DNA of 64,000 nt from assembly GCA_913056345.1 (NCBI GenBank), contig CAJXMH010000002.1, positions 1 through 64,000 of the forward strand. The letters run 5' to 3'. This document shows, in pieces, positions 1-64,000 of the stretch. Below the pieces are notes generated by a model, which saw only the letters and a program-made list of their open reading frames with translations, ran no database searches and was not told the DNA's origin. The stretch's first letter is position 1. The number at the start of each line of letters is the position of its first letter. The DNA comes from an uncultured Flavobacteriales bacterium. GTDB lineage: Bacteria > Bacteroidota > Bacteroidia > Flavobacteriales_E > Vicingaceae. The position numbers and the translations under genes were made by a program.

Positions 1-344
1 AGGTAAGCCAATACAGGTGAAAGCAGCATTAAAATCACATAACCACCGATAAAAGCAAAGAACAAGAAAAAGAAAATTCTTAAAATGAGCCAGATGAAAA
101 GGTTCAAGGCTCCTGCTAGGAATTCAGCACCCCAAAAGTCCCAAGTGTTTGGTTCCCATGCTGCTTTTATAGCGGTGATGGCAGATTCGGTGAGGCTGCC
201 AACGAGGTTTAAACCTAAAGCGAGCAGCACTATGTTGAGTAGGACTGGTAAAATAAAAAATTTCATCATCCCGTTTTTACGGATGAATTCCACTGCCCTG
301 CTGTAACTGCCTAAGGCAATTTGGAAGTCTTTGAGGTGACCCAT
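1..344 (-). CDS. EI24 domain-containing membrane protein (partial, N-terminal part)
   Basis: The gene runs off the left edge, so only about the first 114 residues are present. It opens with MGHLKDFQIALGSYSRAVEF, followed by a hydrophobic segment (around residues 27-48), a short soluble stretch rich in Trp, and a second strongly hydrophobic, Phe-rich segment (around 80-105). This pattern matches the EI24/CysZ-like family of inner membrane proteins; in gamma-proteobacteria CysZ is a sulfate transporter, but Bacteroidota EI24 proteins have no proven substrate. The ATG lies 11 bases after the restriction enzyme stop codon, so it may be read from the same transcript. The family call is from recognition of the N-terminus and topology; the transport role is inference. 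Confidence 0.7.
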   Translation of the reverse strand, partial: MGHLKDFQIALGSYSRAVEFIRKNGMMKFFILPVLLNIVLLALGLNLVGSLTESAITAIKAAWEPNTWDFWGAEFLAGALNLFIWLILRIFFFLFFAFIGGYVILMLLSPVLAY

Positions 345-354
345 AGGACAAAGA

Positions 355-1059
355 TTAAGCTTTTAAATGAAATACCAGTTCTTCAATCGGTTTCGCCTCT
401 CTTTTTAAATTACAACACCAAAACTCCCGTTTGCCGTATTTCCATTTCTGTTGTTTAATTGGCTTCTGTTCAATTTGCTTTACTAATGTTGGTTTATCGA
501 TCCACGCGGCTAGGTAAGTGTCTTTTTCATAGCGAAAGGCCGCAAATTCTTGATATATCTTGTCAACCTCTCGGACTTCGAGCGGAGCCGAGAAGTCCGA
601 GAGGTTTCTTCTACTTTTCAACCACTCATCTTTTCGCAAGCGCAATTGTTTGAAAAAAAGCTGCACGTGCACATCGCCTTTCAATTCCGCTATGCTTTGA
701 GCTCCTCTTCGAATTAATTTGATATCCCGCTTTTCAGCTAAAGTCTCAAAGGTCTCATCCGCATCAGGAATCAGGGAGGTTTTTAGCTCCAAGCTCAGGG
801 GCTTCTCTTTGCGCTCAAACAGAAAATCTACATCCATACCGCTATTCTCATCAGCATGGTTGCAGGAATAATTTCTGATTTCATTTTGATCCAACCATTT
901 TCGAAAAGCCAATTCGCCCACATAACCCCTCAGTTTGCTATCAAAGGCCACATTGGGGTGACGGTTTCTTAAATTATCGATGAAATTGTGTGCCAAAGCT
1001 TGCTTCATGGCCTGCATCACCTCGGCTTTTCTCAAGGGTATGTTTAGCCAATCAAGCAT
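355..1059 (-). CDS. Type II-like restriction endonuclease with an in-frame palindromic insert
   Basis: A 234-residue protein that probably cleaves DNA as the partner of the adjacent DNA methyltransferase, whose 3' end it overlaps by 8 bp. A PD-(D/E)xK-type core can be read: Glu49 in GELAF, Asp76/Asp78 in GMDVDF, then Glu91-Leu-Lys93 (ELKTS) 15 residues on, which is the usual spacing of this nuclease fold. I do not recognise the specificity. Residues 152-165 (NLSDFSAPLEVREV) are encoded exactly by a 42-bp palindrome that looks inserted without breaking the frame (see the repeat entry). Whether the enzyme stays active with this insert is unknown. Nuclease identity rests on motif reading plus neighbourhood, not on a family match. 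Confidence 0.72.
   Translation of the reverse strand: MLDWLNIPLRKAEVMQAMKQALAHNFIDNLRNRHPNVAFDSKLRGYVGELAFRKWLDQNEIRNYSCNHADENSGMDVDFLFERKEKPLSLELKTSLIPDADETFETLAEKRDIKLIRRGAQSIAELKGDVHVQLFFKQLRLRKDEWLKSRRNLSDFSAPLEVREVDKIYQEFAAFRYEKDTYLAAWIDKPTLVKQIEQKPIKQQKWKYGKREFWCCNLKREAKPIEELVFHLKA
565..606. repeat. 42-bp palindromic element inside the restriction enzyme gene
   Basis: Two perfect 15-bp inverted arms, aacctctcggacttc (565-579) and its complement (592-606), enclose a 12-base centre (580-591). On the coding strand it is exactly 14 codons and stays open. The GC content (24 of 42) and the symmetry differ from the surrounding gene. I recall similar ctccgctcgaagtc-type palindromes scattered through flavobacterial genomes, but that is memory and not checked. 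I saw no second copy in this window. Confidence 0.85.
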
Positions 1060-2341
1060 CTTTTAATTTGAGTTGAAAGTAGCGCAGTTGGTTATCACTT
1101 AGGCCCTTTACTTTTTTGCCAGAGCGTTTTTTGTAACCTTCTATGGCTTTCTTGTTACGCGGATAAGTAATCTTTTGACAGATCTCGTTTTCATTATTGG
1201 TGATCAAGGTACAGCTTCGTTCGCCGTCATCTGCTTGGTTTTGTAGCATGGTAGCGTGCAAACTGCTGCCGGAGCCTGCAAAAAAATCCAAGACCTTAGC
1301 CTCTTTTTTGTCTAATAGGTCTAAGAAAAAACGAATCAAGGCGGTTGGTTTCGGATAGCTGAAGTGCTCATCTGGTAAAATGTCTTTCAGTTCATTGCTG
1401 CCTTTAGCATTGCTAAAATCAATCATGGCACGATGAGGGAGTTTCCGCACGCGTTTTCTATCTTGATTGTCTACATATTGGTATTGTTTAATGTAGACTT
1501 TCCAGCCTTCTTTACGCTGCTTAAATTCAATAAAATCGTTTTTTAAGCCCCATTCAAATTTTGCTTTATTCCAGCGCCAGGTGTTGGGCTTGCCAATTTT
1601 TCCGCCTGATTTGAGTTTACTGCCATCTGGTGCTTCAATCACATAATCCATGCTTTTGCTGTAGCTGCCGCGGTAATCGAGGTCACGCAAGTAGTACTTG
1701 CCTCTTTTGGCTACAAACTCATCGCTGTAGCGGTATTTTTTGTCACTTTCTACATCAACGGTGGCTTTAGCAAACTCTAGCTTGTCGATTTCTTTGGCAT
1801 AGCATAACACATAATCGTACTCAATGGCAACTTGCCGGCTGTCATGGCCGCTGCCGGCTTTGCACTTGCGAATAAAATTGGCCACGAAGTTTTGCTGACC
1901 GAATAGGCCATCGCAGAGGAGTTTTAAGCGCGCTTGTTCGTAGTCATCAATGGAAATAAAGATCACGCCATCTTCTGTTAGTAGCTGCTTGGCTTCTAGC
2001 AGCCGTTTGTACATGAAAGAGATCCATTTGGAATGGCGTAATTCATCTTCTTCATCTACATAGCGGTCATTGTATTTGAATTCTTTACTGCCTGTATTGT
2101 AAGGTGGATCAATGTAGATCAGGTCAAACTTTTCTTTTGCTTGATTCAGCCACTTTAAACCGAGTAAATTATCTCCTTCAAATAGGCGATGCTGAGGACC
2201 TTGCTTTCCAAGGCGCAATTTCTTTTTTTCAGCAGCTATGATTTTATTCTTGGCTAAGGCTACTTCTAATGCTTCTGCTTTCTCTTCCCAAAAGAGACCA
2301 GATTTTTGCTGAAAAGATTGAATAGAGGACTTTTTGCTCAA
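1052..2341 (-). CDS. Site-specific DNA adenine N6-methyltransferase (beta class, type III Mod-like)
   Basis: A 429-residue methyltransferase that transfers a methyl group from S-adenosylmethionine to adenine, protecting host DNA from the linked nuclease. The catalytic motif IV DPPY is at 78-81 (DPPYNTGS), and the SAM-binding motif I DFFAGSGSS comes later, at 352-360; this order defines the beta class. The central region (about 150-330), with many Lys, Tyr and Trp, is probably the target recognition domain. The sequence resembles Mod subunits of type III systems, but no Res helicase gene is present; a 234-residue nuclease follows instead, so a type II organisation is more likely. The upstream gap to proline dehydrogenase is 37 bases. 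Confidence 0.88.
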   Translation of the reverse strand: MSKKSSIQSFQQKSGLFWEEKAEALEVALAKNKIIAAEKKKLRLGKQGPQHRLFEGDNLLGLKWLNQAKEKFDLIYIDPPYNTGSKEFKYNDRYVDEEDELRHSKWISFMYKRLLEAKQLLTEDGVIFISIDDYEQARLKLLCDGLFGQQNFVANFIRKCKAGSGHDSRQVAIEYDYVLCYAKEIDKLEFAKATVDVESDKKYRYSDEFVAKRGKYYLRDLDYRGSYSKSMDYVIEAPDGSKLKSGGKIGKPNTWRWNKAKFEWGLKNDFIEFKQRKEGWKVYIKQYQYVDNQDRKRVRKLPHRAMIDFSNAKGSNELKDILPDEHFSYPKPTALIRFFLDLLDKKEAKVLDFFAGSGSSLHATMLQNQADDGERSCTLITNNENEICQKITYPRNKKAIEGYKKRSGKKVKGLSDNQLRYFQLKLKDA

Positions 2342-2378
2342 GTGAGATCAGTTTGTACGCTAAAGATAGCAAAGAGAT

Positions 2379-3554
2379 TTATTCTGCTTCCGCTTTTTTC
2401 CTGCGTTCAAGTTCTGTTTCTACTAAATCGAGCTCTCGGTTGGTTTGTCCGGCAATGGAAGTGTTTTCTTCAGCTCTACGAATCAAGTAAGGCATTACTT
2501 CCTTTACTGGTCCATAAGGTACATACTTGGCTACATTGTAATGCTGTTTGGCTAGGTTGAAGCTAATGTGGTCGCTCATGCCCAACAGTTGCGAAAAATA
2601 GATTTGTGGGTCATCGGCGGCAATGTCTTTTTTCTGCATCAACTCAGTCAACAACATAGAGCTGTATTCATTGTGTGAACCACAGCAAAAGGCAATTCGA
2701 TCTAAGTGATCAATGCAAAACTCAACCGCCCGATTAAAGTCTAAGTCGGTTGCTTCTTTATTGGGTTGAATGGGATCTTGGTACCCTTTGCGAGCTGCTC
2801 TGGCTCTTTCTTTTTCCATGTATGCACCTCGCACTAACTTCAGGCCAATGTAAAAGCCCTCTTGCTGAGATTGCTCATACAATTCTTTAATGTAGGCCAA
2901 ACGATCGTGGCGATAAAGTTGAGCTGTATTGTAGATCAAGGCACGCTCTTGGTTGTAGCGGTGCATCATGATCAAGGCAATTTCATCAATGGCATCTTGG
3001 ATCCAACTTTCTTCGGCATCGATCATGATGGGAATTCCGGCATTAGCCGCATTCTGACAAATAATGTCTACCCGATTTCTTCCTTTTAAGAATTCATTTG
3101 ATTCTTCTTCAGAAAGCTCTTCTTGTGTGCTGACTTTCTTAAGTAAGTCGAAAGGTATCAAGGCTGTCATTTTAAACACACAAAAGGGTACATTGCTGTC
3201 TTTACTGGCACGCTCAATGGAGGCGACTGCTTTACCCAAAAACTGGTCAAAGTCTTCTTCTCTTTGTTTGCCTTCAACCGAATAGTCTAAAATGGTTTTA
3301 ACGTTAAACTGCCCAAGTTCTAAGATTCGACTTTCACAATCTTCAATGCTTTCACCACCGCAGAAATGTTCAAAAACGGTTGACTTTACAAGGCCTTTAA
3401 CAGGCAGACCAATGCTAAGGGCAAAGTTCAATAACTTGCCGCCAACTTTAGTCAACCAGCCTATGCTCATCATTCTAAACATCCAATTGGACTTCTTTAA
3501 ATAGAGGTCGCTTTTATTGGCAAAAGCTATTTTAGTGTTGTCGAAGCTCAGCAT
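2379..3554 (-). CDS. Proline dehydrogenase (monofunctional)
   Basis: A 391-residue FAD enzyme that oxidises L-proline to pyrroline-5-carboxylate and passes electrons to the quinone pool, the first step of proline catabolism. Visible signatures of the PRODH beta-alpha barrel are DAEES (179-183), KLVRGAYMEKER (239-250) and, near the C-terminus, YLIRRAEEN, which holds the paired arginines that bind the proline carboxylate. It is not fused to P5C dehydrogenase, as is usual in Bacteroidota. The ATG directly follows the fabD stop codon with no spacer, so translation may be coupled although the two enzymes have no evident metabolic link. Confidence 0.95.
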   Translation of the reverse strand: MLSFDNTKIAFANKSDLYLKKSNWMFRMMSIGWLTKVGGKLLNFALSIGLPVKGLVKSTVFEHFCGGESIEDCESRILELGQFNVKTILDYSVEGKQREEDFDQFLGKAVASIERASKDSNVPFCVFKMTALIPFDLLKKVSTQEELSEEESNEFLKGRNRVDIICQNAANAGIPIMIDAEESWIQDAIDEIALIMMHRYNQERALIYNTAQLYRHDRLAYIKELYEQSQQEGFYIGLKLVRGAYMEKERARAARKGYQDPIQPNKEATDLDFNRAVEFCIDHLDRIAFCCGSHNEYSSMLLTELMQKKDIAADDPQIYFSQLLGMSDHISFNLAKQHYNVAKYVPYGPVKEVMPYLIRRAEENTSIAGQTNRELDLVETELERRKKAEAE

Positions 3555-4436
3555 TTAGATGGATGCGCTTTCGGTTTCAAAATGACGGTCTACTTTCTTC
3601 ACCAAGCCTTGTAAAACTTTACCCGGACCAACTTCTATCATTTTAGAAGCACCATCGGCAATCATTTGTTGCATGGTCTGCGTCCATCGAACTGGGGCAG
3701 TTAGTTGAGCTACCAAATTTGTTTTGATCTCAGCAGGATCAGTCACCCCTGCTGCAACTACGTTTTGATAAACAGGGCAGATCGGTGCTTTGATCTCAGT
3801 TTGCTTGATGGCTTCTTCTAATTCAGCCCTTGCAGGTTCCATAAGGGGCGAGTGGAAGGCACCACCAACTGGAAGAACCAAGGCTCTTTTAGCACCCGCT
3901 TCTTTTAGCACTTCACAGGCTTTTTCAACTGCCTCTACCGTTCCTGAAATCACCAACTGTCCGGGGCAATTATAATTTGCGGGAACGACTACACCTGGAA
4001 TATTTTGACAAATGGCTTCTACGCGCTCATCTTCCATGCCCAAAACTGCTGCCATGGTAGAAGGCTCTTTTTCGCAAGCCTTTTGCATGGCATTGGCTCG
4101 CTGGGAAACCAATTTAAGTCCGTCTTTAAAATTCATGGCCCCACAGGCAACTAAAGCAGAGAATTCTCCCAATGAATGACCTGCTGCCATGTCAGCTTTG
4201 AAGTCGTCCCCTAAGAGTTTAGCCAAGATTACCGAGTGTAAAAAAATAGCGGGTTGGGTAACATTGGTTTGCTTCAGTTCCTCTGCACTTCCTTCAAACA
4301 TGGTTTTGCTTATGTCAAAGCCTAGAATATCGTTGGCTTTAGAAAAAAGGTTTTTTGCTTCATCAGCATGCTCATAAAGGTCTTTTCCCATGCCTGAAAA
4401 TTGGGCTCCTTGGCCCGGAAATACGTATGCTTTCAT
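3555..4436 (-). CDS. fabD: Malonyl-CoA:ACP transacylase
   Basis: This 293-residue cytoplasmic enzyme loads malonyl groups onto acyl carrier protein for fatty acid synthesis. The N-terminal PGQGAQ (7-12), the nucleophile elbow GHSLGE with Ser88, Arg113 for the malonyl carboxylate and the general base His195 in GAFHSP are all in place and match the spacing of the E. coli enzyme. The length is typical. The gene is separated from the upstream Bax-inhibitor gene by 78 bases that contain a terminator hairpin, and it is fused end-to-start with proline dehydrogenase downstream. No other fab genes are nearby. Confidence 0.97.
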   Translation of the reverse strand: MKAYVFPGQGAQFSGMGKDLYEHADEAKNLFSKANDILGFDISKTMFEGSAEELKQTNVTQPAIFLHSVILAKLLGDDFKADMAAGHSLGEFSALVACGAMNFKDGLKLVSQRANAMQKACEKEPSTMAAVLGMEDERVEAICQNIPGVVVPANYNCPGQLVISGTVEAVEKACEVLKEAGAKRALVLPVGGAFHSPLMEPARAELEEAIKQTEIKAPICPVYQNVVAAGVTDPAEIKTNLVAQLTAPVRWTQTMQQMIADGASKMIEVGPGKVLQGLVKKVDRHFETESASI

Positions 4437-4454
4437 CTGCTTAGTTTTTTTATC

Positions 4455-4484
4455 AAAAATGCCTGCTTAGTATGTAAGCAGGCA
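4455..4484 (-). terminator. Rho-independent terminator after the Bax-inhibitor gene
   Basis: Read on the minus strand, a perfect 10-bp stem tgcctgctta/taagcaggca with a 5-base loop is followed directly by TTTTT. It lies between the Bax-inhibitor stop and the fabD start, so it should separate the two transcripts; fabD would then need its own promoter in the short space after it, or depend on read-through. Confidence 0.8.
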
Positions 4485-4514
4485 ATAGTAGGGATTTGTT
4501 TTTAAAATTGAAAA

Positions 4515-5261
4515 CTATCTTCTGTCGCCAAATAAGCGCAGAAGGAATAGAAATAAGTTGACAAAGTCCAAGTATAAGTTTAATGCGCCCATGATGGCTA
4601 GCTTATTATTTGATTCAGTCCCATATTCAACACCCGAGCCAATGCGTTTCAGCTTTTGAACGTCGTAGGCGGTTAAACCGGTGAAGATTAACACTCCGAT
4701 ACAGCTGATTACGTAATCCATCATAGCGCTGCCTAAGAACATATTGATCAACATGGCGATCACCAAGCCAATTAAAGCCATGGTCAAAATAGAGCCAAAC
4801 TTGGTCAGGTCTTGTTTGGTGGTGTAACCAACCACAGCCATGGTACCAAAAGTTGCCGCCGTGATAAAAAAGGTCGAGGTGATACTAGCGGCTGTGTAAG
4901 CCAAGAAAATAAAGCTCAAACTCATTCCCATTACGGCAGAGTAGGCGATAAATAAAAGTAATAAAGTAAAGGATGACAGCCTGTTAAATGAAAAAGACAT
5001 CACCAAAACAAAGATCAGGGGAGCAAACATAACCGCATAGCCCAAAAAGGTCATTCCGCCGGTTTGCATGTTAACCAAACTGCTCATGAGTGCATCAGAA
5101 GAGGCGAACCAATACGCCACAATTCCAGTAATGGAAAGTGCTCCTGCCATGTAGGTAAATACATTGGTTAAGAATGCTTTTACTTGATCTGCAGAGCGGC
5201 TCGCACTGCCTTCTTGCTGGTAGGAAGAAGGGTTGGAATTAAAGTTTCTAAGATCGTTCAT
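4515..5261 (-). CDS. Bax inhibitor-1/YccA family membrane protein
   Basis: A 248-residue protein with about seven closely spaced hydrophobic segments, starting after a Ser/Asn-rich cytoplasmic N-terminus of some 30 residues. The family signature region near the C-terminus (FTGLTAYDVQKLKRI, then ALNLYLDFVNLFLFLLRLFG) is clear. Members of this family are inner membrane proteins; the structurally studied bacterial homologue is a pH-sensitive calcium leak channel, and E. coli YccA modulates FtsH. The exact role here is unknown. It is monocistronic by position, followed by a hairpin terminator. Confidence 0.95.
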   Translation of the reverse strand: MNDLRNFNSNPSSYQQEGSASRSADQVKAFLTNVFTYMAGALSITGIVAYWFASSDALMSSLVNMQTGGMTFLGYAVMFAPLIFVLVMSFSFNRLSSFTLLLLFIAYSAVMGMSLSFIFLAYTAASITSTFFITAATFGTMAVVGYTTKQDLTKFGSILTMALIGLVIAMLINMFLGSAMMDYVISCIGVLIFTGLTAYDVQKLKRIGSGVEYGTESNNKLAIMGALNLYLDFVNLFLFLLRLFGDRR

Positions 5262-5332
5262 TGTTGTATATTATTTTTATCCAAATTAAGCATAAATCAT
5301 GCCTCTAGCGAATTTCTGAAAGAATGTCAGTC

Positions 5333-5983
5333 TTAAATTAAGTTAGCAGAAATGAGCTGAATGAATTCTTTTCGCGTTGATTCATTTTTAAACTCTCCCG
5401 TAAAGGCTGAGGTGGTCGTTACAGAGTTTTGCTTTTGAATCCCACGCATCTGCATACACAGGTGTTTGGCTTCAATTACTACTGCTACCCCTAATGGTTT
5501 TAAAGTGTCATGAATACAGCTTTTTATCTGGTCGGTCAAGCGTTCTTGCACTTGTAGCCTTCTTGAAAAGGCGTCGGCTACGCGAGGAATCTTGCTTAAA
5601 CCCACAATGTGTCCATTGGGAATGTAGGCAACATGGGCTTTGCCAAAAAAAGGCAGCATGTGGTGTTCGCACATGGAGTAGATCTCAATATCTTTCACGA
5701 TCACCATCTGGCTGTGATCTTCTGCAAACATGGCTGAACGTAGGATTTCAGCCGGGTCTAGGTCATAACCATGGGTGAGGTATTGCATGGCCTTGGCTAC
5801 CCGCTCTGGGGTTTTCAACAAACCTTCGCGGTTCACATCTTCTCCAAGTTCACCAATAATCTCGCTGTAATGATTGGAAATGCGTTCAATCTTTTCGGCA
5901 TTGTATTGGTCCACCCTTTCGTAACCTTCTTGTCTGTCTTTTTCTGCCATAAGGCCGTTGTTAGTTGCCGAAGTATTCGACAT
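5333..5983 (-). CDS. folE: GTP cyclohydrolase I
   Basis: Converts GTP to 7,8-dihydroneopterin triphosphate, the entry to folate, biopterin and queuosine-type pterins. The zinc ligands Cys105 and His108 (MCEHHMLPF) and Cys176 (HLCMQMRG) are present. I start it at the internal ATG giving MSNTSATNN, 216 residues, because the 16 residues upstream (rich in Cys, Arg and Lys) are out of family character and lie within the preceding gene. With this start it still overlaps the pterin synthase gene by 23 bp, so the two are translationally coupled and act one after the other on the same intermediate. Confidence 0.96.
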
Positions 5984-6374
5984 AATTGTTCTCTGTTTCT
6001 TGCAGCTTAACCGAATGCAATTGAGCACCAAGCTCAGCTACTGGTTTTTCAATTTGATTCCAAATGGCAATGGCAATGTTTTCAGTGGAACTCATCTGTC
6101 CTTTCATAAAGTCAACATCTAGGTTAATGTTTTTATGGTCGAGCTTCGCAATTACTTTCTCTTTGATCACATCACCCAAGGCCGATAGGTCAACAACAAA
6201 GCCCGTAGAAGGTTGTGGTTCTCCTTTTACCGTAACCCACAAAATGTAATTATGGCCATGCCAGTTGGGATTAGAGCATTTGCCAAAAACCTCCATATTC
6301 TGTTCATCGCTCCACTCATCTTTTGCTAGTTTATGGGCAGCGCTGAAGCGTTCTCTCCTTGTAATGTGAATCAT
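5961..6374 (-). CDS. 6-pyruvoyl-tetrahydropterin synthase / 6-carboxytetrahydropterin synthase (QueD) family
   Basis: A 137-residue enzyme that uses dihydroneopterin triphosphate, the product of the overlapping folE. Zinc ligands His14, His39 and His41 and the catalytic Cys33 ([13 protein letters not shown]) are visible, as is the C-terminal ETENNYVEY motif. The substrate is not settled by these: QueD enzymes feed queuosine synthesis, while PTPS enzymes feed tetrahydrobiopterin. The genes queE and queC are not in the window. The start [14 protein letters not shown] was chosen because a -7 box TATATTTG sits 18-25 bases upstream and overlaps the longer reading frame. Confidence 0.9.
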
Positions 6375-6391
6375 CTTCAAATAATTTTTTG

Positions 6392-6399
6392 CAAATATA
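6392..6399 (-). promoter_or_regulatory. -7 box TATATTTG for the pterin synthase-folE operon
   Basis: Perfect match to the Bacteroidota consensus TAnnTTTG on the minus strand, 18 bases before the chosen ATG. No convincing -33 TTG at the usual distance was seen. Confidence 0.55.
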
Positions 6400-6818
6400 A
6401 ATGAACCATTTGAGTACAGTTTAAAAGCGAAAGAGTTTAGCAAGAAATAGCGTAATTCAATTAAACGCCTATTGTAATTATAAGCTTAAGGCTGCTGTCG
6501 AAAAAGGATAGTAGGTAAGCCCTTTTTGCTAACTGCTTGATTGGTTGCCTTGAAAGTGCGACCTTTTAAAAAGAATAGTATATTTGGTTCAGAAACCGAC
6601 AAAATGTATATCAGATTTATTTATTTTTCTGACAATTATACTTTTTATGGTCTCTATATCTTGTTAAGTGGTAACGCTTATTTTGTGTCTATTCTAAAAT
6701 TTACCGAGCTAGATAGGAAGCTATCTTTATTCGGACGCAATCAACGTTATTTGAGCAATAATAAAAAGAGGAAAACGTTACAAAATAGTACGACTTTATC
6801 ACGAAGCAATGCTATGGT
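6400..6818. other. Intergenic region, AT-rich, no supported gene
   Basis: About 420 bases between the pterin synthase promoter and the T9SS protein. It holds one TATATTTG on the plus strand at 6579-6586, a possible -7 box that would give a leader of over 200 bases for the downstream gene. A 95-codon open frame beginning with TTG lies here, but its translation looks random. I see no RNA gene and no strong terminator. Confidence 0.6.
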
Positions 6819-8384
6819 ATGGAATTGAAGTATGTTAATTTCAAAAGTAATAGCAGGGGGTTTCTCCTGCTATTACTAACTATTTTTTCTTGTCAGGTCA
6901 TTTTTTCCCAGACTGTAATTAGTAAAGTAATTCCTACAGGTTACTTGGGGAACCAATCCTCAAATTTCAAATTTGCTTTAAGAGCGGGAATAAATGAATA
7001 TGATAGGGCATCCTTATTTTTAGCTTTTGAAAGCTCAGACTCATCAAATTTAATAACGGCTTATAACTTCTATCGTATTGACAAATCTACCTTAGTTACT
7101 TTAGACTCCAATATGATTTGGCAAAGAGGAAGTAAGTTTGTTCCGCTTAACTTATCAGGAACTGAAGGTGGAATTGAGTCTAAATTGCTGGAAGACCCCT
7201 CAAATGGAAACCAATACATTTCAGAATTTGAATATGACGCAAATACTTCTGATTACACAATCAATATCTATTCTGTGAGAAACCTGATAGAGAAAGATTC
7301 TATTATATTAACTAGCACTATAAACGGAAAGAGACCTTCAAGCCAAGTCTTTATCTACCAATCAAGAGTATTCTTTATAAGTATTGTAAACCAATCTTTT
7401 TATTCTATCTATTCAATTGATCTAAATAGCGGACAGATCCTGAAAAAAAGAGATGTTGACTTCAATAATTATCAATTGGGGCAAGATTTTAATACACACA
7501 AAGTCTATAGAATAAGTGAACATTTTGAGCATGATTCATTGCTTGTGTTTTATGAAGGAGATGCAAATTTTATCAGCATGCTAGACATTGATTCATTAGA
7601 AACAAAAGCAAGAATTGGTTTTACGAGTCCCATACAGGTGCAATTGTATAATTCGTCAAATTATTTTAATTCAAAAACAAGTGATTATCATATTGACAGC
7701 TCAGGCGTTTACATGGGAGGTTATAGCACACACTTTACGCTACCCAACACATACGATGATCAGTTTTTCAGCAGTAAGTTTAATTGGGATAGTACTTTAA
7801 GCTATTACCGTAATTTTGGTGATACAAATACGCATGAGTGGGGCATGTCATATAAGAGACATGACTCTTCTGATTATATTTTTGGAAGTGCCCCTATCGT
7901 AAAGCCCTATTATGCTTTTGCACCTAATCGTACCAAGCTTCTCTTATTGCGTTACAATGGTCAACAATTAGATAGCATACAGTTTGAGGGGACAAAAAAT
8001 CATTCGGGCTTTAATATGGTAGTAGACAATAGTCACATTTTTACTTTATCTACTTTTTCAAATGCTTGGACAAACGATAGTATTTATTTGCAAATTAATA
8101 AAATACCCATAGGCTTATTAACAGGTATAGAAGAACTGCCACAGAAAAAGGGGAGTCGGAAAATTATCGTTTACCCTAATCCAAGTCGAGAAATGATAAA
8201 GTCAGAACTATTTAAAATCGGAGATGAATACTCAATCTACGATCTAAAGGGAAGTCTTGTTTTTTCCGGTACTATAAATCAAAAGAGGCAAGTAGAAGTT
8301 CGACATCTGCAAAACGGCACCTATTACCTACGGCTAAATAAAGAAGGTAGTTTTGGAACCGCTATTTTTATGAAAGTTGATTAA
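6819..8384 (+). CDS. Secreted protein with T9SS type A sorting domain, function unknown
   Basis: A 521-residue protein with a signal peptide (hydrophobic core LLLLLTIFSC, ending near VIFSQ at 31) and a C-terminal sorting domain with the hallmark VYPNPSRE followed by a beta-sandwich ending in YYLRLNKEG. Such proteins cross the outer membrane by the type IX system and are usually released or attached to A-LPS. The middle 400 residues, rich in Ser, Asn, Tyr and Asp, suggest a beta-rich fold, perhaps a propeller, but I recognise no domain. The gene is clearly AT-richer than its housekeeping neighbours and is followed at 12 bases by two small secreted-protein genes that may share its transcript. 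Confidence 0.85.
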   Translation: MELKYVNFKSNSRGFLLLLLTIFSCQVIFSQTVISKVIPTGYLGNQSSNFKFALRAGINEYDRASLFLAFESSDSSNLITAYNFYRIDKSTLVTLDSNMIWQRGSKFVPLNLSGTEGGIESKLLEDPSNGNQYISEFEYDANTSDYTINIYSVRNLIEKDSIILTSTINGKRPSSQVFIYQSRVFFISIVNQSFYSIYSIDLNSGQILKKRDVDFNNYQLGQDFNTHKVYRISEHFEHDSLLVFYEGDANFISMLDIDSLETKARIGFTSPIQVQLYNSSNYFNSKTSDYHIDSSGVYMGGYSTHFTLPNTYDDQFFSSKFNWDSTLSYYRNFGDTNTHEWGMSYKRHDSSDYIFGSAPIVKPYYAFAPNRTKLLLLRYNGQQLDSIQFEGTKNHSGFNMVVDNSHIFTLSTFSNAWTNDSIYLQINKIPIGLLTGIEELPQKKGSRKIIVYPNPSREMIKSELFKIGDEYSIYDLKGSLVFSGTINQKRQVEVRHLQNGTYYLRLNKEGSFGTAIFMKVD

Positions 8385-8396
8385 TTGTAAATCAAA

Positions 8397-8789
8397 ATGT
8401 CCAAATGTATATCATTCTTGATTTTGTTCTCCATAGCTTTATTTGCTAGTGCCCAGAACGAAAACTATGAGGCATATAAACCGAAGCTTAAAGCATTTTT
8501 TGAAGTCAGTTTTAGTTCTGAAAAGATGCTCTGTATTTTTGTTGCAATACAAGAACAAGGTGAGATTACAACCCTCACTTTGTTAAAATCATCTGATAAG
8601 TTTGAAAGCTTTAAAGAAAGGATTTTTACTGATGCAAATTGCACAAATTGTATTTTAGCTAATACGTATAATCAAGTTGAAGATCCTGTTGAATTTATTT
8701 ACGACAAGATAGAAGCAGGTCAAGTTTACATTGTGTATAATAACAAATCTGCCTATAAACTTGAGCAGTATCTCAACAAAGCAGAATGA
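8397..8789 (+). CDS. Small secreted protein with CxxC motif (copy 1)
   Basis: A 130-residue protein of unknown function. Residues 1-20 form a signal peptide ending in ASAQ. The mature part is Glu/Lys-rich and carries Cys82 and Cys85 in DANCTNC. The next gene encodes a protein of the same length with ANCANC at almost the same place, so the two look like diverged tandem duplicates. A periplasmic or secreted redox or metal-binding role is possible from the CxxC alone, but there is no thioredoxin-like WCxxC context and nothing else to support it. Confidence 0.7.
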   Translation: MSKCISFLILFSIALFASAQNENYEAYKPKLKAFFEVSFSSEKMLCIFVAIQEQGEITTLTLLKSSDKFESFKERIFTDANCTNCILANTYNQVEDPVEFIYDKIEAGQVYIVYNNKSAYKLEQYLNKAE

Positions 8790-8819
8790 TCTACATTGCT
8801 TGATTTAAAAGAATATAAA

Positions 8820-9212
8820 ATGCTAAAAAAGAACCCTTTACTTTTTCTTTTATTAATTATTTCTTGTCTCGAAGTCAGCGCTCAGTATACTTCCTATCAA
8901 GATCAGTATAATCAAGTAAAAATGGGCTTCGATCTGCCTATGAGTATGAATGAGAATACCTTTATGTTTATTTCGGCATTAGCCGAATATGAAATGCAAA
9001 TGCACTATGGATTAGATAGTGAGCGATTAGCAGAAATGAAAGAAAAATCTTTTGCGAGCGCCAATTGTGCCAATTGCAAACTGTTGAAGAAAATGAGAAC
9101 TGAGCAAGCCTTAAATTATATATTTGAAGTTATCGAAGAAGGCGATGTTTTTTACATCAAGCAAGAAGAAGAGGGTTATTATTTAGAGCATTTTCGGGGA
9201 GAAAATCCATAA
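8820..9212 (+). CDS. Small secreted protein with CxxC motif (copy 2)
   Basis: Also 130 residues from the ATG giving MLKKNPLLFLLLII; a TTG eight codons earlier keeps the frame open but would spoil the signal peptide, so I reject it. The signal peptide ends near VSAQ (22). Cys83 and Cys86 lie in SANCANCKLL, matching copy 1. Both proteins also share a segment of roughly 20 residues with an IEEGDVFYI/IEAGQVYIV pattern about 40 residues after the CxxC. Function unknown. The spacing of 30 bases from copy 1 suggests one transcript. Confidence 0.7.
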   Translation: MLKKNPLLFLLLIISCLEVSAQYTSYQDQYNQVKMGFDLPMSMNENTFMFISALAEYEMQMHYGLDSERLAEMKEKSFASANCANCKLLKKMRTEQALNYIFEVIEEGDVFYIKQEEEGYYLEHFRGENP

Positions 9213-9240
9213 GTGTTACCTTTCGGCTTAAGCACTTTTT
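9211..9240 (+). terminator. Weak rho-independent terminator between convergent genes
   Basis: A 7-bp stem (aagtgtt with agcactt, one G-U pair) with a loop of about a dozen bases is followed by TTTTT. It lies just after the stop of the second CxxC protein gene and before the MazF stop on the other strand. The stem is short, so the call is tentative. Confidence 0.35.
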
Positions 9241-9248
9241 ATTGAAAT

Positions 9249-9584
9249 TCAATCCATCACCAACACTTCTTGAATTCCTTTTCTTAGAAAATTTAGATCA
9301 GTAACAGAAATTTCTCCCAATTTCTTTCCTAATCGGCTTTTACTGATGGAGCGCAAGTGCATGATCAACACTTCAGATTCTTTGCTTAGTCCGTTGGTTT
9401 TATTTGGTTTTAAAATGAGATCACCTTTGTAATTTTCTATTTTGCTACTTAGCGGACAAACCCACACCACCGGAGCGTATTGATTGAGCAAATTTCCACT
9501 TATAATTACTACGGGCCTTTTAGCAGCTTGCTCACTGCCTTTCACAGGGTTTAAATCAGCTAGGTAAATTTCACCCTTTTGCAT
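9249..9584 (-). CDS. Type II toxin, MazF/PemK family mRNA interferase
   Basis: A 111-residue protein with the MazF fold signatures: KGEIYLADLNPVKGSEQ at the N-terminus, the conserved Arg of KRPVVIIS, CPLSSK and a C-terminal hydrophobic helix. Family members cut mRNA at short motifs and are neutralised by the antitoxin encoded just upstream, with which the gene overlaps by 14 bp. The length is normal and the conserved residues look intact, so the toxin is probably functional. It sits between an AT-rich accessory block and pepD. Confidence 0.92.
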   Translation of the reverse strand: MQKGEIYLADLNPVKGSEQAAKRPVVIISGNLLNQYAPVVWVCPLSSKIENYKGDLILKPNKTNGLSKESEVLIMHLRSISKSRLGKKLGEISVTDLNFLRKGIQEVLVMD

Positions 9585-9819
9585 CTTCTTCGCCTAGTTG
9601 TTTTAGGTATTCAGCCATGCCTTCTTCGGCCAAAGCAATGAGTTCTTCATCTTTTGAGGCTTGTTGATAGGATCGAATGTATTCTAGTCTTTTAAGCTGG
9701 TTAAGGTAGGTGCTGAGGGCTCTTTCGATCAAGCGATTTTTAGGAACCTTTAGTTTCTTAGCCTGTTCACTTAGTTCTGTTAAGAGCTCATCTGGTAGGG
9801 TAGAAGTAAAGGTTGTCAT
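9571..9819 (-). CDS. Ribbon-helix-helix type antitoxin of the MazF pair
   Basis: An 82-residue protein beginning TTFTSTLPDELLTELSEQAK, a typical N-terminal ribbon followed by two helices (LKVPKNRLIERALSTYL). This is the CopG/MetJ-like fold that binds operator DNA; the acidic C-terminal half (about 45-82, rich in Glu and Leu) would wrap around the toxin. It is the first gene of the pair and presumably represses its own promoter, as known for such modules. The upstream -7 box is flanked by A+T-rich, partly symmetrical sequence that could be the operator. Confidence 0.88.
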   Translation of the reverse strand: MTTFTSTLPDELLTELSEQAKKLKVPKNRLIERALSTYLNQLKRLEYIRSYQQASKDEELIALAEEGMAEYLKQLGEEDAKG

Positions 9820-9844
9820 ATTTGCAAAGTATATTTATGAAATA

Positions 9845-9852
9845 CAAATATA
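9845..9852 (-). promoter_or_regulatory. -7 box TATATTTG of the toxin-antitoxin operon
   Basis: Minus-strand perfect consensus match, 26 bases before the antitoxin ATG. The region between it and the start has a second ATATAC-like half that could form an operator with it. Confidence 0.5.
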
Positions 9853-9891
9853 AGGAAACACACTACATTTTTTAGACTCAATCCCTACACT

Positions 9892-9899
9892 TACCTTTG
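9892..9899 (+). promoter_or_regulatory. -7 box TACCTTTG of pepD
   Basis: Perfect TAnnTTTG 21 bases before the pepD ATG. It overlaps an upstream in-frame TTG, which therefore cannot be the translation start if this box is used. Confidence 0.6.
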
Positions 9900-9920
9900 T
9901 CTCTAATTAAAAACAGCAGT

Positions 9921-11381
9921 ATGTCAGAAGAAATATCCTCACTACAACCCCAAGCCATTTGGCGCAATTTTGCAAAGCTTAATGCGGTTCCTCGTCCCTC
10001 AAAAAAAGAAGCACGAGTGATCAAATTCATCCAAGATTTTGGAGCCAGTTTGGGTTTAGAAACTAAAACAGATGAGGTGGGCAATGTGGTGATCAAGAAA
10101 CCAGCAAGCCCAGGCATGGAAGACCGAAAGAAATTGGTTTTTCAATCGCATTTGGATATGGTTTGTCAAAAGAATAACGACACTGATTTTGACTTTGATA
10201 CGCAGGGCATTGAAATGTATGTTGACGGCGATTGGGTGAAAGCCAAAGGCACTACTTTAGGTTCTGATAATGGAATTGGCGTGGCTACCATGATGGCACT
10301 GCTAGAATCAAAGGACATTGAACACCCTGCTTTTGAAGCCCTTTTCACCATCGATGAAGAAACCGGCATGACAGGTGCCTTCGGCCTACAGTCGGGCTGG
10401 CTAGAAGGCGATATTTTACTAAACCTGGATACCGAAGATGATGATGAATTAACCATTGGCTGTGCCGGCGGCGTTAATGTAAATGCGGAGATCAATTACG
10501 AAGAAATTGAGCTAGGAGATGACTTTAAGGGACTTTCCCTTACCCTCAAAGGTTTGTCAGGTGGTCATTCAGGGATGGATATTCACAAAGGTTTGGGCAA
10601 CGCCAACAAACTGATGAATCGTTTGCTTTATGCGGCGCATCGAGCGGCTGGTATTCAGCTAGCTGAGTTAAGTGGCGGAACGCTTCGCAACGCTATTCCC
10701 CGTGAGTCAAGCGCTATGATTGCTTTTTCAGCAGAAAATGAGGCAGCGGTGCGAGGGGCCTTGGAGGAAGAATTTCATCAGATCAAAGCGGAATATGCAG
10801 TAACCGACCCCAAGATCGAATTTTTGATCGAAGCAGCCGATAGGCCTGCCAAGGCGGCATCAGCACTTTTCTGTCGGCAGTTTTTTCAAGCCATTTATGC
10901 GCTGCCGGTGGGAATTTACCGTATGAGCCCAACCATGCCCGATACGGTGCAAACTTCTAACAGCTTGTCTCAAATAGACATGGTCAATGGTAAAGTAGAG
11001 ATTCTTTGCCTCTGCCGTAGTTCGGTAGATTCAGAAAAATGGGATGAGGTGAATGCCATTACCGCTGCCTTGCAATTGGCCGACGCCAAAGTGAGCACTG
11101 ATGGCTCATATCCGGGTTGGACGCCTAGTCCGCAATCAGACATTGTAGAATTGATGCGCAAACTTTATGTAGAAAAATTCAAAGCAGAGCCTCGTGTAAT
11201 GGCCGGTCACGGCGGTTTGGAATGTGGTATTATCGGCTCAAAGTACCCTGAAATGGACATGGTTTCCTTCGGGCCAAACATTAGAGGAGCGCATTCTCCC
11301 GATGAAAAAGCACAAATCTCATCCATTCAAAAATACTGGGACTTCTTACTTGATGCTTTAAAATTGATTCCTAAAGCTTAA
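9921..11381 (+). CDS. pepD: Aminoacyl-histidine dipeptidase (cytosol non-specific dipeptidase, M20 family)
   Basis: A 486-residue dinuclear zinc peptidase that cleaves dipeptides such as carnosine-like Xaa-His. The metal and catalytic residues are all visible: His77 and Asp79 (QSHLDMV), bridging Asp116 (GSDNGIG), Glu146/Glu147 (DEETGMTG), Asp170 (LNLDTED) and the late His in GAHSPDE. The central lid domain, with SGGHSG, divides the catalytic halves as in E. coli PepD. The start MSEEISSL is set by the -7 box. It begins a plus-strand run with mqnB 10 bases downstream, so co-transcription with the menaquinone genes is likely, without an obvious functional link. Confidence 0.95.
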   Translation: MSEEISSLQPQAIWRNFAKLNAVPRPSKKEARVIKFIQDFGASLGLETKTDEVGNVVIKKPASPGMEDRKKLVFQSHLDMVCQKNNDTDFDFDTQGIEMYVDGDWVKAKGTTLGSDNGIGVATMMALLESKDIEHPAFEALFTIDEETGMTGAFGLQSGWLEGDILLNLDTEDDDELTIGCAGGVNVNAEINYEEIELGDDFKGLSLTLKGLSGGHSGMDIHKGLGNANKLMNRLLYAAHRAAGIQLAELSGGTLRNAIPRESSAMIAFSAENEAAVRGALEEEFHQIKAEYAVTDPKIEFLIEAADRPAKAASALFCRQFFQAIYALPVGIYRMSPTMPDTVQTSNSLSQIDMVNGKVEILCLCRSSVDSEKWDEVNAITAALQLADAKVSTDGSYPGWTPSPQSDIVELMRKLYVEKFKAEPRVMAGHGGLECGIIGSKYPEMDMVSFGPNIRGAHSPDEKAQISSIQKYWDFLLDALKLIPKA

Positions 11382-11391
11382 AACAAGCAGC

Positions 11392-12042
11392 ATGAAAATT
11401 CTATTGCTTGCTGCCACTGATAAGGAAATGGATGCCGTCCGAGAGGAATTAACTGAATTAGACGGTAAACTAGAGTTAGAGACCCTGATCAGCGGGGTAG
11501 GCTTAACGGCTACCGCCTATGCTTTAACCAAAAAGTTGCAGCACCAAGACTATGATTTTGTATTCAATTTTGGAATAGCCGGTAGTTTTGATGATGAAAT
11601 ACCAATTGGGGAGGTAGTTGAGATCCGCAAAGAACATTTTGCAGATTTTGGAGCTGAAAGCCCCGAAGGATTCCTATCTGCCTTCGAAATTGGCTTGTGT
11701 CAAAAAGACCAAGCCCCTTTTAAAGAGGCTGCGATCAAATGTGCTTATCCTAAAGCGCTTGAAGGAAAGTTAGAATATCCGAAAGTCAAAGGGATTAGCG
11801 TCAATCAAGTTCATGGTAAAGATACTTCTATAGAAGCCCTCAAAAAGCGCTACGGAAAAGGTGTAGAGAGTATGGAGGGGGCCGCTTGTTTTTATGTTTG
11901 TGCTTTAGAAAAAATTCCATGCCTGCAACTAAGAGCTATTTCAAATAAGGTTGAGCCCCGAAATCGAGAAAATTGGGAAATTGAAAAGGCACTCCGTAAT
12001 TTGGCGCAAGCAGTTAAATTTACTTTGAAACAATTAGTATGA
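11392..12042 (+). CDS. mqnB: Futalosine hydrolase
   Basis: A 216-residue nucleosidase of the MTAN/PNP fold that splits futalosine into hypoxanthine and dehypoxanthine futalosine in the alternative menaquinone pathway. Visible features are the N-terminal KILLLAATDKEMDAV, the glycine-rich FNFGIAGSFDDEIPIGEVV, the Asn/His stretch SVNQVHGKD and the substrate-loop ESMEGAACFYV that holds the catalytic-region Glu residues. It overlaps mqnD by four bases (ATGA), so these two consecutive-pathway enzymes are translationally coupled. Confidence 0.95.
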   Translation: MKILLLAATDKEMDAVREELTELDGKLELETLISGVGLTATAYALTKKLQHQDYDFVFNFGIAGSFDDEIPIGEVVEIRKEHFADFGAESPEGFLSAFEIGLCQKDQAPFKEAAIKCAYPKALEGKLEYPKVKGISVNQVHGKDTSIEALKKRYGKGVESMEGAACFYVCALEKIPCLQLRAISNKVEPRNRENWEIEKALRNLAQAVKFTLKQLV

Positions 12043-12869
12043 GCAGTATACGCCTTGGTCTTTCTCCTTGTCCCAACGATACCTTTATCTTCGATGCTTT
12101 GCTGCATCAAAAGATCGATACACGGGGTTTGAAATTCGAACCAGTTTTTGCCGATGTGGAAGAACTCAATGCCATGGCCTTTCGAGCTGAATTAGAAGTA
12201 AGCAAATTGAGTTACCATGCCTTGGCTTTGCTTACGAAAGAGTATCAAATCCTCAACAGCGGAGGAGCCTTGGGCCGGGGTGTAGGTCCTTTATTAATTG
12301 CCAAAAAAGCATTAAGCGAAGCAGAGATCAAGCAGGCGCGTATTGCCATACCGGGGAAGCACACCACTGCTAATTTTTTGCTGAGTCTCGCCTATCCGGC
12401 TGCTCAGCAAAAAGAAGCCATGCTTTTTTCTGAGATTGAGTCTGCAGTTTTGGATGGTTCAGTCGAAGCCGGTCTAATCATTCATGAGAATCGTTTTACC
12501 TATCAAGAAAAAGGCTTGGTCAAGCTAATGGACTTAGGTGAATACTGGGAAGAGGTTTCAGGGAGTTTAATTCCCTTAGGTGGGATTGCAGTAAAGCGCA
12601 GTATGGAACCGGAAATGAAAACTGCCATAGATCAATTGATTCGAGAAAGTGTGGCCTATGCTTTTAAAGAGCCTGCTGCTTCGAGGGATTTTGTGCAAAA
12701 GCATGCTCAGGAAATGGATGTAAAAGTTACCCAACAGCACATTGACCTTTACGTCAATCAATATTCCTTAGATTTGGGGGAAGAAGGCAGGAAAGCAGTT
12801 CAAACGCTTTTCAAGCAAGCAGAAGCAAAACAGATTATTCAAAAAATTACCAAACCCATATTTGTATAA
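12039..12869 (+). CDS. mqnD: 1,4-dihydroxy-6-naphthoate synthase
   Basis: A 276-residue enzyme of the periplasmic-binding-protein fold that turns cyclic dehypoxanthine futalosine into 1,4-dihydroxy-6-naphthoate, the menaquinone ring precursor. The family signature LGLSPCPNDTFIFDALLH is at residues 6-23, and GGALGRGVGPLL and IHENRFTYQEKGLVKL are also typical. Together with mqnB this shows the futalosine rather than the chorismate/MenFDH route. The mqnA and mqnC genes are not in the window. Confidence 0.96.
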   Translation: MSSIRLGLSPCPNDTFIFDALLHQKIDTRGLKFEPVFADVEELNAMAFRAELEVSKLSYHALALLTKEYQILNSGGALGRGVGPLLIAKKALSEAEIKQARIAIPGKHTTANFLLSLAYPAAQQKEAMLFSEIESAVLDGSVEAGLIIHENRFTYQEKGLVKLMDLGEYWEEVSGSLIPLGGIAVKRSMEPEMKTAIDQLIRESVAYAFKEPAASRDFVQKHAQEMDVKVTQQHIDLYVNQYSLDLGEEGRKAVQTLFKQAEAKQIIQKITKPIFV

Positions 12870-12870
12870 G

Positions 12871-13836
12871 ATGATCGTAGTTACAGGTGCCGCGGGATTT
12901 ATAGGAAGTTATTTTGTAAGCTATCTCAATAGAAAAGAGAGAGAAAACATCATTGTGGTAGACGATTTTAGTTACCCTGAAAAGAATAAGAACCTGAATG
13001 GGAAAAAGATTGTAGGGCAAATTGAACGAACGGAATTTATTGAGTGGTTTAAGGAAAATGCTGAAAAAGTAACTTTTGTGTATCATTTGGGAGCCCGCAC
13101 CAACACGGCTGAGTTTGATACTGAACTGCTAAATGAGTTGAATGTGGAGTACTCACAATCCATTTGGGAAATTTGTACTGAACACAAGATCGGATTGATC
13201 TACGCTTCCTCTGCAGCTACTTACGGTTTAGGTGAGCATGGGTATAAAGACAGTCAAGAGGTTATCGACAAGTTGGAGCCTTTAAATCCCTATGGGAGGT
13301 CGAAAAATGAATTTGATAAATGGGCATTCGCTCAATCTGAAACTCCGCCCTTCTGGGCAGGCTTAAAGTTCTTCAATGTATACGGACCCAATGAGTACCA
13401 CAAGGGACGAATGGCTTCTGTTATTTTTCATGCGCATAAACAGATTGAGGAAAGCGGAGGGATGAAGCTGTTTCAATCACACAACCCCGATTACAAAGAT
13501 GGAGAACAAAAAAGGGATTTTGTCTATGTCAAGGACTTGGCTCAAGTAATGCTTTGGCTTAGAGAAGCTATGCCTAAAAACGGACTTTACAACATGGGTT
13601 CAGGCAAGGCGCGTACATTTTTAGACTTAGTAAATGCCACTTTCAAAGCCATGGGCAAAGAGCCTAAGGTTTCCTTCATTCCAACTCCGGAAGACATTCG
13701 CGACAAGTACCAGTACTTTACCGAAGCAGATATGTCGAAATTGAAAGAGGCAGGTTACACTGACGATTTTACTTCTTTAGAAGAAGGGGTTAAAGATTAT
13801 GTGCAAAACTACCTTTCAGAAGAAAAGTATTTTTAA
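12871..13836 (+). CDS. hldD: ADP-L-glycero-D-manno-heptose 6-epimerase
   Basis: A 321-residue short-chain dehydrogenase/epimerase for making the L-glycero-heptose used in lipopolysaccharide core. The N-terminal Rossmann motif TGAAGFIGS, the catalytic YGRSK (YxxxK), YASSAATYG and the substrate-binding stretch FNVYGPNEYHKGRMAS identify the subfamily. I begin at the ATG for MIVVTGAAG, one base after the mqnD stop; a TTG three codons earlier overlaps mqnD and is less likely. It shares the operon with mqn genes and precedes a large membrane protein, which hints at a role of that protein in envelope glycan assembly. Confidence 0.95.
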   Translation: MIVVTGAAGFIGSYFVSYLNRKERENIIVVDDFSYPEKNKNLNGKKIVGQIERTEFIEWFKENAEKVTFVYHLGARTNTAEFDTELLNELNVEYSQSIWEICTEHKIGLIYASSAATYGLGEHGYKDSQEVIDKLEPLNPYGRSKNEFDKWAFAQSETPPFWAGLKFFNVYGPNEYHKGRMASVIFHAHKQIEESGGMKLFQSHNPDYKDGEQKRDFVYVKDLAQVMLWLREAMPKNGLYNMGSGKARTFLDLVNATFKAMGKEPKVSFIPTPEDIRDKYQYFTEADMSKLKEAGYTDDFTSLEEGVKDYVQNYLSEEKYF

Positions 13837-13842
13837 AATTCC

Positions 13843-15603
13843 ATGAAGGCGATCGAGCGCATTTTTGCCTACAGCTTGCATGCACTATTCGCCATCTTAG
13901 TGGTGTTAGCTGTGGTGCTTTTTAAAGAGCGGCTTTATGCAGATGCTGCTTATTATGCTTTTCAAACTGTAAACGAGGGTTGGTTTCACGTAGAACACGG
14001 CCGGACTGTTTTAGCGCTCTCTCAAATCGTTCCCCTTTTTGGCTATTACCTCGGTTTTCCGCTTAAAGTCCTACTCGTTTTATGGTCTGTTGGCCATGAA
14101 TTGTTTTTCTACCTGCTATTTGTGCTGCTTTTACATGGCTTGAAAGACCGTGCCGCAGCCATAGCCTTATTGCTAGTCCATTTGGTTGGGCAACTCTGGT
14201 TGTATTACAGTCCCATGTATGAAATTGCCTATGGGTCAGGTATTGCTGTGCTTTTTTATGCCATCTTAAGGTCTGGCAAATACCAAGATGATAAATGGTT
14301 GATTTTACTCTTACTCGCCCAGTGGTTTACCATGATGTCGCATACAGAGAACTTTATTCTGGTATTCATGGCCATGCTTTTTCATTTTGCAGAAAAGGGC
14401 TGGCAAAAACGCATTCACCTGATCACGCTAGGTGCTTTTGCGATTGGCTTATTTATTGAGTTCGCCACTTTTTCGGATTATGAGTGGAGCAACGCCAGCA
14501 GTAAGTTTGATGCAGCAGCTTCGTGGCAAAATTTATTGAATAGCGATTACCAGCAAAAACTTGTCACGCTTTTCGTTGACTATTATCCTGATCTTCTGTT
14601 GATGGCTCTAGTAGCGATTTTAGTTTTACTTTTTAAGAAAAAATGGCTCAAGCTTGTAACGCTATTGGCTAGCTTTATCATTGTTGTGGTTGCGGTGAAT
14701 AACAAAGCATCAGCTGTTACTTTTATCCGCTACTTTGAATCCATGTATCATCCGCTGGTGTTTGTGGTAGCAGTCCCTTTTTCTTATGCACTCTTTCATG
14801 GAAAATTGACTAAGTTAACAACTGCGCTCTTACCTATAGTGATTTTATTTTTGGCCTTCAGAGTTTGGTGGATCTGGGATTTTGGTGAACCTCTTCGTCA
14901 GCGTATGGCTCAATGGGAACGCCTTGTAGATTATGCACAAACCCTGGGTGGAGATAAGTACATCATCGAGAATCAAAATTTTGAGAAAAGCTATTCTTTG
15001 CCTACTTGGGCCAATCCGATCGAAGCTTTGCTCTTGTCTGCTGCCGATGGAAAAGAAAAGAGTTTGAGTTTAATTACCTCCAATGACTATGAATTTGAAA
15101 AGAATGCTACTCAGCTAGACCAAGCTAACTTCATGTTTAGAAGGTTTGAAATTAAGGATCTCGACTTTTTAAATCCTCGATTTTTTCAGCTCGGTCAAGC
15201 AGATTACCGCAGCTTAAATCTACCGCTTAAAGAAAGATCGATCGCAGACTACAGGCCTCAACTCAGTCTGGAAGCACAAGTGCAACTTCCTTTTCGTTTT
15301 ACTGCAAATGATACAAGCTACCTCGAGGTTTTGATTAAACAGCAAGATAAAAACCCTAAGCCTATACCATCAAATTTAAAAGAGCAACTCTTTTTATCTT
15401 ACCATTGGTATAAAGAAGATCAGTTGGTTGAATGGGATGGTTTGAGAACACCTTTAGAGGTCAACATTTGGCATGCTTTTCAGCAAGATATTCTGGTTGC
15501 TGCTCCCAAAGAAGCAGGCATTTACCAGCTGCAATTAGATTTAGTAAAAGAAGGAGATGACTGGTATGGTAACCAACCCAAGCTAAAAGTGGTAGTGGAT
15601 TAA
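13843..15603 (+). CDS. Large polytopic membrane protein, possible GT-C-like glycosyltransferase
   Basis: A 586-residue protein with about ten hydrophobic segments between residues 8 and 345, then a soluble C-terminal region of about 230 residues with predicted beta-rich content. The first extracytoplasmic loop after TM1 (ERLYADAAYY, Asp34) is acidic, as in the GT-C fold, where such an Asp or Glu helps catalysis. No family signature is recognised, so the enzyme call is inference from topology, loop charge and the position six bases after hldD. Its stop codon TAA shares bases with the stop of the convergent MerR gene. Confidence 0.6.
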   Translation: MKAIERIFAYSLHALFAILVVLAVVLFKERLYADAAYYAFQTVNEGWFHVEHGRTVLALSQIVPLFGYYLGFPLKVLLVLWSVGHELFFYLLFVLLLHGLKDRAAAIALLLVHLVGQLWLYYSPMYEIAYGSGIAVLFYAILRSGKYQDDKWLILLLLAQWFTMMSHTENFILVFMAMLFHFAEKGWQKRIHLITLGAFAIGLFIEFATFSDYEWSNASSKFDAAASWQNLLNSDYQQKLVTLFVDYYPDLLLMALVAILVLLFKKKWLKLVTLLASFIIVVVAVNNKASAVTFIRYFESMYHPLVFVVAVPFSYALFHGKLTKLTTALLPIVILFLAFRVWWIWDFGEPLRQRMAQWERLVDYAQTLGGDKYIIENQNFEKSYSLPTWANPIEALLLSAADGKEKSLSLITSNDYEFEKNATQLDQANFMFRRFEIKDLDFLNPRFFQLGQADYRSLNLPLKERSIADYRPQLSLEAQVQLPFRFTANDTSYLEVLIKQQDKNPKPIPSNLKEQLFLSYHWYKEDQLVEWDGLRTPLEVNIWHAFQQDILVAAPKEAGIYQLQLDLVKEGDDWYGNQPKLKVVVD

Positions 15604-15926
15604 AGTTCTGCCTTCAGGTCAACCAAAAAAGCGCGAATCTTCTTCAGCGATTTCAGCATTTCCATGGTGTTGGTGGCATCACCTTTATTTTCTCTTAGTT
15701 TCTTTTTTGCGCCTTCTAAAGTGAACCCTCTTTCCTTTACAAGGTGGTAGATGAGGTGAAAATTATCTACATCCTTTTGGGTGAATAGCCTATTTCCCTT
15801 TTTATTCTTTTTGGGTTTAATAATGCTGAACTCTTTTTCCCAAAAGCGGATCAAAGAAGTATTGACTTCAAACATGCGGCTTACCTCGCCGATGCTGTAA
15901 TACAATTTGCTTTTTTGATCTTCCAT
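15600..15926 (-). CDS. MerR family transcriptional regulator
   Basis: A 108-residue regulator. The winged HTH of the MerR family is seen at 8-75: YYSIGEVSRMFEVNTSLIRF, WEKEF, then NRLFTQKDVDNFHLI. The C-terminal part is only about 30 residues, lacking the long dimerisation coiled coil and any effector-binding domain or metal-binding Cys, so it is one of the short forms common in Bacteroidota. The target is unknown. It lies 15 bases downstream of an envelope peptidase gene and probably shares its transcript. Confidence 0.92.
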   Translation of the reverse strand: MEDQKSKLYYSIGEVSRMFEVNTSLIRFWEKEFSIIKPKKNKKGNRLFTQKDVDNFHLIYHLVKERGFTLEGAKKKLRENKGDATNTMEMLKSLKKIRAFLVDLKAEL

Positions 15927-15941
15927 AATTAGTGTGGGAAG

Positions 15942-16913
15942 TTAATCGAAAGATTGGGTAGGTTGTGAAGAAACCTCGATCATTTTCTCATACTCTTCAG
16001 GACTCAAGTCGTTAAAATAGTAATTGATCGGATTGACTTTTTCTCCATTCTTATGCACTTCATAATGCAAATGCGGGGCTACAGAAGTTCCGGTGTTACC
16101 AACATAGCCAATCACTTCCCCACGTCTAACCTCTTGGCCTCTGCGTACATCAAATTTGCTCATGTGTGCATACAGTGTTTCAAAGCCGTAACCATGGTCG
16201 ATGATCACGTGGTTTCCGTAGCCTCTTCTACTTCTTTCCACATGCACTACTTTACCATTTCCAGTGGCGTAGATCTCTGTGCCACTTTCTGCAGAGAAAT
16301 CCATGCCAGTGTGCATTTTTCGTCTTTTATAGATTGGATGCATGCGCATACCATAACCCGAAGCCATGCGCTTCAAATTTTTATTAGCAACCGGTTGAAT
16401 AGCCGGAATGGAAGCCAGCATTTTTTCTTTCTTGTTTGCTAGGCTGTATACTTCATCGTAAGACTTTGATTGGATATAAAGCTGCTTGGTGATCTGATCG
16501 AGCTTTTTTGAACTTTCTACAATCAAGTCTGAATTTTTATAGCCTTCCAAGACCTTATACCGGTTAACCCCTCCGAAACCTGCTTCTCTTATTTCCTTAG
16601 CAATGGGTTCAGCTTCAAATATTACACGGTAGATCTCATCATCTCTGCGCTGAATGTCTTCTAGTACTCTTGTTACTTGGTTCATGCGACTATCTAGGAG
16701 CTGGTACTGAGATTTGAGTTGACTGTTCTCTTTCTTCAATAACTTTTCTTTTGGAGAATCAATCAACTTAGCGGCTCCAACATAAATCACGAAGCCCATG
16801 AAAACACTGGCAATCAAAAAAGTAGAGGCTCTGAAAATCCGCTGTTTCCAGCCGAGCTCGATCTTTTCGTAGCTGAGGGTTTTGGTATTAAAACGGTACT
16901 TGGTGCGTGACAC
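15942..16913 (-). CDS. M23 family metallopeptidase (murein endopeptidase-like)
   Basis: A 323-residue membrane-anchored protein. It has a cytoplasmic N-terminus, one membrane span at about 29-49, a coiled-coil segment (55-110) and a C-terminal LytM/M23 domain (about 185-290). The zinc ligands are intact: His201 and Asp205 (HTGMD) and His283 within HLH (281-283). So it should be able to cut peptidoglycan cross-links rather than being a degenerate activator of the EnvC type. It is read divergently from alaS. Confidence 0.93.
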   Translation of the reverse strand: MSRTKYRFNTKTLSYEKIELGWKQRIFRASTFLIASVFMGFVIYVGAAKLIDSPKEKLLKKENSQLKSQYQLLDSRMNQVTRVLEDIQRRDDEIYRVIFEAEPIAKEIREAGFGGVNRYKVLEGYKNSDLIVESSKKLDQITKQLYIQSKSYDEVYSLANKKEKMLASIPAIQPVANKNLKRMASGYGMRMHPIYKRRKMHTGMDFSAESGTEIYATGNGKVVHVERSRRGYGNHVIIDHGYGFETLYAHMSKFDVRRGQEVRRGEVIGYVGNTGTSVAPHLHYEVHKNGEKVNPINYYFNDLSPEEYEKMIEVSSQPTQSFD

Positions 16914-16932
16914 TTGAACAGTCTTATTTAGT

Positions 16933-16940
16933 TAATTTTG
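16933..16940 (+). promoter_or_regulatory. -7 box TAATTTTG, candidate alaS promoter
   Basis: Consensus match on the plus strand; transcription would begin near 16947 and give an alaS leader of about 100 bases. It faces the minus-strand box at 16957-16964, so the two predicted start sites nearly coincide. Confidence 0.5.
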
Positions 16941-16956
16941 CGTTTTTATAGGTGGG

Positions 16957-16964
16957 CAAAGATA
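16957..16964 (-). promoter_or_regulatory. -7 box TATCTTTG, candidate promoter of the M23 peptidase gene
   Basis: Minus-strand TAnnTTTG match 43 bases before the peptidase ATG. Confidence 0.5.
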
Positions 16965-17047
16965 AGCTTTCGTAACCCTTGCTCATTTACAAAAGTGTTA
17001 AAGGCCAGTTAAATAACCTTATCGAAGCTAAAAAGTTTTCAACAGAT

Positions 17048-19657
17048 ATGACCTCAAAAGAGACCCGCGAAGCATTTTTTAAATTCTTCCAAAACAAAGA
17101 GCATCAATTGGTTAAGTCTGCCCCGGTGGTGGTGAAAGACGATCCAACACTAATGTTTACCAATGCTGGTATGAACCAATTTAAAGACCTTTTCTTGGGT
17201 AATCAGGCTGCTAAATATGCTCGAGTAGTCGACACTCAAAAGTGTTTGAGGGTTTCTGGAAAGCACAACGATTTGGAAGAAGTTGGGGTTGATACCTATC
17301 ACCATACCCTTTTTGAAATGCTGGGTAATTGGTCTTTTGGTGATTTTTTTAAAGCTGAAATGATTCCATGGGCTTGGGAGTTTTTAACTGATGAACTTGG
17401 TCTGGAAAAAGAGCGTTTATATGCTACCATATTTGAGGGAGATCAAGCTGATGGTTTGGGCGAAGATGAAGAAGCTTATCAGGCCTGGAGTAAGATCTTA
17501 CCCCCTGAACGGATACTAAGAGCCGGAAAGAAAGATAACTTTTGGGAGATGGGAGAAATTGGGCCTTGTGGACCTTGTTCAGAAATTCACATGGACCTGC
17601 GTTCTGAGGAGGAAAGGGCCAAGCAAGATGGTGCAGCATTGGTCAATCAAGACCATCCACAAGTAGTGGAAATCTGGAATTTGGTCTTCATGGAATTCAA
17701 CCGCAAGAAGGATGGATCTCTACATTCTTTACCCAACAAGCATGTAGATACCGGTATGGGCTTTGAGCGCCTATGCATGGCTATTCAAGGTAAAACCTCC
17801 AATTACGACACAGATGTTTTTGCTCCCTTAATTAAAAAGGTGGAAGCGATAAGTGGGCAAGCTTACACCGCAGGAGATGACAAAACAGCTATTGCTTTTC
17901 GTGTTATAGTAGACCATTTAAGGGCTATTGCTTTTACCATTGCAGATGGACAGCTGCCTTCAAATACAGGTGCTGGTTACGTAATTCGTAGGATTTTGAG
18001 AAGAGCAGTCCGCTATGGATACAGTTTCTTGGCCTTAAAAGAGCCTTTTCTATACCAATTGGTAGACACACTCAGTCAAACGATGGGAGATACTTTCGAA
18101 GAATTACGCGCTCAAAAGCAATTGATCGAGAAAGTATTAAAAGAAGAAGAGCAAGCTTTTCTGCGCACCTTAGATAAGGGAATAGAGCGATTTGAAGCTT
18201 ATCTGAAGCAAGCTCCTAGCAGGGTGGAAGGCAAGTTCGCTTTCGAACTTTATGATACTTATGGTTTTCCTATCGACCTAACAGAATTACTCGCCCAAGA
18301 GCAAAATTTGAAAGTAGACTTGGATGCCTTTCAAAGTGAATTACAAGCCCAAAAAGAGCGTTCACGTGCAGCAACCAAAGTAGATACCGGCGATTGGGTA
18401 GTGCTACGTGAAGATGAAAAAGAGGAGTTTATCGGTTACGACCGCATGCAAGCAAAGGTCAAGATTTGCCGTTACCGTGCAGTGGAGCAAAAAAATAAGA
18501 AACTGTATCAAGTGGTTTTTAACCTGACCCCATTTTACCCAGAAGGCGGTGGACAAGTAGGTGATACAGGTTACATAGAAGCTAATGGGCAAAAGGTGAG
18601 CGTGATCGATACAAAAAAAGAAAATCAACTAATCGTTCATTTTCTAAAAGACCTGCCTAGCAATCTTGAGGCTGAGTTTACAGCCAAAGTGAATGTGCCT
18701 TCACGGCTAAAAACACAAGTTCACCATTCAGCTACCCATTTACTGCATCAAGCTTTACGCGAAATACTGGGCACGCATGTAGAGCAAAAAGGCTCTTTGG
18801 TGCATCCCAATTATCTCCGATTTGATTTTTCTCACTTTCAAAAAGTTAGTGGCGAGGAAATTCGGGCTATTGAGACTTTTGTTAACCAAAAGATTCGAGA
18901 AAATTTAGCTTTAGAGGAAGAACGCAATTTACCTATTGAGGAGGCTAAAGCACGCGGCGCTATGGCTTTATTCGGAGAAAAATACGGTGATACAGTCAGG
19001 GTGATCCAGTTTGGAGGCTCCATTGAGCTTTGCGGAGGCACTCACGTCCAAGCAAGTGGTGAAATCGGTTTTTTTAAAATTACATCAGAAAGCGCAGTGG
19101 CTTCAGGCGTTAGGAGAATAGAAGCTATCGGGGGAGAAGCAGCCGAGGCACGCTTATTTGACCAAAATGACCTGATCGAGGAATTGCAACAGCTCTTGAA
19201 ACAGCCTAAGAACTTGAAGCAAGCCATTGAAGCTCTGCAGCAAGAGAACCAAAAGTTGAACAAGCAATTGGAGCAGTTGAAGGCCAAAGCAGCTGGAAAT
19301 GTAAAGCAAGAATTAAAAGACAGTATCCAAAAAGTAGGGGAAGTCAATGCCATTATTCAAGAGGTTGAATTAGATGCAGGCTCAATTAAGAACTTGGCCT
19401 TTCAGCTGAAAGGGGAGATCGAAAACCTCTTTTTAGTACTGGGCTCTAAGGCGGGCGGAAAACCAAGCCTTTCTGTCTTGATCAGTGAAAACTTGGTGAA
19501 AGAAAAAGATTTGAACGCAGGTCAAATCATTCGTGACTTAGCCAAGCACATTCAAGGTGGGGGCGGTGGACAGCCATTTTTTGCTACCGCAGGCGGAAAG
19601 AATCCGGATGGATTAGAAGCAGCTTTGATTGCAGCTAAATCAATTATCGCTGAATAA
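17048..19657 (+). CDS. alaS: Alanyl-tRNA synthetase
   Basis: An 869-residue class II synthetase charging tRNA-Ala. Seen in order: the catalytic core with HHTLFEMLGNWSFGDFFK (motif 2 region), GPCGPCSEIH, DTGMGFERL (motif 3), the editing domain with zinc ligands in HHSATHLLH and CGGTHV, and a C-terminal coiled-coil/DHHA1 part with GGGGGQPFFATAGGK. The start MTSKETREAFFKFF matches family N-termini; an upstream TTG adds 23 non-homologous residues and was rejected. The last 14 bp overlap the convergent T9SS gene. GPCGPCSEIH carries an extra Cys relative to the common G(P/A)CGPCSE, which is normal. Confidence 0.98.
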   Translation: MTSKETREAFFKFFQNKEHQLVKSAPVVVKDDPTLMFTNAGMNQFKDLFLGNQAAKYARVVDTQKCLRVSGKHNDLEEVGVDTYHHTLFEMLGNWSFGDFFKAEMIPWAWEFLTDELGLEKERLYATIFEGDQADGLGEDEEAYQAWSKILPPERILRAGKKDNFWEMGEIGPCGPCSEIHMDLRSEEERAKQDGAALVNQDHPQVVEIWNLVFMEFNRKKDGSLHSLPNKHVDTGMGFERLCMAIQGKTSNYDTDVFAPLIKKVEAISGQAYTAGDDKTAIAFRVIVDHLRAIAFTIADGQLPSNTGAGYVIRRILRRAVRYGYSFLALKEPFLYQLVDTLSQTMGDTFEELRAQKQLIEKVLKEEEQAFLRTLDKGIERFEAYLKQAPSRVEGKFAFELYDTYGFPIDLTELLAQEQNLKVDLDAFQSELQAQKERSRAATKVDTGDWVVLREDEKEEFIGYDRMQAKVKICRYRAVEQKNKKLYQVVFNLTPFYPEGGGQVGDTGYIEANGQKVSVIDTKKENQLIVHFLKDLPSNLEAEFTAKVNVPSRLKTQVHHSATHLLHQALREILGTHVEQKGSLVHPNYLRFDFSHFQKVSGEEIRAIETFVNQKIRENLALEEERNLPIEEAKARGAMALFGEKYGDTVRVIQFGGSIELCGGTHVQASGEIGFFKITSESAVASGVRRIEAIGGEAAEARLFDQNDLIEELQQLLKQPKNLKQAIEALQQENQKLNKQLEQLKAKAAGNVKQELKDSIQKVGEVNAIIQEVELDAGSIKNLAFQLKGEIENLFLVLGSKAGGKPSLSVLISENLVKEKDLNAGQIIRDLAKHIQGGGGGQPFFATAGGKNPDGLEAALIAAKSIIAE

Positions 19658-21041
19658 GTAGCTTATTACGCTTGATTTGCCCGTTTACGTCAACTGCTTC
19701 TATAATATATAAGCCGTTTAACAGCTGTGTGAGTTTAATTGATTGATTTGGATTATAAAACTCCTTTACTAGTTGACCTTTATTATTGTAAATCCTCAGT
19801 TCGTTTATTGATAAACTTGATTCTAATTGAATCCGTTCCTTCGCAGGGTTAGGGTAAAACCAAGGGACTTGAATGTCTTGTTGTTGTTTATCTATCCCAG
19901 TGATGATATTAGGTGTTCCCCAACTATAGTTACCTTTCTTGTAATACGTAATGGTTTCACGGTCAAAATATACACCCCCACTTCCAAAATAACTATAACT
20001 ATAATCTAAGCTTCCTAAACCAACCACATAGGTTCTTTCTAGGCCTGAACGTGTATTCTTACAATAACGATTATTTGTTGTATCATAATGAATACCACCC
20101 AAAAGATAAGTGTAACCCTCTCTGTTAGTCATATTAGAGTTAGAAACATCGAAATCTTCACCACCATATTTTGGGTTCAGATGATTTGGCAATCCACCAA
20201 CTTTAAAATCGAGATTGTTATAGGTAATAGTATCCCGATAAGAATGATATGAAGTTGCTAATTGAAAAGTGATAATATCATAATAATTATCTTCAAAATC
20301 TACGTCAACTATATATGTTACTGAATCGCTTGTTAGAGATTTGGAAAGTATTTCTATGTTTTTGTAATCGGTTGGGTTAAAATGATCGTGGTAGATCGTG
20401 TAATGAATTTCATCGCCTACATCAAAGTTGTAAACCTCTCTTTTGCTTAGAAGGTCTTTTGGCAATTGTTCAAATAAAAGAGCGGTACTATCACTAAAGT
20501 TAGTCCAAGCATAAGTTGAGAGTTGGCCCGATTGCTTTAGTAGGCTCAATGTATCCCCGAGTACCGAGCTATTTAAAGTTCCTGAAGAATCATAAAAACT
20601 AATTTTATAGTATTGCACTGAGTCGATTGCTCCTTTAAAACTAATGGTATCTCTTAATAGCATGGTGCCTTCATAATAAGCTCCACTGCTCAATGTTAAA
20701 AGCCGCCAATTATTAAGGATGCTTGAAAAATCAGGAAAATGAAGTGAGTCACCATTTAAAGTTGTGATGATCGTTTCACCAAGTTTTCGTTGATAGCTTA
20801 AGCCAAAAGAAGTTTCTGCCAGTGTTAAACAAATTCTAAATTGTGTCCGACTTTCATAAACTAACTGTTTGGATGTGTAGTAAATACTGTCTGAATTCTG
20901 CGTTGTTAGGCTATCGAGCTTGAACCCAGTATTAGAATCAAAAAAGTAATCTTCTCCATCAGAAGCTAAGCTCCAATTTTGAGCCACTAATGTTGGAATA
21001 AGAAAAAATATGAATATGATTGATAGTAATGCTCTTTTCAT
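19644..21041 (-). CDS. Secreted protein with T9SS type A sorting domain, function unknown
   Basis: A 465-residue protein with a signal peptide at 1-21 (LLSIIFIFFLIPTLVAQ) and a C-terminal sorting domain beginning WFYPNPAKERI and ending in NGLYIIEAVD plus KRNKLLIQR. The body (about 25-375) is rich in Ser, Thr, Tyr and Asp and recognisable only as beta-rich. It is AT-rich like the T9SS gene at 6.8 kb. Its 3' end overlaps alaS tail to tail. No promoter box was found with a perfect match; TACATTTA lies about 95 bases upstream. Confidence 0.85.
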   Translation of the reverse strand: MKRALLSIIFIFFLIPTLVAQNWSLASDGEDYFFDSNTGFKLDSLTTQNSDSIYYTSKQLVYESRTQFRICLTLAETSFGLSYQRKLGETIITTLNGDSLHFPDFSSILNNWRLLTLSSGAYYEGTMLLRDTISFKGAIDSVQYYKISFYDSSGTLNSSVLGDTLSLLKQSGQLSTYAWTNFSDSTALLFEQLPKDLLSKREVYNFDVGDEIHYTIYHDHFNPTDYKNIEILSKSLTSDSVTYIVDVDFEDNYYDIITFQLATSYHSYRDTITYNNLDFKVGGLPNHLNPKYGGEDFDVSNSNMTNREGYTYLLGGIHYDTTNNRYCKNTRSGLERTYVVGLGSLDYSYSYFGSGGVYFDRETITYYKKGNYSWGTPNIITGIDKQQQDIQVPWFYPNPAKERIQLESSLSINELRIYNNKGQLVKEFYNPNQSIKLTQLLNGLYIIEAVDVNGQIKRNKLLIQR

Positions 21042-21167
21042 AAGTGCTTAAAGTTTCATTACAACCATTCTAGTCAAGAGGAGAAAAAGTTGAAAAGAGC
21101 AGTTAATATTTATCGGCCTAGAGTGTTAAATTTCCCTAAATGTAAGAAAATAAGTGCGATGATTAGC

Positions 21168-22331
21168 TTAGCCCTTTACATAAGTCGAAACATCTTGAGC
21201 GCTTATCTGCTCTCCACCCAAAATTAACAGCCGCTCAATTACATTCCGAAGTTCCCGAATGTTTCCGGTCCATTCAAATTGTTGAAGCGCTTCGATAGCT
21301 TTCTTTTCGAATTGTTTGGCAGGCATACCTTGTTCTGCACAGATCCGTTCAATAAAAAAGTCAACCAAAAGCGGAATATCCTCTTTGCGCTCTTTTAAGG
21401 CGGGAACCTCAATTAAAATCACGCTTAAGCGGTGATACAAATCCTCTCGAAAATTTCCCTCCTCAATTTCTTTTTTCAGGTCCTTATTCGTAGCGGCAAG
21501 CACCCGCACATTCACCTTGATGTCTTTTTCGCCACCCACCCGACTGATCTTATTTTCTTGCAAAGCCCTTAAAACTTTAGCTTGTGCAGAAGCACTCATG
21601 TCACCAATCTCATCCAGAAATAGGGTGCCCCCTTCTGCTTGTTCAAACTTGCCCTTTTTTTGTTTTACAGCAGAAGTAAATGCTCCTTTTTCATGGCCAA
21701 ATAGCTCACTTTCTATCAACTCTGAAGGAATAGCGGCGCAATTGACTTCAATAAACGGTTTCTTTTTACGCTCGCTATTTTGGTGTAAGTTTCGAGCTAC
21801 CAATTCTTTACCAGTTCCATTGCTGCCGGTGATCAAAACCCTGGCATCGGTTGGCGCTACCTTGGCAATCATTTCCTTGACTTCAGCTATAGCCTTACTT
21901 TCTCCAATAATGTCATTTAGCTTACTCTGGTGGACCTTTTTACGTAGTGTCTTCGTTTCTTCCACCAATTCATTGCGGTCTAGGGCATTGCGTACCGTTA
22001 CGAGTAAGCGGTTAAGGTCAAGAGGCTTAGCAATAAAGTCGAACGCACCCATCTTAATGGCATCTACGGCAGTTTCAATAGTCCCATGACCCGAGATCAT
22101 CACCACTGCCAAATCTGGTTTAGCGGCTAGGCTTTGTTCTAAGACCTCAATACCATCCATTTTGGGCATTTTAATGTCACAAAGCACTAAGTCGTAACTA
22201 TTCGCTTTAATTTTCTCAAGGCCCTCTTTTCCGTCTTCTGCTGTGCTAACCTTAAATTTTTCAAATTCAAGTATTTCACTTAAAGTAGAGCGGATTGGAC
22301 GATCATCGTCGATCACTAAAATGTTTGCCAT
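21168..22331 (-). CDS. NtrC-type sigma-54 response regulator lacking a DNA-binding domain
   Basis: A 387-residue protein with a receiver domain (acidic pocket Asp8-10, phospho-acceptor Asp52 in CDIKMP, KPL near 102) and an AAA+ domain with Walker A GSNGTGKE (169-176), Walker B GGTLFLDE (234-241) and the sigma-54 contact loop as GAFTSA (216-221) instead of GAFTGA. The chain ends right after the R-finger/sensor-2 region (WTGNIRELRNVIERLL) at DVSTYVKG, so the Fis-like helix-turn-helix is absent. It would have to act from solution or with a partner. The start MANILVIDDD is seven bases after the ABC permease stop; the longer frame runs into that gene. Confidence 0.9.
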   Translation of the reverse strand: MANILVIDDDRPIRSTLSEILEFEKFKVSTAEDGKEGLEKIKANSYDLVLCDIKMPKMDGIEVLEQSLAAKPDLAVVMISGHGTIETAVDAIKMGAFDFIAKPLDLNRLLVTVRNALDRNELVEETKTLRKKVHQSKLNDIIGESKAIAEVKEMIAKVAPTDARVLITGSNGTGKELVARNLHQNSERKKKPFIEVNCAAIPSELIESELFGHEKGAFTSAVKQKKGKFEQAEGGTLFLDEIGDMSASAQAKVLRALQENKISRVGGEKDIKVNVRVLAATNKDLKKEIEEGNFREDLYHRLSVILIEVPALKERKEDIPLLVDFFIERICAEQGMPAKQFEKKAIEALQQFEWTGNIRELRNVIERLLILGGEQISAQDVSTYVKG

Positions 22332-22338
22332 AGAATAA

Positions 22339-23676
22339 TTAAGATTTATGCATGATCCATTTACCAATCTCTTTGAAGTTGACTTTTTTGCCATACATCA
22401 AAATACCTGTGCGGTAAATTTTTGCAGCAAGCCAAGTAGAGCCTAAAAAGCTGAGAAGCAATAGACCCATAGAAACCGCCAATTCCCAAGCTTCAACGCC
22501 TACAGGAACTCGAACCATCATAATAATGGGGGAGGTGAAAGGAATCATAGAGGCCCAAAAAGCAAGCGTTCCATCAGGGTTTTCTATGGCAGCTTGCGCC
22601 ACTGCAATGGCGGCAATTAAAGGCACCGTAACCGGAAACATGAATTGTTGCGTGTCAGTTTCATTGTCAACCGCAGAACCAATTGCTGCGAAAAGTGAAC
22701 CGTAAAGCAAATAGCCTCCCATGAAATAAAACAGGAAGCAACCAAGCACCAATGGGAAATTGATGCGCCCAATACGGTCGTTTAAACGGCTTACAAAATC
22801 GTTTTCACCTGATTCTTCGCCTTTAACGCTAGCCTGCTGGGGATTAAACTGTTCTAGTTCTTTAACCTGTTCGACCTTAGCTGAGGTAATGTCGCTTTTA
22901 AAGATTTGTTGAGATCCTACTACTATAGCTGTAGTTAGCAAGATCATAATGGCAATTTGCGTAAAAGCCACTAAGGCAATGCCCACAATTTTGCCAATCA
23001 TGAGTTGAAAGGGTTTCACTGATGAGATGATCACCTCTACAATACGGTTGGTTTTTTCTTCAATTACCCCACGCATTACTTGCACTCCAAAAAGAAAAAT
23101 GAACACGTAGATGAAGAAAGCCAATATAAAACCGACTCCAGCAGCTAGTGTGCCTCCTGTTTCTTGGGTTTCACCGCTTTCATCTATTTTACTTGGCACA
23201 ATTTCAACCCGCGGTCTAAGACCAGAGATTTGTTCCAAGCTCAAATTAAATTGATCTTCTAGTTTTTTGTTTTCGATTACCTTGGCAATTTGCTCCTCCA
23301 TGTATTCCAAGCTGCTGTTTGAGGGCTTTTCTTGGTAAAAGATCTGCACTGTGTTGGGCAAACTCACCACTACTTTTGGAATGTGCAATACAGCGGTAAA
23401 TTCTCCATCGTTCAACAGGTCGTCTTGCGCTTGTTTCAGGCTTCTAAACTCGTAGTTGAATTTTAGTTCATCGGTGTTCTTAAGCTTACGTATAAAGAGA
23501 CCCGTTTCATCAATAACCTCAATGTTTTGGATGTCTTCTTGTTGCGTTGCCAACCAGGTTGGAACGATGAGCAGAGCTGCAATCAATAGCGGTCCTACTA
23601 TGCTCATGATGATGAAACTCTTCTTTTTAACCCGCGTGAGGTATTCTCTTTGTATAATCAGATTAATTTTACTCAT
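22339..23676 (-). CDS. ABC-2 type transporter permease (NatB-like)
   Basis: A 445-residue inner membrane protein with a first span at about 20-42, a large periplasmic domain (about 45-175) and five or six further spans, the arrangement of ABC-2/NatB permeases. The ...RGVIEEKTNRIVEVIISSVKP... stretch before TM3 is a hallmark of this family. With the ATPase encoded three bases upstream it forms an exporter; NatAB of Bacillus moves sodium, but the substrate here is not shown. A response regulator gene follows at once, suggesting a shared transcript. Confidence 0.93.
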   Translation of the reverse strand: MSKINLIIQREYLTRVKKKSFIIMSIVGPLLIAALLIVPTWLATQQEDIQNIEVIDETGLFIRKLKNTDELKFNYEFRSLKQAQDDLLNDGEFTAVLHIPKVVVSLPNTVQIFYQEKPSNSSLEYMEEQIAKVIENKKLEDQFNLSLEQISGLRPRVEIVPSKIDESGETQETGGTLAAGVGFILAFFIYVFIFLFGVQVMRGVIEEKTNRIVEVIISSVKPFQLMIGKIVGIALVAFTQIAIMILLTTAIVVGSQQIFKSDITSAKVEQVKELEQFNPQQASVKGEESGENDFVSRLNDRIGRINFPLVLGCFLFYFMGGYLLYGSLFAAIGSAVDNETDTQQFMFPVTVPLIAAIAVAQAAIENPDGTLAFWASMIPFTSPIIMMVRVPVGVEAWELAVSMGLLLLSFLGSTWLAAKIYRTGILMYGKKVNFKEIGKWIMHKS

Positions 23677-23679
23677 GGC

Positions 23680-24615
23680 TTAGCTGTTTTCAGGGGTGGA
23701 TGTTTCTTGTACTTGTTTAATGAAGATGTCGTTCATACTCGGCACTAACTCTTGTAGGCCATGAACCTCTACATGTGGCACAATGGCTTTAAGCAATTCG
23801 TTGGGTGATTGATGGTTGATCAACTTCACCTTGGCTGTTTTTAGCTCACCTTCTTCCTTGGTGTTGATCAATTCACAGCCTGTCCATAAAGCATTGGTAA
23901 ATGCAATCAGGTTGCCACGGAAGCTAACCTCAAAAACACCTTCTTTAAAGTCTTGTTGAATTTGCTTTACACTGCCACCTAAGATCTTTTTTGAGCGATT
24001 GATCAAGGCAATGTGTTCGCAAATCTCTTCTACTGAGCCCATATTGTGAGTGGAAAGAATAATGGTAGTGCCTTCTTCTTTTAAGCGTAAGATCTCCGCT
24101 TTTACCAAATTGGTGTTGATCGGGTCAAAACCACTAAAAGGCTCATCTAAGATCAAGAGTTTTGGTTCGTGTAACACAGTCACAATAAACTGCACTTTCT
24201 GAGCCATTCCCTTTGAAAGTTCTTCCACTTTCTTGTTCCACCAAGTAGACAGCTCAAACTTTTTAAACCAGGCTTTTAATTTTTCTTTAGCCTCCCTTTT
24301 GTCCATGCCTTTTAACTGAGCGAGGTACATGGCTTGCTCTCCCACTTCCATCTTTTTGTATAGGCCTCTTTCTTCAGGCAGGTAGCCAATTTGTTCCACG
24401 TGTTCGGGTTTTAGCTTTTCTCCATTAAAAAGCACCTCGCCTGTGTCGGGAGCTGTAATTTGGTTAATGATGCGGATCAGGGAGGTTTTTCCTGCTCCGT
24501 TCGGACCCAACAAGCCAAATACGCTTCCTTTAGGTACTTCGATGCTCACGCCATCTAAAGCTTTGTGCTTGGCGTATTCTTTGGTGATGTTCTTTACCGC
24601 TAAGATGTTTTCCAT
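23680..24615 (-). CDS. ABC transporter ATP-binding protein (NatA-like)
   Basis: A 311-residue ATPase with Walker A GLLGPNGAGKTS, the signature LSKGMAQKVQ (a variant of LSGGQ), Walker B LLILDEPFSGFDP and the switch His in STHN. A C-terminal region of about 90 residues after the ATPase domain matches the DUF4162-type extension of this subfamily. The start MENILAVKNITKEY is forced by the -7 box that covers the more upstream ATG. It is the first gene of the NatA-NatB-response regulator unit. Confidence 0.95.
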   Translation of the reverse strand: MENILAVKNITKEYAKHKALDGVSIEVPKGSVFGLLGPNGAGKTSLIRIINQITAPDTGEVLFNGEKLKPEHVEQIGYLPEERGLYKKMEVGEQAMYLAQLKGMDKREAKEKLKAWFKKFELSTWWNKKVEELSKGMAQKVQFIVTVLHEPKLLILDEPFSGFDPINTNLVKAEILRLKEEGTTIILSTHNMGSVEEICEHIALINRSKKILGGSVKQIQQDFKEGVFEVSFRGNLIAFTNALWTGCELINTKEEGELKTAKVKLINHQSPNELLKAIVPHVEVHGLQELVPSMNDIFIKQVQETSTPENS

Positions 24616-24630
24616 GGAATCAAATTTGAG

Positions 24631-24638
24631 CAAATATA
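24631..24638 (-). promoter_or_regulatory. -7 box TATATTTG of the ABC exporter operon
   Basis: Perfect consensus on the minus strand, 16 bases before the chosen ATG and overlapping the upstream alternative ATG at 24633, which it therefore rules out as the usual start. Confidence 0.65.
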
Positions 24639-24790
24639 ATTCATCTTAAGCCGATTTATTCAACTCCCGTTCATCCCTTTTTAGTTCCATTTATCAAGCT
24701 TAGCTTAATCAGTTAATGCGAAAAACTTCTTCCTTAAACTTTAAATAAAGATTTGTTAATTTTAAGGGCTTAAATCTTTAAAATCAATTT

Positions 24791-26983
24791 ATGATGAAAA
24801 AACTACTATCTACTTTATCTTTTGTGGTAGTATTTACGCTTGGTTTGCAAGCGCAATACTATTTTAACGCCATTAATCCTGCGGGACAAAACCCCGGGGG
24901 CTTAAACAATGATCCCGAACAACCTTTTGGCGCTGCGGGTGTAACTGCAGCTAATGGCTACACTTCAATTATTGCAAATGGCACCACAGCTTTAACTTGG
25001 TCGCCTGTGCAAACTATCCCCTTTCCTTTTAGCTTTAATGGAAACCCGGTTACTTCCTTCAAGGTGTCCAACACAGGGGTCTTAACGTTTACTACCTCGG
25101 CTACTACGGTGCCTCCAACGGCTAACACTACTCTTCCATCTACAAGCATTCCCGATAATTCGGTAATGGTGTGGGGCTTGCAGCAAGGAGCGGGTGGCTC
25201 GACTAATGATGGAGTAATTATGAAAACCCATGGTACGGCGCCTAATCGCCAGCTTTGGATCAATTTTGCTTCTTTTGGAGCTCCGGGTGCTAGCGGTTCT
25301 CAATGGACTTATTGGGGAATTGTTTTGGAAGAAACTACCAATAAGCTTTACGTGTGTGACTTAAGAACCTTTAATACTCCCCTAACACTTACCATTGGGG
25401 TTCAAATTAACAGCACTACGGCAGTTACAGTAGGCACAGGTGCTACGGCAGCTCCAAATACGCCTTCTTTTGTAACCAATGGAGGTAATGCTTCTAGCCC
25501 TGCTGATAATGTCTATTATGAATTTATACAGGGAACACCTCCTGCTGATAATGCTCAATTATCAAGTTTAAGCCTCAATCCAGTTGAATCAAATTCAAGT
25601 CCTATTTCAATCTCAGGTACTGTTACAAATAAAGGTACAGCTGTATTGAATTCACTTGAGGTAAGTTGGACAGCAGACGGCGGGGCAACCATAAACCGTG
25701 ATACTTTAACAGGTTTAAGCCTAGCAAGTAATGCTTCTACATCATTCAGTCATGGAGTAACTTGGACTCCTACAGCAGGTTCAACTTACACAGTTGAAGT
25801 TAGAACTGATAATCCAAATGGAGTTGCAGATCAAGATCCTTTAGATGATTCCTTAAGTACCGACGTTTTTGTTAATCTAGGAAATACCGTTCAGAAAAAA
25901 GCAGTTTTTGAGCAGTTTACAACAGCCGTATGCCAGTTCTGTCCAGATGGAGCTTGGGTAGCGCAAGAAATGGAAAGCAATTACGCCAATGTGTATACTA
26001 CATCGGTTCACTCGTGTTTTGGTGTAGATGCGATGACTAACACTGAGGCTTCGCAACTCTGTGCTACTTTGGGATTTAATTCTGCTCCAACAGGTATGGT
26101 AGACCGCACCCTATTTGACGGTGAAACTGATGTCGCTTTTGGCAGAGGCAGTGGCTTCCCTAACTGGCAAGCCAGCACATGGGCTACCAGAGCCTTAGCA
26201 AATTCACAAGCAGGTTCAGCGGTAGATTTAAATGTAACAGGTGCATACACTTCAGGTACAAGAAGCCTTTCTGTTTCTGTTGATGCTTCTTTAGTCGATT
26301 ACATCGAGCCTGGTACTTATACAGTGGGTGTGATGATCATTGAAGATAGTGTTAGAGGTACAACATGCGTTACAGGAGGCCAAAATAATTATTGTCAAAG
26401 CAACGCCTACAATGGTGCTGCAGGTCATCCTTTCGCAGGCCTAGGGAATCCTATTACAAATTATGTACACAAAAGGGTAATGCGTGATATCTTGCCAGGT
26501 ACTTGGGGAGCAGGAAATGTGATTCCAGCTAACTACGCTTTGAATACAAGCTATTCCAATACCTTTAATGCAACTTTGCCTACGGCATGGGATGAAAACC
26601 AAATTTATGTAATCGCTTTTGTAGCTTATTTTGGTGGTTCCAATATAGCGAACTACAGAATCTTGAATGCCGAGCGTGTGAAGATGAATAATTTGGTAAC
26701 AGGCATAGAAGCGATTGAAAAGGATGAGGCGAGCCTTAAGGTATTCCCTAATCCAACTGCAAACTTGACGAACTTGAGTTTTAACTTAAGTGAAAGCAAG
26801 CAAGTTTCTATCGAGGTATTTGATATTACAGGTAAGCGTTTGATCCAAGAAGAGATGGGTCAAATGGTTCAAGGTAATCAGTTCATTGAATTGGATGTTG
26901 CCAATCTGCCTGAAGGTTTTTACTTCTTGAATCTAAGATTAAACGATGAAGTGATCACCAAGAAAATCTCTATTGTGAGATAA
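24791..26983 (+). CDS. Omp28-related T9SS outer-surface protein, copy 1
   Basis: A 730-residue secreted protein. A signal peptide (1-22, ending LQAQ) is followed by an N-terminal beta domain (about 23-250), a CARDB-like adhesion/Ig-type domain (about 255-360), an Omp28 domain with a thioredoxin-like fold (about 365-640) and a T9SS sorting domain (KVFPNPTANL to KKISIVR). The Omp28 domain holds the CxxC pair Cys381/Cys384 in TTAVCQFCPDGAW and a cis-Pro-like SAPTGMVDR loop, so thiol-disulfide chemistry or disulfide-bonded binding is possible; no activity is proven for the family. The C-terminal half is closely related to copy 2 and the N-terminal half to copy 3. Confidence 0.88.
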   Translation: MMKKLLSTLSFVVVFTLGLQAQYYFNAINPAGQNPGGLNNDPEQPFGAAGVTAANGYTSIIANGTTALTWSPVQTIPFPFSFNGNPVTSFKVSNTGVLTFTTSATTVPPTANTTLPSTSIPDNSVMVWGLQQGAGGSTNDGVIMKTHGTAPNRQLWINFASFGAPGASGSQWTYWGIVLEETTNKLYVCDLRTFNTPLTLTIGVQINSTTAVTVGTGATAAPNTPSFVTNGGNASSPADNVYYEFIQGTPPADNAQLSSLSLNPVESNSSPISISGTVTNKGTAVLNSLEVSWTADGGATINRDTLTGLSLASNASTSFSHGVTWTPTAGSTYTVEVRTDNPNGVADQDPLDDSLSTDVFVNLGNTVQKKAVFEQFTTAVCQFCPDGAWVAQEMESNYANVYTTSVHSCFGVDAMTNTEASQLCATLGFNSAPTGMVDRTLFDGETDVAFGRGSGFPNWQASTWATRALANSQAGSAVDLNVTGAYTSGTRSLSVSVDASLVDYIEPGTYTVGVMIIEDSVRGTTCVTGGQNNYCQSNAYNGAAGHPFAGLGNPITNYVHKRVMRDILPGTWGAGNVIPANYALNTSYSNTFNATLPTAWDENQIYVIAFVAYFGGSNIANYRILNAERVKMNNLVTGIEAIEKDEASLKVFPNPTANLTNLSFNLSESKQVSIEVFDITGKRLIQEEMGQMVQGNQFIELDVANLPEGFYFLNLRLNDEVITKKISIVR

Positions 26984-27006
26984 AATAGTCAATTAAATAA
27001 AATTGC

Positions 27007-27038
27007 AAAGGCCTTCTTCGGAAGGCCTTTCTTTTTTT
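27007..27038 (+). terminator. Rho-independent terminator after Omp28 copy 1
   Basis: A perfect 10-bp stem aaaggccttc/gaaggccttt with the stable tetraloop ttcg, followed by C and seven T. It lies 24 bases after the stop codon and marks the end of the transcript, so copy 2 needs its own promoter. Confidence 0.95.
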
Positions 27039-27062
27039 ATGTACATTAGCCCAACTAAAACT

Positions 27063-29939
27063 ATGGATATGAATAAAATACGAACTAAATTATTGCTCTT
27101 TTTAATGGCTTTGATGGCCGTAAACATGGCGGAAGCTCAAGTTATCTTGAATGAAGACTTTAATGGAGCTACTCCTTTGGCCAACTGGACCTTGGTCAAT
27201 GTAGATAACCTCACTCCTGCAGCCAATGTGAATTATGTAACCAACGCTTGGGTAATTCGGGAAGACTTCGACACCACAGGTCAAGGTGATTTTACTGCCG
27301 TTAGTACTTCTTGGTATACTCCTGCAGGTGCAGCAGATGATTACATGATCAGTCCTGTGATCAATACAGGTACAGCCACCGTGCTTGAATGGGATGCTAA
27401 AGCACAAGATGCTTCTTTCCCTGATGGCTATGAAGTACGCATCTCTACTACCGGCCCAACGGTTGCAGGCCTATTGGCTAATCCACCACTTTATTCAACT
27501 ACTGCTGAAAATGCTAGTTGGACAAGAAGATCATTGAACTTAAGTGCATACGCCAATGATACGGTTCGAATAGCCTTTCGGAATAATTCCAATGATCAAT
27601 TTTTGTTATTGATTGATAATGTAAAACTGTTTGATCCACCTAGTGCAGATGCTAGCATTGCTTCCATTGATGCGCCAGTGACAAGCTGTAACAACAGCGC
27701 AGCCGATAGTGTACGCATTACCATTTCTAATGCAGGTGCTAGTCCGCTTACTTCAGTGCCGGTTGGCTTTCAATTGAATAGCGGAGCTGTAGTAAGTGAA
27801 ACCTACTCAGGAAACATTGCTCCGGGAGCTACCGATACATACACCTTTCAAACGGCAACAGTAAACCTTGCGACACCTGCTACTTATAATTTAAAAGCTT
27901 TTACAGCTTTAGCAAGTGACGGTAACACCAATAATGATTCACTTACTTCCTCCATTACAAGTATCCCTGTGATCAGTACCATTCCTTATACAGAAGACTT
28001 TGAAGCTGGTCCTGGTGGTTGGGTAAGCTATGGAGCTAATTCATCTTGGACGCATGGAGCTCCAGCCGGAGTTTACATTTCATCTGCTGCAGGTGGAACC
28101 AATGCTTGGGTAACCAATTTAAGTGGTGATTACAATAACAATGAAACCTCTTACCTAGAGTCACCTTGTTTTGATTTTTCTACTTTGACTACTGATCCGG
28201 TTATGAACTTTTCTCACATCTTTAACACGGAAACTGATTGGGATGAAGGTTGGGTTGAACTCTCAACTGATGGTGGAGTGAGCTGGACTAAACTAGTTGA
28301 TAATGGAGCCGCTACCAATTGGTATAACGATTTGGCCAATGATTGGTGGGAAGGGAATTCTTCAGCAGGCACAGGCTCATGGGTTACTGCTAATAATTCT
28401 TTAACCGGAGCTGCAGGCTCGGCTTCAGTTAAAGTGAGGTTTGTGATGAGTTCTGATGGTTCCATCACTTTTGAAGGTTTTGGGGTAGATGATATCAATA
28501 TTGCTCCTCCTGCATCAGAAGATGTTGAGTTGACTTCAGTGAACTTAACGACTACTATGGTGGCTACCAGTCCTATTACCATTAGTGGTACCATCACGAA
28601 TCGAGGATCGAATGTATTGAATACTGTTGAAATCAATTGGACTGCAGATGGAGGCACGACGATTAATCGAGACACTTTAACCGGATTGGGCTTAGCCAAT
28701 GGGGCTTCGACTAGTTTTAGTCATCAAACTGCTTGGAATGCAACTCCTTCACCTACAACCGTCTTGGTGGAAGTTGAAGCTGTTGAACCAAACGGAGTAG
28801 CTGATCCGCTGCCAGCCAACAATGACATCAATACCACGGTATTAGCTGTTTTAGGTAATACGGTGCAGAAAAATGCTGTTTTTGAGCAGTTTACCACTGC
28901 AGGCTGTCAGTTTTGTCCCGATGGAGCATGGGTAGCGCAGCAAATGGAGACTAATTATGCCAATGTCTATACCACATCTGTTCACTCATGCTTTGGGCAG
29001 GATCAAATGACCAATACCGAGGCTTCGCAACTTTGTTCAACATTGGGGAATAACTCTGCACCAACAGGTATGGTTGACCGTACTTTGTTCGATGGAGAAG
29101 CAACCGTGGCTTTCGGTAGAGGCAACGGTTTTCCTAACTGGTCTACTAGCACTTGGGCAACGCGTTCCTTAGCTAATTCACAAGCAGGTTCTGCGGTTGA
29201 TGTTTTAGTGAGCGGGGCTTTTACACCTGGTACTCGAAACTTATCGGTGAACGTTGATGCCTCTCTTGTAGATTATGTATTCCCAGGTAGCATGAATGTT
29301 GGATTGATGATCATTGAAGACAGTGTAACTGGTTCAGGCGCAGGTTGGGACCAAAGTAATGCTTACAACAATCAAGCAGGACACCCATTTGCTGGCTTAG
29401 GAAATCCCATTACGAATTACATACACAAAAGAGTATTACGTGACATTCTACCCGGAACTTGGGGTGCAGGAAGCGTAATACCTTCGAATTATGCATTGAA
29501 CACCAGTTACTCGAATAACTTTTCTACTACCATTCCAACTTCATGGGATGAGAGTCAGATCTATGTGATCGCTTTTGTCGCGTACTTTGGTGGCTCTAAC
29601 CCTGCAAATTATCAAATCTTAAATGCTGAGCGCGTGAAGATGAATAATTTGGTTACAGGAATAGAAGATTTTGCCAAGGATGAGGCTAGCCTCAAGGTAT
29701 TTCCTAATCCAACAGCTAACTTGACTAACTTGAGCTTTAACTTAAGCGAAAGCAAACGAGTATCGCTTGAAGTTGTCGATATCACCGGCAAGCGTTTGAT
29801 CCAAGAAGAAATGGGTCAGATGGTACAAGGTAATCAGTTCATTGAACTAGATGTTGCCAACTTAGCTGAAGGGTTTTATTTTCTAAACCTTAGATTAGGT
29901 GAAGAAGTGATTACCAAGAAGATTTCGATTGTGAGATAA
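27063..29939 (+). CDS. Omp28-related T9SS protein with two jelly-roll domains, copy 2
   Basis: A 958-residue secreted protein. The signal peptide ends at about 26 (MAEAQ). Two choice-of-anchor J/MAM-like jelly-roll domains follow (about 27-200, starting EDFNGATPLANW, and about 305-485, starting EDFEAGPGGWVSYG), with a CARDB-like domain between them (about 205-300) and another after (about 485-600), then the Omp28 domain with Cys615/Cys618 (TTAGCQFCPDGAW) and the T9SS sorting domain. The last 460 residues match copy 1 closely, while the first half is unrelated to it. Starts at 27063 or 27069 are both possible; an earlier TTG lies upstream of the terminator hairpin and is rejected. Confidence 0.88.
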   Translation: MDMNKIRTKLLLFLMALMAVNMAEAQVILNEDFNGATPLANWTLVNVDNLTPAANVNYVTNAWVIREDFDTTGQGDFTAVSTSWYTPAGAADDYMISPVINTGTATVLEWDAKAQDASFPDGYEVRISTTGPTVAGLLANPPLYSTTAENASWTRRSLNLSAYANDTVRIAFRNNSNDQFLLLIDNVKLFDPPSADASIASIDAPVTSCNNSAADSVRITISNAGASPLTSVPVGFQLNSGAVVSETYSGNIAPGATDTYTFQTATVNLATPATYNLKAFTALASDGNTNNDSLTSSITSIPVISTIPYTEDFEAGPGGWVSYGANSSWTHGAPAGVYISSAAGGTNAWVTNLSGDYNNNETSYLESPCFDFSTLTTDPVMNFSHIFNTETDWDEGWVELSTDGGVSWTKLVDNGAATNWYNDLANDWWEGNSSAGTGSWVTANNSLTGAAGSASVKVRFVMSSDGSITFEGFGVDDINIAPPASEDVELTSVNLTTTMVATSPITISGTITNRGSNVLNTVEINWTADGGTTINRDTLTGLGLANGASTSFSHQTAWNATPSPTTVLVEVEAVEPNGVADPLPANNDINTTVLAVLGNTVQKNAVFEQFTTAGCQFCPDGAWVAQQMETNYANVYTTSVHSCFGQDQMTNTEASQLCSTLGNNSAPTGMVDRTLFDGEATVAFGRGNGFPNWSTSTWATRSLANSQAGSAVDVLVSGAFTPGTRNLSVNVDASLVDYVFPGSMNVGLMIIEDSVTGSGAGWDQSNAYNNQAGHPFAGLGNPITNYIHKRVLRDILPGTWGAGSVIPSNYALNTSYSNNFSTTIPTSWDESQIYVIAFVAYFGGSNPANYQILNAERVKMNNLVTGIEDFAKDEASLKVFPNPTANLTNLSFNLSESKRVSLEVVDITGKRLIQEEMGQMVQGNQFIELDVANLAEGFYFLNLRLGEEVITKKISIVR

Positions 29940-29960
29940 ACAAACTAAATGGTAATTTAG

Positions 29961-29992
29961 AAGTCCTCTAGGCAACTAGGGGACTTTTTTTT
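29961..29992 (+). terminator. Rho-independent terminator after Omp28 copy 2
   Basis: An 11-bp stem aagtcctctag/ctaggggactt with one G-U pair, loop gcaa, then a run of T (eight from 29985). It lies 21 bases after the stop codon. Confidence 0.9.
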
Positions 29993-30021
29993 GTTAAAGT
30001 CTATACTTGACCTTTAAATTA

Positions 30022-32106
30022 ATGCCATTTCGTTTTATCATATTTGTTCTTTTATTGTGCAGCGGTTCAATAAAGGCGCAATATACCGTCAATACGTATT
30101 TAGGGGCCGGCAAGAATCCACTCAATTTAAACCAATCATTTGAACGGATTAATTCAGATTGGATCAGACGCTTTCCATTTTGGCAAAATCCACGCGGAAT
30201 TTATTTACCTTTTCGTTCTTTGCCCTTTCCTTTTGTTTTTGCAGGTGATACTGTAAGACGCTTTCGAGTGAGTAATACAGGCATGCTTTCATTTGTACCT
30301 GGTCCTTTAGCTCCTTTACCGCATGGGCGTCTTCCTTCTCCCTCGGTAAGCAATAAAACCGCTGCACTTTGGGGATTGACCCAAAAAGGAGGAAACGATG
30401 CAATTTACGTTAAGACATTGGGTCAAGCACCAAATCGTCAGCATTGGGTGTATTATCATTCTTTTAGTGCAGATACTACGCAATTGCCACAAGACATTAA
30501 TTGGGCAATAGTATTGTGTGAAGGAAACAATCACATTTATTTCGTGGATATGGGCTCTTATCTAAGCCCGCATTTCTTGACCATTGGTGTTCAAGATGAT
30601 ACTTCGAATGCGGTTGAAATTAGAGGTTCCCCCTTTGTATCACCTTTCTTACCTGCAAATCACGACTCACATACTCCGGCAGATAATAGTTATTATGAAT
30701 TCATCCCAGGTCCACGTAAGGCAAGAGATCTAGATCTTGCAAAATGTGAGATTCCTACTTTTCTTAAAGTAGGTGAGCGCTTTGACCTTAAAGTACGTTT
30801 TAGAGACCTAAGTGCAAGTTTTACTGATACGGTTTCTATTTCTTACCAAATAAGCGGAAACTCCACAGTTTACACGGAAAACATTTTGTTGAGCAATGCT
30901 ACTAATCGTTTTTACCGTGAGCGAATTATTTCTTCACAGTGGCTACCAAGTGGACCAGAACGAGCAGTGAATTTTAAAGTTTGGATTCATGATGGAAATG
31001 GAACGCTTGATGGCAATACCACCAATGATACCCTTACTAAGAAGCTATACATCTTACCTTGGAACAGATGGCCAAAGCGACATTTATTGGAAAGTCATGA
31101 ATCGGCTATGCTAGCTTATGGGGTTGAGTCAAAATTGAATATGATCTATGCAAAATACCGTAACCCTGAAATGATCGCTGTAGCTTGGCATAATGATTCT
31201 CTTTTTATCGATTCTATGCAAATAGACGGCGCTGCTACTTTGGGTAATTATTTTGGCATAATTCACCCACAAGCCACATTAGACCGAAAAAATTGGCCCT
31301 CAGAAAATGGGATCAATCTACCCCCTCATAGATGGCCTGTCTTAGCTGATAGCTTAACTTTAAGTTCTTCTGCTTGTAAGCTCGATATTTTTGGCTTTGA
31401 CCAAGGAAATAGGCTTGCTTTGAACGTTCAAACAACTTTTACCGACTTTCAAGCTCCGGGAAGGAAAAGATTGACCGTACTGCTCGTGGAAGATAGTGTT
31501 AGTGGTAACGGCTTTGGGTATCATCAAACAAATACATTTACTAACCAACTTGACCACCCTTTTTTCGATTATCCTAATCCCATTAATTTCTATATTCACC
31601 GCAAAGTAATCAGGGCCAAGTTTCCTGCTAATTCAGTATGGGGACTTAGTGGTTTGCTACCCGATACGGCAGTGCAAGGGCAGGCCTATAGTCAGCAACT
31701 TCAGTTCGACTTACCCCAAAAATATGATCGTTCGCGCTTATCAGTAGTGGCTTTTGTGACCTATCATGAACCTAGCCAAAACCGCATGGAGCTTATCAAT
31801 GCAGCAGAGGTGAAATTACAAGGATTATTAACCAATGTGAGTAGTTTGGATCAAAAAGATGAAACTGTATTGCGCTCTTATCCTAATCCAATCAGGGAAG
31901 AGCATTTGCATTGGCAGCTAAATGTGTCCTTGACACAAGCAATCGAAATTCAATTGTTTGATCTGAAAGGGAAGTTGTTATACTCAGAAACAAGCCGAAA
32001 CTTTAAAGGTAAATTGGATTTTACACACTTTAAAGCAGGAACTTACTTAATGCGCATTAGTCATGCAGAAAAGAGTTGGAGTGAAAAGATTGTCAAGTTG
32101 CCTTAA
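30022..32106 (+). CDS. Divergent Omp28-like T9SS protein without CxxC, copy 3
   Basis: A 694-residue secreted protein with a signal peptide (MPFRFIIFVLLLCSGSIKAQ) and a T9SS sorting domain (SYPNPIREEHL to EKIVKLP). The N-terminal domain follows copy 1 along its length: SNTGMLSF, APNRQHWV, LTIGVQD and PADNSYYEFIPG are shared landmarks. The Omp28-type region can still be traced (KRHLLESHESAML, LVEDSVSGNGFGY, INFYIHRKVI), but the CxxC pair and the surrounding TTAxCQFCPDG motif are gone. It may keep a binding role only. The ATG is five codons inside an open frame beginning with TTG; the ATG preserves the signal peptide. Confidence 0.82.
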   Translation: MPFRFIIFVLLLCSGSIKAQYTVNTYLGAGKNPLNLNQSFERINSDWIRRFPFWQNPRGIYLPFRSLPFPFVFAGDTVRRFRVSNTGMLSFVPGPLAPLPHGRLPSPSVSNKTAALWGLTQKGGNDAIYVKTLGQAPNRQHWVYYHSFSADTTQLPQDINWAIVLCEGNNHIYFVDMGSYLSPHFLTIGVQDDTSNAVEIRGSPFVSPFLPANHDSHTPADNSYYEFIPGPRKARDLDLAKCEIPTFLKVGERFDLKVRFRDLSASFTDTVSISYQISGNSTVYTENILLSNATNRFYRERIISSQWLPSGPERAVNFKVWIHDGNGTLDGNTTNDTLTKKLYILPWNRWPKRHLLESHESAMLAYGVESKLNMIYAKYRNPEMIAVAWHNDSLFIDSMQIDGAATLGNYFGIIHPQATLDRKNWPSENGINLPPHRWPVLADSLTLSSSACKLDIFGFDQGNRLALNVQTTFTDFQAPGRKRLTVLLVEDSVSGNGFGYHQTNTFTNQLDHPFFDYPNPINFYIHRKVIRAKFPANSVWGLSGLLPDTAVQGQAYSQQLQFDLPQKYDRSRLSVVAFVTYHEPSQNRMELINAAEVKLQGLLTNVSSLDQKDETVLRSYPNPIREEHLHWQLNVSLTQAIEIQLFDLKGKLLYSETSRNFKGKLDFTHFKAGTYLMRISHAEKSWSEKIVKLP

Positions 32107-32358
32107 TTATCTGTGTTGCATTCTCCAACCGTAAGGGTTTACGTCACCATCTGCAATATTGCGTTCGATTCTTCCATCTTCAGCATATAAGACACATATA
32201 GTTGATTTGATTTTCCAAGAAATTCGATGCACTTTTTTCTTGAAATTTTCTTGTCCGCCAAAGATTTTGCTAATTAAAACCTGATGATTTTCCGCATCAA
32301 GGGTTTTTTTATCTCCGTTCTTGTATTCTATTAAAAAGGGTAGTGTTGGCGTTTTCAT
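32107..32358 (-). CDS. Small hypothetical protein
   Basis: An 83-residue basic protein with no recognised domain. It begins MKTPTLPFLIEYKNGDKK and ends in NPYGWRMQHR; there is no signal peptide or membrane segment, and there is one Cys. Its stop codon directly abuts the stop of the Omp28-like gene on the other strand, and it is divergent from recG with 67 bases between starts. The amino acid make-up looks like a real cytoplasmic protein, but nothing in the context tells its function. Confidence 0.55.
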   Translation of the reverse strand: MKTPTLPFLIEYKNGDKKTLDAENHQVLISKIFGGQENFKKKVHRISWKIKSTICVLYAEDGRIERNIADGDVNPYGWRMQHR

Positions 32359-32425
32359 ATAAATAGAACCGAAATGCAGCCCAATAGTTTAGTTTATTTT
32401 CTACCTCTTCGTAATTTGCAAGCTC

Positions 32426-34534
32426 ATGGCGGAGTCTATTTTAGAAACATCTTTGGAATATTTAAAAGGCGTGGGGCCCAAGCGGGCTCAGCTTTTAAAA
32501 GAAGAGCTCGGCCTTCGCACTTTCGGTGATCTTTTGCATTATTATCCTTTTCGCCATGAGGACCGCAGTCACTTTCATCAAGTGAGTGAGATCAACAGTC
32601 AAATGCCTTATGTCCAATTAATAGGTGAGATTACTTTTGTAGAAGAGCTTGGTCAAAGCAGAAGCAAGCGTTTGGTGGCAAAGTTTAAAGATAAGAGTGG
32701 AAGAATAGACCTTGTATGGTTTAAAGGTGTAAGCTATTTAAAAAAGAGTATACAAATAGGTCAGCAGTATGTTGTGTACGGTAAACCAAATGCCTACAAA
32801 GGGATCATCAACTTGGTTCATCCTGAATTGGAGACATTGACCGAGTTTCGGAATTCAATTCAAGTCAAGCAACTACCAGTTTATTCAACTACAGAGAAGC
32901 TTAACCGTTCTTCTTTGGCTTCAAAAAATATTGCTAAGCTCAGCCGCAATCTATTACCCAAGTTAAAAGGAAAGTTAAAGGAGAATTTGCCTGATTACAT
33001 TTTGCAGCAGCATGGGCTTATGAGAAGGGAAGCGGCTCTATTTAATATCCATTTTCCAAAGGATGAGATACGTTTAAAAAAGGCTATTTTCAGGTTGAAG
33101 TTCGAAGAGCTTTTTCTGATTCAGCTAAGCCTGTTAAAGCTCAAATTATTGAAGCTTGAGAAGAGTAAAGGCTTCTTATTTGCTGAGGTAGGGGAGTATT
33201 TCAATCAATTTTTTCAAGAGCATTTACCCTTTGAACTTACCGGTGCTCAAAAAAAAGTGCTACGGGAGATTAGACGCGATCTAGGTAGCGGTAAACACAT
33301 GAACCGACTTTTGCAAGGGGATGTTGGAAGTGGAAAAACCATGGTGGCCATTATGAGTATGCTCATCGCCTTAGACAATAATTTTCAGGCGGTAATGATG
33401 GCGCCTACAGAAATCTTAGCTAGGCAGCATTTTGAATCTTTAAAGGATAGTTTGAGTGATTTGAACATTCGTTTTGCCCTTTTGACTGGTTCAACCAAAC
33501 AAGCTGATCGCAAAGTCATACACAGCGAACTAGAAAGCGGAGACTTGCAAATATTAGTGGGTACTCATGCCTTGATCGAGGACAAAGTAAAGTTTAAAAA
33601 CTTAGGATTGGCCATAATTGACGAGCAACACCGTTTTGGAGTGGCACAACGCGCCAAGCTTTGGAAAAAGAACCACAAACCACCCCATGTTTTGGTAATG
33701 ACAGCAACACCAATTCCAAGAACGCTTGCCATGACTTTATACGGAGACCTCGATGTTTCCACTATTGATGAATTGCCGCCAGGTAGAAAGCCAGTTACAA
33801 CCTTGCACTGGTATGAGAATAAACGACTAAGACTTTATGGTTTTATCGAACAAGAGATCAAAAAAGGTAGACAAGTTTATATTGTGTATCCTTTGATCGA
33901 GGAATCAGCTAAAATGGATTATGCTAATTTGGAAGAAGGCTATCAGCACATTTTTCAGCGTTTCTCTCCACCTGATTACAAGGTGAGCATTGTTCATGGT
34001 AAAATGCCTCCTGAAAACAAAGAATTCGAGATGAAACGCTTTGTTGAAGGCACAACGGATATTATGGTTTCCACTACCGTAATTGAGGTTGGCGTGAATG
34101 TGCCCAATGCCTCGGTGATGATTATTGAAAGCGCAGAACGATTTGGTTTATCTCAATTGCATCAATTGAGAGGAAGGGTTGGAAGAGGAGCAGATCAGTC
34201 TTATTGTATTTTAATGACTGGAAACAAGCTTTCTACTGATGGACGATTGCGCATGAAGACTATGTGTGGGACAAACGACGGATTTGAGGTGGCAGAAGTG
34301 GATCTTAAGTTAAGAGGACCCGGAGACCTTCAAGGAACGCAGCAAAGTGGAACACCGATTAGCTTAAAACTCACCAATCTTGCAACCGACGGACAATTGG
34401 TAAGTTTAGCTCGAGCTTCAGCAGCGGAAGTGCTAGAAAGTGACCCAAATCTAAACAACGCAGAACATACTGCACTTAAGCAGTACCTCAGTCATCAAAA
34501 CAAGAATAAAATAAATTGGAGTAATATATCATAA
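32426..34534 (+). CDS. recG: ATP-dependent DNA helicase RecG
   Basis: A 702-residue monomeric helicase that remodels stalled replication forks and branch-migrates Holliday junctions. The N-terminal wedge domain with an OB fold (about 20-165, opening with LKGVGPKRAQLL) binds the junction. Helicase motifs follow: Walker A GDVGSGKT, MAPTEILARQH, DEQHRFGVAQR (DExH), MTATPIPRT and the motif VI QLRGRVGRG. Length and order are normal. The stop codon overlaps the next ATG by one base. Confidence 0.97.
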   Translation: MAESILETSLEYLKGVGPKRAQLLKEELGLRTFGDLLHYYPFRHEDRSHFHQVSEINSQMPYVQLIGEITFVEELGQSRSKRLVAKFKDKSGRIDLVWFKGVSYLKKSIQIGQQYVVYGKPNAYKGIINLVHPELETLTEFRNSIQVKQLPVYSTTEKLNRSSLASKNIAKLSRNLLPKLKGKLKENLPDYILQQHGLMRREAALFNIHFPKDEIRLKKAIFRLKFEELFLIQLSLLKLKLLKLEKSKGFLFAEVGEYFNQFFQEHLPFELTGAQKKVLREIRRDLGSGKHMNRLLQGDVGSGKTMVAIMSMLIALDNNFQAVMMAPTEILARQHFESLKDSLSDLNIRFALLTGSTKQADRKVIHSELESGDLQILVGTHALIEDKVKFKNLGLAIIDEQHRFGVAQRAKLWKKNHKPPHVLVMTATPIPRTLAMTLYGDLDVSTIDELPPGRKPVTTLHWYENKRLRLYGFIEQEIKKGRQVYIVYPLIEESAKMDYANLEEGYQHIFQRFSPPDYKVSIVHGKMPPENKEFEMKRFVEGTTDIMVSTTVIEVGVNVPNASVMIIESAERFGLSQLHQLRGRVGRGADQSYCILMTGNKLSTDGRLRMKTMCGTNDGFEVAEVDLKLRGPGDLQGTQQSGTPISLKLTNLATDGQLVSLARASAAEVLESDPNLNNAEHTALKQYLSHQNKNKINWSNIS

Positions 34535-35439
34535 TGAAGATTAACAACCTTAATACACTTAAAGAACACAAAGGGGCAGTTTACGCTTTATGTCAAGGAC
34601 CAGAACCACACCTCATTTACTCTGCTGGGGCAGATCGTCATGTGTTGCTGTGGGACCTCAAGAAACAAGAAGCTGTAAAAGCGGTAGCCAAGTCACCTAC
34701 CACGGTGATCAGTCTGCTTTACTTACCTCAATTCAATTACCTTTTAATCGGTCAGGTTGAAGGTGGAGTGCACATAATCGACCTTGAAGAGAGTAAAGAA
34801 GTCAAGTACCTTAAACACCATAAGGGTTATATCTTTGATCTACAATACTTGGAGCCAAAACAAGAGCTTATAATGGCTTCGGGCGACGGTACTTTTTCAG
34901 TTTGTTCCATTCCCGATGGCAAATTACTGCTACAAGAGCGAGTAGGAGAGGGTAAGCTTAGGTCAATCGATCTTGCTGCCAGCCGAAAGGAGATTGCCAT
35001 TTCTGCAGCAGAAGGAAAGGTGCAGTTAAGAAGACAAGATGATTTTCAATTGCTACAGGAATATACAGACTACAAGTCTGCCGTGAATATTGTGCGCTAC
35101 CAGCCTGATGAAGCGGCTTTATGGGTCGGAGAAAAAGATGCATTGCTTTCTAAAATTGACCTTCAAGCGGAAGCAAAAACGCCTACCATTGCAGCACATT
35201 ATTGGGCAATCTATGATGTTGTATTTGAGCCAAATGGTAAATGGATGGCAACTGCTAGCCGAGATAAGACCATTAAGATCTGGGATTTTAAACAAGAAAA
35301 AGTGCTTAAAAGACTTGAGGGGCTGAAAGATCAAGCACATACCCATTCGGTCAATAAACTTCACTACTGCAATAAGCTTGAGATGCTAGTCAGCACAGGC
35401 GACGACGGTAGTTTAAAACTTTGGCAGATTCAGCTTTAA
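34534..35439 (+). CDS. WD40 repeat protein
   Basis: A 301-residue protein made of about seven beta-propeller blades; clear repeat ends are AGADRHVLLWDL, ASRDKTIKIWDF and GDDGSLKLWQI, with GH/TH-type loops before them. There is no signal peptide, so it is a cytoplasmic scaffold or binding protein. The start ATG overlaps the recG stop as TAATG, so expression is coupled to the helicase, but a functional tie to recombination is not established. Propeller proteins of this kind are common in Bacteroidota and mostly uncharacterised. Confidence 0.9.
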   Translation: MKINNLNTLKEHKGAVYALCQGPEPHLIYSAGADRHVLLWDLKKQEAVKAVAKSPTTVISLLYLPQFNYLLIGQVEGGVHIIDLEESKEVKYLKHHKGYIFDLQYLEPKQELIMASGDGTFSVCSIPDGKLLLQERVGEGKLRSIDLAASRKEIAISAAEGKVQLRRQDDFQLLQEYTDYKSAVNIVRYQPDEAALWVGEKDALLSKIDLQAEAKTPTIAAHYWAIYDVVFEPNGKWMATASRDKTIKIWDFKQEKVLKRLEGLKDQAHTHSVNKLHYCNKLEMLVSTGDDGSLKLWQIQL

Positions 35440-35469
35440 AATTGGCTTCAGCAGGCCTGTTGGAATCAT

Positions 35470-35477
35470 TATTTTTG
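35470..35477 (+). promoter_or_regulatory. -7 box TATTTTTG of pheT
   Basis: TAnnTTTG match 18 bases before the pheT ATG, in the 56-base gap after the WD40 gene. Confidence 0.5.
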
Positions 35478-35495
35478 TGCCCTTAAATTAGTTTC

Positions 35496-37904
35496 ATGAA
35501 GGTATCGTACAATTGGTTAAAAGATTATCTTTCTTTAAAGCATAAGCCGGTAGATTTAGCTGAGATCATGACTGATATCGGCCTTGAAGTAGAAGGCATT
35601 GAAAAGGTAGAGTCAGTAAAAGGAGGATTAGAAGGAATCGTGATCGGGCAGATCAAAGAAGTAACTAATCACCCTAATGCCGACCGTTTGAAACTAACCA
35701 AAGTAGATGTGGGCCATGCCGATCTACTTCACATTGTATGTGGTGCTCCAAATGTTGCAGAGAATCAAAAAGTAGTGGTAGCCTTAGTGGGTACCACTTT
35801 GTATCCTGATGAAAAAGGATTTAAGATCAAGAGATCAAAAATTAGGGGAGAAGTTTCTGAAGGCATGCTTTGCGCTGAAGATGAAATTGGACTTGGAAAG
35901 AGCCATGATGGCATTATGGAGCTTGAGGAAGCTGCAACCGTCGGTCAAGCCGCTGCGGATTATTTTCAGTTAGAAAGTGATGTAGTTTTTGAGATTGGCT
36001 TAACGCCTAATAGAGTAGATGCTGCTTCTCATTGGGGAGTAGCTAGAGATCTCGCAGCTTTTTTAAAATTAGAAGACGATATTGAGCTGAGTAAACCTGA
36101 TGTTCTTTCTTTTGAAGGAAAAACTCCAACTGATTTCTCAATAGAGGTTAAAGACGAAAAGGCTTGTCCGCGTTATGCAGCCCTAAAAATAGAAGAGCTA
36201 AGCGTGAAAGATTCGCCAAACTGGTTAAAAAATAGGCTTTTAGCGATTGGCTTGAATCCTATAAACAATGTGGTTGACGTGACCAATTATGTCATGCATG
36301 AAATCGGTCAGCCTCTCCATGCTTTTGATTTGGCTAAGATTCAGGGAGACCAAGTAATTGTTAAGGGGCTAAAAACTGGCAGTAAGTTTACCACCTTAGA
36401 TGAAGTAGAACGTGAGCTATCTGATGAAGACCTTATGATATGCCATACAGCAGGAGGTATGTGTATTGCTGGAGTTTTTGGTGGAATAGAGTCAGGGGTA
36501 AGTGAAACCACTAGCGGTATACTTTTAGAAAGTGCCTACTTTGATCCAGTAAGTATTAGGAAAACTGCAAAACGTCACGGTTTGAACACCGATGCCTCAT
36601 TTCGATATGAAAGGGGAGCTGATCCCAACAGTTGTATCATAGCCCTGCAAAGAGCAGCTTATTTGTTGCAAAAGGTTGCAGACGCAAAAATTACATCAGC
36701 ACCAGTAGATCACTATCCTGAAGCAATTGAAGATTTCTTAGTTGAATTGCGTTACCAAAAACTCAATCAGCTTGTGGGTCAGCAGATCAGCAAGCAAACG
36801 GTAAAGACAATTCTTCAAAACTTAGAGATTAAAATTTTGAATGAGACCAAAGAAGGACTGCGTTTGCAAGTGCCGGCTTTCCGAGTAGATGTGCAAAGAG
36901 AGGTAGATTTGATAGAGGAAGTTTTACGCATTTATGGATACAATCGCGTATCCATGCCTGAAAGCATGAAGTCTGCCCTCATTGTAAGACCTAAAAAGCA
37001 AGCCTATGAGTTAGAAGAGTTAATATCCAATCAATTAAGCAGCAGAGGGTTTAGCGAAGTGTTTAAAAATTCTTTAACCAATCCTGCTTATTATGCAGAA
37101 GCAGACGATCTAGTGAGTATGGTTAATCCCTTAAGTCGTGAGACTGAAGTGATGCGTAAAAGTATGCTTGAAGGTGGTTTAGAGGTGATCGCTTTCAACC
37201 AGAATAGGAAACGCCACAATTTGAAATTGTTTGAATTGGGGAAGGTGTACCGAAAAGTAAGTGAAGCTAAATTTCAAGAAGAAAAACGTTTTGCACTTTG
37301 GACCTGCGGTCAACAGGCAGATGAAGGTTGGAATCAAGAATCAAGAGCTGTTGATTTCTTTTGGCTTAAAGAAGAGGTACTTGGCCTATTGGAAAGGCTT
37401 GGAGTTAAGCGTTGGAAAGGAGTAACCCAAGAAGGCACGGCTGATTTTGAGTTTTTATATAGCCTTCGCAAAGGAAAAATTGAGTTAGCCAAAATAGGAT
37501 TGGTGAAAGCTTCTAAAAGAGCGGCTTTTCACGTGGACCAAGAGGTTTACTACGCTGAATTAAATTGGGATGCTGTAATGACTGTTATGCCAAAAGAGGA
37601 AATCACGCACCAAGCAGTAAGTAAATTTCCAATGGTACGCAGAGACTTGGCCTTGCTGCTGGATAAGCAAATAAGCTTTGAGCAAATTAGGAAATTAGCC
37701 CGACAGACTGAGCAGCATTTGCTGCAGACTGTCAATTTATTTGATGTTTATGAGGGTAAGAATTTGCCTGAAGGGAAAAAGTCTTACGGCCTTAGTTTTA
37801 CTTTTCAAGACCAACAAAAAACCTTAAAAGATCAGCAAATCGACAAGATGATGAGTCGTTTAGTAGAAAATTTGAAAAAGGAATTGAATGCTAGCCTAAG
37901 ATAG
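35496..37904 (+). CDS. pheT: Phenylalanyl-tRNA synthetase beta subunit
   Basis: An 802-residue subunit of the alpha2-beta2 enzyme that charges tRNA-Phe. Domains in order: N-terminal MKVSYNWLKDYL, the EMAP/tRNA-binding OB fold (about 40-150, with HPNADRLKLTKVDVG), B3/B4 editing domain (about 215-385, GLNPINNVVDVTNYVM and HAFD), B5 domain (about 405-475), the catalytic-like core, and the C-terminal ferredoxin-fold anticodon-binding domain (KFPMVRRDLALLLD). Length is typical. pheS is not adjacent, as is frequent in Bacteroidota. Confidence 0.97.
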   Translation: MKVSYNWLKDYLSLKHKPVDLAEIMTDIGLEVEGIEKVESVKGGLEGIVIGQIKEVTNHPNADRLKLTKVDVGHADLLHIVCGAPNVAENQKVVVALVGTTLYPDEKGFKIKRSKIRGEVSEGMLCAEDEIGLGKSHDGIMELEEAATVGQAAADYFQLESDVVFEIGLTPNRVDAASHWGVARDLAAFLKLEDDIELSKPDVLSFEGKTPTDFSIEVKDEKACPRYAALKIEELSVKDSPNWLKNRLLAIGLNPINNVVDVTNYVMHEIGQPLHAFDLAKIQGDQVIVKGLKTGSKFTTLDEVERELSDEDLMICHTAGGMCIAGVFGGIESGVSETTSGILLESAYFDPVSIRKTAKRHGLNTDASFRYERGADPNSCIIALQRAAYLLQKVADAKITSAPVDHYPEAIEDFLVELRYQKLNQLVGQQISKQTVKTILQNLEIKILNETKEGLRLQVPAFRVDVQREVDLIEEVLRIYGYNRVSMPESMKSALIVRPKKQAYELEELISNQLSSRGFSEVFKNSLTNPAYYAEADDLVSMVNPLSRETEVMRKSMLEGGLEVIAFNQNRKRHNLKLFELGKVYRKVSEAKFQEEKRFALWTCGQQADEGWNQESRAVDFFWLKEEVLGLLERLGVKRWKGVTQEGTADFEFLYSLRKGKIELAKIGLVKASKRAAFHVDQEVYYAELNWDAVMTVMPKEEITHQAVSKFPMVRRDLALLLDKQISFEQIRKLARQTEQHLLQTVNLFDVYEGKNLPEGKKSYGLSFTFQDQQKTLKDQQIDKMMSRLVENLKKELNASLR

Positions 37905-37912
37905 GCAAATGG

Positions 37913-38134
37913 TTATTTTTTCTGTCTTTCTTTAAATATTTTCATGAACCATCCGTAAGCCAAACCACCAATTAATGAGGCGGGTATATTGATGAGGAAA
38001 CCTTTCCAAGTGTACGCCTCTTCATTGTACCAGGGCAATACGCCAACATTGATAATGTAAACTACTATTGCGAAAGCTAAACCTTCGTGGTACCATTTGT
38101 AGTTTTTCTTTTCCTCTTCTTTATTCTTCATCAA
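37913..38134 (-). CDS. Small two-span membrane protein
   Basis: A 73-residue protein with a charged N-terminus (MMKNKEEEKKNYKWYHEG), two hydrophobic segments at about 19-33 and 44-63, and a basic tail (KIFKERQKK). I recognise no family. It overlaps the 3' end of the urocanate hydratase gene by 14 bp and is the last gene of that operon, so it may be translated by coupling. A role in urocanate uptake or membrane association is only a guess from position. Confidence 0.7.
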   Translation of the reverse strand: MMKNKEEEKKNYKWYHEGLAFAIVVYIINVGVLPWYNEEAYTWKGFLINIPASLIGGLAYGWFMKIFKERQKK

Positions 38135-40136
38135 ATAAGTTTTTCAAATGCTCATCCTTTACAAGTTGAGGAATGGTAACCTTCAACTTTGGTTCAGCTT
38201 CCATAGCCCTTTTGATGGCGTAGGTAGCGCCTTCATTTCTAGCCCAATTTCTTCGGGCTATGCCGTTGTTTACATCCCAATGTAACATCGACTTAAGTCT
38301 TCGGTCAGCATCTTCTGAACCATCAAGCAGCATTCCAAAACCTCCGTTGATCACTTCACCCCAACCAACGCCGCCGCCATTGTGTATAGAAACCCAAGTG
38401 GCGCCTCTAAAGGCATCACCAATGACGTTTTGAATGGCCATGTCTGCAGTAAATTGTGAACCATCATAAATGTTTGAGGTCTCTCGGTAGGGAGAATCAG
38501 TGCCTGAAACATCATGATGATCTCGACCGAGAATTACAGGAGCTGAAATTTCTCCTTTTGCTATTGCCTGATTAAAGGCTTCAGCTATGCGCATTCTTCC
38601 CTCAGCGTCAGCATATAGGATTCTTGCTTGTGAGCCGACTACCAACTTATTTTCTTCGGCTGCTTTTATCCACCGTAGGTTATCTTCGATTTGTTGCTTG
38701 ATCTCAGCAGGGGCTTCTTTAGCCATTTCTTCAAGTACTTCAGCTGCTATGGCGTCAGTCTTTTGTAAGTCCTTCGGATCATTTGAGGCACAAACCCACC
38801 TAAATGGGCCAAAGCCATAATCAAAGCACATTGGCCCCATAATATCTTGAACGTAAGATGGATATTTGAAATTTTTTCCTTCCATAATATCTGCCCCGGC
38901 TCTGCTCGATTCTAATAAAAAGGCATTTCCATAATCAAAGAAATACATACCCTTTTCATGCAGTTTATTAATTGCTGCTACATGTCGTTTCAGGGTTTTT
39001 TGTACTTCAGCCTTAAATTTTTCCGGCTCTTTAGCCATCATTTCATTAGACTCTTCAAGTGTATATCCAATCGGATAGTAACCTCCTGCCCAAGGATTGT
39101 GTAAAGAGGTTTGATCAGACCCAAGGTCAACGTGGAAGTCTTCTTCAACTAACTTTTCCCACAATGCTACTATATTCCCTTGATAAACCAATGAAACAGC
39201 TTCTTTATTGATCTGCGCTTGTTTGGTTCTCGCTAAGAGTTCGTCCAGGTCAGTATAAACTTCGTCAACCCATCCCTGAGAATGACGTGTATGAGTTGCT
39301 TTTGCATTAATTTCAGCTGTAATGCTAACAGCACCGGCGATTTTAGCCGCTTTTGGCTGAGCACCTGACATGCCACCTAAGCCTGCTGTAATAAATAATT
39401 TTCCTCCAAGACCGTCTTTGGAGATCATGCGGCCAGCGTTTAAAACAGTAATGGTGGTTCCATGTACAATGCCTTGCGGCCCAATGTACATAAATGAACC
39501 TGCAGTCATTTGACCAAACTGAGTCACGCCCAAAGCGTTGTAGCGTTCCCAGTCGTCTGGTTTCGAATAATTGGGTATCATCATACCATTAGAAACCACT
39601 ACACGCGGTGCATCTTTATGTGATGGAAATAAGCCCATTGGGTGACCTGAGTAAAGCACTAAAGTTTGCTCATCAGTCATCTCCGCTAAATATTTCATGC
39701 ATAGTCGGTATTGCGCCCAGTTTTGAAAAACTGCACCATTTCCGCCGTAGGTGATCAACTCATGTGGATGCTGAGCGACTGCATAATCTAAGTTATTACT
39801 AAGCATTAACATAATACCAGCAGCTTGCTTAGACTGATGCGGAAATTCTTCTAAATGCTTAGCCTTGATCTCATAATCAGGACGGTAGCGATACATGTAT
39901 ATTCTTCCATACCGCTTAAGTTCATCGGCAAACTCTTTGGCTAAAACTGCGTGGTGTTTTTCAGGAAAGTAGCGCAATGCATTTTTTAGCGCAAGCTCTT
40001 TTTCTTCTTTGCTTAAAATGTCCTTACGAATAGGAGCGTGATTAATTTCCTGCTCATAAATTTTTGCTTCAGGTAATTCTGAAGGAATTCCTTCTAAAAT
40101 GGCTGTCTTAAAAGTGGTAGCTGTATTCGTTTCCAT
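38121..40136 (-). CDS. hutU: Urocanate hydratase
   Basis: A 671-residue enzyme that adds water to urocanate to give imidazolone propionate, the second step of histidine degradation; it uses tightly bound NAD+ as an electrophile. Visible family features are YGGNGAVFQNWAQYR, the NAD-binding ITAGLGGMSGAQPKAAKIAG and the active-site stretch GRDHHDVSGTDSPYRETSN, later SIHNGGGVGWGEVINGG. The length is that of the longer eukaryote-like form rather than the ~555-residue proteobacterial one. hutH and hutI are not nearby. Its ATG overlaps the stop of the upstream DUF5522 gene by one base. Confidence 0.96.
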   Translation of the reverse strand: METNTATTFKTAILEGIPSELPEAKIYEQEINHAPIRKDILSKEEKELALKNALRYFPEKHHAVLAKEFADELKRYGRIYMYRYRPDYEIKAKHLEEFPHQSKQAAGIMLMLSNNLDYAVAQHPHELITYGGNGAVFQNWAQYRLCMKYLAEMTDEQTLVLYSGHPMGLFPSHKDAPRVVVSNGMMIPNYSKPDDWERYNALGVTQFGQMTAGSFMYIGPQGIVHGTTITVLNAGRMISKDGLGGKLFITAGLGGMSGAQPKAAKIAGAVSITAEINAKATHTRHSQGWVDEVYTDLDELLARTKQAQINKEAVSLVYQGNIVALWEKLVEEDFHVDLGSDQTSLHNPWAGGYYPIGYTLEESNEMMAKEPEKFKAEVQKTLKRHVAAINKLHEKGMYFFDYGNAFLLESSRAGADIMEGKNFKYPSYVQDIMGPMCFDYGFGPFRWVCASNDPKDLQKTDAIAAEVLEEMAKEAPAEIKQQIEDNLRWIKAAEENKLVVGSQARILYADAEGRMRIAEAFNQAIAKGEISAPVILGRDHHDVSGTDSPYRETSNIYDGSQFTADMAIQNVIGDAFRGATWVSIHNGGGVGWGEVINGGFGMLLDGSEDADRRLKSMLHWDVNNGIARRNWARNEGATYAIKRAMEAEPKLKVTIPQLVKDEHLKNLFDEE

Positions 40137-40306
40137 TATCTGAACTTTCTTTTTTTCTTGTTAAAACCGTAAGGACAGTGCTTGCAACCATTTTGGCAGC
40201 AATACCCTCTTTTTAATAAATACTGTTCTGTAAACACAACAAAACCCTCTTTGCTTAAGTAGTAGTCACCTTTTTCATATTTATCTTGTATTGAAAAACC
40301 GTCCAT
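40136..40306 (-). CDS. DUF5522 small cysteine-rich protein
   Basis: A 56-residue protein (from the ATG giving MDGFSIQDKYEKGDYY) with the conserved CCxxGCxHCPYGF motif: YCCQNGCKHCPYGFNKK. Four clustered Cys and one His suggest metal binding. The family is known only as a domain of unknown function, also found fused or next to other genes. The start is fixed by a -7 box covering the longer frame's TTG. It is the first gene of the hutU operon, with a one-base overlap, but a role in histidine breakdown is unproven. Confidence 0.85.
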   Translation of the reverse strand: MDGFSIQDKYEKGDYYLSKEGFVVFTEQYLLKRGYCCQNGCKHCPYGFNKKKRKFR

Positions 40307-40327
40307 CTTCTTAGTTTCTTCTTTCGG

Positions 40328-40335
40328 CAAAGTTA
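40328..40335 (-). promoter_or_regulatory. -7 box TAACTTTG of the DUF5522-hutU operon
   Basis: Minus-strand consensus match 22 bases before the DUF5522 ATG; it abuts the start of the divergent PLP-enzyme gene. Confidence 0.6.
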
Positions 40336-41280
40336 ATGAACTTCGCAGCCCAACTTCAAATCCTTATGCTTGAACTTCAGCTACCTTCTCCCTTGCAACA
40401 ACTTCAGCATTCCTTCTTCGATGAAAAGCAGTTGCAAGTGTGGATCAAGCGGGATGATCTTATTCATGCAGGAATATCTGGCAATAAATGGAGGAAGCTT
40501 GAATATTCGATCTTAGCAGCTCGAGAAAGGGGAAAAAGACAAGTGCTAACCTTTGGAGGAGCTTTTTCTAACCATGTAGTAGCAACCGCAATAGCCTGCA
40601 AAGCGAATGGTTTAAGCAGTATTGGAATGATTCGTGGTGAAGCTCATCAAAGCCTTAATCCGACTTTGAGGCAGGCTGTTGAAGCGGGTATGCAATTGAA
40701 ATACCTTGATCGAGGCTTTTACAAGCAGAAGGAAAGCCCTTCATTTTTAGCTCAGCTTAAGGTGAGGTATCCAGATGCTTTTATAGTTCCTGAGGGTGGA
40801 GCCAATGCCGAAGGCGTAAAAGGATGTCGCAAAATCATCAGTGAAGTGCCTTTTCAACCTGATTATGTTTTATGTTCAGCCGGCACGGGAACCACTGCAG
40901 CAGGTCTTTTAAGCGAAATGGAGGAAGGAGAACTTATCGTACTACCGGCTATTAAAGGTGATTTAGGCTTAAAGCAGGATATTTTAACTTTTAGCAAAAA
41001 GGCTAATGTTACTTCGAAATTGAAAATGGTACATGATTTTCACTTTGGAGGTTATGCCAAGGTCAAAGCTGAATTAGTGACCTTTGTGAATAGGTTTTAT
41101 GCTGATTTTCAAATCCCACTTGATTTGATCTACACTGCTAAAATGGCTTATGGCTTTTGGGAACTTTTAAAGCAGGATTATTTTCCTCCGAATAGTAAAG
41201 TCTTGTTGATTCACACGGGGGGACTTCAAGGAAATAAAGGGATGATGCAACGTTACAAGATCAACTTAGATTATACTTAA
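40336..41280 (+). CDS. PLP-dependent enzyme, ACC deaminase / D-cysteine desulfhydrase family
   Basis: A 314-residue fold-type II PLP enzyme. The PLP-binding lysine lies in GISGNKWRKLEYS, the Ser/Asn phosphate-side motif in GGAFSNHVVATA, and the Gly-rich PLP phosphate loop in SAGTGTTAAGLL. True 1-aminocyclopropane-1-carboxylate deaminases cannot be told from D-cysteine desulfhydrases by these motifs alone; in marine Bacteroidota the desulfhydrase-type function is more likely. The start at MNFAAQLQIL is the first ATG; a second ATG ten codons in (MLELQLPSPLQQL) is equally plausible because homologues usually begin just before LPSPLQ. Confidence 0.88.
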   Translation: MNFAAQLQILMLELQLPSPLQQLQHSFFDEKQLQVWIKRDDLIHAGISGNKWRKLEYSILAARERGKRQVLTFGGAFSNHVVATAIACKANGLSSIGMIRGEAHQSLNPTLRQAVEAGMQLKYLDRGFYKQKESPSFLAQLKVRYPDAFIVPEGGANAEGVKGCRKIISEVPFQPDYVLCSAGTGTTAAGLLSEMEEGELIVLPAIKGDLGLKQDILTFSKKANVTSKLKMVHDFHFGGYAKVKAELVTFVNRFYADFQIPLDLIYTAKMAYGFWELLKQDYFPPNSKVLLIHTGGLQGNKGMMQRYKINLDYT

Positions 41281-41335
41281 GGTCAACTTGTTAATATCTT
41301 GTGAAAAAGCAACTGTGTAACCGATTAGTTGGACT

Positions 41336-41343
41336 TAATTTTG
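41336..41343 (+). promoter_or_regulatory. -7 box TAATTTTG of the glucosaminidase gene
   Basis: Perfect TAnnTTTG 29 bases before the ATG. Confidence 0.6.
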
Positions 41344-41371
41344 TAGATTAAGTTATTAACAATTGTTCATA

Positions 41372-42322
41372 ATGCGCCATTTACACTTAGTTTTCTTTCT
41401 TATGATCGGCTTGTTTCTACAGGCCCAACCTTCGGGAAAGCGAATTAGCCGTGCAGAATATATTTCGATGTTTAAAGATGAGGCCATCAAAGAGATGCAT
41501 CGCAGTGGAGTGCCTGCAAGTATCACTTTGGCTCAAGGTATTTTAGAATCGGGAGATGGCAATAGTCCTCTTGCTCGAAAAGCCAACAATCATTTCGGGA
41601 TTAAGTGCCACAGTGACTGGACAGGACCGACCTTTAGGCAAGATGACGATAAAAAGAATGAGTGTTTCCGCAAATACAAGCATGTATTGGATTCTTACCA
41701 TGATCATTCAGAATTTTTAAAGAAAAGGCGTTATGCTTTTCTTTTTGATCTAAAGCCAACCGATTACAAAGGTTGGGCAAAGGGATTAAAGAAAGCGGGA
41801 TATGCCACCAATCCTAAATACCCACAATTGCTGATCCGCATAATTGAACAAAATGATCTCACTCAATATGATCGTGCTCCTTTGCCAAATAAAAAGAAAC
41901 AAGACAAAAGGAAGCTAGCTAAACAAGAAAATGATGCAAGTTCTTCAAGTAGTAGCAGGTCGAGCTCAAAACACAGGGTTTTAAAACATGAGAATAATAT
42001 TCGCTACATCCAACTTCAAAAGGGTGATGTTGTGGATGAAATTGCGCGCGAATTTAACATGGGCGAATGGCAGTTGTACAAATACAATGATTTAGATAAA
42101 GATGAGCGCTTGAATTCCTCAGGGAAACTTTATTTGCAGCCTAAGCGCAATAGAGCTAAGCAAGATTACCATACAGTAAAAGCAGGCGAAACAATGTGGG
42201 AAATCTCACAAAAATATGGGGTGAAGCTAAAAAAGCTATACAAGAAAAATCGCATGAGTCGCAAAGAAGAAGCTAAAGCAGGTCAAAAACTTTACCTGAG
42301 GAAGAAAAAACCAAGAGACTAG
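41372..42322 (+). CDS. Glucosaminidase (GH73) with C-terminal LysM domains
   Basis: A 316-residue exported cell wall hydrolase that cuts the glucosaminyl bonds of peptidoglycan. It has a signal peptide (MRHLHLVFFLMIGLFLQAQ), a GH73 domain (about 25-160) with the catalytic Glu in GILESGDGNSPLA and the conserved NHFGIKCH, a basic, Ser-rich linker with a run of serines, and two LysM peptidoglycan-binding modules (about 210-255 and 265-310, YHTVKAGETMWEISQKYGV). The start is the ATG three codons inside a longer frame beginning with TTG, which restores a normal signal peptide. Confidence 0.93.
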   Translation: MRHLHLVFFLMIGLFLQAQPSGKRISRAEYISMFKDEAIKEMHRSGVPASITLAQGILESGDGNSPLARKANNHFGIKCHSDWTGPTFRQDDDKKNECFRKYKHVLDSYHDHSEFLKKRRYAFLFDLKPTDYKGWAKGLKKAGYATNPKYPQLLIRIIEQNDLTQYDRAPLPNKKKQDKRKLAKQENDASSSSSSRSSSKHRVLKHENNIRYIQLQKGDVVDEIAREFNMGEWQLYKYNDLDKDERLNSSGKLYLQPKRNRAKQDYHTVKAGETMWEISQKYGVKLKKLYKKNRMSRKEEAKAGQKLYLRKKKPRD

Positions 42323-42323
42323 C

Positions 42324-43811
42324 CTACCATCTCCAGCCCATCGTTAAGATTAGTCTATGGATATTTCGGTCAATTCTTGCGAGCGCATCAGATGTGAGGT
42401 AAACAGCATCAATTTCCGAAGCTTCGGTATAAAGGTAAGCAGCATCAAAATTAAAATTACCGGTTCTATAGCCCACCCCAATTGAATAAGTTTGTCTGCT
42501 ACGGTCTGGATTAAATTGAAATTCGCTTACTTCGAAAGGGTTGTCTTCGTATCTAAAACCGGCTCTCAATAAAAAAGGATTTACCTTATACTCAAGACCA
42601 AATCTAACGTTATGGGTTCCACGCATCACGCTTCTTATGGTGCTATTGCTCTCTGAATAATCTGTTCTAAAGTCCCTTTTATCGTTGAACCGCATCATGC
42701 TATAGTCTACGTACTCGTAATCAAAGTTTATAGCAGTACGCTGCTTGTAGAGGTAAGCTAGGCTTCCTATAAAGCGCCAAGGTGAGCGCACTCTATACTC
42801 CCAAGTGTTGAAGGTTTCTTCCTCTTGATCATATACAGTACCTTCCGAAAACCTCGACTCAGAGTTAAAACTATATTCTTCTCTTATTCCCCAAAAGGTG
42901 GGTATGTGAATGGCGGCACCAACTCTAAGAGGTTCAGAAACCCTGTAAATAGCACCCACTTTTGCAGAAAATCCGGTTCCATTTGCAATTAAGTTGGTTC
43001 TTTCTTCATAGGAAATCCCCACCGAATCAGTCGGTAAAGCAAGAATAGGGTACTGATAGTCTTCTGTAAAAGTCCTGTTTTCTTCAAACCTACTGCTTTG
43101 CAACGCCATAGTAGTCCCCAAGAATAAGCGATCCTGGTAATTTCCGCCAATGCTAAAGAGTACTTCATTTGCGCTACCTCTTCTTTCAAGCGTTTCTTGC
43201 TGCTGTATTCTTTCAGTATTGTTTACCTCTCTAAAATAAGAGTTGTTAGACGAGGGGTTGATCAGGTAATTCCAGTAAGCATGAGAGGCACCAAAAGGGT
43301 AGGCATAAGCTTCTACATCAGCCACATCTGCTTGATCATTGTTTAGTTGGTTTACATAGTCGTCAATGATCGAAGAGCCGTTGGTAGAGCTTCCGCGAAT
43401 AATTTGATCAGTATGAAAGCTGGCTAATCGATTGTAGGCGAAAGCAATCGAATAGTTTTTCCAGCCATTGGGGTCACCTTTATAAGCAGCTACATAACTT
43501 AAATTACCAATGTTGAAATTTAACTTGTTGTCATTAGCTCTTCCGTTTCGGTAAGAAGTTTCATTTTGGTCAAAATAAAATCCTGTGGTGAATGTAAACT
43601 CTGAACTTCGGTATATCCCAATACCAGCAGGATTAACAGAAAGACCTGAGGCATCTCCTCCTAGCGCTCCGAATGAGCCACCCATTGCGTTAAAGCGAGC
43701 GGTTCCAAGGTATTGGTAACGTGATTGCCTTAAAGCATCGGTGTAGTTTTGAGCCTGCAAAGCAGTACCCAATAGCATTACAACTGCGGTGTATATAATT
43801 TGCTTTTTCAT
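42324..43811 (-). CDS. FadL/OMPP1/TodX-type outer membrane protein
   Basis: A 496-residue beta-barrel protein with a signal peptide (MKKQIIYTAVVMLLGTALQAQ) and the family N-terminal pattern GTARFNAMGGSFGALGGDASGLSVNPAG-like (here broken as ARFNAMGGSFGAL and SVNPAGIGIY). Members of this family carry hydrophobic compounds across the outer membrane; in Bacteroidota many have unknown cargo, and PorV/LptO of the T9SS is a related 14-strand barrel, so a secretion role cannot be excluded. The start codon lies one base after the stop of the upstream lipoprotein, whose sequence overlaps the longer frame; the 79 upstream codons are a shadow of it. Confidence 0.88.
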   Translation of the reverse strand: MKKQIIYTAVVMLLGTALQAQNYTDALRQSRYQYLGTARFNAMGGSFGALGGDASGLSVNPAGIGIYRSSEFTFTTGFYFDQNETSYRNGRANDNKLNFNIGNLSYVAAYKGDPNGWKNYSIAFAYNRLASFHTDQIIRGSSTNGSSIIDDYVNQLNNDQADVADVEAYAYPFGASHAYWNYLINPSSNNSYFREVNNTERIQQQETLERRGSANEVLFSIGGNYQDRLFLGTTMALQSSRFEENRTFTEDYQYPILALPTDSVGISYEERTNLIANGTGFSAKVGAIYRVSEPLRVGAAIHIPTFWGIREEYSFNSESRFSEGTVYDQEEETFNTWEYRVRSPWRFIGSLAYLYKQRTAINFDYEYVDYSMMRFNDKRDFRTDYSESNSTIRSVMRGTHNVRFGLEYKVNPFLLRAGFRYEDNPFEVSEFQFNPDRSRQTYSIGVGYRTGNFNFDAAYLYTEASEIDAVYLTSDALARIDRNIHRLILTMGWRW

Positions 43812-43812
43812 A

Positions 43813-45228
43813 TTATCGAGGTGATCTGCTTGAACGACTAGGTCTACTTCCGCCTGAGCTTCTGTTGCCTCCTGAAGGTCTATAAGTAGGCGTATTGTTG
43901 TAAGATGGTCTACTTCGGTTATAAGAAGGAGATGGACGACTTTGTCTAGATGGCCTACTTTGTGGTTGCACTCTTCTATTTCGCTGAGGTTGTGTTTGCT
44001 GACTAGGCTGATAGCGATTTGCAGGCGGTCTAGTGTATGCAGGCTCATTATTCCTCTGATTAGGAGAAGGGTTCACAGCAGGTCTGCTTTGTCTGGGCTC
44101 AGGTGTTGTTCTAGACGGTCGTGGCGTGCTGTAGCTCTCAGGGGTATTGTTGTTCCTGTACTTATTGGGCGTTGTTCTTGAAGGTCGCTGATTCGAAGGG
44201 CTCACGTTTCGGCTTTTATTTTCTGAAGCTGGTGGATTTGTAGTACCTCCAGTCCTAGACCCTCTGGTTCCAAACTGTTGGTTTTGGTTTTCTTTTGTTC
44301 TTAAAGGTGCTGTGTTTGAACCACGATTGGGTCTAGTTGTGGTTTCTCCACTTCTAGGGTAGGTGGTAGAGCCACTGTTTCCTCTGGGCACAGAGGTGTT
44401 TCTTCTTCCGTTATTTCTTTCTCCACCTCCAACAAAAAGACCACCATGATTGATACCATTCACAAAACCGTGGTTGTAACCTGCCCAATAATTGTTGATG
44501 CCAAAGCCTCCGCCCATGCCTCCAAATCGATTCCAAGGGCTCCAAGGGTTCCATGGAGAAAAACGGTTCCAGCTGTTCCATCCCCAAAAAGGGTCGTAAA
44601 ATGAGTTACCAAAACCACCATTAAAGCCCCATCCATTATTGAAGCCCCAACCGTAGTTAAAGCCTACATTCCAGCCTGTCCAATTATTCCAACCTACATT
44701 AAAGCCACTTCTAGGTCCAAAAGGATCCCAAAAATTAAACGTGTTAACTAAATTAGGTCTGCCGAAAAATGGGTCTTGCGTAAACATGATTCGGTCCCGC
44801 ACATAGGGGTCATATGTGTTAAAGCTTCTTACAGGAGAATTAAGGGTATTTAGAGTTCTTGCATAATTTTCATCATAATAGGCTTCACTTTCACCATTGT
44901 TCTGATTGTTGATGTTAATGGTCGTGTTTCCTTGCTCAGTAGTCTGTTGATTTTCCCTTTGCTCTGCCTCAGTATAACGATTGCTGTAATAATTCTGGCT
45001 TTTCCCTGAGTTTCCTCCCTCTTTTTGGTATCGATTTTGATAACTGCCGTCGTAGTTAATCTGATCAGTTTGATTAAAATCTTCCCTTGGGTCTTTTTGA
45101 ACCTGTCTAACTGGGTCATTATTGGGATGATAGTAGACGTCATCGAAAGCATAAGGCTGCGCGGTAGAGCAAGCTGCTAAAAGGGTTGCAATAAGAATGA
45201 AGGTTGCGGGGTAGGTTAAACTTTTCAT
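43813..45228 (-). CDS. Low-complexity lipoprotein with Gly/Asn/Trp-rich core and basic Arg/Pro/Ser tail
   Basis: A 471-residue predicted lipoprotein: signal with lipobox LAAC, Cys20 (+2 Ser). Residues about 60-125 are Asn/Gln-rich, 160-265 are rich in Gly, Asn, Trp and Phe (repeats of GWGFNNGWGF and WNSWNRFSPW type), and from about 275 to the end the chain is Arg/Pro/Ser/Asn-rich and strongly basic (RPSRTTP, RPSRQSRPS, SRPSRSSRSPR). No enzymatic domain is seen. It is the first gene of a two-gene unit with a FadL-type barrel one base downstream, so the two may work together at the outer membrane. The basic tail might bind polyanions such as lipid A or eDNA; that is inference. Confidence 0.8.
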   Translation of the reverse strand: MKSLTYPATFILIATLLAACSTAQPYAFDDVYYHPNNDPVRQVQKDPREDFNQTDQINYDGSYQNRYQKEGGNSGKSQNYYSNRYTEAEQRENQQTTEQGNTTININNQNNGESEAYYDENYARTLNTLNSPVRSFNTYDPYVRDRIMFTQDPFFGRPNLVNTFNFWDPFGPRSGFNVGWNNWTGWNVGFNYGWGFNNGWGFNGGFGNSFYDPFWGWNSWNRFSPWNPWSPWNRFGGMGGGFGINNYWAGYNHGFVNGINHGGLFVGGGERNNGRRNTSVPRGNSGSTTYPRSGETTTRPNRGSNTAPLRTKENQNQQFGTRGSRTGGTTNPPASENKSRNVSPSNQRPSRTTPNKYRNNNTPESYSTPRPSRTTPEPRQSRPAVNPSPNQRNNEPAYTRPPANRYQPSQQTQPQRNRRVQPQSRPSRQSRPSPSYNRSRPSYNNTPTYRPSGGNRSSGGSRPSRSSRSPR

Positions 45229-45272
45229 GACGTTCGTATTTTAATATCTATAGTAAAGACTGTATTATTCAA

Positions 45273-45280
45273 TACCTTTG
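45273..45280 (+). promoter_or_regulatory. -7 box TACCTTTG of proS
   Basis: Perfect TAnnTTTG 36 bases before the proS ATG. Confidence 0.6.
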
Positions 45281-45316
45281 TATTTACAATCATTAACAAC
45301 AAAATCTATACCATAA

Positions 45317-46792
45317 ATGGGAAAGGGAATTACAAGTAGAGCAGAAGATTATTCAAAATGGTACAATGAACTAGTAGAACGAGCAGATCTAGCTGAGCAT
45401 TCTGCCGTTAGAGGGTGCATGGTGATTAAACCTTATGGATATGCTATTTGGGAAAAAATGCAACAGCAGCTCGATAAAATGTTCAAAGAAACAGGGCACA
45501 GCAATGCATATTTTCCTTTATTCGTTCCAAAAAGCTTGTTTGAAGCTGAAGAAAAAAATGCTGAGGGATTCGCAAAAGAGTGTGCGGTTGTAACACATTA
45601 TCGGTTAAAGAATGATGAAGAAAAGCCTGGTAAGTTAAAAGTTGATGAGAAGGCGCGATTAGAGGAAGAACTTGTAGTTCGGCCTACCTCTGAGGCCATT
45701 ATTTGGAATACCTACAAGGGCTGGATCCAATCTTACCGAGATTTACCTATTTTGGTAAACCAGTGGGCAAACGTAGTGAGATGGGAGATGCGTACCCGTT
45801 TATTTTTAAGAACAGCCGAATTTTTATGGCAAGAAGGACATACCGCTCACGCGACTGAATCAGAAGCCATAGATGAAACCAAAAAAATCTTGGATGTTTA
45901 CGCCACTTTTGCTGAGGAATTTATGGGCATGCCAGTGGTGAAAGGGGTTAAGAGTGAAAACGAGCGTTTTGCAGGAGCTATTGAAACTTACTGTATCGAG
46001 GCACTCATGCAAGATGGTAAGGCTTTGCAAGCAGGTACTTCTCATTTCTTAGGTCAGAATTTTGCAAAGGCTTTTGATGTGAAATTTACCGCTCAAGATG
46101 GTAAACAGGATTACGTTTGGGCAAGTTCTTGGGGTGTTTCAACCCGTTTAATGGGTGCGTTGATTATGACTCACTCAGATGATCAAGGCTTGGTATTGCC
46201 ACCTAAGTTAGCGCCTTTTCAAGTGGTAATGGTACCAATTTACAAGGGAGAAGAACAACGAAATACAGTAGTTGAACACCTAAGCGAAATCAAAAAAGAG
46301 CTAGAGTCGAAAGGAGTTTCAGTTAAATTAGATGATCGAGATACTCATAAGCCCGGCTGGAAGTTTGCTGAATATGAATTAAAGGGTGTTCCGCTTAGAA
46401 TCGCTATGGGTATGCGTGATATTGAGAAAGGGACTGTTGAAGTAGCACGCCGAGATACGATGGAGAAAAAGTTCTACGATAAACATGACCTGCCCAATAA
46501 AGTAACACATTTGCTTGAAAACATTCAAGACAACCTTTATCGCAAGGCGGTTGATTTTAGGGAAGAAAAAACGGCTACGGCTAATACCTATGATGAATTT
46601 AAAACGCTGATCAAATCAGGTGGCTTTGTTCATGCTCATTGGGATGGAACAGCTGAAACAGAAGATAAAATAAAAGAAGAAACCAAAGCTACTATCCGTT
46701 GCATTCCATTAGACCAAAAAGCAGAGGAAGGTAAATGTATTTACTCTGGAGCACCTTCAAAAGGCAAGGTGATTTTTGCAAAGGCTTATTAA
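45317..46792 (+). CDS. proS: Prolyl-tRNA synthetase (short, eukaryote/archaea-like type)
   Basis: A 491-residue class II enzyme charging tRNA-Pro. Class II motifs are visible: motif 2 around [25 protein letters not shown], motif 3 around [29 protein letters not shown]. The anticodon-binding domain follows (about 285-400), then a C-terminal zinc-binding-like region ending in FAKAY. The YbaK-type editing insertion of the common bacterial ProS is absent, placing it in the archaeal/eukaryotic-like group, which is usual for Bacteroidota. Confidence 0.97.
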
Positions 46793-46802
46793 AACTAGAT
46801 CC

Positions 46803-47489
46803 ATGTCAGAAATATTCAAGCAGATTGTCGATACCGTAAAAACCAAGGCTTCACTGAAGCAGGAAATTTACCGAAATACCCTTACCACATTTGAAACCTT
46901 CAAGTCGGAGGCTAAAAAGCTAATTGAAGACCTAAGTCAAGAGAAAGAGCTTTTTGACCGGGATGTCTTGCTTGAATACAGTGAAAAAGGAGCTTTTGAA
47001 TTTCAGTTGAAAATAGGGGGCGATGTGATCTTGTTTGTGATGCACACCAATGTTTTTGATTTTGACCCTTCAAACAGTTTAAAGCAGACGGTTTATGTTA
47101 AAGAAGAACCCAATCGCTCATTTTGCGGCAATATCAATATTTACAATTTTTTAGCTGATAGCTTTAAGTACAATCGCTATGATGACCTCGGTTATTTAAT
47201 AGGTAGGATATTCGTGAATAAAGAGAATCACTTTTTTTTGGAGGGTAAAAGACAATTAAATTTCATTCACAACAATTTTGCTGAGGACAGCATTGAGCAA
47301 GCGGATATAAGAGAGGTGATCAGCCATGCTATACTTTACTCTATGGGTTTTGATCTTTATGCACCACCTTACCGTCATGTTCAGGAAATAAGCGTTGCGC
47401 AATGGCTGCAAGAAGCTACAGGAATGAGAATAAAGACAGCAAAACGACTTGGATTCAAGTTTGGTACAGAGCAAGATGAGCTAAGCTGA
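46803..47489 (+). CDS. Conserved protein of unknown function
   Basis: A 228-residue soluble protein, predicted alpha/beta, with no signal peptide or membrane segment. It opens with MSEIFKQIVDTVKTKASLKQ, a helix-rich region, then KIGGDVILFVMHTNVFDFD, and ends with a helical region AQWLQEATGMRIKTAKRLGF. I do not recognise a named family, though it looks like a widely kept Bacteroidota protein. It starts ten bases after proS and is likely on the same transcript; a tRNA gene follows. The longer frame beginning within proS was rejected in favour of this ATG. Confidence 0.75.
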   Translation: MSEIFKQIVDTVKTKASLKQEIYRNTLTTFETFKSEAKKLIEDLSQEKELFDRDVLLEYSEKGAFEFQLKIGGDVILFVMHTNVFDFDPSNSLKQTVYVKEEPNRSFCGNINIYNFLADSFKYNRYDDLGYLIGRIFVNKENHFFLEGKRQLNFIHNNFAEDSIEQADIREVISHAILYSMGFDLYAPPYRHVQEISVAQWLQEATGMRIKTAKRLGFKFGTEQDELS

Positions 47490-47530
47490 AAAAAATCAAA
47501 AAAATCTTTTAGGATAAGAAAGTTTTGTAT

Positions 47531-47538
47531 TAAATTTG
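47531..47538 (+). promoter_or_regulatory. -7 box TAAATTTG of the tRNA-Glu gene
   Basis: Perfect TAnnTTTG 26 bases before the mature tRNA 5' end, in an AT-rich run. Confidence 0.65.
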
Positions 47539-47563
47539 CACTCCCAATTTTGGGAAAATATAC

Positions 47564-47635
47564 GGTCCGTTCGTCTAGGGGTTAGGACGCCAGGTTTTCA
47601 TCCTGGTAACAGGGGTTCGATTCCCCTACGGACTG
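47564..47635 (+). tRNA. tRNA-Glu (anticodon TTC)
   Basis: A 72-base cloverleaf: acceptor arms ggtccgt and acggact (first pair G-U), D-arm around tctaggggttagga, anticodon stem ccagg/cctgg enclosing the loop ttttcat with TTC at 34-36, and T-arm caggggttcgattcccct-like with TTCGATT. The discriminator is G and the CCA end is not encoded. It sits between an unknown protein gene and rpsT. Confidence 0.97.
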
Positions 47636-47654
47636 CAAAATAAATTAACATTAT

Positions 47655-47906
47655 ATGGCTAATCATAAGTCAGCGTTAAAGCGCATCAGACAGAGCAGAA
47701 AAAGAAACTTACACAATCGCTATTATGCAAAAACAACGCGTAATGCAATTGCTGACATCAGAGAGTCAGAAGATAAGAAAGCTGCTGCTAAGAAATTACC
47801 TGAAGTGATTAGCATGATCGACAAATTGGCTAAGCGAAATATCATTCACAAGAAAAAAGCTGCCAATTTAAAATCAAAATTAACAAAGCACGTTACTGCG
47901 CTTTAG
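47655..47906 (+). CDS. rpsT: 30S ribosomal protein S20
   Basis: An 83-residue, strongly basic, helical protein that binds 16S rRNA early in small subunit assembly. The N-terminus MANHKSALKRIRQSRKRNLHNR is family-typical (shown by ANHKSALKRIRQ and RKRNLHNR), and the later HKKKAANLKSKLTKHV is too. The gene follows tRNA-Glu at 19 bases, so the tRNA and the mRNA may be cut from one transcript. A strong terminator follows. Confidence 0.97.
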   Translation: MANHKSALKRIRQSRKRNLHNRYYAKTTRNAIADIRESEDKKAAAKKLPEVISMIDKLAKRNIIHKKKAANLKSKLTKHVTAL

Positions 47907-47929
47907 AATTGGTTAGAATTTAAAAGAAG

Positions 47930-47957
47930 ACCCTCATCATTTGATGAGGGTTTTTTT
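47930..47957 (+). terminator. Rho-independent terminator after rpsT
   Basis: Perfect 10-bp stem accctcatca/tgatgagggt with a two-base centre (in practice a four-base loop) followed by a run of T. It reaches the stop of the convergent phosphoesterase gene; on the minus strand the T-tract is interrupted (cttctttt), so it could work weakly in that direction too. Confidence 0.92.
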
Positions 47958-48651
47958 ATGCCTCAAGGTTTGGTTGTATGCTGATCGTTAGGGTATCTAA
48001 GTTCAAGCAGAGAAGATTGCCCTGTCCTTCTGTTTGTTCATTCACACAGCCATTGTCTATAAAAAGCTTTCTTTTTCCTTTTTTGATCCGTTTAAGTATT
48101 GTACCTAATTTTTTAGGAGAATGTCCAACCACCACCTTCTTTCCATCTAAGAATTTCTTTTTGGCTTTAAACTGCTTGATATGCATCATTGCTTCAACAT
48201 TTTCAAATGGAAGTTCTTTCGAAAAATCAAAGCCTGCATGAACCAAATAGTACTCGTCTAAAACCAAATAGTGGTAGCTATGCTTAAGCAGCTTGCGGTA
48301 CTTTTTAAAGAGCTTATCGTCTTTTAACAATCCCTCAGAATTAGACATTTTAGTAGTGCGTTTAAGTCGCTCTGCGCTTTTTTTCTGAGCATTAAGGATG
48401 AGCTGCTCATGGTTTCCTCTAATAAGGTAAACTGCATAGCCCTCTTGCTTTAGTTGCATGATCTGGTCGAGAACTTGACTTGAACCTGGCCCTCTATTAA
48501 TGGCATCACCTAATATAAAAAGTTGATCATCTTGGCTCAATGCTAATTGATTTAAAAGTGCACTGAACGTTTTGTAACAACCATGAATGTCACTAATGGC
48601 AAGACGTCTGCCGCTTGGTTTAGGTATGAATTCGAATTGGACTTCGTTCAT
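47956..48651 (-). CDS. Metallophosphoesterase, PPP/ApaH-like serine-threonine phosphatase family
   Basis: A 231-residue cytoplasmic phosphoesterase with the dinuclear metal motifs: DIHGC (20-24), GDAINRGPGS, RGNHE and the later GHSP and HAGFD. The PPP signature GDxVDRG appears as GDAINRG, with Asn in place of the usual Asp. Substrates could be phosphoproteins or diadenosine polyphosphates; the motifs cannot decide. It is 11 bases downstream of a T9SS subtilase gene on the same strand, and converges with rpsT. Confidence 0.9.
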   Translation of the reverse strand: MNEVQFEFIPKPSGRRLAISDIHGCYKTFSALLNQLALSQDDQLFILGDAINRGPGSSQVLDQIMQLKQEGYAVYLIRGNHEQLILNAQKKSAERLKRTTKMSNSEGLLKDDKLFKKYRKLLKHSYHYLVLDEYYLVHAGFDFSKELPFENVEAMMHIKQFKAKKKFLDGKKVVVGHSPKKLGTILKRIKKGKRKLFIDNGCVNEQTEGQGNLLCLNLDTLTISIQPNLEA

Positions 48652-48662
48652 GGCTTTTCCAC

Positions 48663-51437
48663 TTAAGGAGATACCACGAATTTATTTTGAATTTTTAATT
48701 TATCACCATTTAGTAATAAAAAGTATACACCAGTTTTCCACGATGATACATCAATGATCAGCTCTTGGCTTCCTTTATTAAATTGTTGCTCTCCCAATTC
48801 GTAGACTAATTGTCCGCTGCTGTTGAATATGCTAATAGTTGCACGTTCTGATTCTAAGCTTTGAAAACGAAAATGAATATTCTGCGAAGCAGGATTTGGA
48901 AATAAGCTTGATGCAAGCATATTGCCTGCCGCTAGCTGTTCAAGCTGACCTAAAGTCAGTTGATTAAAGGCAGCTTGAGCGGAGTCACTGTATTCTAGAA
49001 GTTGATTAAAATCTTTGGCAAAACTGATAGAGAAGGAGAGAGAAATGCTACTGTCAGCATTCAGGTCAAATGGGCCATAAGAGATTACATCAATTACATC
49101 ATTGCCCTCCACTCGACTATTTCCTGCGCTATCTCTCATGCTGCTTAAGGCTTCAAACTTCAGCGAATCATTGAATATGGTGGAAAGATTCAAACCACCT
49201 TCTCCACTTGGAGTATTATCGATAGCATAATGTTTAACTGGGTATTCTTTCGCTAAAGCGCGTATGCCACAAAATAAATTGCTGTCGGTAGAAAAGCTTA
49301 TTCCCATTTTTCGACTTGAATCATAGGTAATCTTATTTCGATTTCTATCAATTATATCCCAGTCAGCTAGTATTCCCGCATAGGCATCTTGTAAGTTAGC
49401 AGTTCCTTCGTTTTTAATTTGATAATGATGGATTATCGTACTAGATAGCGAGTCACTATCAAAAAGGTAAGTAGTTTGCTTAACGCTTAGCTTTCCACCT
49501 GCTTGCATGGGGTAGCTAAAGGTGGTGCTTACTTCAGCTTTACTTTGACTAGGATTTTCAATAGCGATTAGACTTTCCTTGGTAAAATCATCGTCAAAGT
49601 CTTCGATGAAAAGACGCGAAGTGTCAACCCAGAAATGATCGGCAACTTCTTGTGGGTTAAGACCTATGGCAAAGCTGCCTCCATAAAGTAAAGAACTACC
49701 TTCGAGGTATTGATAGCCGTTACCAAGGTTATTGATTCGCCCTGAGTACCCGAGAGAGCCATCGCTTGTAAGGGTCAGTTCTAATTGATTTTCCTTTAAA
49801 ATGATGAAGTCAGGATTTAGGGTAGTACTAAAATGTTGTTTAAAGTTGCCTTGGTCAGTTTGTATTCTCATAAGAAAGTCGATGCGCTTTTGAGAGGAAA
49901 GTTGAGAAGGTACTTTGAACTGGAAAGGCGTATTGTAGTTGTTCACCGTATCGTTGGTATTTAGGCTACCGATGTTGTAGCTTGTTTTAATCGGGTTTAA
50001 ATGATTTCCTGATACCTCCAGACTGATTGTAACTCCTGTAGCATTGGCCAGGTAATTTTTGAACCTTCCGCTAATATTTAGAGTGTCACCATTTATGAAT
50101 ACACCATCGTTTTTGTCGTTAATAAGAAGGTTTTCAAATACGATTCCTATCGGATCCTCGCTTAATGCTCTAAAGGCGTTAACCTTTCCACTTCCTAATT
50201 TGTCTTGATATTCAGCAGCATTGATGTTTTCAAGGTCATCAGCAGTATTTTTAAGTAAGATAGAGATTTGCTCAGCAGTATAATTTGGAAATCTAGACTT
50301 TACCAAGGAGGCTACTCCTGCAACAACTGGTGCTGCCATTGAGGTGCCACCATTATATTGGTAGCCTCCAATGGCGTTGCAAGTCCACATGTCCTCTCCC
50401 GGAGCATATAGATCGACATAATAGCCATAATTAGAACTCTCTTTCAAAGTATCGCCTGGCAGCAGCGAACCTACTGAAAGCACATTTTCATAGGCTGCAG
50501 GATAAAAAAGCGTGTCTGCTCCGTTATTGCCAATGGCTGCGATTACCAATGCACCTTTGTTTAAGGCACAGTAATTTACTATGTCTTGTGCAAACTGCGA
50601 ATAAAAGAAGCTACCCCAAGAATTATTGATGATAAAAGCACCTTGATCGGCGGCATATACCATGCCTTCATAAACATTGCGTAACCTACCCGAATTCTCA
50701 TCCTCTCCCTTAACTAAAAGCATTTTGGTATTGAAACCAACCCCACTTATTCCTGTAATATTATCAGTAGCGGCGCTAGCAATACCAGCTACATTGGTTC
50801 CATGGCCAAAAAAGCTAATGTCTATGTTGTTGTTTCTATTGGCAACATTCCAACCGTAGTAATTATCGATGTACCCATCTTGATCGTCGTCAATTCCATT
50901 AATTGGGTCATCATGGTTGTAGGCTATAGCATCAACAAGATCAGGATGATCAATGTCGAAGCCGGTATCCACAATTCCGACTACTACATTTGTATCTCCT
51001 TGTTCAATGCCCCACGCATTAAAGGCATCAATTGCCTGCAAGTACCACTGTTTGGTGTTTTCACTATCTGAAGGGGTATAAGCCATTTGTGCAGGGTAAA
51101 GCAATTCAGCATATTCAATAGCTTGACTTCTTTTTAGCTCAGAGGCCAATTGCTTTAAAATGTTTGCATCATCATGCTGAATCTCATAAAGCGTGCTGAG
51201 GTCAACTAAGTGGGCTGCTTTTTCTCTGCGATGGTTTGGAAATACCTTAGCTGTTTGTTGATTTTTTTGCTTGAGGATTTGTTTGATCTCAGGTAGTTCT
51301 ATGGCATCTTTCGCGCATTTAGTTGCATGTTCTTTTTTTACTTTAAAAACAACTTTATACGGTTCATTTTCTGCTTGACTGAAGAGTGCAGCAGGCAAAA
51401 AGGCCATAGAAACAAGAAATACTATAAAAGCTTTCAT
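48663..51437 (-). CDS. T9SS-exported subtilisin-like (S8) serine peptidase, copy A
   Basis: A 924-residue secreted protease. Signal peptide 1-20; an N-terminal propeptide-like region (about 25-115); the S8 domain with the catalytic triad Asp157 (VDTGFDIDHPDL), His212 (GHGTNVAG) and Ser365 (GGTSMAAPV); a long beta-rich C-terminal part (about 430-840); and a T9SS sorting domain (SLFPNPASQ to NKFVVSP). The triad is complete, so it should be active outside the cell. It directly follows, with a one-base overlap, a second subtilase gene; the phosphoesterase gene is downstream. Confidence 0.93.
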   Translation of the reverse strand: MKAFIVFLVSMAFLPAALFSQAENEPYKVVFKVKKEHATKCAKDAIELPEIKQILKQKNQQTAKVFPNHRREKAAHLVDLSTLYEIQHDDANILKQLASELKRSQAIEYAELLYPAQMAYTPSDSENTKQWYLQAIDAFNAWGIEQGDTNVVVGIVDTGFDIDHPDLVDAIAYNHDDPINGIDDDQDGYIDNYYGWNVANRNNNIDISFFGHGTNVAGIASAATDNITGISGVGFNTKMLLVKGEDENSGRLRNVYEGMVYAADQGAFIINNSWGSFFYSQFAQDIVNYCALNKGALVIAAIGNNGADTLFYPAAYENVLSVGSLLPGDTLKESSNYGYYVDLYAPGEDMWTCNAIGGYQYNGGTSMAAPVVAGVASLVKSRFPNYTAEQISILLKNTADDLENINAAEYQDKLGSGKVNAFRALSEDPIGIVFENLLINDKNDGVFINGDTLNISGRFKNYLANATGVTISLEVSGNHLNPIKTSYNIGSLNTNDTVNNYNTPFQFKVPSQLSSQKRIDFLMRIQTDQGNFKQHFSTTLNPDFIILKENQLELTLTSDGSLGYSGRINNLGNGYQYLEGSSLLYGGSFAIGLNPQEVADHFWVDTSRLFIEDFDDDFTKESLIAIENPSQSKAEVSTTFSYPMQAGGKLSVKQTTYLFDSDSLSSTIIHHYQIKNEGTANLQDAYAGILADWDIIDRNRNKITYDSSRKMGISFSTDSNLFCGIRALAKEYPVKHYAIDNTPSGEGGLNLSTIFNDSLKFEALSSMRDSAGNSRVEGNDVIDVISYGPFDLNADSSISLSFSISFAKDFNQLLEYSDSAQAAFNQLTLGQLEQLAAGNMLASSLFPNPASQNIHFRFQSLESERATISIFNSSGQLVYELGEQQFNKGSQELIIDVSSWKTGVYFLLLNGDKLKIQNKFVVSP

Positions 51438-54037
51438 TAATAAATGATTAATGGTTCTTGGTAAACCTTTTGATTTACTGTGATCTTTAACAAATAGACG
51501 CCTGAAATGATTTCACTGATGTCTAGCTGTTGGATCATTTTTCCTTTAATAGGTCTTTCAAACAATACCTGCTTACCATTCAGTTGAAATAAAGCAATCG
51601 CCTCAATTTCGTCAGAGCTTTGAATGTTAACTATCTCCCGACTTGGATTGGGGTATACCGATAAAAAAGTGTTGCGTGGGTTTAACTGAGGTAAATCAAC
51701 ACTTAAGATTTGCAAGGTATCTGAGAAGTTTTCACAAGTACTGCTGTCTCTAACCCTAAGGTGATAGTTTCCTTGTTGGTTTAGTATCAAACGATTTTGA
51801 TTTGCTGAACTAATCGGAAGGCCATTTCTGAACCATTGGATCTGTCCTTGTGCGTTGGTAAAAAGGGTGTCTTGTACTTGGGTAATCGTTGGTTTTGGAG
51901 GCAAAGGAGCAGCTAATAAATTCAATGTGTCCGTGCGTTCACGACATCCATTGTTCCAAACAGCGGCATAATAAGAACCAGCTTGTTTTAAGGTGATTTG
52001 CGAAGTGGAGTCACCTTGATTCCACAAATATTGCTGAAAGTTCTGTGTAGTGCTAAGCTGAAGACTATCATTGCCACATAAAATTGCATTTTGCTGGCTT
52101 AGATTGGGAAAAAAGACTTCGTTACTTAACAATTGATGGGCATCTGCTTTACCGTGCCCCCATTTGGGATTGGGTAAATTCACCGTAAAGCCATCAGTTC
52201 TAATGCTACTGATCAATTTATTTTTTATCGTTTGGTATGAAAGATCATTGCATTTTTCAAGTAATAAGGCTACCATGCCTGCTACGGTTGGAGAAGCCAT
52301 TGAAGTGCCGCCATTCCTAAAATGCATGCTGTCCTGCGATACCTTTGCTGGATTACTTTGAATGGCTTGTTGGATGGTCGCTAGTCTTCCGGCTGCAAAC
52401 ATGTAGTCTCCTGAAGAGCTGAGGTCAGGTTTGAGATAGCCTAAGCGATTAGGTCCAAGGCTTGAGTTCTCACTGATCTGACCTGGAGTTTTACCCATAT
52501 TTCTGAGCGTGCCTGTAACATCAATGTAAGTATTGCGGTTAACGTAATTGCCTACTGTAATAACCGAAGGCAGGGAGCTGAAGCTGCTCACTATCGTTTG
52601 CAGGCTATCGGGTTTCTGATAATTTGCAATAGCCGGCCATTGTGCTTGAGTGGGTAAGTTGTCTTTTACAATATCAGAATGCCTCAAAATTCCAAATGAG
52701 GACCAAACATCTAAGACACCATTTCCGCTGCTTTCTAGCCTGTAACGGTATTGACTGCTATCTGGGTTTTCAATTGCTACTTCCATTTTGTACCTACCCT
52801 GTGATTCGGTAACAAAAGTGCTCACGTAAGCCAAGTGATTTCCTGATGGGCTAATGATGGAGTCAAGGTAGAGTTGGTTGATGCGGTTCTTAGCCTGGGC
52901 AAAAGCGGTTCTCCCTCTAAATTCAAAGCTATTGCCTACGGGACGGTCAGCTCCAATAGCAAATTCCATCTGGTTAAAATCGGCGGTGTCTGACCATAAT
53001 TCAAAATAAACGCCACCAGCGCCTGCAAAAAGTTGTGGCTCTTGCTCAAACCAAGTGAATACCGTATCATTTTGTGGTGCTTGCCTAAGGTGAAAAGAAA
53101 AACGTCCTGCATTGCCGGCTGCGCAAACAAAGGCTCGCCCATTTTTTTGTTTGATCAAAATGTCGATCATTCTAGCTGCGATATCCAAGCCATCGTGAGA
53201 GCCCAAATAGGTGCCCACACTTGCGTTAATGACCACCGGCATACCTAAGGTGTCTGCCTTTTTAAAAATGTAGTCGGTAGCCTCAACTACTGTTTGTAAC
53301 CAATTAGGTTTGTTAAAGTCTGTTGCAACACTAATGATATTTACCTCAGGAGCCACTCCTTTAAAGTTACCGCTTGCTCTGCCATTGGAAGCTGCTACCC
53401 CTGTAACATTACTACCATGGCCGTTTTCTATTGCTTTGTCATCATGTAAGGTAGTGGCTGAATTTATGTGAGATGAATCCCATTCTACCCCGTAATTGTA
53501 ATTCCCTGCTTGGTAAATGGGGTCGTAGGGTACGCCTTGGTCCCAAATATGAAGAATTCGAGTCTTTCCTGTGGAATCCTTAAAATCTTCGTGTCGCCAT
53601 TCAATCCCGGAGTCGATTACTCCTAGGATTACGCCTTTTCCGCTATAGTTTTCCCTTAGCGGCGAGGTAAGCTGTTGTACAAGATCTGCTCGAGTTTGGA
53701 TCAGCATGGTGTCTGCTAGGGCTTGACCTGGGCTCAAGCTAAACGCTATATTCAAAACAGCTTCATTGCGACTAAAGGCCTCCACCTGATCGGCAGGAAG
53801 TTCGATTGAATAATAAGGAGGAAGGGCTAGTCTAAGTTTACCGCCCATTTGCTCCACAAGATTGGGTAATTGATTTTGATCTCCTTCAACTAAGAGCGGT
53901 ACTATCGTACTTGAATTTACTTCAGTTAAGTAGGTACGTAGGTCATGATTGAGTTTAGTTGCCTTTTGAGCAGAAGCACTTAAAAAGACAAGTAATGTCA
54001 GGGAAAACAAAAAGAACCTCATACTAAAGTGCTTCAT
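51437..54037 (-). CDS. T9SS-exported subtilisin-like (S8) serine peptidase, copy B
   Basis: An 866-residue secreted protease with signal peptide 1-24 (LLVFLSASAQ), the S8 triad Asp142 (VIDSGIEW), His207 (NGHGSNVTG) and Ser579 (GGTSMASPT), an insertion of more than 200 residues between the His and Ser parts (likely a protease-associated beta domain), then Ig-like segments (about 640-770) and a T9SS sorting domain (SVYPNPSRE to QEPLIIY). The wide His-Ser spacing puts it in a different S8 branch from copy A, so the pair is not a recent duplication. Its 5' end overlaps an HsdR-N-like gene by 14 bp. Confidence 0.92.
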   Translation of the reverse strand: MKHFSMRFFLFSLTLLVFLSASAQKATKLNHDLRTYLTEVNSSTIVPLLVEGDQNQLPNLVEQMGGKLRLALPPYYSIELPADQVEAFSRNEAVLNIAFSLSPGQALADTMLIQTRADLVQQLTSPLRENYSGKGVILGVIDSGIEWRHEDFKDSTGKTRILHIWDQGVPYDPIYQAGNYNYGVEWDSSHINSATTLHDDKAIENGHGSNVTGVAASNGRASGNFKGVAPEVNIISVATDFNKPNWLQTVVEATDYIFKKADTLGMPVVINASVGTYLGSHDGLDIAARMIDILIKQKNGRAFVCAAGNAGRFSFHLRQAPQNDTVFTWFEQEPQLFAGAGGVYFELWSDTADFNQMEFAIGADRPVGNSFEFRGRTAFAQAKNRINQLYLDSIISPSGNHLAYVSTFVTESQGRYKMEVAIENPDSSQYRYRLESSGNGVLDVWSSFGILRHSDIVKDNLPTQAQWPAIANYQKPDSLQTIVSSFSSLPSVITVGNYVNRNTYIDVTGTLRNMGKTPGQISENSSLGPNRLGYLKPDLSSSGDYMFAAGRLATIQQAIQSNPAKVSQDSMHFRNGGTSMASPTVAGMVALLLEKCNDLSYQTIKNKLISSIRTDGFTVNLPNPKWGHGKADAHQLLSNEVFFPNLSQQNAILCGNDSLQLSTTQNFQQYLWNQGDSTSQITLKQAGSYYAAVWNNGCRERTDTLNLLAAPLPPKPTITQVQDTLFTNAQGQIQWFRNGLPISSANQNRLILNQQGNYHLRVRDSSTCENFSDTLQILSVDLPQLNPRNTFLSVYPNPSREIVNIQSSDEIEAIALFQLNGKQVLFERPIKGKMIQQLDISEIISGVYLLKITVNQKVYQEPLIIY

Positions 54038-54473
54038 AATAGGGTATATCTTTTAGAAACTCAAAAGTTTCGTTTTTCCAATCAATTTTTGCTACACAAT
54101 GGTTTAATCCGTTGCTAATTAACAAATAAGGTACTTTAAAGTTAAGATTATATCTAGAAACTTGGTCTATTGTTGCTTGGCTAATCTTGATACTTGGTGC
54201 TTTGTATTCCATGAGTAAGATCGGTTCGCCATTTTTTTGGTAAACTAAACCATCAAAACGCTTTTGCATTCCGTTGAGTTTAATGCCTTTTTCAAGGGCT
54301 ATTAGTCCTTTTGGGAAATTGCGATGAGCGATTAAAAATTGAATCATGTTTTGCCTTACCCATTCTTCAGGAGTTAAGACGAAATAACCACCGCGAATGG
54401 CGTCAAATATTTTAGTTTTTTTGCCTTCCGCTTTAAAGTTGAATTCAAAAGTGGGTAAATTCAAAGTTTGCAT
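54024..54473 (-). CDS. HsdR N-terminal domain-like protein (stand-alone PD-(D/E)xK fold)
   Basis: A 149-residue protein matching the N-terminal nuclease-like domain of type I restriction R subunits. The core reads RFDGLVYQKNGEPILLMEYKAP, with Asp at the GLV step and Glu-x-Lys in MEYKAP, the pattern of the PD-(D/E)xK fold. There is no helicase part and no hsdM/hsdS nearby, so it is not a restriction system. In Bacteroidota this short protein often sits next to holA (from memory), which suggests a DNA maintenance role. It starts at the ATG for MQTLNLPTFEF behind a -7 box; longer frames are rejected. Confidence 0.85.
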   Translation of the reverse strand: MQTLNLPTFEFNFKAEGKKTKIFDAIRGGYFVLTPEEWVRQNMIQFLIAHRNFPKGLIALEKGIKLNGMQKRFDGLVYQKNGEPILLMEYKAPSIKISQATIDQVSRYNLNFKVPYLLISNGLNHCVAKIDWKNETFEFLKDIPYYEAL

Positions 54474-54479
54474 CTTAAG

Positions 54480-54487
54480 CAAAGTTA
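54480..54487 (-). promoter_or_regulatory. -7 box TAACTTTG of the HsdR-N-like gene and subtilase operon
   Basis: Minus-strand consensus match only 7 bases before the ATG at 54473, so the mRNA would be nearly leaderless. It lies in the 24-base gap to divergent holA. Confidence 0.55.
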
Positions 54488-54497
54488 GACACAAGAA

Positions 54498-55496
54498 GTG
54501 AAGTTAGAGCACATTATACAAGATCTCAAAAACAAGGTTTATCATCCAATCTATTTATTGTCAGGAGAGGAGGAATTCTTTATTGACAAGATTTCAGATT
54601 ACATTGAAGAGCATGTCCTCGACGAGGCTGAGAAGGAGTTTAACCAAACCGTCTTGTATGGCTTGGAAACTTCAGTGCCAGAGTTGATTGCCGCAGCTAA
54701 GCGCTTTCCTATGATGGCCTCTTACCAAGTAATTATTGTGAAGGAGGCACAATCGCTTCACAAATTGCCTGAGCTTATTGAATACGCTAAAAGCCCGCAA
54801 AAGACAACTATTCTAGTTTTAAACCACAAGCATAAGAAAGCAGATGGACGTTCTGAGTTTGTAAAATTGATGAAGAAGCAAGGGGTCTATTTTGAGTCGA
54901 AGCCACTTTACGACAATGAGGTCCCTGCATGGATCAATCAACAACTGAAAAGTAAAGGGTTTGAAATAACGCCAAAGGCCTGTCAACTCATGGTTGAGAA
55001 TGTTGGGGTTGAGCTATCGAAGATCAACAATGAACTTGAAAAGCTCACGCTTACCTTGGGTTTACCCAAAACAATTGATGAACACGACATAGAACGTAAC
55101 ATTGGCATCAGTAAAGATTACAATGTGTTTGAGTTAACCAAGGCCTTAGGCAAACGGGATATACTAAGAGCCAATAAAATTGTAAACCACTTTGGAAAGA
55201 ATCCTAAAGATCATCCACTGCCTGCAACGCTTCCCATGCTGTACAGTTTTTTCTCTAAAGTACTTTTATACCATACTCTGAAGAGCACCGATAAACGCAC
55301 GGTAGCCTCAACCTTGGGAATCAATCCTTATTTCGCAGGCGATTATGCGGTAGCAGCACGAAGCTATTCTGTGAAGAAGATTGCTCGAATAATGTCGGCT
55401 TTGCGTAAAGCAGATTTACAATCAAAAGGGGTGGGGATTGCAGATGTTAGTCAAGATGACCTTTATAAGGAGCTCATTTTCGATATTTTACATTAA
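54498..55496 (+). CDS. holA: DNA polymerase III subunit delta
   Basis: A 332-residue clamp-loader subunit that opens the beta clamp. The N-terminal AAA+-like fold opens with HPIYLLSGEEEFFIDKISDYI, which is family-typical, and the helical collar domain forms the rest (TKALGKRDILRANKIVNHF). It begins with GTG; no ATG lies at the right place. It is divergent, with a 24-base gap, from an HsdR-N-like gene. Confidence 0.95.
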   Translation: MKLEHIIQDLKNKVYHPIYLLSGEEEFFIDKISDYIEEHVLDEAEKEFNQTVLYGLETSVPELIAAAKRFPMMASYQVIIVKEAQSLHKLPELIEYAKSPQKTTILVLNHKHKKADGRSEFVKLMKKQGVYFESKPLYDNEVPAWINQQLKSKGFEITPKACQLMVENVGVELSKINNELEKLTLTLGLPKTIDEHDIERNIGISKDYNVFELTKALGKRDILRANKIVNHFGKNPKDHPLPATLPMLYSFFSKVLLYHTLKSTDKRTVASTLGINPYFAGDYAVAARSYSVKKIARIMSALRKADLQSKGVGIADVSQDDLYKELIFDILH

Positions 55497-55553
55497 TAAT
55501 TTAGGCAGCTTATGATGAGCTATAACATCTAAACCAAAAGCATTTGCTTTGGT

Positions 55554-55561
55554 TATATTTG
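55554..55561 (+). promoter_or_regulatory. -7 box TATATTTG of the TonB-dependent receptor gene
   Basis: Perfect consensus 20 bases before the ATG. It follows an imperfect inverted repeat (about 55532-55554, aaccaaa/tttggtt arms) that could act as an operator or a weak terminator. Confidence 0.6.
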
Positions 55562-55580
55562 GGCTTCTCAAAAATTACTT

Positions 55581-57917
55581 ATGAAGTTGCGCATTTCTTT
55601 CTTGCTTTTAACCTTTTTGTCTCTTTTCACCTTCGCTGCTTTGGCTCAATCAGGAACAGTTAGAGGTTTTGTTTACATTGAGAAAACAGGAGAGCCGGCT
55701 ATTTTTACCAACGTTTTTCTAGAGGGTACCACCTATGGAACTTCTACCGATGACAATGGCTACTTCAATTTAAGTCAAATCCCTTTGGGTAAGTACACGG
55801 TAATTGCAACTTCTATTGGTTTTGATACGGCTAAAGCGGTAATAGAATTAAAAAAGGATAACCAGATTGCGGATGAAAAGCTTTTCATCAATGAGTCCAC
55901 AGTTCAATTACAAACAGTCACCATTTCTGCTGAAAAGCAAGAAGCACAGACCAATGTGAAAATGTCGGTTACCAAATTAACTCCCAAAGAGATTCAAAAA
56001 ATGCCCTCCATTGGTGGAGATCCTGACCTAGCTCAGTATTTGCAAGTATTACCGGGTGTGGTATTTACTGGTGACCAAGGTGGGCAACTGTACATTCGCG
56101 GAGGTTCGCCCATTCAAAATAAGGTATTGCTTGATGGAGCCATTATTTATAATCCATTTCACAGTATAGGCTTGTTTTCAACCTTTGATACTGATATTTT
56201 AAAAACAGCAGATGTATACACCGGTGGTTTTTCAGCAGAATATGGCGGTCGGATCTCCTCAATCATGGATATTAAAACCAAGGATGGAAATAAGCAGCGC
56301 TTGAGCGGAAAAACTAGTGTTAATACTTTCGGATCAAAGCTTTTGCTAGAGGGACCACTATCCAAGGCAAAGACGAGAGGTGGTGGAAGCAAGTCTTTTA
56401 TTCTTTCAGCTAAGACCTCTTATTTAGACCGAACCTCTCAAACCATTTACGACTATGTTGATACAGCTGGTTTACCCTATAGCTTTACAGACTTGTACGG
56501 GAAAGTTTCGCTCAATGGCAGCAATGGCAGTAAAGTTAGCTTCTTCGGTTTTAGCTTTAACGATCAAGTCGATTTTGAACAAGTAGCGGGGTTTGAGTGG
56601 AACCAGTACGGAGGTGGAACCAACTTCGTATTAATCCCTGCCAGATCTACGGTTTTGATTGATGGAACTATTGCCTTTTCTAATTATGAGATTAGCACTA
56701 CTGAGGCTGAGGCTAGCGCAGATGTACGCGATAGAAGAAGTTTGATCAATGGCTTTAATGCAGCCATGAACTTCTCAAACTTTAAAGGTGAGAACCAGAG
56801 CAAATTTGGTTTTGAGATATTAGGGTTTAAAACCGATTTCTCTTTTGTAAATAGTGTTGAACAGCGTATTGAACAGGTTGAAAACACAACCGAAATTGCT
56901 GCTTATGTTCAATATAAGTACATCTTCGGTAATTTAATTGTTGAGCCTAGTTTTCGTATGCATTATTATGCTTCTTTATCGGCTTTTTCTCCCGAGCCTC
57001 GTTTGGGGTTTAAGTTCAATTTATCTGACGACCTAAGATTAAAGGGAGCAGGTGGATTGTATTCGCAAAACCTTTTAAGTGCAACCTCAGATCGAGATGT
57101 AGTCAACCTTTTTTACGGATTCCTTTCAGGACCTGATAATTTACAAGATGAGTTTACCGATGAGAACGGGGAAACCCGAGCAGTGAATGATGAATTACAG
57201 AAAGCTCGACATGCTATTTTGGGAGTAGAGTACGATTTGACAAGTAAGATCACCTTTAATGTTGAGGGTTATTACAAATGGTTTAATCAGCTGACTAACA
57301 TTAACCGAAATAAGCTATATGAGGACAATGCTAACAATGCTGACATACCTGACGCTTTGAAGAAAGATTTCATCGTCGAATCGGGTGATGCCTATGGGAT
57401 CGACTTTACTATGGAATACCAAACTAAGCGCACAAGAATCTGGGCGGTTTATTCAATCAGCCGAGTTGATCGTTGGGATGGAATACAAGAGTATTTCCCG
57501 ATATTTGATCGGAGACATAATGTGAATTTAGTTGGATCCTACACCTTTGGAAAAGATTTTCAATGGACAGTTGATGCACGTTGGAACTTTGGTACAGGCT
57601 TTCCACTCACCCAAACAACTGGCTTTTTTGAAAGCTTGACCTTCCAAGGAAGCATAGGTCAAGACTACGCTACCCAAAATGGAGAGTTAGGCATCCGCTA
57701 CGCTGATTTGAATGGAGGACGTTTACCTTCTTACCATCGTTTCGATATTTCCCTTAAAAGACAATTTGTGTTGGGCAAGAACTCTATTTTAGATGCTACA
57801 GCGAGTGTTACCAATGTGTATGACCGCGAAAATATCTTCTATGTAAACCGTGTTACCTTTAACCGTGTGAACCAATTACCCATCTTGCCAAGTGTTGGTG
57901 TAACACTGACTTTTTAA
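55581..57917 (+). CDS. TonB-dependent outer membrane receptor with carboxypeptidase-like N-domain
   Basis: A 778-residue outer membrane transporter. Signal peptide 1-22 (ending FAALAQ), a CarboxypepD_reg-like domain (about 25-110, GTVRGFVYIEKTGEPAIF), the TonB plug (about 125-235, with LPGVVFTGDQGGQLYIRGG and KVLLDGAIIYNP) and a 22-strand type barrel ending in PSVGVTLTF, where a C-terminal Phe is typical of barrel assembly. No SusD gene follows, so it is not a polysaccharide utilisation locus; the substrate is unknown and may be a siderophore or small organic compound. Confidence 0.93.
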   Translation: MKLRISFLLLTFLSLFTFAALAQSGTVRGFVYIEKTGEPAIFTNVFLEGTTYGTSTDDNGYFNLSQIPLGKYTVIATSIGFDTAKAVIELKKDNQIADEKLFINESTVQLQTVTISAEKQEAQTNVKMSVTKLTPKEIQKMPSIGGDPDLAQYLQVLPGVVFTGDQGGQLYIRGGSPIQNKVLLDGAIIYNPFHSIGLFSTFDTDILKTADVYTGGFSAEYGGRISSIMDIKTKDGNKQRLSGKTSVNTFGSKLLLEGPLSKAKTRGGGSKSFILSAKTSYLDRTSQTIYDYVDTAGLPYSFTDLYGKVSLNGSNGSKVSFFGFSFNDQVDFEQVAGFEWNQYGGGTNFVLIPARSTVLIDGTIAFSNYEISTTEAEASADVRDRRSLINGFNAAMNFSNFKGENQSKFGFEILGFKTDFSFVNSVEQRIEQVENTTEIAAYVQYKYIFGNLIVEPSFRMHYYASLSAFSPEPRLGFKFNLSDDLRLKGAGGLYSQNLLSATSDRDVVNLFYGFLSGPDNLQDEFTDENGETRAVNDELQKARHAILGVEYDLTSKITFNVEGYYKWFNQLTNINRNKLYEDNANNADIPDALKKDFIVESGDAYGIDFTMEYQTKRTRIWAVYSISRVDRWDGIQEYFPIFDRRHNVNLVGSYTFGKDFQWTVDARWNFGTGFPLTQTTGFFESLTFQGSIGQDYATQNGELGIRYADLNGGRLPSYHRFDISLKRQFVLGKNSILDATASVTNVYDRENIFYVNRVTFNRVNQLPILPSVGVTLTF

Positions 57918-57953
57918 AGGGATAAAATAATTTTTTAGCAAGGGCAATTACCT

Positions 57954-57961
57954 TAATTTTG
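57954..57961 (+). promoter_or_regulatory. -7 box TAATTTTG of pyrG
   Basis: Perfect TAnnTTTG 37 bases before the pyrG ATG. Confidence 0.6.
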
Positions 57962-57995
57962 CGCACAGTTTTTACCTAATCAAACTGTGCCATAG

Positions 57996-59612
<1,617 letters not shown>

Positions 59613-59621
59613 GCAGAAACA

Positions 59622-59628
59622 GAAGGAA
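59622..59628 (+). promoter_or_regulatory. Shine-Dalgarno-like site before yidC
   Basis: AGAAGGA lies 6 bases before the yidC ATG, unlike nearly all other starts here, which lack such a motif as is normal in Bacteroidota. It may be a chance match. Confidence 0.45.
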
Positions 59629-59633
59629 TTCAT

Positions 59634-61556
59634 ATGGATCGGAACACATTTATAGGCTTAATCTTAATAGGAGCAATAATCATTGGTTTCAGCATTTTTA
59701 ATGCTCCTTCTGAGGCTGAAATTGCCGCTCAAAAACGCAGGGCAGACTCCATTGCTCGGGTAGAGGCAGAAGAAAATAAAATAGCCGCTGAACGCGCAGC
59801 GATTGAAAAGCGAGAAGCTGAGGTGCTAAAGACTCCTGAAACTACTTCATCTGTTGATACCCTAGTCAGTGTCAATGATTCTATTCAAGATCAGCAAGCT
59901 CTAAGCCTTTACGGCCCCTTTGCTAAAGCGGCCGCTAAGCAAGAGCAAGAGTTTATGGTTGAAACCGAATTGCTTCAATTAACTTTTAGCAGCAAAGGAG
60001 GAAGAATTAAGGAGGCGATCTTGAAAGATTATTTAACCTATGACCAAGAGCCACTTGTACTTTTTGATTCTACAACTAAGTTCAACTTGAACTTTTTTAC
60101 CCGTGATAACAAAAATATCTACACAGATGAATTGAATTTCTCTGCTGATTTCGATGATATCCGAATTAGTGGAGAAGATCAACGTAAATTGACTTTTACC
60201 CTTGAGGTTTCAGATGAGCAATACATCGAATACATTTATACAATAAAGGGAAACGATTACCTGATCGACTTTGACATCAACTTGGTGGGGATGGACCAAC
60301 TAGTTGATATGCGAAGTGGAGAGCTTTATTTGAATTGGGTGATGAATACCCCTAACCAAGAAAAAAGCTTGAAGCAACAAAGAGATGCCACTAACATCTA
60401 TTACAAATACAAAGGAGAAGATGTAGATGACCTTGGTGCCATGTCTGACGAAAAAGAGGACTATGAAGCATCTATTAAATGGGTTTCCTTTAAACAGCAG
60501 TTTTTCAATATGGCTTTAATAGCCGATGAGACTTTTGATAAGTCTAGAGGTTTTATGCAAACCGAAACTGATGAGGGAACCACAGAATATGTTAAAACCT
60601 TGACTACTGCGCTTACTATTCCGCTTAGCGGAAATCGAGTGGAAAACTTTGGCATGGGTATGTATATCGGTCCTAACCATTACAAAACCCTTAAGAGCTA
60701 CGATGCCGACTTAGAAGAGATCATTGACCTTGGTTGGGGGATATTTGGTTGGGTTAACCAAATTGCCGTGATACCGGTTTTCAATTACCTTGACCACTTT
60801 GACCTGAGTTATGGAATCATCATTTTGATCTTAACCATTTTGCTCAAGTTGGTTTTATCGCCGATTACTTATAAGACTTACATGTCGGGAGCTAAAATGC
60901 GAGTATTAAAGCCTGAGATCAATGAGATCAATGAGAAGCACAAGGACGATGCGATGAAAAAGCAGCAGGCGATGATGGGTCTCTACAAGCAAACAGGCGT
61001 TAATCCTTTAAGCGGTTGTATTCCCTTGCTGATTCAAATGCCGATCTTGATTGCCATGTTCCGCTTTTTTCCTGCCTCTATTGAGTTGCGCCAAGAAAGC
61101 TTTTTATGGGCAGATGACCTTTCTACTTATGATTCCATCTATAACTTTCCTGATGGCTTTAGTATTCCTTGGTACGGTGATCACGTGAGTTTATTTACCC
61201 TCTTAATGGCGGTTTCGATCATGTTCTATACGAAGATTAACAGTTCTATGAGCATGACAGCAACTCAGGAAGGGCCAATGGCACAGCAAATGAAGATCAT
61301 GATGTACATTATGCCTGTCATGATGTTGTTTTTCTTCAACAGCTATTCTTCAGGACTGAGCTACTATTATTTCTTGGCTAACATCATTTCGATCTTGCAA
61401 ACGCTCTTAATTCGTAAGGTATTCATTAACGAAGATGCTATTAGGGCGAAGATCGAGAAGAATAAAAAGAAGCCAAAATCCAAGAAAAAATCTGGTTTCC
61501 AAAAGCGTTTAGAAGAAATGGCTAAACAAAAAGGGATTGAGCCACCGAAGCGATAA
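59634..61556 (+). CDS. yidC: Membrane protein insertase YidC
   Basis: A 640-residue insertase that helps membrane proteins fold into the inner membrane, alone or with SecYEG. An N-terminal anchor (1-20), a low-complexity stretch rich in Ala and Glu (25-70), the large periplasmic beta domain P1 (about 90-370), then five conserved spans: around YGIIILILTILLKLVL, GCIPLLIQMPILIAMF and MPVMMLFFFNSYSSGLSYYYF. A cytoplasmic loop PITYKTYMSGAKMR and a basic tail (KKPKSKKK) are as in Bacteroidota YidC. Length exceeds the E. coli 548 by a larger P1 and tail. Confidence 0.97.
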   Translation: MDRNTFIGLILIGAIIIGFSIFNAPSEAEIAAQKRRADSIARVEAEENKIAAERAAIEKREAEVLKTPETTSSVDTLVSVNDSIQDQQALSLYGPFAKAAAKQEQEFMVETELLQLTFSSKGGRIKEAILKDYLTYDQEPLVLFDSTTKFNLNFFTRDNKNIYTDELNFSADFDDIRISGEDQRKLTFTLEVSDEQYIEYIYTIKGNDYLIDFDINLVGMDQLVDMRSGELYLNWVMNTPNQEKSLKQQRDATNIYYKYKGEDVDDLGAMSDEKEDYEASIKWVSFKQQFFNMALIADETFDKSRGFMQTETDEGTTEYVKTLTTALTIPLSGNRVENFGMGMYIGPNHYKTLKSYDADLEEIIDLGWGIFGWVNQIAVIPVFNYLDHFDLSYGIIILILTILLKLVLSPITYKTYMSGAKMRVLKPEINEINEKHKDDAMKKQQAMMGLYKQTGVNPLSGCIPLLIQMPILIAMFRFFPASIELRQESFLWADDLSTYDSIYNFPDGFSIPWYGDHVSLFTLLMAVSIMFYTKINSSMSMTATQEGPMAQQMKIMMYIMPVMMLFFFNSYSSGLSYYYFLANIISILQTLLIRKVFINEDAIRAKIEKNKKKPKSKKKSGFQKRLEEMAKQKGIEPPKR

Positions 61557-61618
61557 TAGCGCTATTGAATTATACTTCTTGGTCGCATTTTTGTTATTTT
61601 ACTGCTAAAGACAAGAAC

Positions 61619-62179
61619 ATGAGAAAGATCTTATTGATTGGAATGTTTGCGCTTACTTTATTATCATGCAAACAAAACAAGCAAGTGCAAGCTGAGAAGG
61701 TAGAAGAGACAGTGGTAGCAGGAGATACGCATTTGCAAGAGCCACAGCAGAGTGAAGCCGCTATTCACCTTGAAAGAAATTCAAATAACCTACCGGACAG
61801 TTTAGTCGCTCGCATTCAACGAACGGCTTGCTTTGGGCGCTGTCCCATATACACACTTAGCGTTTATGAAAGTGGGTATGTAGACTACAACGGTGAAAAA
61901 TGGGTAGAAAAGGAAGGTCGATTTAGCAGCAGAGTAGACCAAAGTGTGATCGATCAATTAATGCAAAAGGCTAAGGCTATCAATTACTTTGAGCTTGACC
62001 ATACCTATGACAGTAAATACGTTACAGATCTACCTGCAACCATTACTACTTTGAAGGGAGAGAATGGCTTTCATGTAGTGGTGAATCGCTACCAAGCACC
62101 GGAGCAATTAACGCAATTTGCCCAAGAGTTCGATCAACTCTTTAAAGGTCTAGATTGGGAATCAGTTCCAATCAAATGA
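61619..62179 (+). CDS. DUF6438 lipoprotein
   Basis: A 186-residue predicted lipoprotein: signal with lipobox LLSC (Cys17) followed by KQ. The mature part opens with a Glu/Gln-rich linker and then matches the DUF6438 pattern RTACFGRCPIYTLSVYESG, with two Cys six residues apart, and later DLPATITTLKG. No function is known for the domain. The start is the ATG for MRKILLIGM; the longer frame beginning with TTG would place 18 non-signal residues in front of the lipobox signal. Confidence 0.85.
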   Translation: MRKILLIGMFALTLLSCKQNKQVQAEKVEETVVAGDTHLQEPQQSEAAIHLERNSNNLPDSLVARIQRTACFGRCPIYTLSVYESGYVDYNGEKWVEKEGRFSSRVDQSVIDQLMQKAKAINYFELDHTYDSKYVTDLPATITTLKGENGFHVVVNRYQAPEQLTQFAQEFDQLFKGLDWESVPIK

Positions 62180-62217
62180 TTCCTTCAACAAAACACCACT
62201 TAAAAGGTTAGCAAAGT

Positions 62218-62670
62218 ATGAGTAAACTAAACGTTGGCGACAAAATTCCTTCTTTCTGCTTGCAAAACCAGGACGGTAAAGAAGTGTGCATTTCACCAGA
62301 GGATGGCAAAAAGCGCATCATCTACTTTTATCCCAAAGACAATACAAAAGTATGCACCGAAGAGGCTTGCAGTTTTAGGGATTGGTACGACGAGTTTCTA
62401 GATCTCGGTTTTGAAGTGATCGGAATTAGTGGTGACTCTGTCTCTTCCCATCATAAATTTAAAAGTCAACACCACCTGAATTTCGAACTCCTGAGTGATA
62501 AGGGGGGTAAGGTGCGAAAGCTTTTTGGAGCTACAACCTTTTTTGGATTAGTGCCGCATCGTAGCTCCTTTGCCATAGATGAAAACGGGAAGGTTTTAAA
62601 ACGGTATGATGCTATGTTTGACTCCTCTGAGCACGTAGATGAAATGATCAAAATCCTCAAAACAAATTAA
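62218..62670 (+). CDS. Thioredoxin-dependent peroxiredoxin (BCP/PrxQ type)
   Basis: A 150-residue peroxidase that reduces hydrogen peroxide and organic hydroperoxides. The peroxidatic Cys46 and resolving Cys51 lie five apart in KDNTKVCTEEACSFRDWY, as in PrxQ enzymes, and the conserved Arg of GLVPHRSSFAID is present. In most members the residue before the peroxidatic Cys region is PG; here it is KV, a minor variation. It ends one base before the next lipoprotein gene, so the two are cotranscribed. Confidence 0.95.
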   Translation: MSKLNVGDKIPSFCLQNQDGKEVCISPEDGKKRIIYFYPKDNTKVCTEEACSFRDWYDEFLDLGFEVIGISGDSVSSHHKFKSQHHLNFELLSDKGGKVRKLFGATTFFGLVPHRSSFAIDENGKVLKRYDAMFDSSEHVDEMIKILKTN

Positions 62671-62671
62671 G

Positions 62672-63520
62672 ATGAAGAAGTCAACCCTAAGCATATTAAG
62701 TTTGCTTGCTATCTTGCTAATTGCCTGTAACAGCGAATCTACAAAGCAAGCAAGTGAGAACAGTAGCAGCAGTTTTAATAAAAAAAGCGACGAAGAAGGT
62801 TTTGCTGAAGCACATGATGAGCCCGAAGCAATAGCGCTTGAGGCAACAGGTAAGATGATGTTACTTCCTACTAAAAGTGGAGATTCCGCAAGGGTATACA
62901 GCTTGATTCAGGAGGGGAATAATGCTCAGTATCTTATAGTATTACATGAATGGTGGGGTTTAAACGATTATATCAAACAAGAGTCTGACTACTTTTATCA
63001 AGAATTAGGGAATGTAAATGTTATGGCTCTAGATCTATATGATGGTCGAGTGGCTATCAATAGAGAAGATGCTCAAAACTATATGAAAAGTGTTAGCGAT
63101 GAGCGCGCTTATGAAATAATTGATGCTGCTTTGAATAAAATTGGACCTGATGCAGCTGTTGCTACCATTGGATGGTGTTTTGGAGGCGGTTGGTCAATGA
63201 AAACAGCAATCCGAGCAGGAATTCAAACCCAAGGATGTGTAATGTATTATGGAATGCCGGTCCAAGAAAAGGAAAAGCTTGCTAAGCTGAACAGTGACTT
63301 GCTTTTTATTTATGGAACCCAAGACAATTGGATTAATAAAGAGGTGGCAGACCAACTAAAAGCTAATTTTAGGACAATGAATAAAGAAGTGGAGGTTTTA
63401 GCTTTTGATGCGAATCATGCTTTTGCTAATCCTACTCAAAAAAGTTATAACGAAAAGGCGGCTAGAGAGGCAAATTCAGCTGCACTAGAATACCTCAAAG
63501 CGAAGTTTAATAGCTATTGA
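62672..63520 (+). CDS. Dienelactone hydrolase family lipoprotein
   Basis: A 282-residue alpha/beta hydrolase anchored as a lipoprotein (lipobox LIAC, Cys19). After a Ser/Lys/Glu linker, the hydrolase domain (about 65-280) shows HEWWGLNDYI, the nucleophile elbow GWCFGGGWS with a catalytic Cys as in dienelactone hydrolases, and the His in DANHAFANP. An Asp of the triad is likely in IYGTQDNW. Natural substrates are unknown. Its last seven bases overlap the convergent TrkA gene. Confidence 0.9.
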   Translation: MKKSTLSILSLLAILLIACNSESTKQASENSSSSFNKKSDEEGFAEAHDEPEAIALEATGKMMLLPTKSGDSARVYSLIQEGNNAQYLIVLHEWWGLNDYIKQESDYFYQELGNVNVMALDLYDGRVAINREDAQNYMKSVSDERAYEIIDAALNKIGPDAAVATIGWCFGGGWSMKTAIRAGIQTQGCVMYYGMPVQEKEKLAKLNSDLLFIYGTQDNWINKEVADQLKANFRTMNKEVEVLAFDANHAFANPTQKSYNEKAAREANSAALEYLKAKFNSY

Positions 63521-64000
63521 TTGCTTTCATTGATCAATTTTCGGATGTCTTTATTGTTTCCGTAAATCACCATAATATCGTTTTCTTCTAAGACCGTTTT
63601 GGGAGAAGCCACTCCTTGTACTTGATTCACATCATGATTCATACCAAGTAAGTTGCGTTCTTCTTTCTTTTTGATCGTGGTCAGTACAACTAGATTGTGT
63701 CTTCTTCGGAAACCTACTTCCTGTAAAGTTTGACCATAATATTTTTTAGGTACGCTGATCTCTACAATGGAAAACTGACTGCTCAATTCAAAAGATTCTA
63801 CCACTCCTTTCATGCACAACTTCTTGGCCCATCGCTCCGCTGTTTCTTCTTCAGGGTGAACAATTTCATCTACTCCAATCGCTTCTAATACATTTTCGTG
63901 CAGGGGAGTAATGGCACGGCTGATCAAGCGCTTAACTTTGAGGTTTTTGAGCACCGCCGTAGTCATGATGTTGGCCCCTTGATCTTCACCAATGGCAACG
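63514..64000 (-). CDS. TrkA/RCK-type potassium uptake regulatory protein (partial, C-terminal part)
   Basis: The frame stays open to the right edge, so the true start is outside the window; the visible ATG at 63966 is internal, because the residues before it (VAIGEDQGANI) continue an RCK-N Rossmann domain. The visible part covers the end of the RCK_N domain (TTAVLKNLKVKRLISRA) and a complete RCK_C ligand-binding domain (about the last 85 residues, SIVEISVPKKYYGQTLQEVGF to DIMVIYGNNKDIRKLI). Such proteins gate K+ channels or TrkH by binding nucleotides. The C-terminal gene next to it on the left is convergent. Confidence 0.9.
   Translation of the reverse strand, partial: VAIGEDQGANIMTTAVLKNLKVKRLISRAITPLHENVLEAIGVDEIVHPEEETAERWAKKLCMKGVVESFELSSQFSIVEISVPKKYYGQTLQEVGFRRRHNLVVLTTIKKKEERNLLGMNHDVNQVQGVASPKTVLEENDIMVIYGNNKDIRKLINESNQ

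What the first reader, a model, noticed from the sequence alone, without database searches (positions are those of the whole stretch)
565..606. A 42-bp palindrome read in frame inside a restriction endonuclease gene
The two 15-bp perfect arms and a 12-base centre are exactly 14 codons (NLSDFSAPLEVREV), beginning and ending on codon boundaries, and the frame stays open. This looks like a mobile or REP-type palindrome that can insert into coding DNA as a protein-compatible peptide, comparable to the Rickettsia palindromic elements. It sits beyond the putative catalytic PD-(D/E)xK core (76-93), so activity may survive. Established: palindromic elements in coding genes are known in Rickettsia. Inference: that this is the same kind of event.
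Basis: partly seen in the sequence, partly recalled or inferred. Interest (0 to 1): 0.6.

Follow-up and report, generated by a model that had tools for sequence, protein, structure and literature searches.

The report
In-frame mobile palindrome in restriction-enzyme gene
A short repeated hairpin sequence, part of a small family scattered in this bacterium and clustered around a tiny DNA-cutting (GIY-YIG) gene, has landed inside a restriction-enzyme gene without breaking its reading frame, as it also has twice in a phosphatase gene; in-gene hairpins of this sort are known from Rickettsia, but the link to this nuclease points to what may move them.

Summary
The 42-bp palindrome is real: 15-bp perfect arms, 12-nt centre, and the only stem of 15 bp or more in the window (none in 20 shuffles). 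Its inner 28 bp (CGGACTTCGAGCGGAGCCGAGAAGTCCG) is a REP-like element of this genome's own family. Close copies ring a stand-alone GIY-YIG nuclease gene (contig C29). Two copies sit in frame inside a SpoIIE-type phosphatase gene where homologues have no such insert. Homologous endonucleases (family Vicingaceae) lack the peptide, but the net gain is 7 residues, not 14. A relative (G011) carries a different REP core in frame at the same linker. AlphaFold puts the insert in a low-confidence loop. Across Bacteroidia, REPs of this class lie within 300 bp of 33 of 52 GIY-YIG genes but only 9 of 316 control genes, and the GIY-YIG tree predicts the REP's tag type. Alphaproteobacterial CGTC REPs, reported to lack a transposase, also bracket GIY-YIG genes. 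Best reading: a GIY-YIG-linked REP in coding DNA. Movement by the nuclease is inferred, not shown.

The parts
565..606 (.). 42-bp palindrome (14 codons, NLSDFSAPLEVREV, on the minus strand)
572..599 (.). REP unit CGGACTTC-GAGCGGAGCCGA-GAAGTCCG; its core (574-595) is shared with the C29 cluster and the SpoIIE copies
580..591 (.). conserved centre GAGCGGAGCCGA (11 of 12 match the class core GAGCGGAGTCGA)
565..571 (.). outer left arm AACCTCT, not shared with other copies
600..606 (.). outer right arm AGAGGTT, complement of the left
561..564 (+). TGTC directly before the palindrome; resembles the CGTC/TGTC REP tag but is probably coincidence, because the C29-type elements carry CGGT/CGGA instead
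355..1059 (-). putative PD-(D/E)xK restriction endonuclease (no Pfam, NCBIfam or PADLOC hit; best fold matches EcoRV-like enzymes, weak); conserved D76, D78, E91, K93
1052..2341 (-). N6/N4 DNA methyltransferase (PADLOC type III MTase models), overlapping partner gene, conserved beside all nine homologues

Best explanation
The palindrome is one copy of a small REP-like family (consensus CGGWCTTCGAGCG...GAGYCGAGAAGCCG). It inserted into a flexible linker of a restriction endonuclease gene and stayed because its sequence is stop-free in every frame, the net length change is a multiple of three, and the loop tolerates it. The family is linked to a stand-alone GIY-YIG nuclease (C29:36617-36916, same genome), whose gene is surrounded by copies. 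The likely working is that the nuclease recognises and cuts the hairpin in (single-stranded) DNA and this starts copying or insertion of the element. Shown: family membership by sequence, absence from homologues, in-frame copies in a second gene, GIY-YIG linkage and cognate matching. Inferred: that the nuclease moves the element, and that the endonuclease still works.
For: GACTTCGAGCG-N(0-30)-GAGYCGAGAAG occurs among 281 fetched loci only at the window, near C29:34050 and twice in the C1 SpoIIE gene, all of this genome; C29 cluster copies read CGGTCTTCGAGCGGAGTCGAGAAGCCG. Window and SpoIIE copy 2 share GGACTTCGAGCG and GAGCCGAGAAG. SpoIIE homologues have short loops at both sites. Endonuclease homologues lack the peptide; three separate length changes on the tree; G011 has CTGAGCTTGTCGAA (two exact copies in its genome, one of them here) in frame at the same linker. 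The insert loop has pLDDT about 64 in a model averaging 85.5. GIY-YIG linkage in Bacteroidia: 126 REPs within 300 bp (61 kb) vs 26 elsewhere (622 kb); 33/52 GIY genes vs 9/316 control genes, both sides 19 vs 0, P=1.6e-25. The GIY-YIG tree predicts tag type: 4 changes vs 15.6 shuffled, 0/500, with both types inside one genome (G000, G126, G234).
Against: The net change is +7 residues, so either 7 linker residues were lost or the outer arms are older sequence; the exact event is not reconstructed. The 15-bp stem is longer than in most copies and no other copy has the outer arms. Tag is CGGA, not CGGT. No transposition event, empty site within the species, or nuclease activity was observed. Linkage of GIY-YIG genes and REPs could reflect homing of the gene into REPs rather than mobilisation of REPs by the gene.
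Confidence: 0.8

Rival explanations
1. GIY-YIG genes are the passengers: they home into REP or terminator hairpins and do not move REPs; the REPs, including the one in the window, spread by another, unknown route.
For: GIY-YIG genes also sit beside unrelated terminator-like palindromes and in tandem arrays; homing into repeats would also give adjacency.
Against: Cognate matching of REP tag with GIY-YIG clade, also within one genome, and inverted bracketing fit a nuclease that acts on its own REP.
Confidence: 0.3
2. A local inverted duplication (template switch or fold-back) made the palindrome in place, without any mobile element. The net gain of 21 nt is exactly half of 42.
For: Net +21 nt relative to homologues; outer arms are unique to this site.
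Against: The inner 22-28 bp recurs elsewhere in the same genome with the same non-palindromic centre, which a local event would not give. It may still explain the outer arms.
Confidence: 0.07
3. The REP is mobilised by a RAYT (Y1 tyrosine transposase), as GTAG REPs are in gamma-proteobacteria.
For: One RAYT-like ORF exists in the genome (C14:4599; NF047646 60 bits).
Against: It is 129 aa from its first ATG, below the NCBIfam cut-off, and has no copies of this element beside it; the element has no GTAG/GGAG tag; GIY-YIG genes carry the repeats.
Confidence: 0.05
4. The hairpin is a regulatory element of the restriction-modification operon (RNA hairpin or binding site).
For: Stable predicted hairpin (-27.7 kcal/mol); sits in an R-M operon conserved in nine genomes.
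Against: Absent from most homologues at the same place and shared with unrelated genes.
Confidence: 0.04

Closest known systems
Rickettsia palindromic elements (RPE; Ogata et al. 2002, cited through PMC3733652)
   Same: Short palindromes in frame inside unrelated coding genes, protein-compatible, in tolerant places.
   Different: Different sequence and phylum; few coding copies here (window, SpoIIE x2, and two cores in a coiled-coil ORF); linked to a GIY-YIG gene; Rickettsia not examined here.
CGTC/TGTC-tagged REPs (Di Nocera et al. 2013, PMC3733652)
   Same: Hairpin REPs of alpha-proteobacteria and some Bacteroidetes, intragenic members known; the sister type brackets other GIY-YIG genes of this class and of this genome (C5:6454).
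   Different: The window element belongs with the CGGT/CGGA type beside a different GIY-YIG clade, with a 12-nt centre and longer stem. The paper says CGTC REPs lack a dedicated transposase; here they flank GIY-YIG genes.
Ssn, site-specific single-stranded-DNA GIY-YIG nucleases (Chenal et al. 2025, Nat Commun; from memory, not in the library)
   Same: Small stand-alone GIY-YIG nucleases with a cognate repeated sequence in the genome (Neisseria), as I recall.
   Different: I could not check which palindromes they list, nor whether mobilisation or coding insertions are discussed. Activity not tested here.
GTAG REPs with RAYT transposases
   Same: Hairpin repeats bracketing a small DNA-cutting protein gene in inverted orientation; cognate matching.
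   Different: GIY-YIG instead of Y1 HUH enzyme; no GTAG tag.

Membership tests
GIY-YIG-linked REP, CGGT type (defined here) | core GAGCNNAGTCGA with CTTC/GAAG arms | tested here: met
   19 of 20 bases identical to a C29 copy
GIY-YIG-linked REP, CGGT type (defined here) | CGGT tag at the 5' base of the inner stem | tested here: inconclusive
   window has CGGA, as does SpoIIE copy 1 and C29:34050 (copy 2 has GGGA)
GIY-YIG-linked REP, CGGT type (defined here) | family clusters at a GIY-YIG gene in the same genome | tested here: met
   five class hits within 300 bp of C29:36617-36916
CGTC/TGTC REPs (Di Nocera 2013) | unpaired [CT]GTC tag before an A:T-closed stem | tested here: inconclusive
   TGTC at 561-564 followed by A:T, but sister copies lack it
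CGTC/TGTC REPs (Di Nocera 2013) | 8-9 bp stem, 4-5 nt loop, CCA-like tail | tested here: not met
   15-bp stem, 12-nt centre, TCT follows, PMC3733652 Table 1
GTAG REP / RAYT | GTAG tag and flanking of a RAYT gene | tested here: not met
   no tag
Rickettsia palindromic element | in-frame presence in a coding gene, absent from homologues | tested here: met
   (net +7 aa)
Rickettsia palindromic element | same family in other unrelated coding genes | tested here: met
   SpoIIE phosphatase, two copies
Rickettsia palindromic element | sequence homology to a described RPE family | not tested
   no RPE sequence was at hand
Ssn nuclease (C29 GIY-YIG gene) | GIY-YIG domain, stand-alone | tested here: met
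   PF01541 E 9.6e-20, about 100 aa
Ssn nuclease (C29 GIY-YIG gene) | site-specific cutting of ssDNA at the repeat | not testable with these tools
   needs biochemistry

The most novel reading that the evidence does not exclude
Stand-alone GIY-YIG nucleases are the missing mobilising enzymes of CGTC/TGTC/CGGT REPs across Bacteroidota and Proteobacteria, including the kind that yields protein-coding palindromes. Each nuclease clade moves its own hairpin type, partly into tips of pre-existing inverted repeats, terminators and protein loops.
Probability: 0.45. Interest if true: 0.82.

Novelty: new variant of a known kind. Interest (0 to 1): 0.62.

Why it matters
Protein-coding palindromes have been known mainly from Rickettsia, with no agreed agent. 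CGTC REPs were reported to lack a transposase (PMC3733652). This case joins the two questions: an in-frame REP whose family is anchored at a GIY-YIG gene, and a class-wide, clade-matched association between GIY-YIG genes and REPs. It makes 'what spreads these repeats?' directly testable with one small protein and one hairpin.

Tried and rejected
RAYT as partner. Rfam family (none at the palindrome). Pfam, NCBIfam and PADLOC for the endonuclease (none); a PDB sequence search gave only an apolipoprotein at E 0.78. Profile search of homologue inserts with a REP HMM was too weak for so short a motif; the exact 14-mer count in the G011 genome was used instead. The insert of L018 (G006, +15 aa) resembles two decayed half-REPs by eye, but this was not established. 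The TGTC before the palindrome was first taken as its tag; the clade analysis showed that C29-type elements use CGGT/CGGA, so it is treated as coincidence. Library searches for the Ssn paper failed.

Full report
Observation. Window 565-606 holds a 42-bp palindrome with two perfect 15-bp arms and a 12-nt centre. It is the strongest hairpin of the 64 kb: the only stem of 15 bp or more, and none appeared in 20 dinucleotide shuffles. It falls on codon boundaries inside the 234-aa minus-strand ORF 355-1059 and reads NLSDFSAPLEVREV. All six frames are stop-free, which only 0.7% of random 42-mers of the window achieve.

The gene. ORF 355-1059 overlaps a type III/II-like N6/N4 methyltransferase gene, and this pair is kept in all nine homologous loci found, so it is an R-M operon. 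The endonuclease has no Pfam, NCBIfam or PADLOC match. Invariant D76, D78, E91, K93 fit a PD-(D/E)xK site, and the AlphaFold model (mean pLDDT 85.5) has EcoRV-like enzymes as its best, though weak, PDB matches. The palindrome-encoded residues lie in a low-confidence stretch between two helices (block 151-160, pLDDT 64).

Homologues. The linker between WL and IY is 13-14 residues in six homologues without an insert, 20 in the window, 28 in G006 and 31 in G011; a split pseudogene in G021 also lacks an insert. The tree needs three separate changes (one origin with losses is not formally excluded). So the window peptide is absent from homologues, but the net change is +7 residues (21 nt), not a clean +14. 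The G011 insert contains CTGAGCTTGTCGAA exactly; only two exact copies exist in that genome, and near-copies there have REP-like surroundings. A second lineage has therefore put REP-type sequence in frame at the same linker.

The family in this genome. The full 42-mer is unique, but its centre recurs. A stricter pattern, GACTTCGAGCG-N(0-30)-GAGYCGAGAAG, occurs among 281 fetched loci only at four places, all in this genome: the window, C29 near 34050, and twice in a 725-aa SpoIIE-type phosphatase gene on C1. The two phosphatase copies are in frame. Homologues read straight across with short loops (CSLEGSTLKYAGANN against CSLNLKGTSSARLPDGQGAEKPLLKYAGAHN). Two further REP cores are in frame in a coiled-coil ORF on C3 (RLSGVE twice). 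Most remaining copies are intergenic. In each copy the outer arms differ but are complementary; in phosphatase copy 2 part of the outer arms is sequence that homologues already have (TTAAAA...), which suggests insertion near a pre-existing inverted repeat (inference). The same may hold where cores sit inside terminator-like hairpins.

The nuclease link. The densest cluster of this family surrounds a stand-alone GIY-YIG gene at C29:36617-36916. Another GIY-YIG gene of the genome (C5:6454) is bracketed by inverted TGTCATGCTGAGCGATAGTCGAAGCAT-type elements. I tested this in 60 stretches around GIY-YIG genes sampled across the class: 126 REPs of the class lie within 300 bp of the gene (61 kb) and 26 in the remaining 622 kb, about 50-fold. 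With gene-level controls, 33 of 52 GIY-YIG genes but 9 of 316 other genes have one within 300 bp; 19 against 0 have them on both sides (Fisher P 1.6e-25). Arm positions pair far more than when arms are dealt anew (212 of 255 against a mean of 117, maximum 141). Two tag types exist, TGTC and CGGT-like, and the GIY-YIG tree predicts the type (4 changes against 15.6 in shuffles, 0 of 500), with both types in one genome (G000, G126, G234), so genome composition cannot explain it. In proteobacterial plasmids, 4 of 10 GIY-YIG genes examined are bracketed within 100 bp by inverted CGTC-tagged hairpins, of the kind described by Di Nocera et al.

Mechanism. Most likely a hairpin-recognising GIY-YIG nuclease cuts its cognate REP, probably in single-stranded DNA, and the repair or replication of that intermediate places copies elsewhere. 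Copies in coding DNA survive when they keep the frame and fall in loops. Family membership, absence from homologues, in-frame copies and linkage are shown; cutting, movement and retained enzyme activity are inferred. The alternative that GIY-YIG genes home into REPs rather than move them is not excluded. No empty site within the species and no biochemistry was available.

Known background. Intragenic REPs and in-frame palindromes are described (PMC3733652, and its references to Rickettsia RPEs), and that paper found no transposase for CGTC REPs. From memory, a 2025 paper on the Ssn family of GIY-YIG single-strand nucleases tied such a nuclease to a repeated sequence in Neisseria; it is not in the library, so how far it anticipates the link could not be checked. 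The window element itself is therefore filed as a new variant of a known kind.

Noticed in passing
G000:C1:23889-26063 (L243, L270): SpoIIE/TPR phosphatase gene with two in-frame copies of the same element plus two more REP cores; homologues have short loops there.
   Followed up: yes
G000:C3:741-1193 (L009): Coiled-coil ORF with two in-frame CTGAGCGGAGTCGAAG cores (RLSGVE); the next ORF may start with a translated REP array before its signal peptide.
   Followed up: partly
G009:C9:906073-910392; G013:C2:183601-186426; G009:C9:624695-626044: Tandem arrays of GIY-YIG genes (10 copies at 457 bp, about 8 at about 379 bp, 4 at 379 bp).
   Followed up: no
L110 (G006:C9), L112 (G006:C1): GIY-YIG genes flanked on both sides by direct copies of a terminator-like palindrome (e.g. 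ACAAAGCCCCGAATATCGGGGCTTTGT), suggesting the gene unit inserts at terminators.
   Followed up: no
L044 / L025-L026 (G021:C37): Both the methyltransferase and the endonuclease of this R-M system are broken in G021.
   Followed up: no
L150, L160, L166, L167, L173, L180, L183, L197: Many contigs end shortly after a GIY-YIG gene, as expected if flanking repeats break assemblies.
   Followed up: no
window 25858-29651: Two pairs of about 300-bp direct repeats, 74-76% identical, spaced about 2.96 kb, probably repeated protein domains.
   Followed up: no
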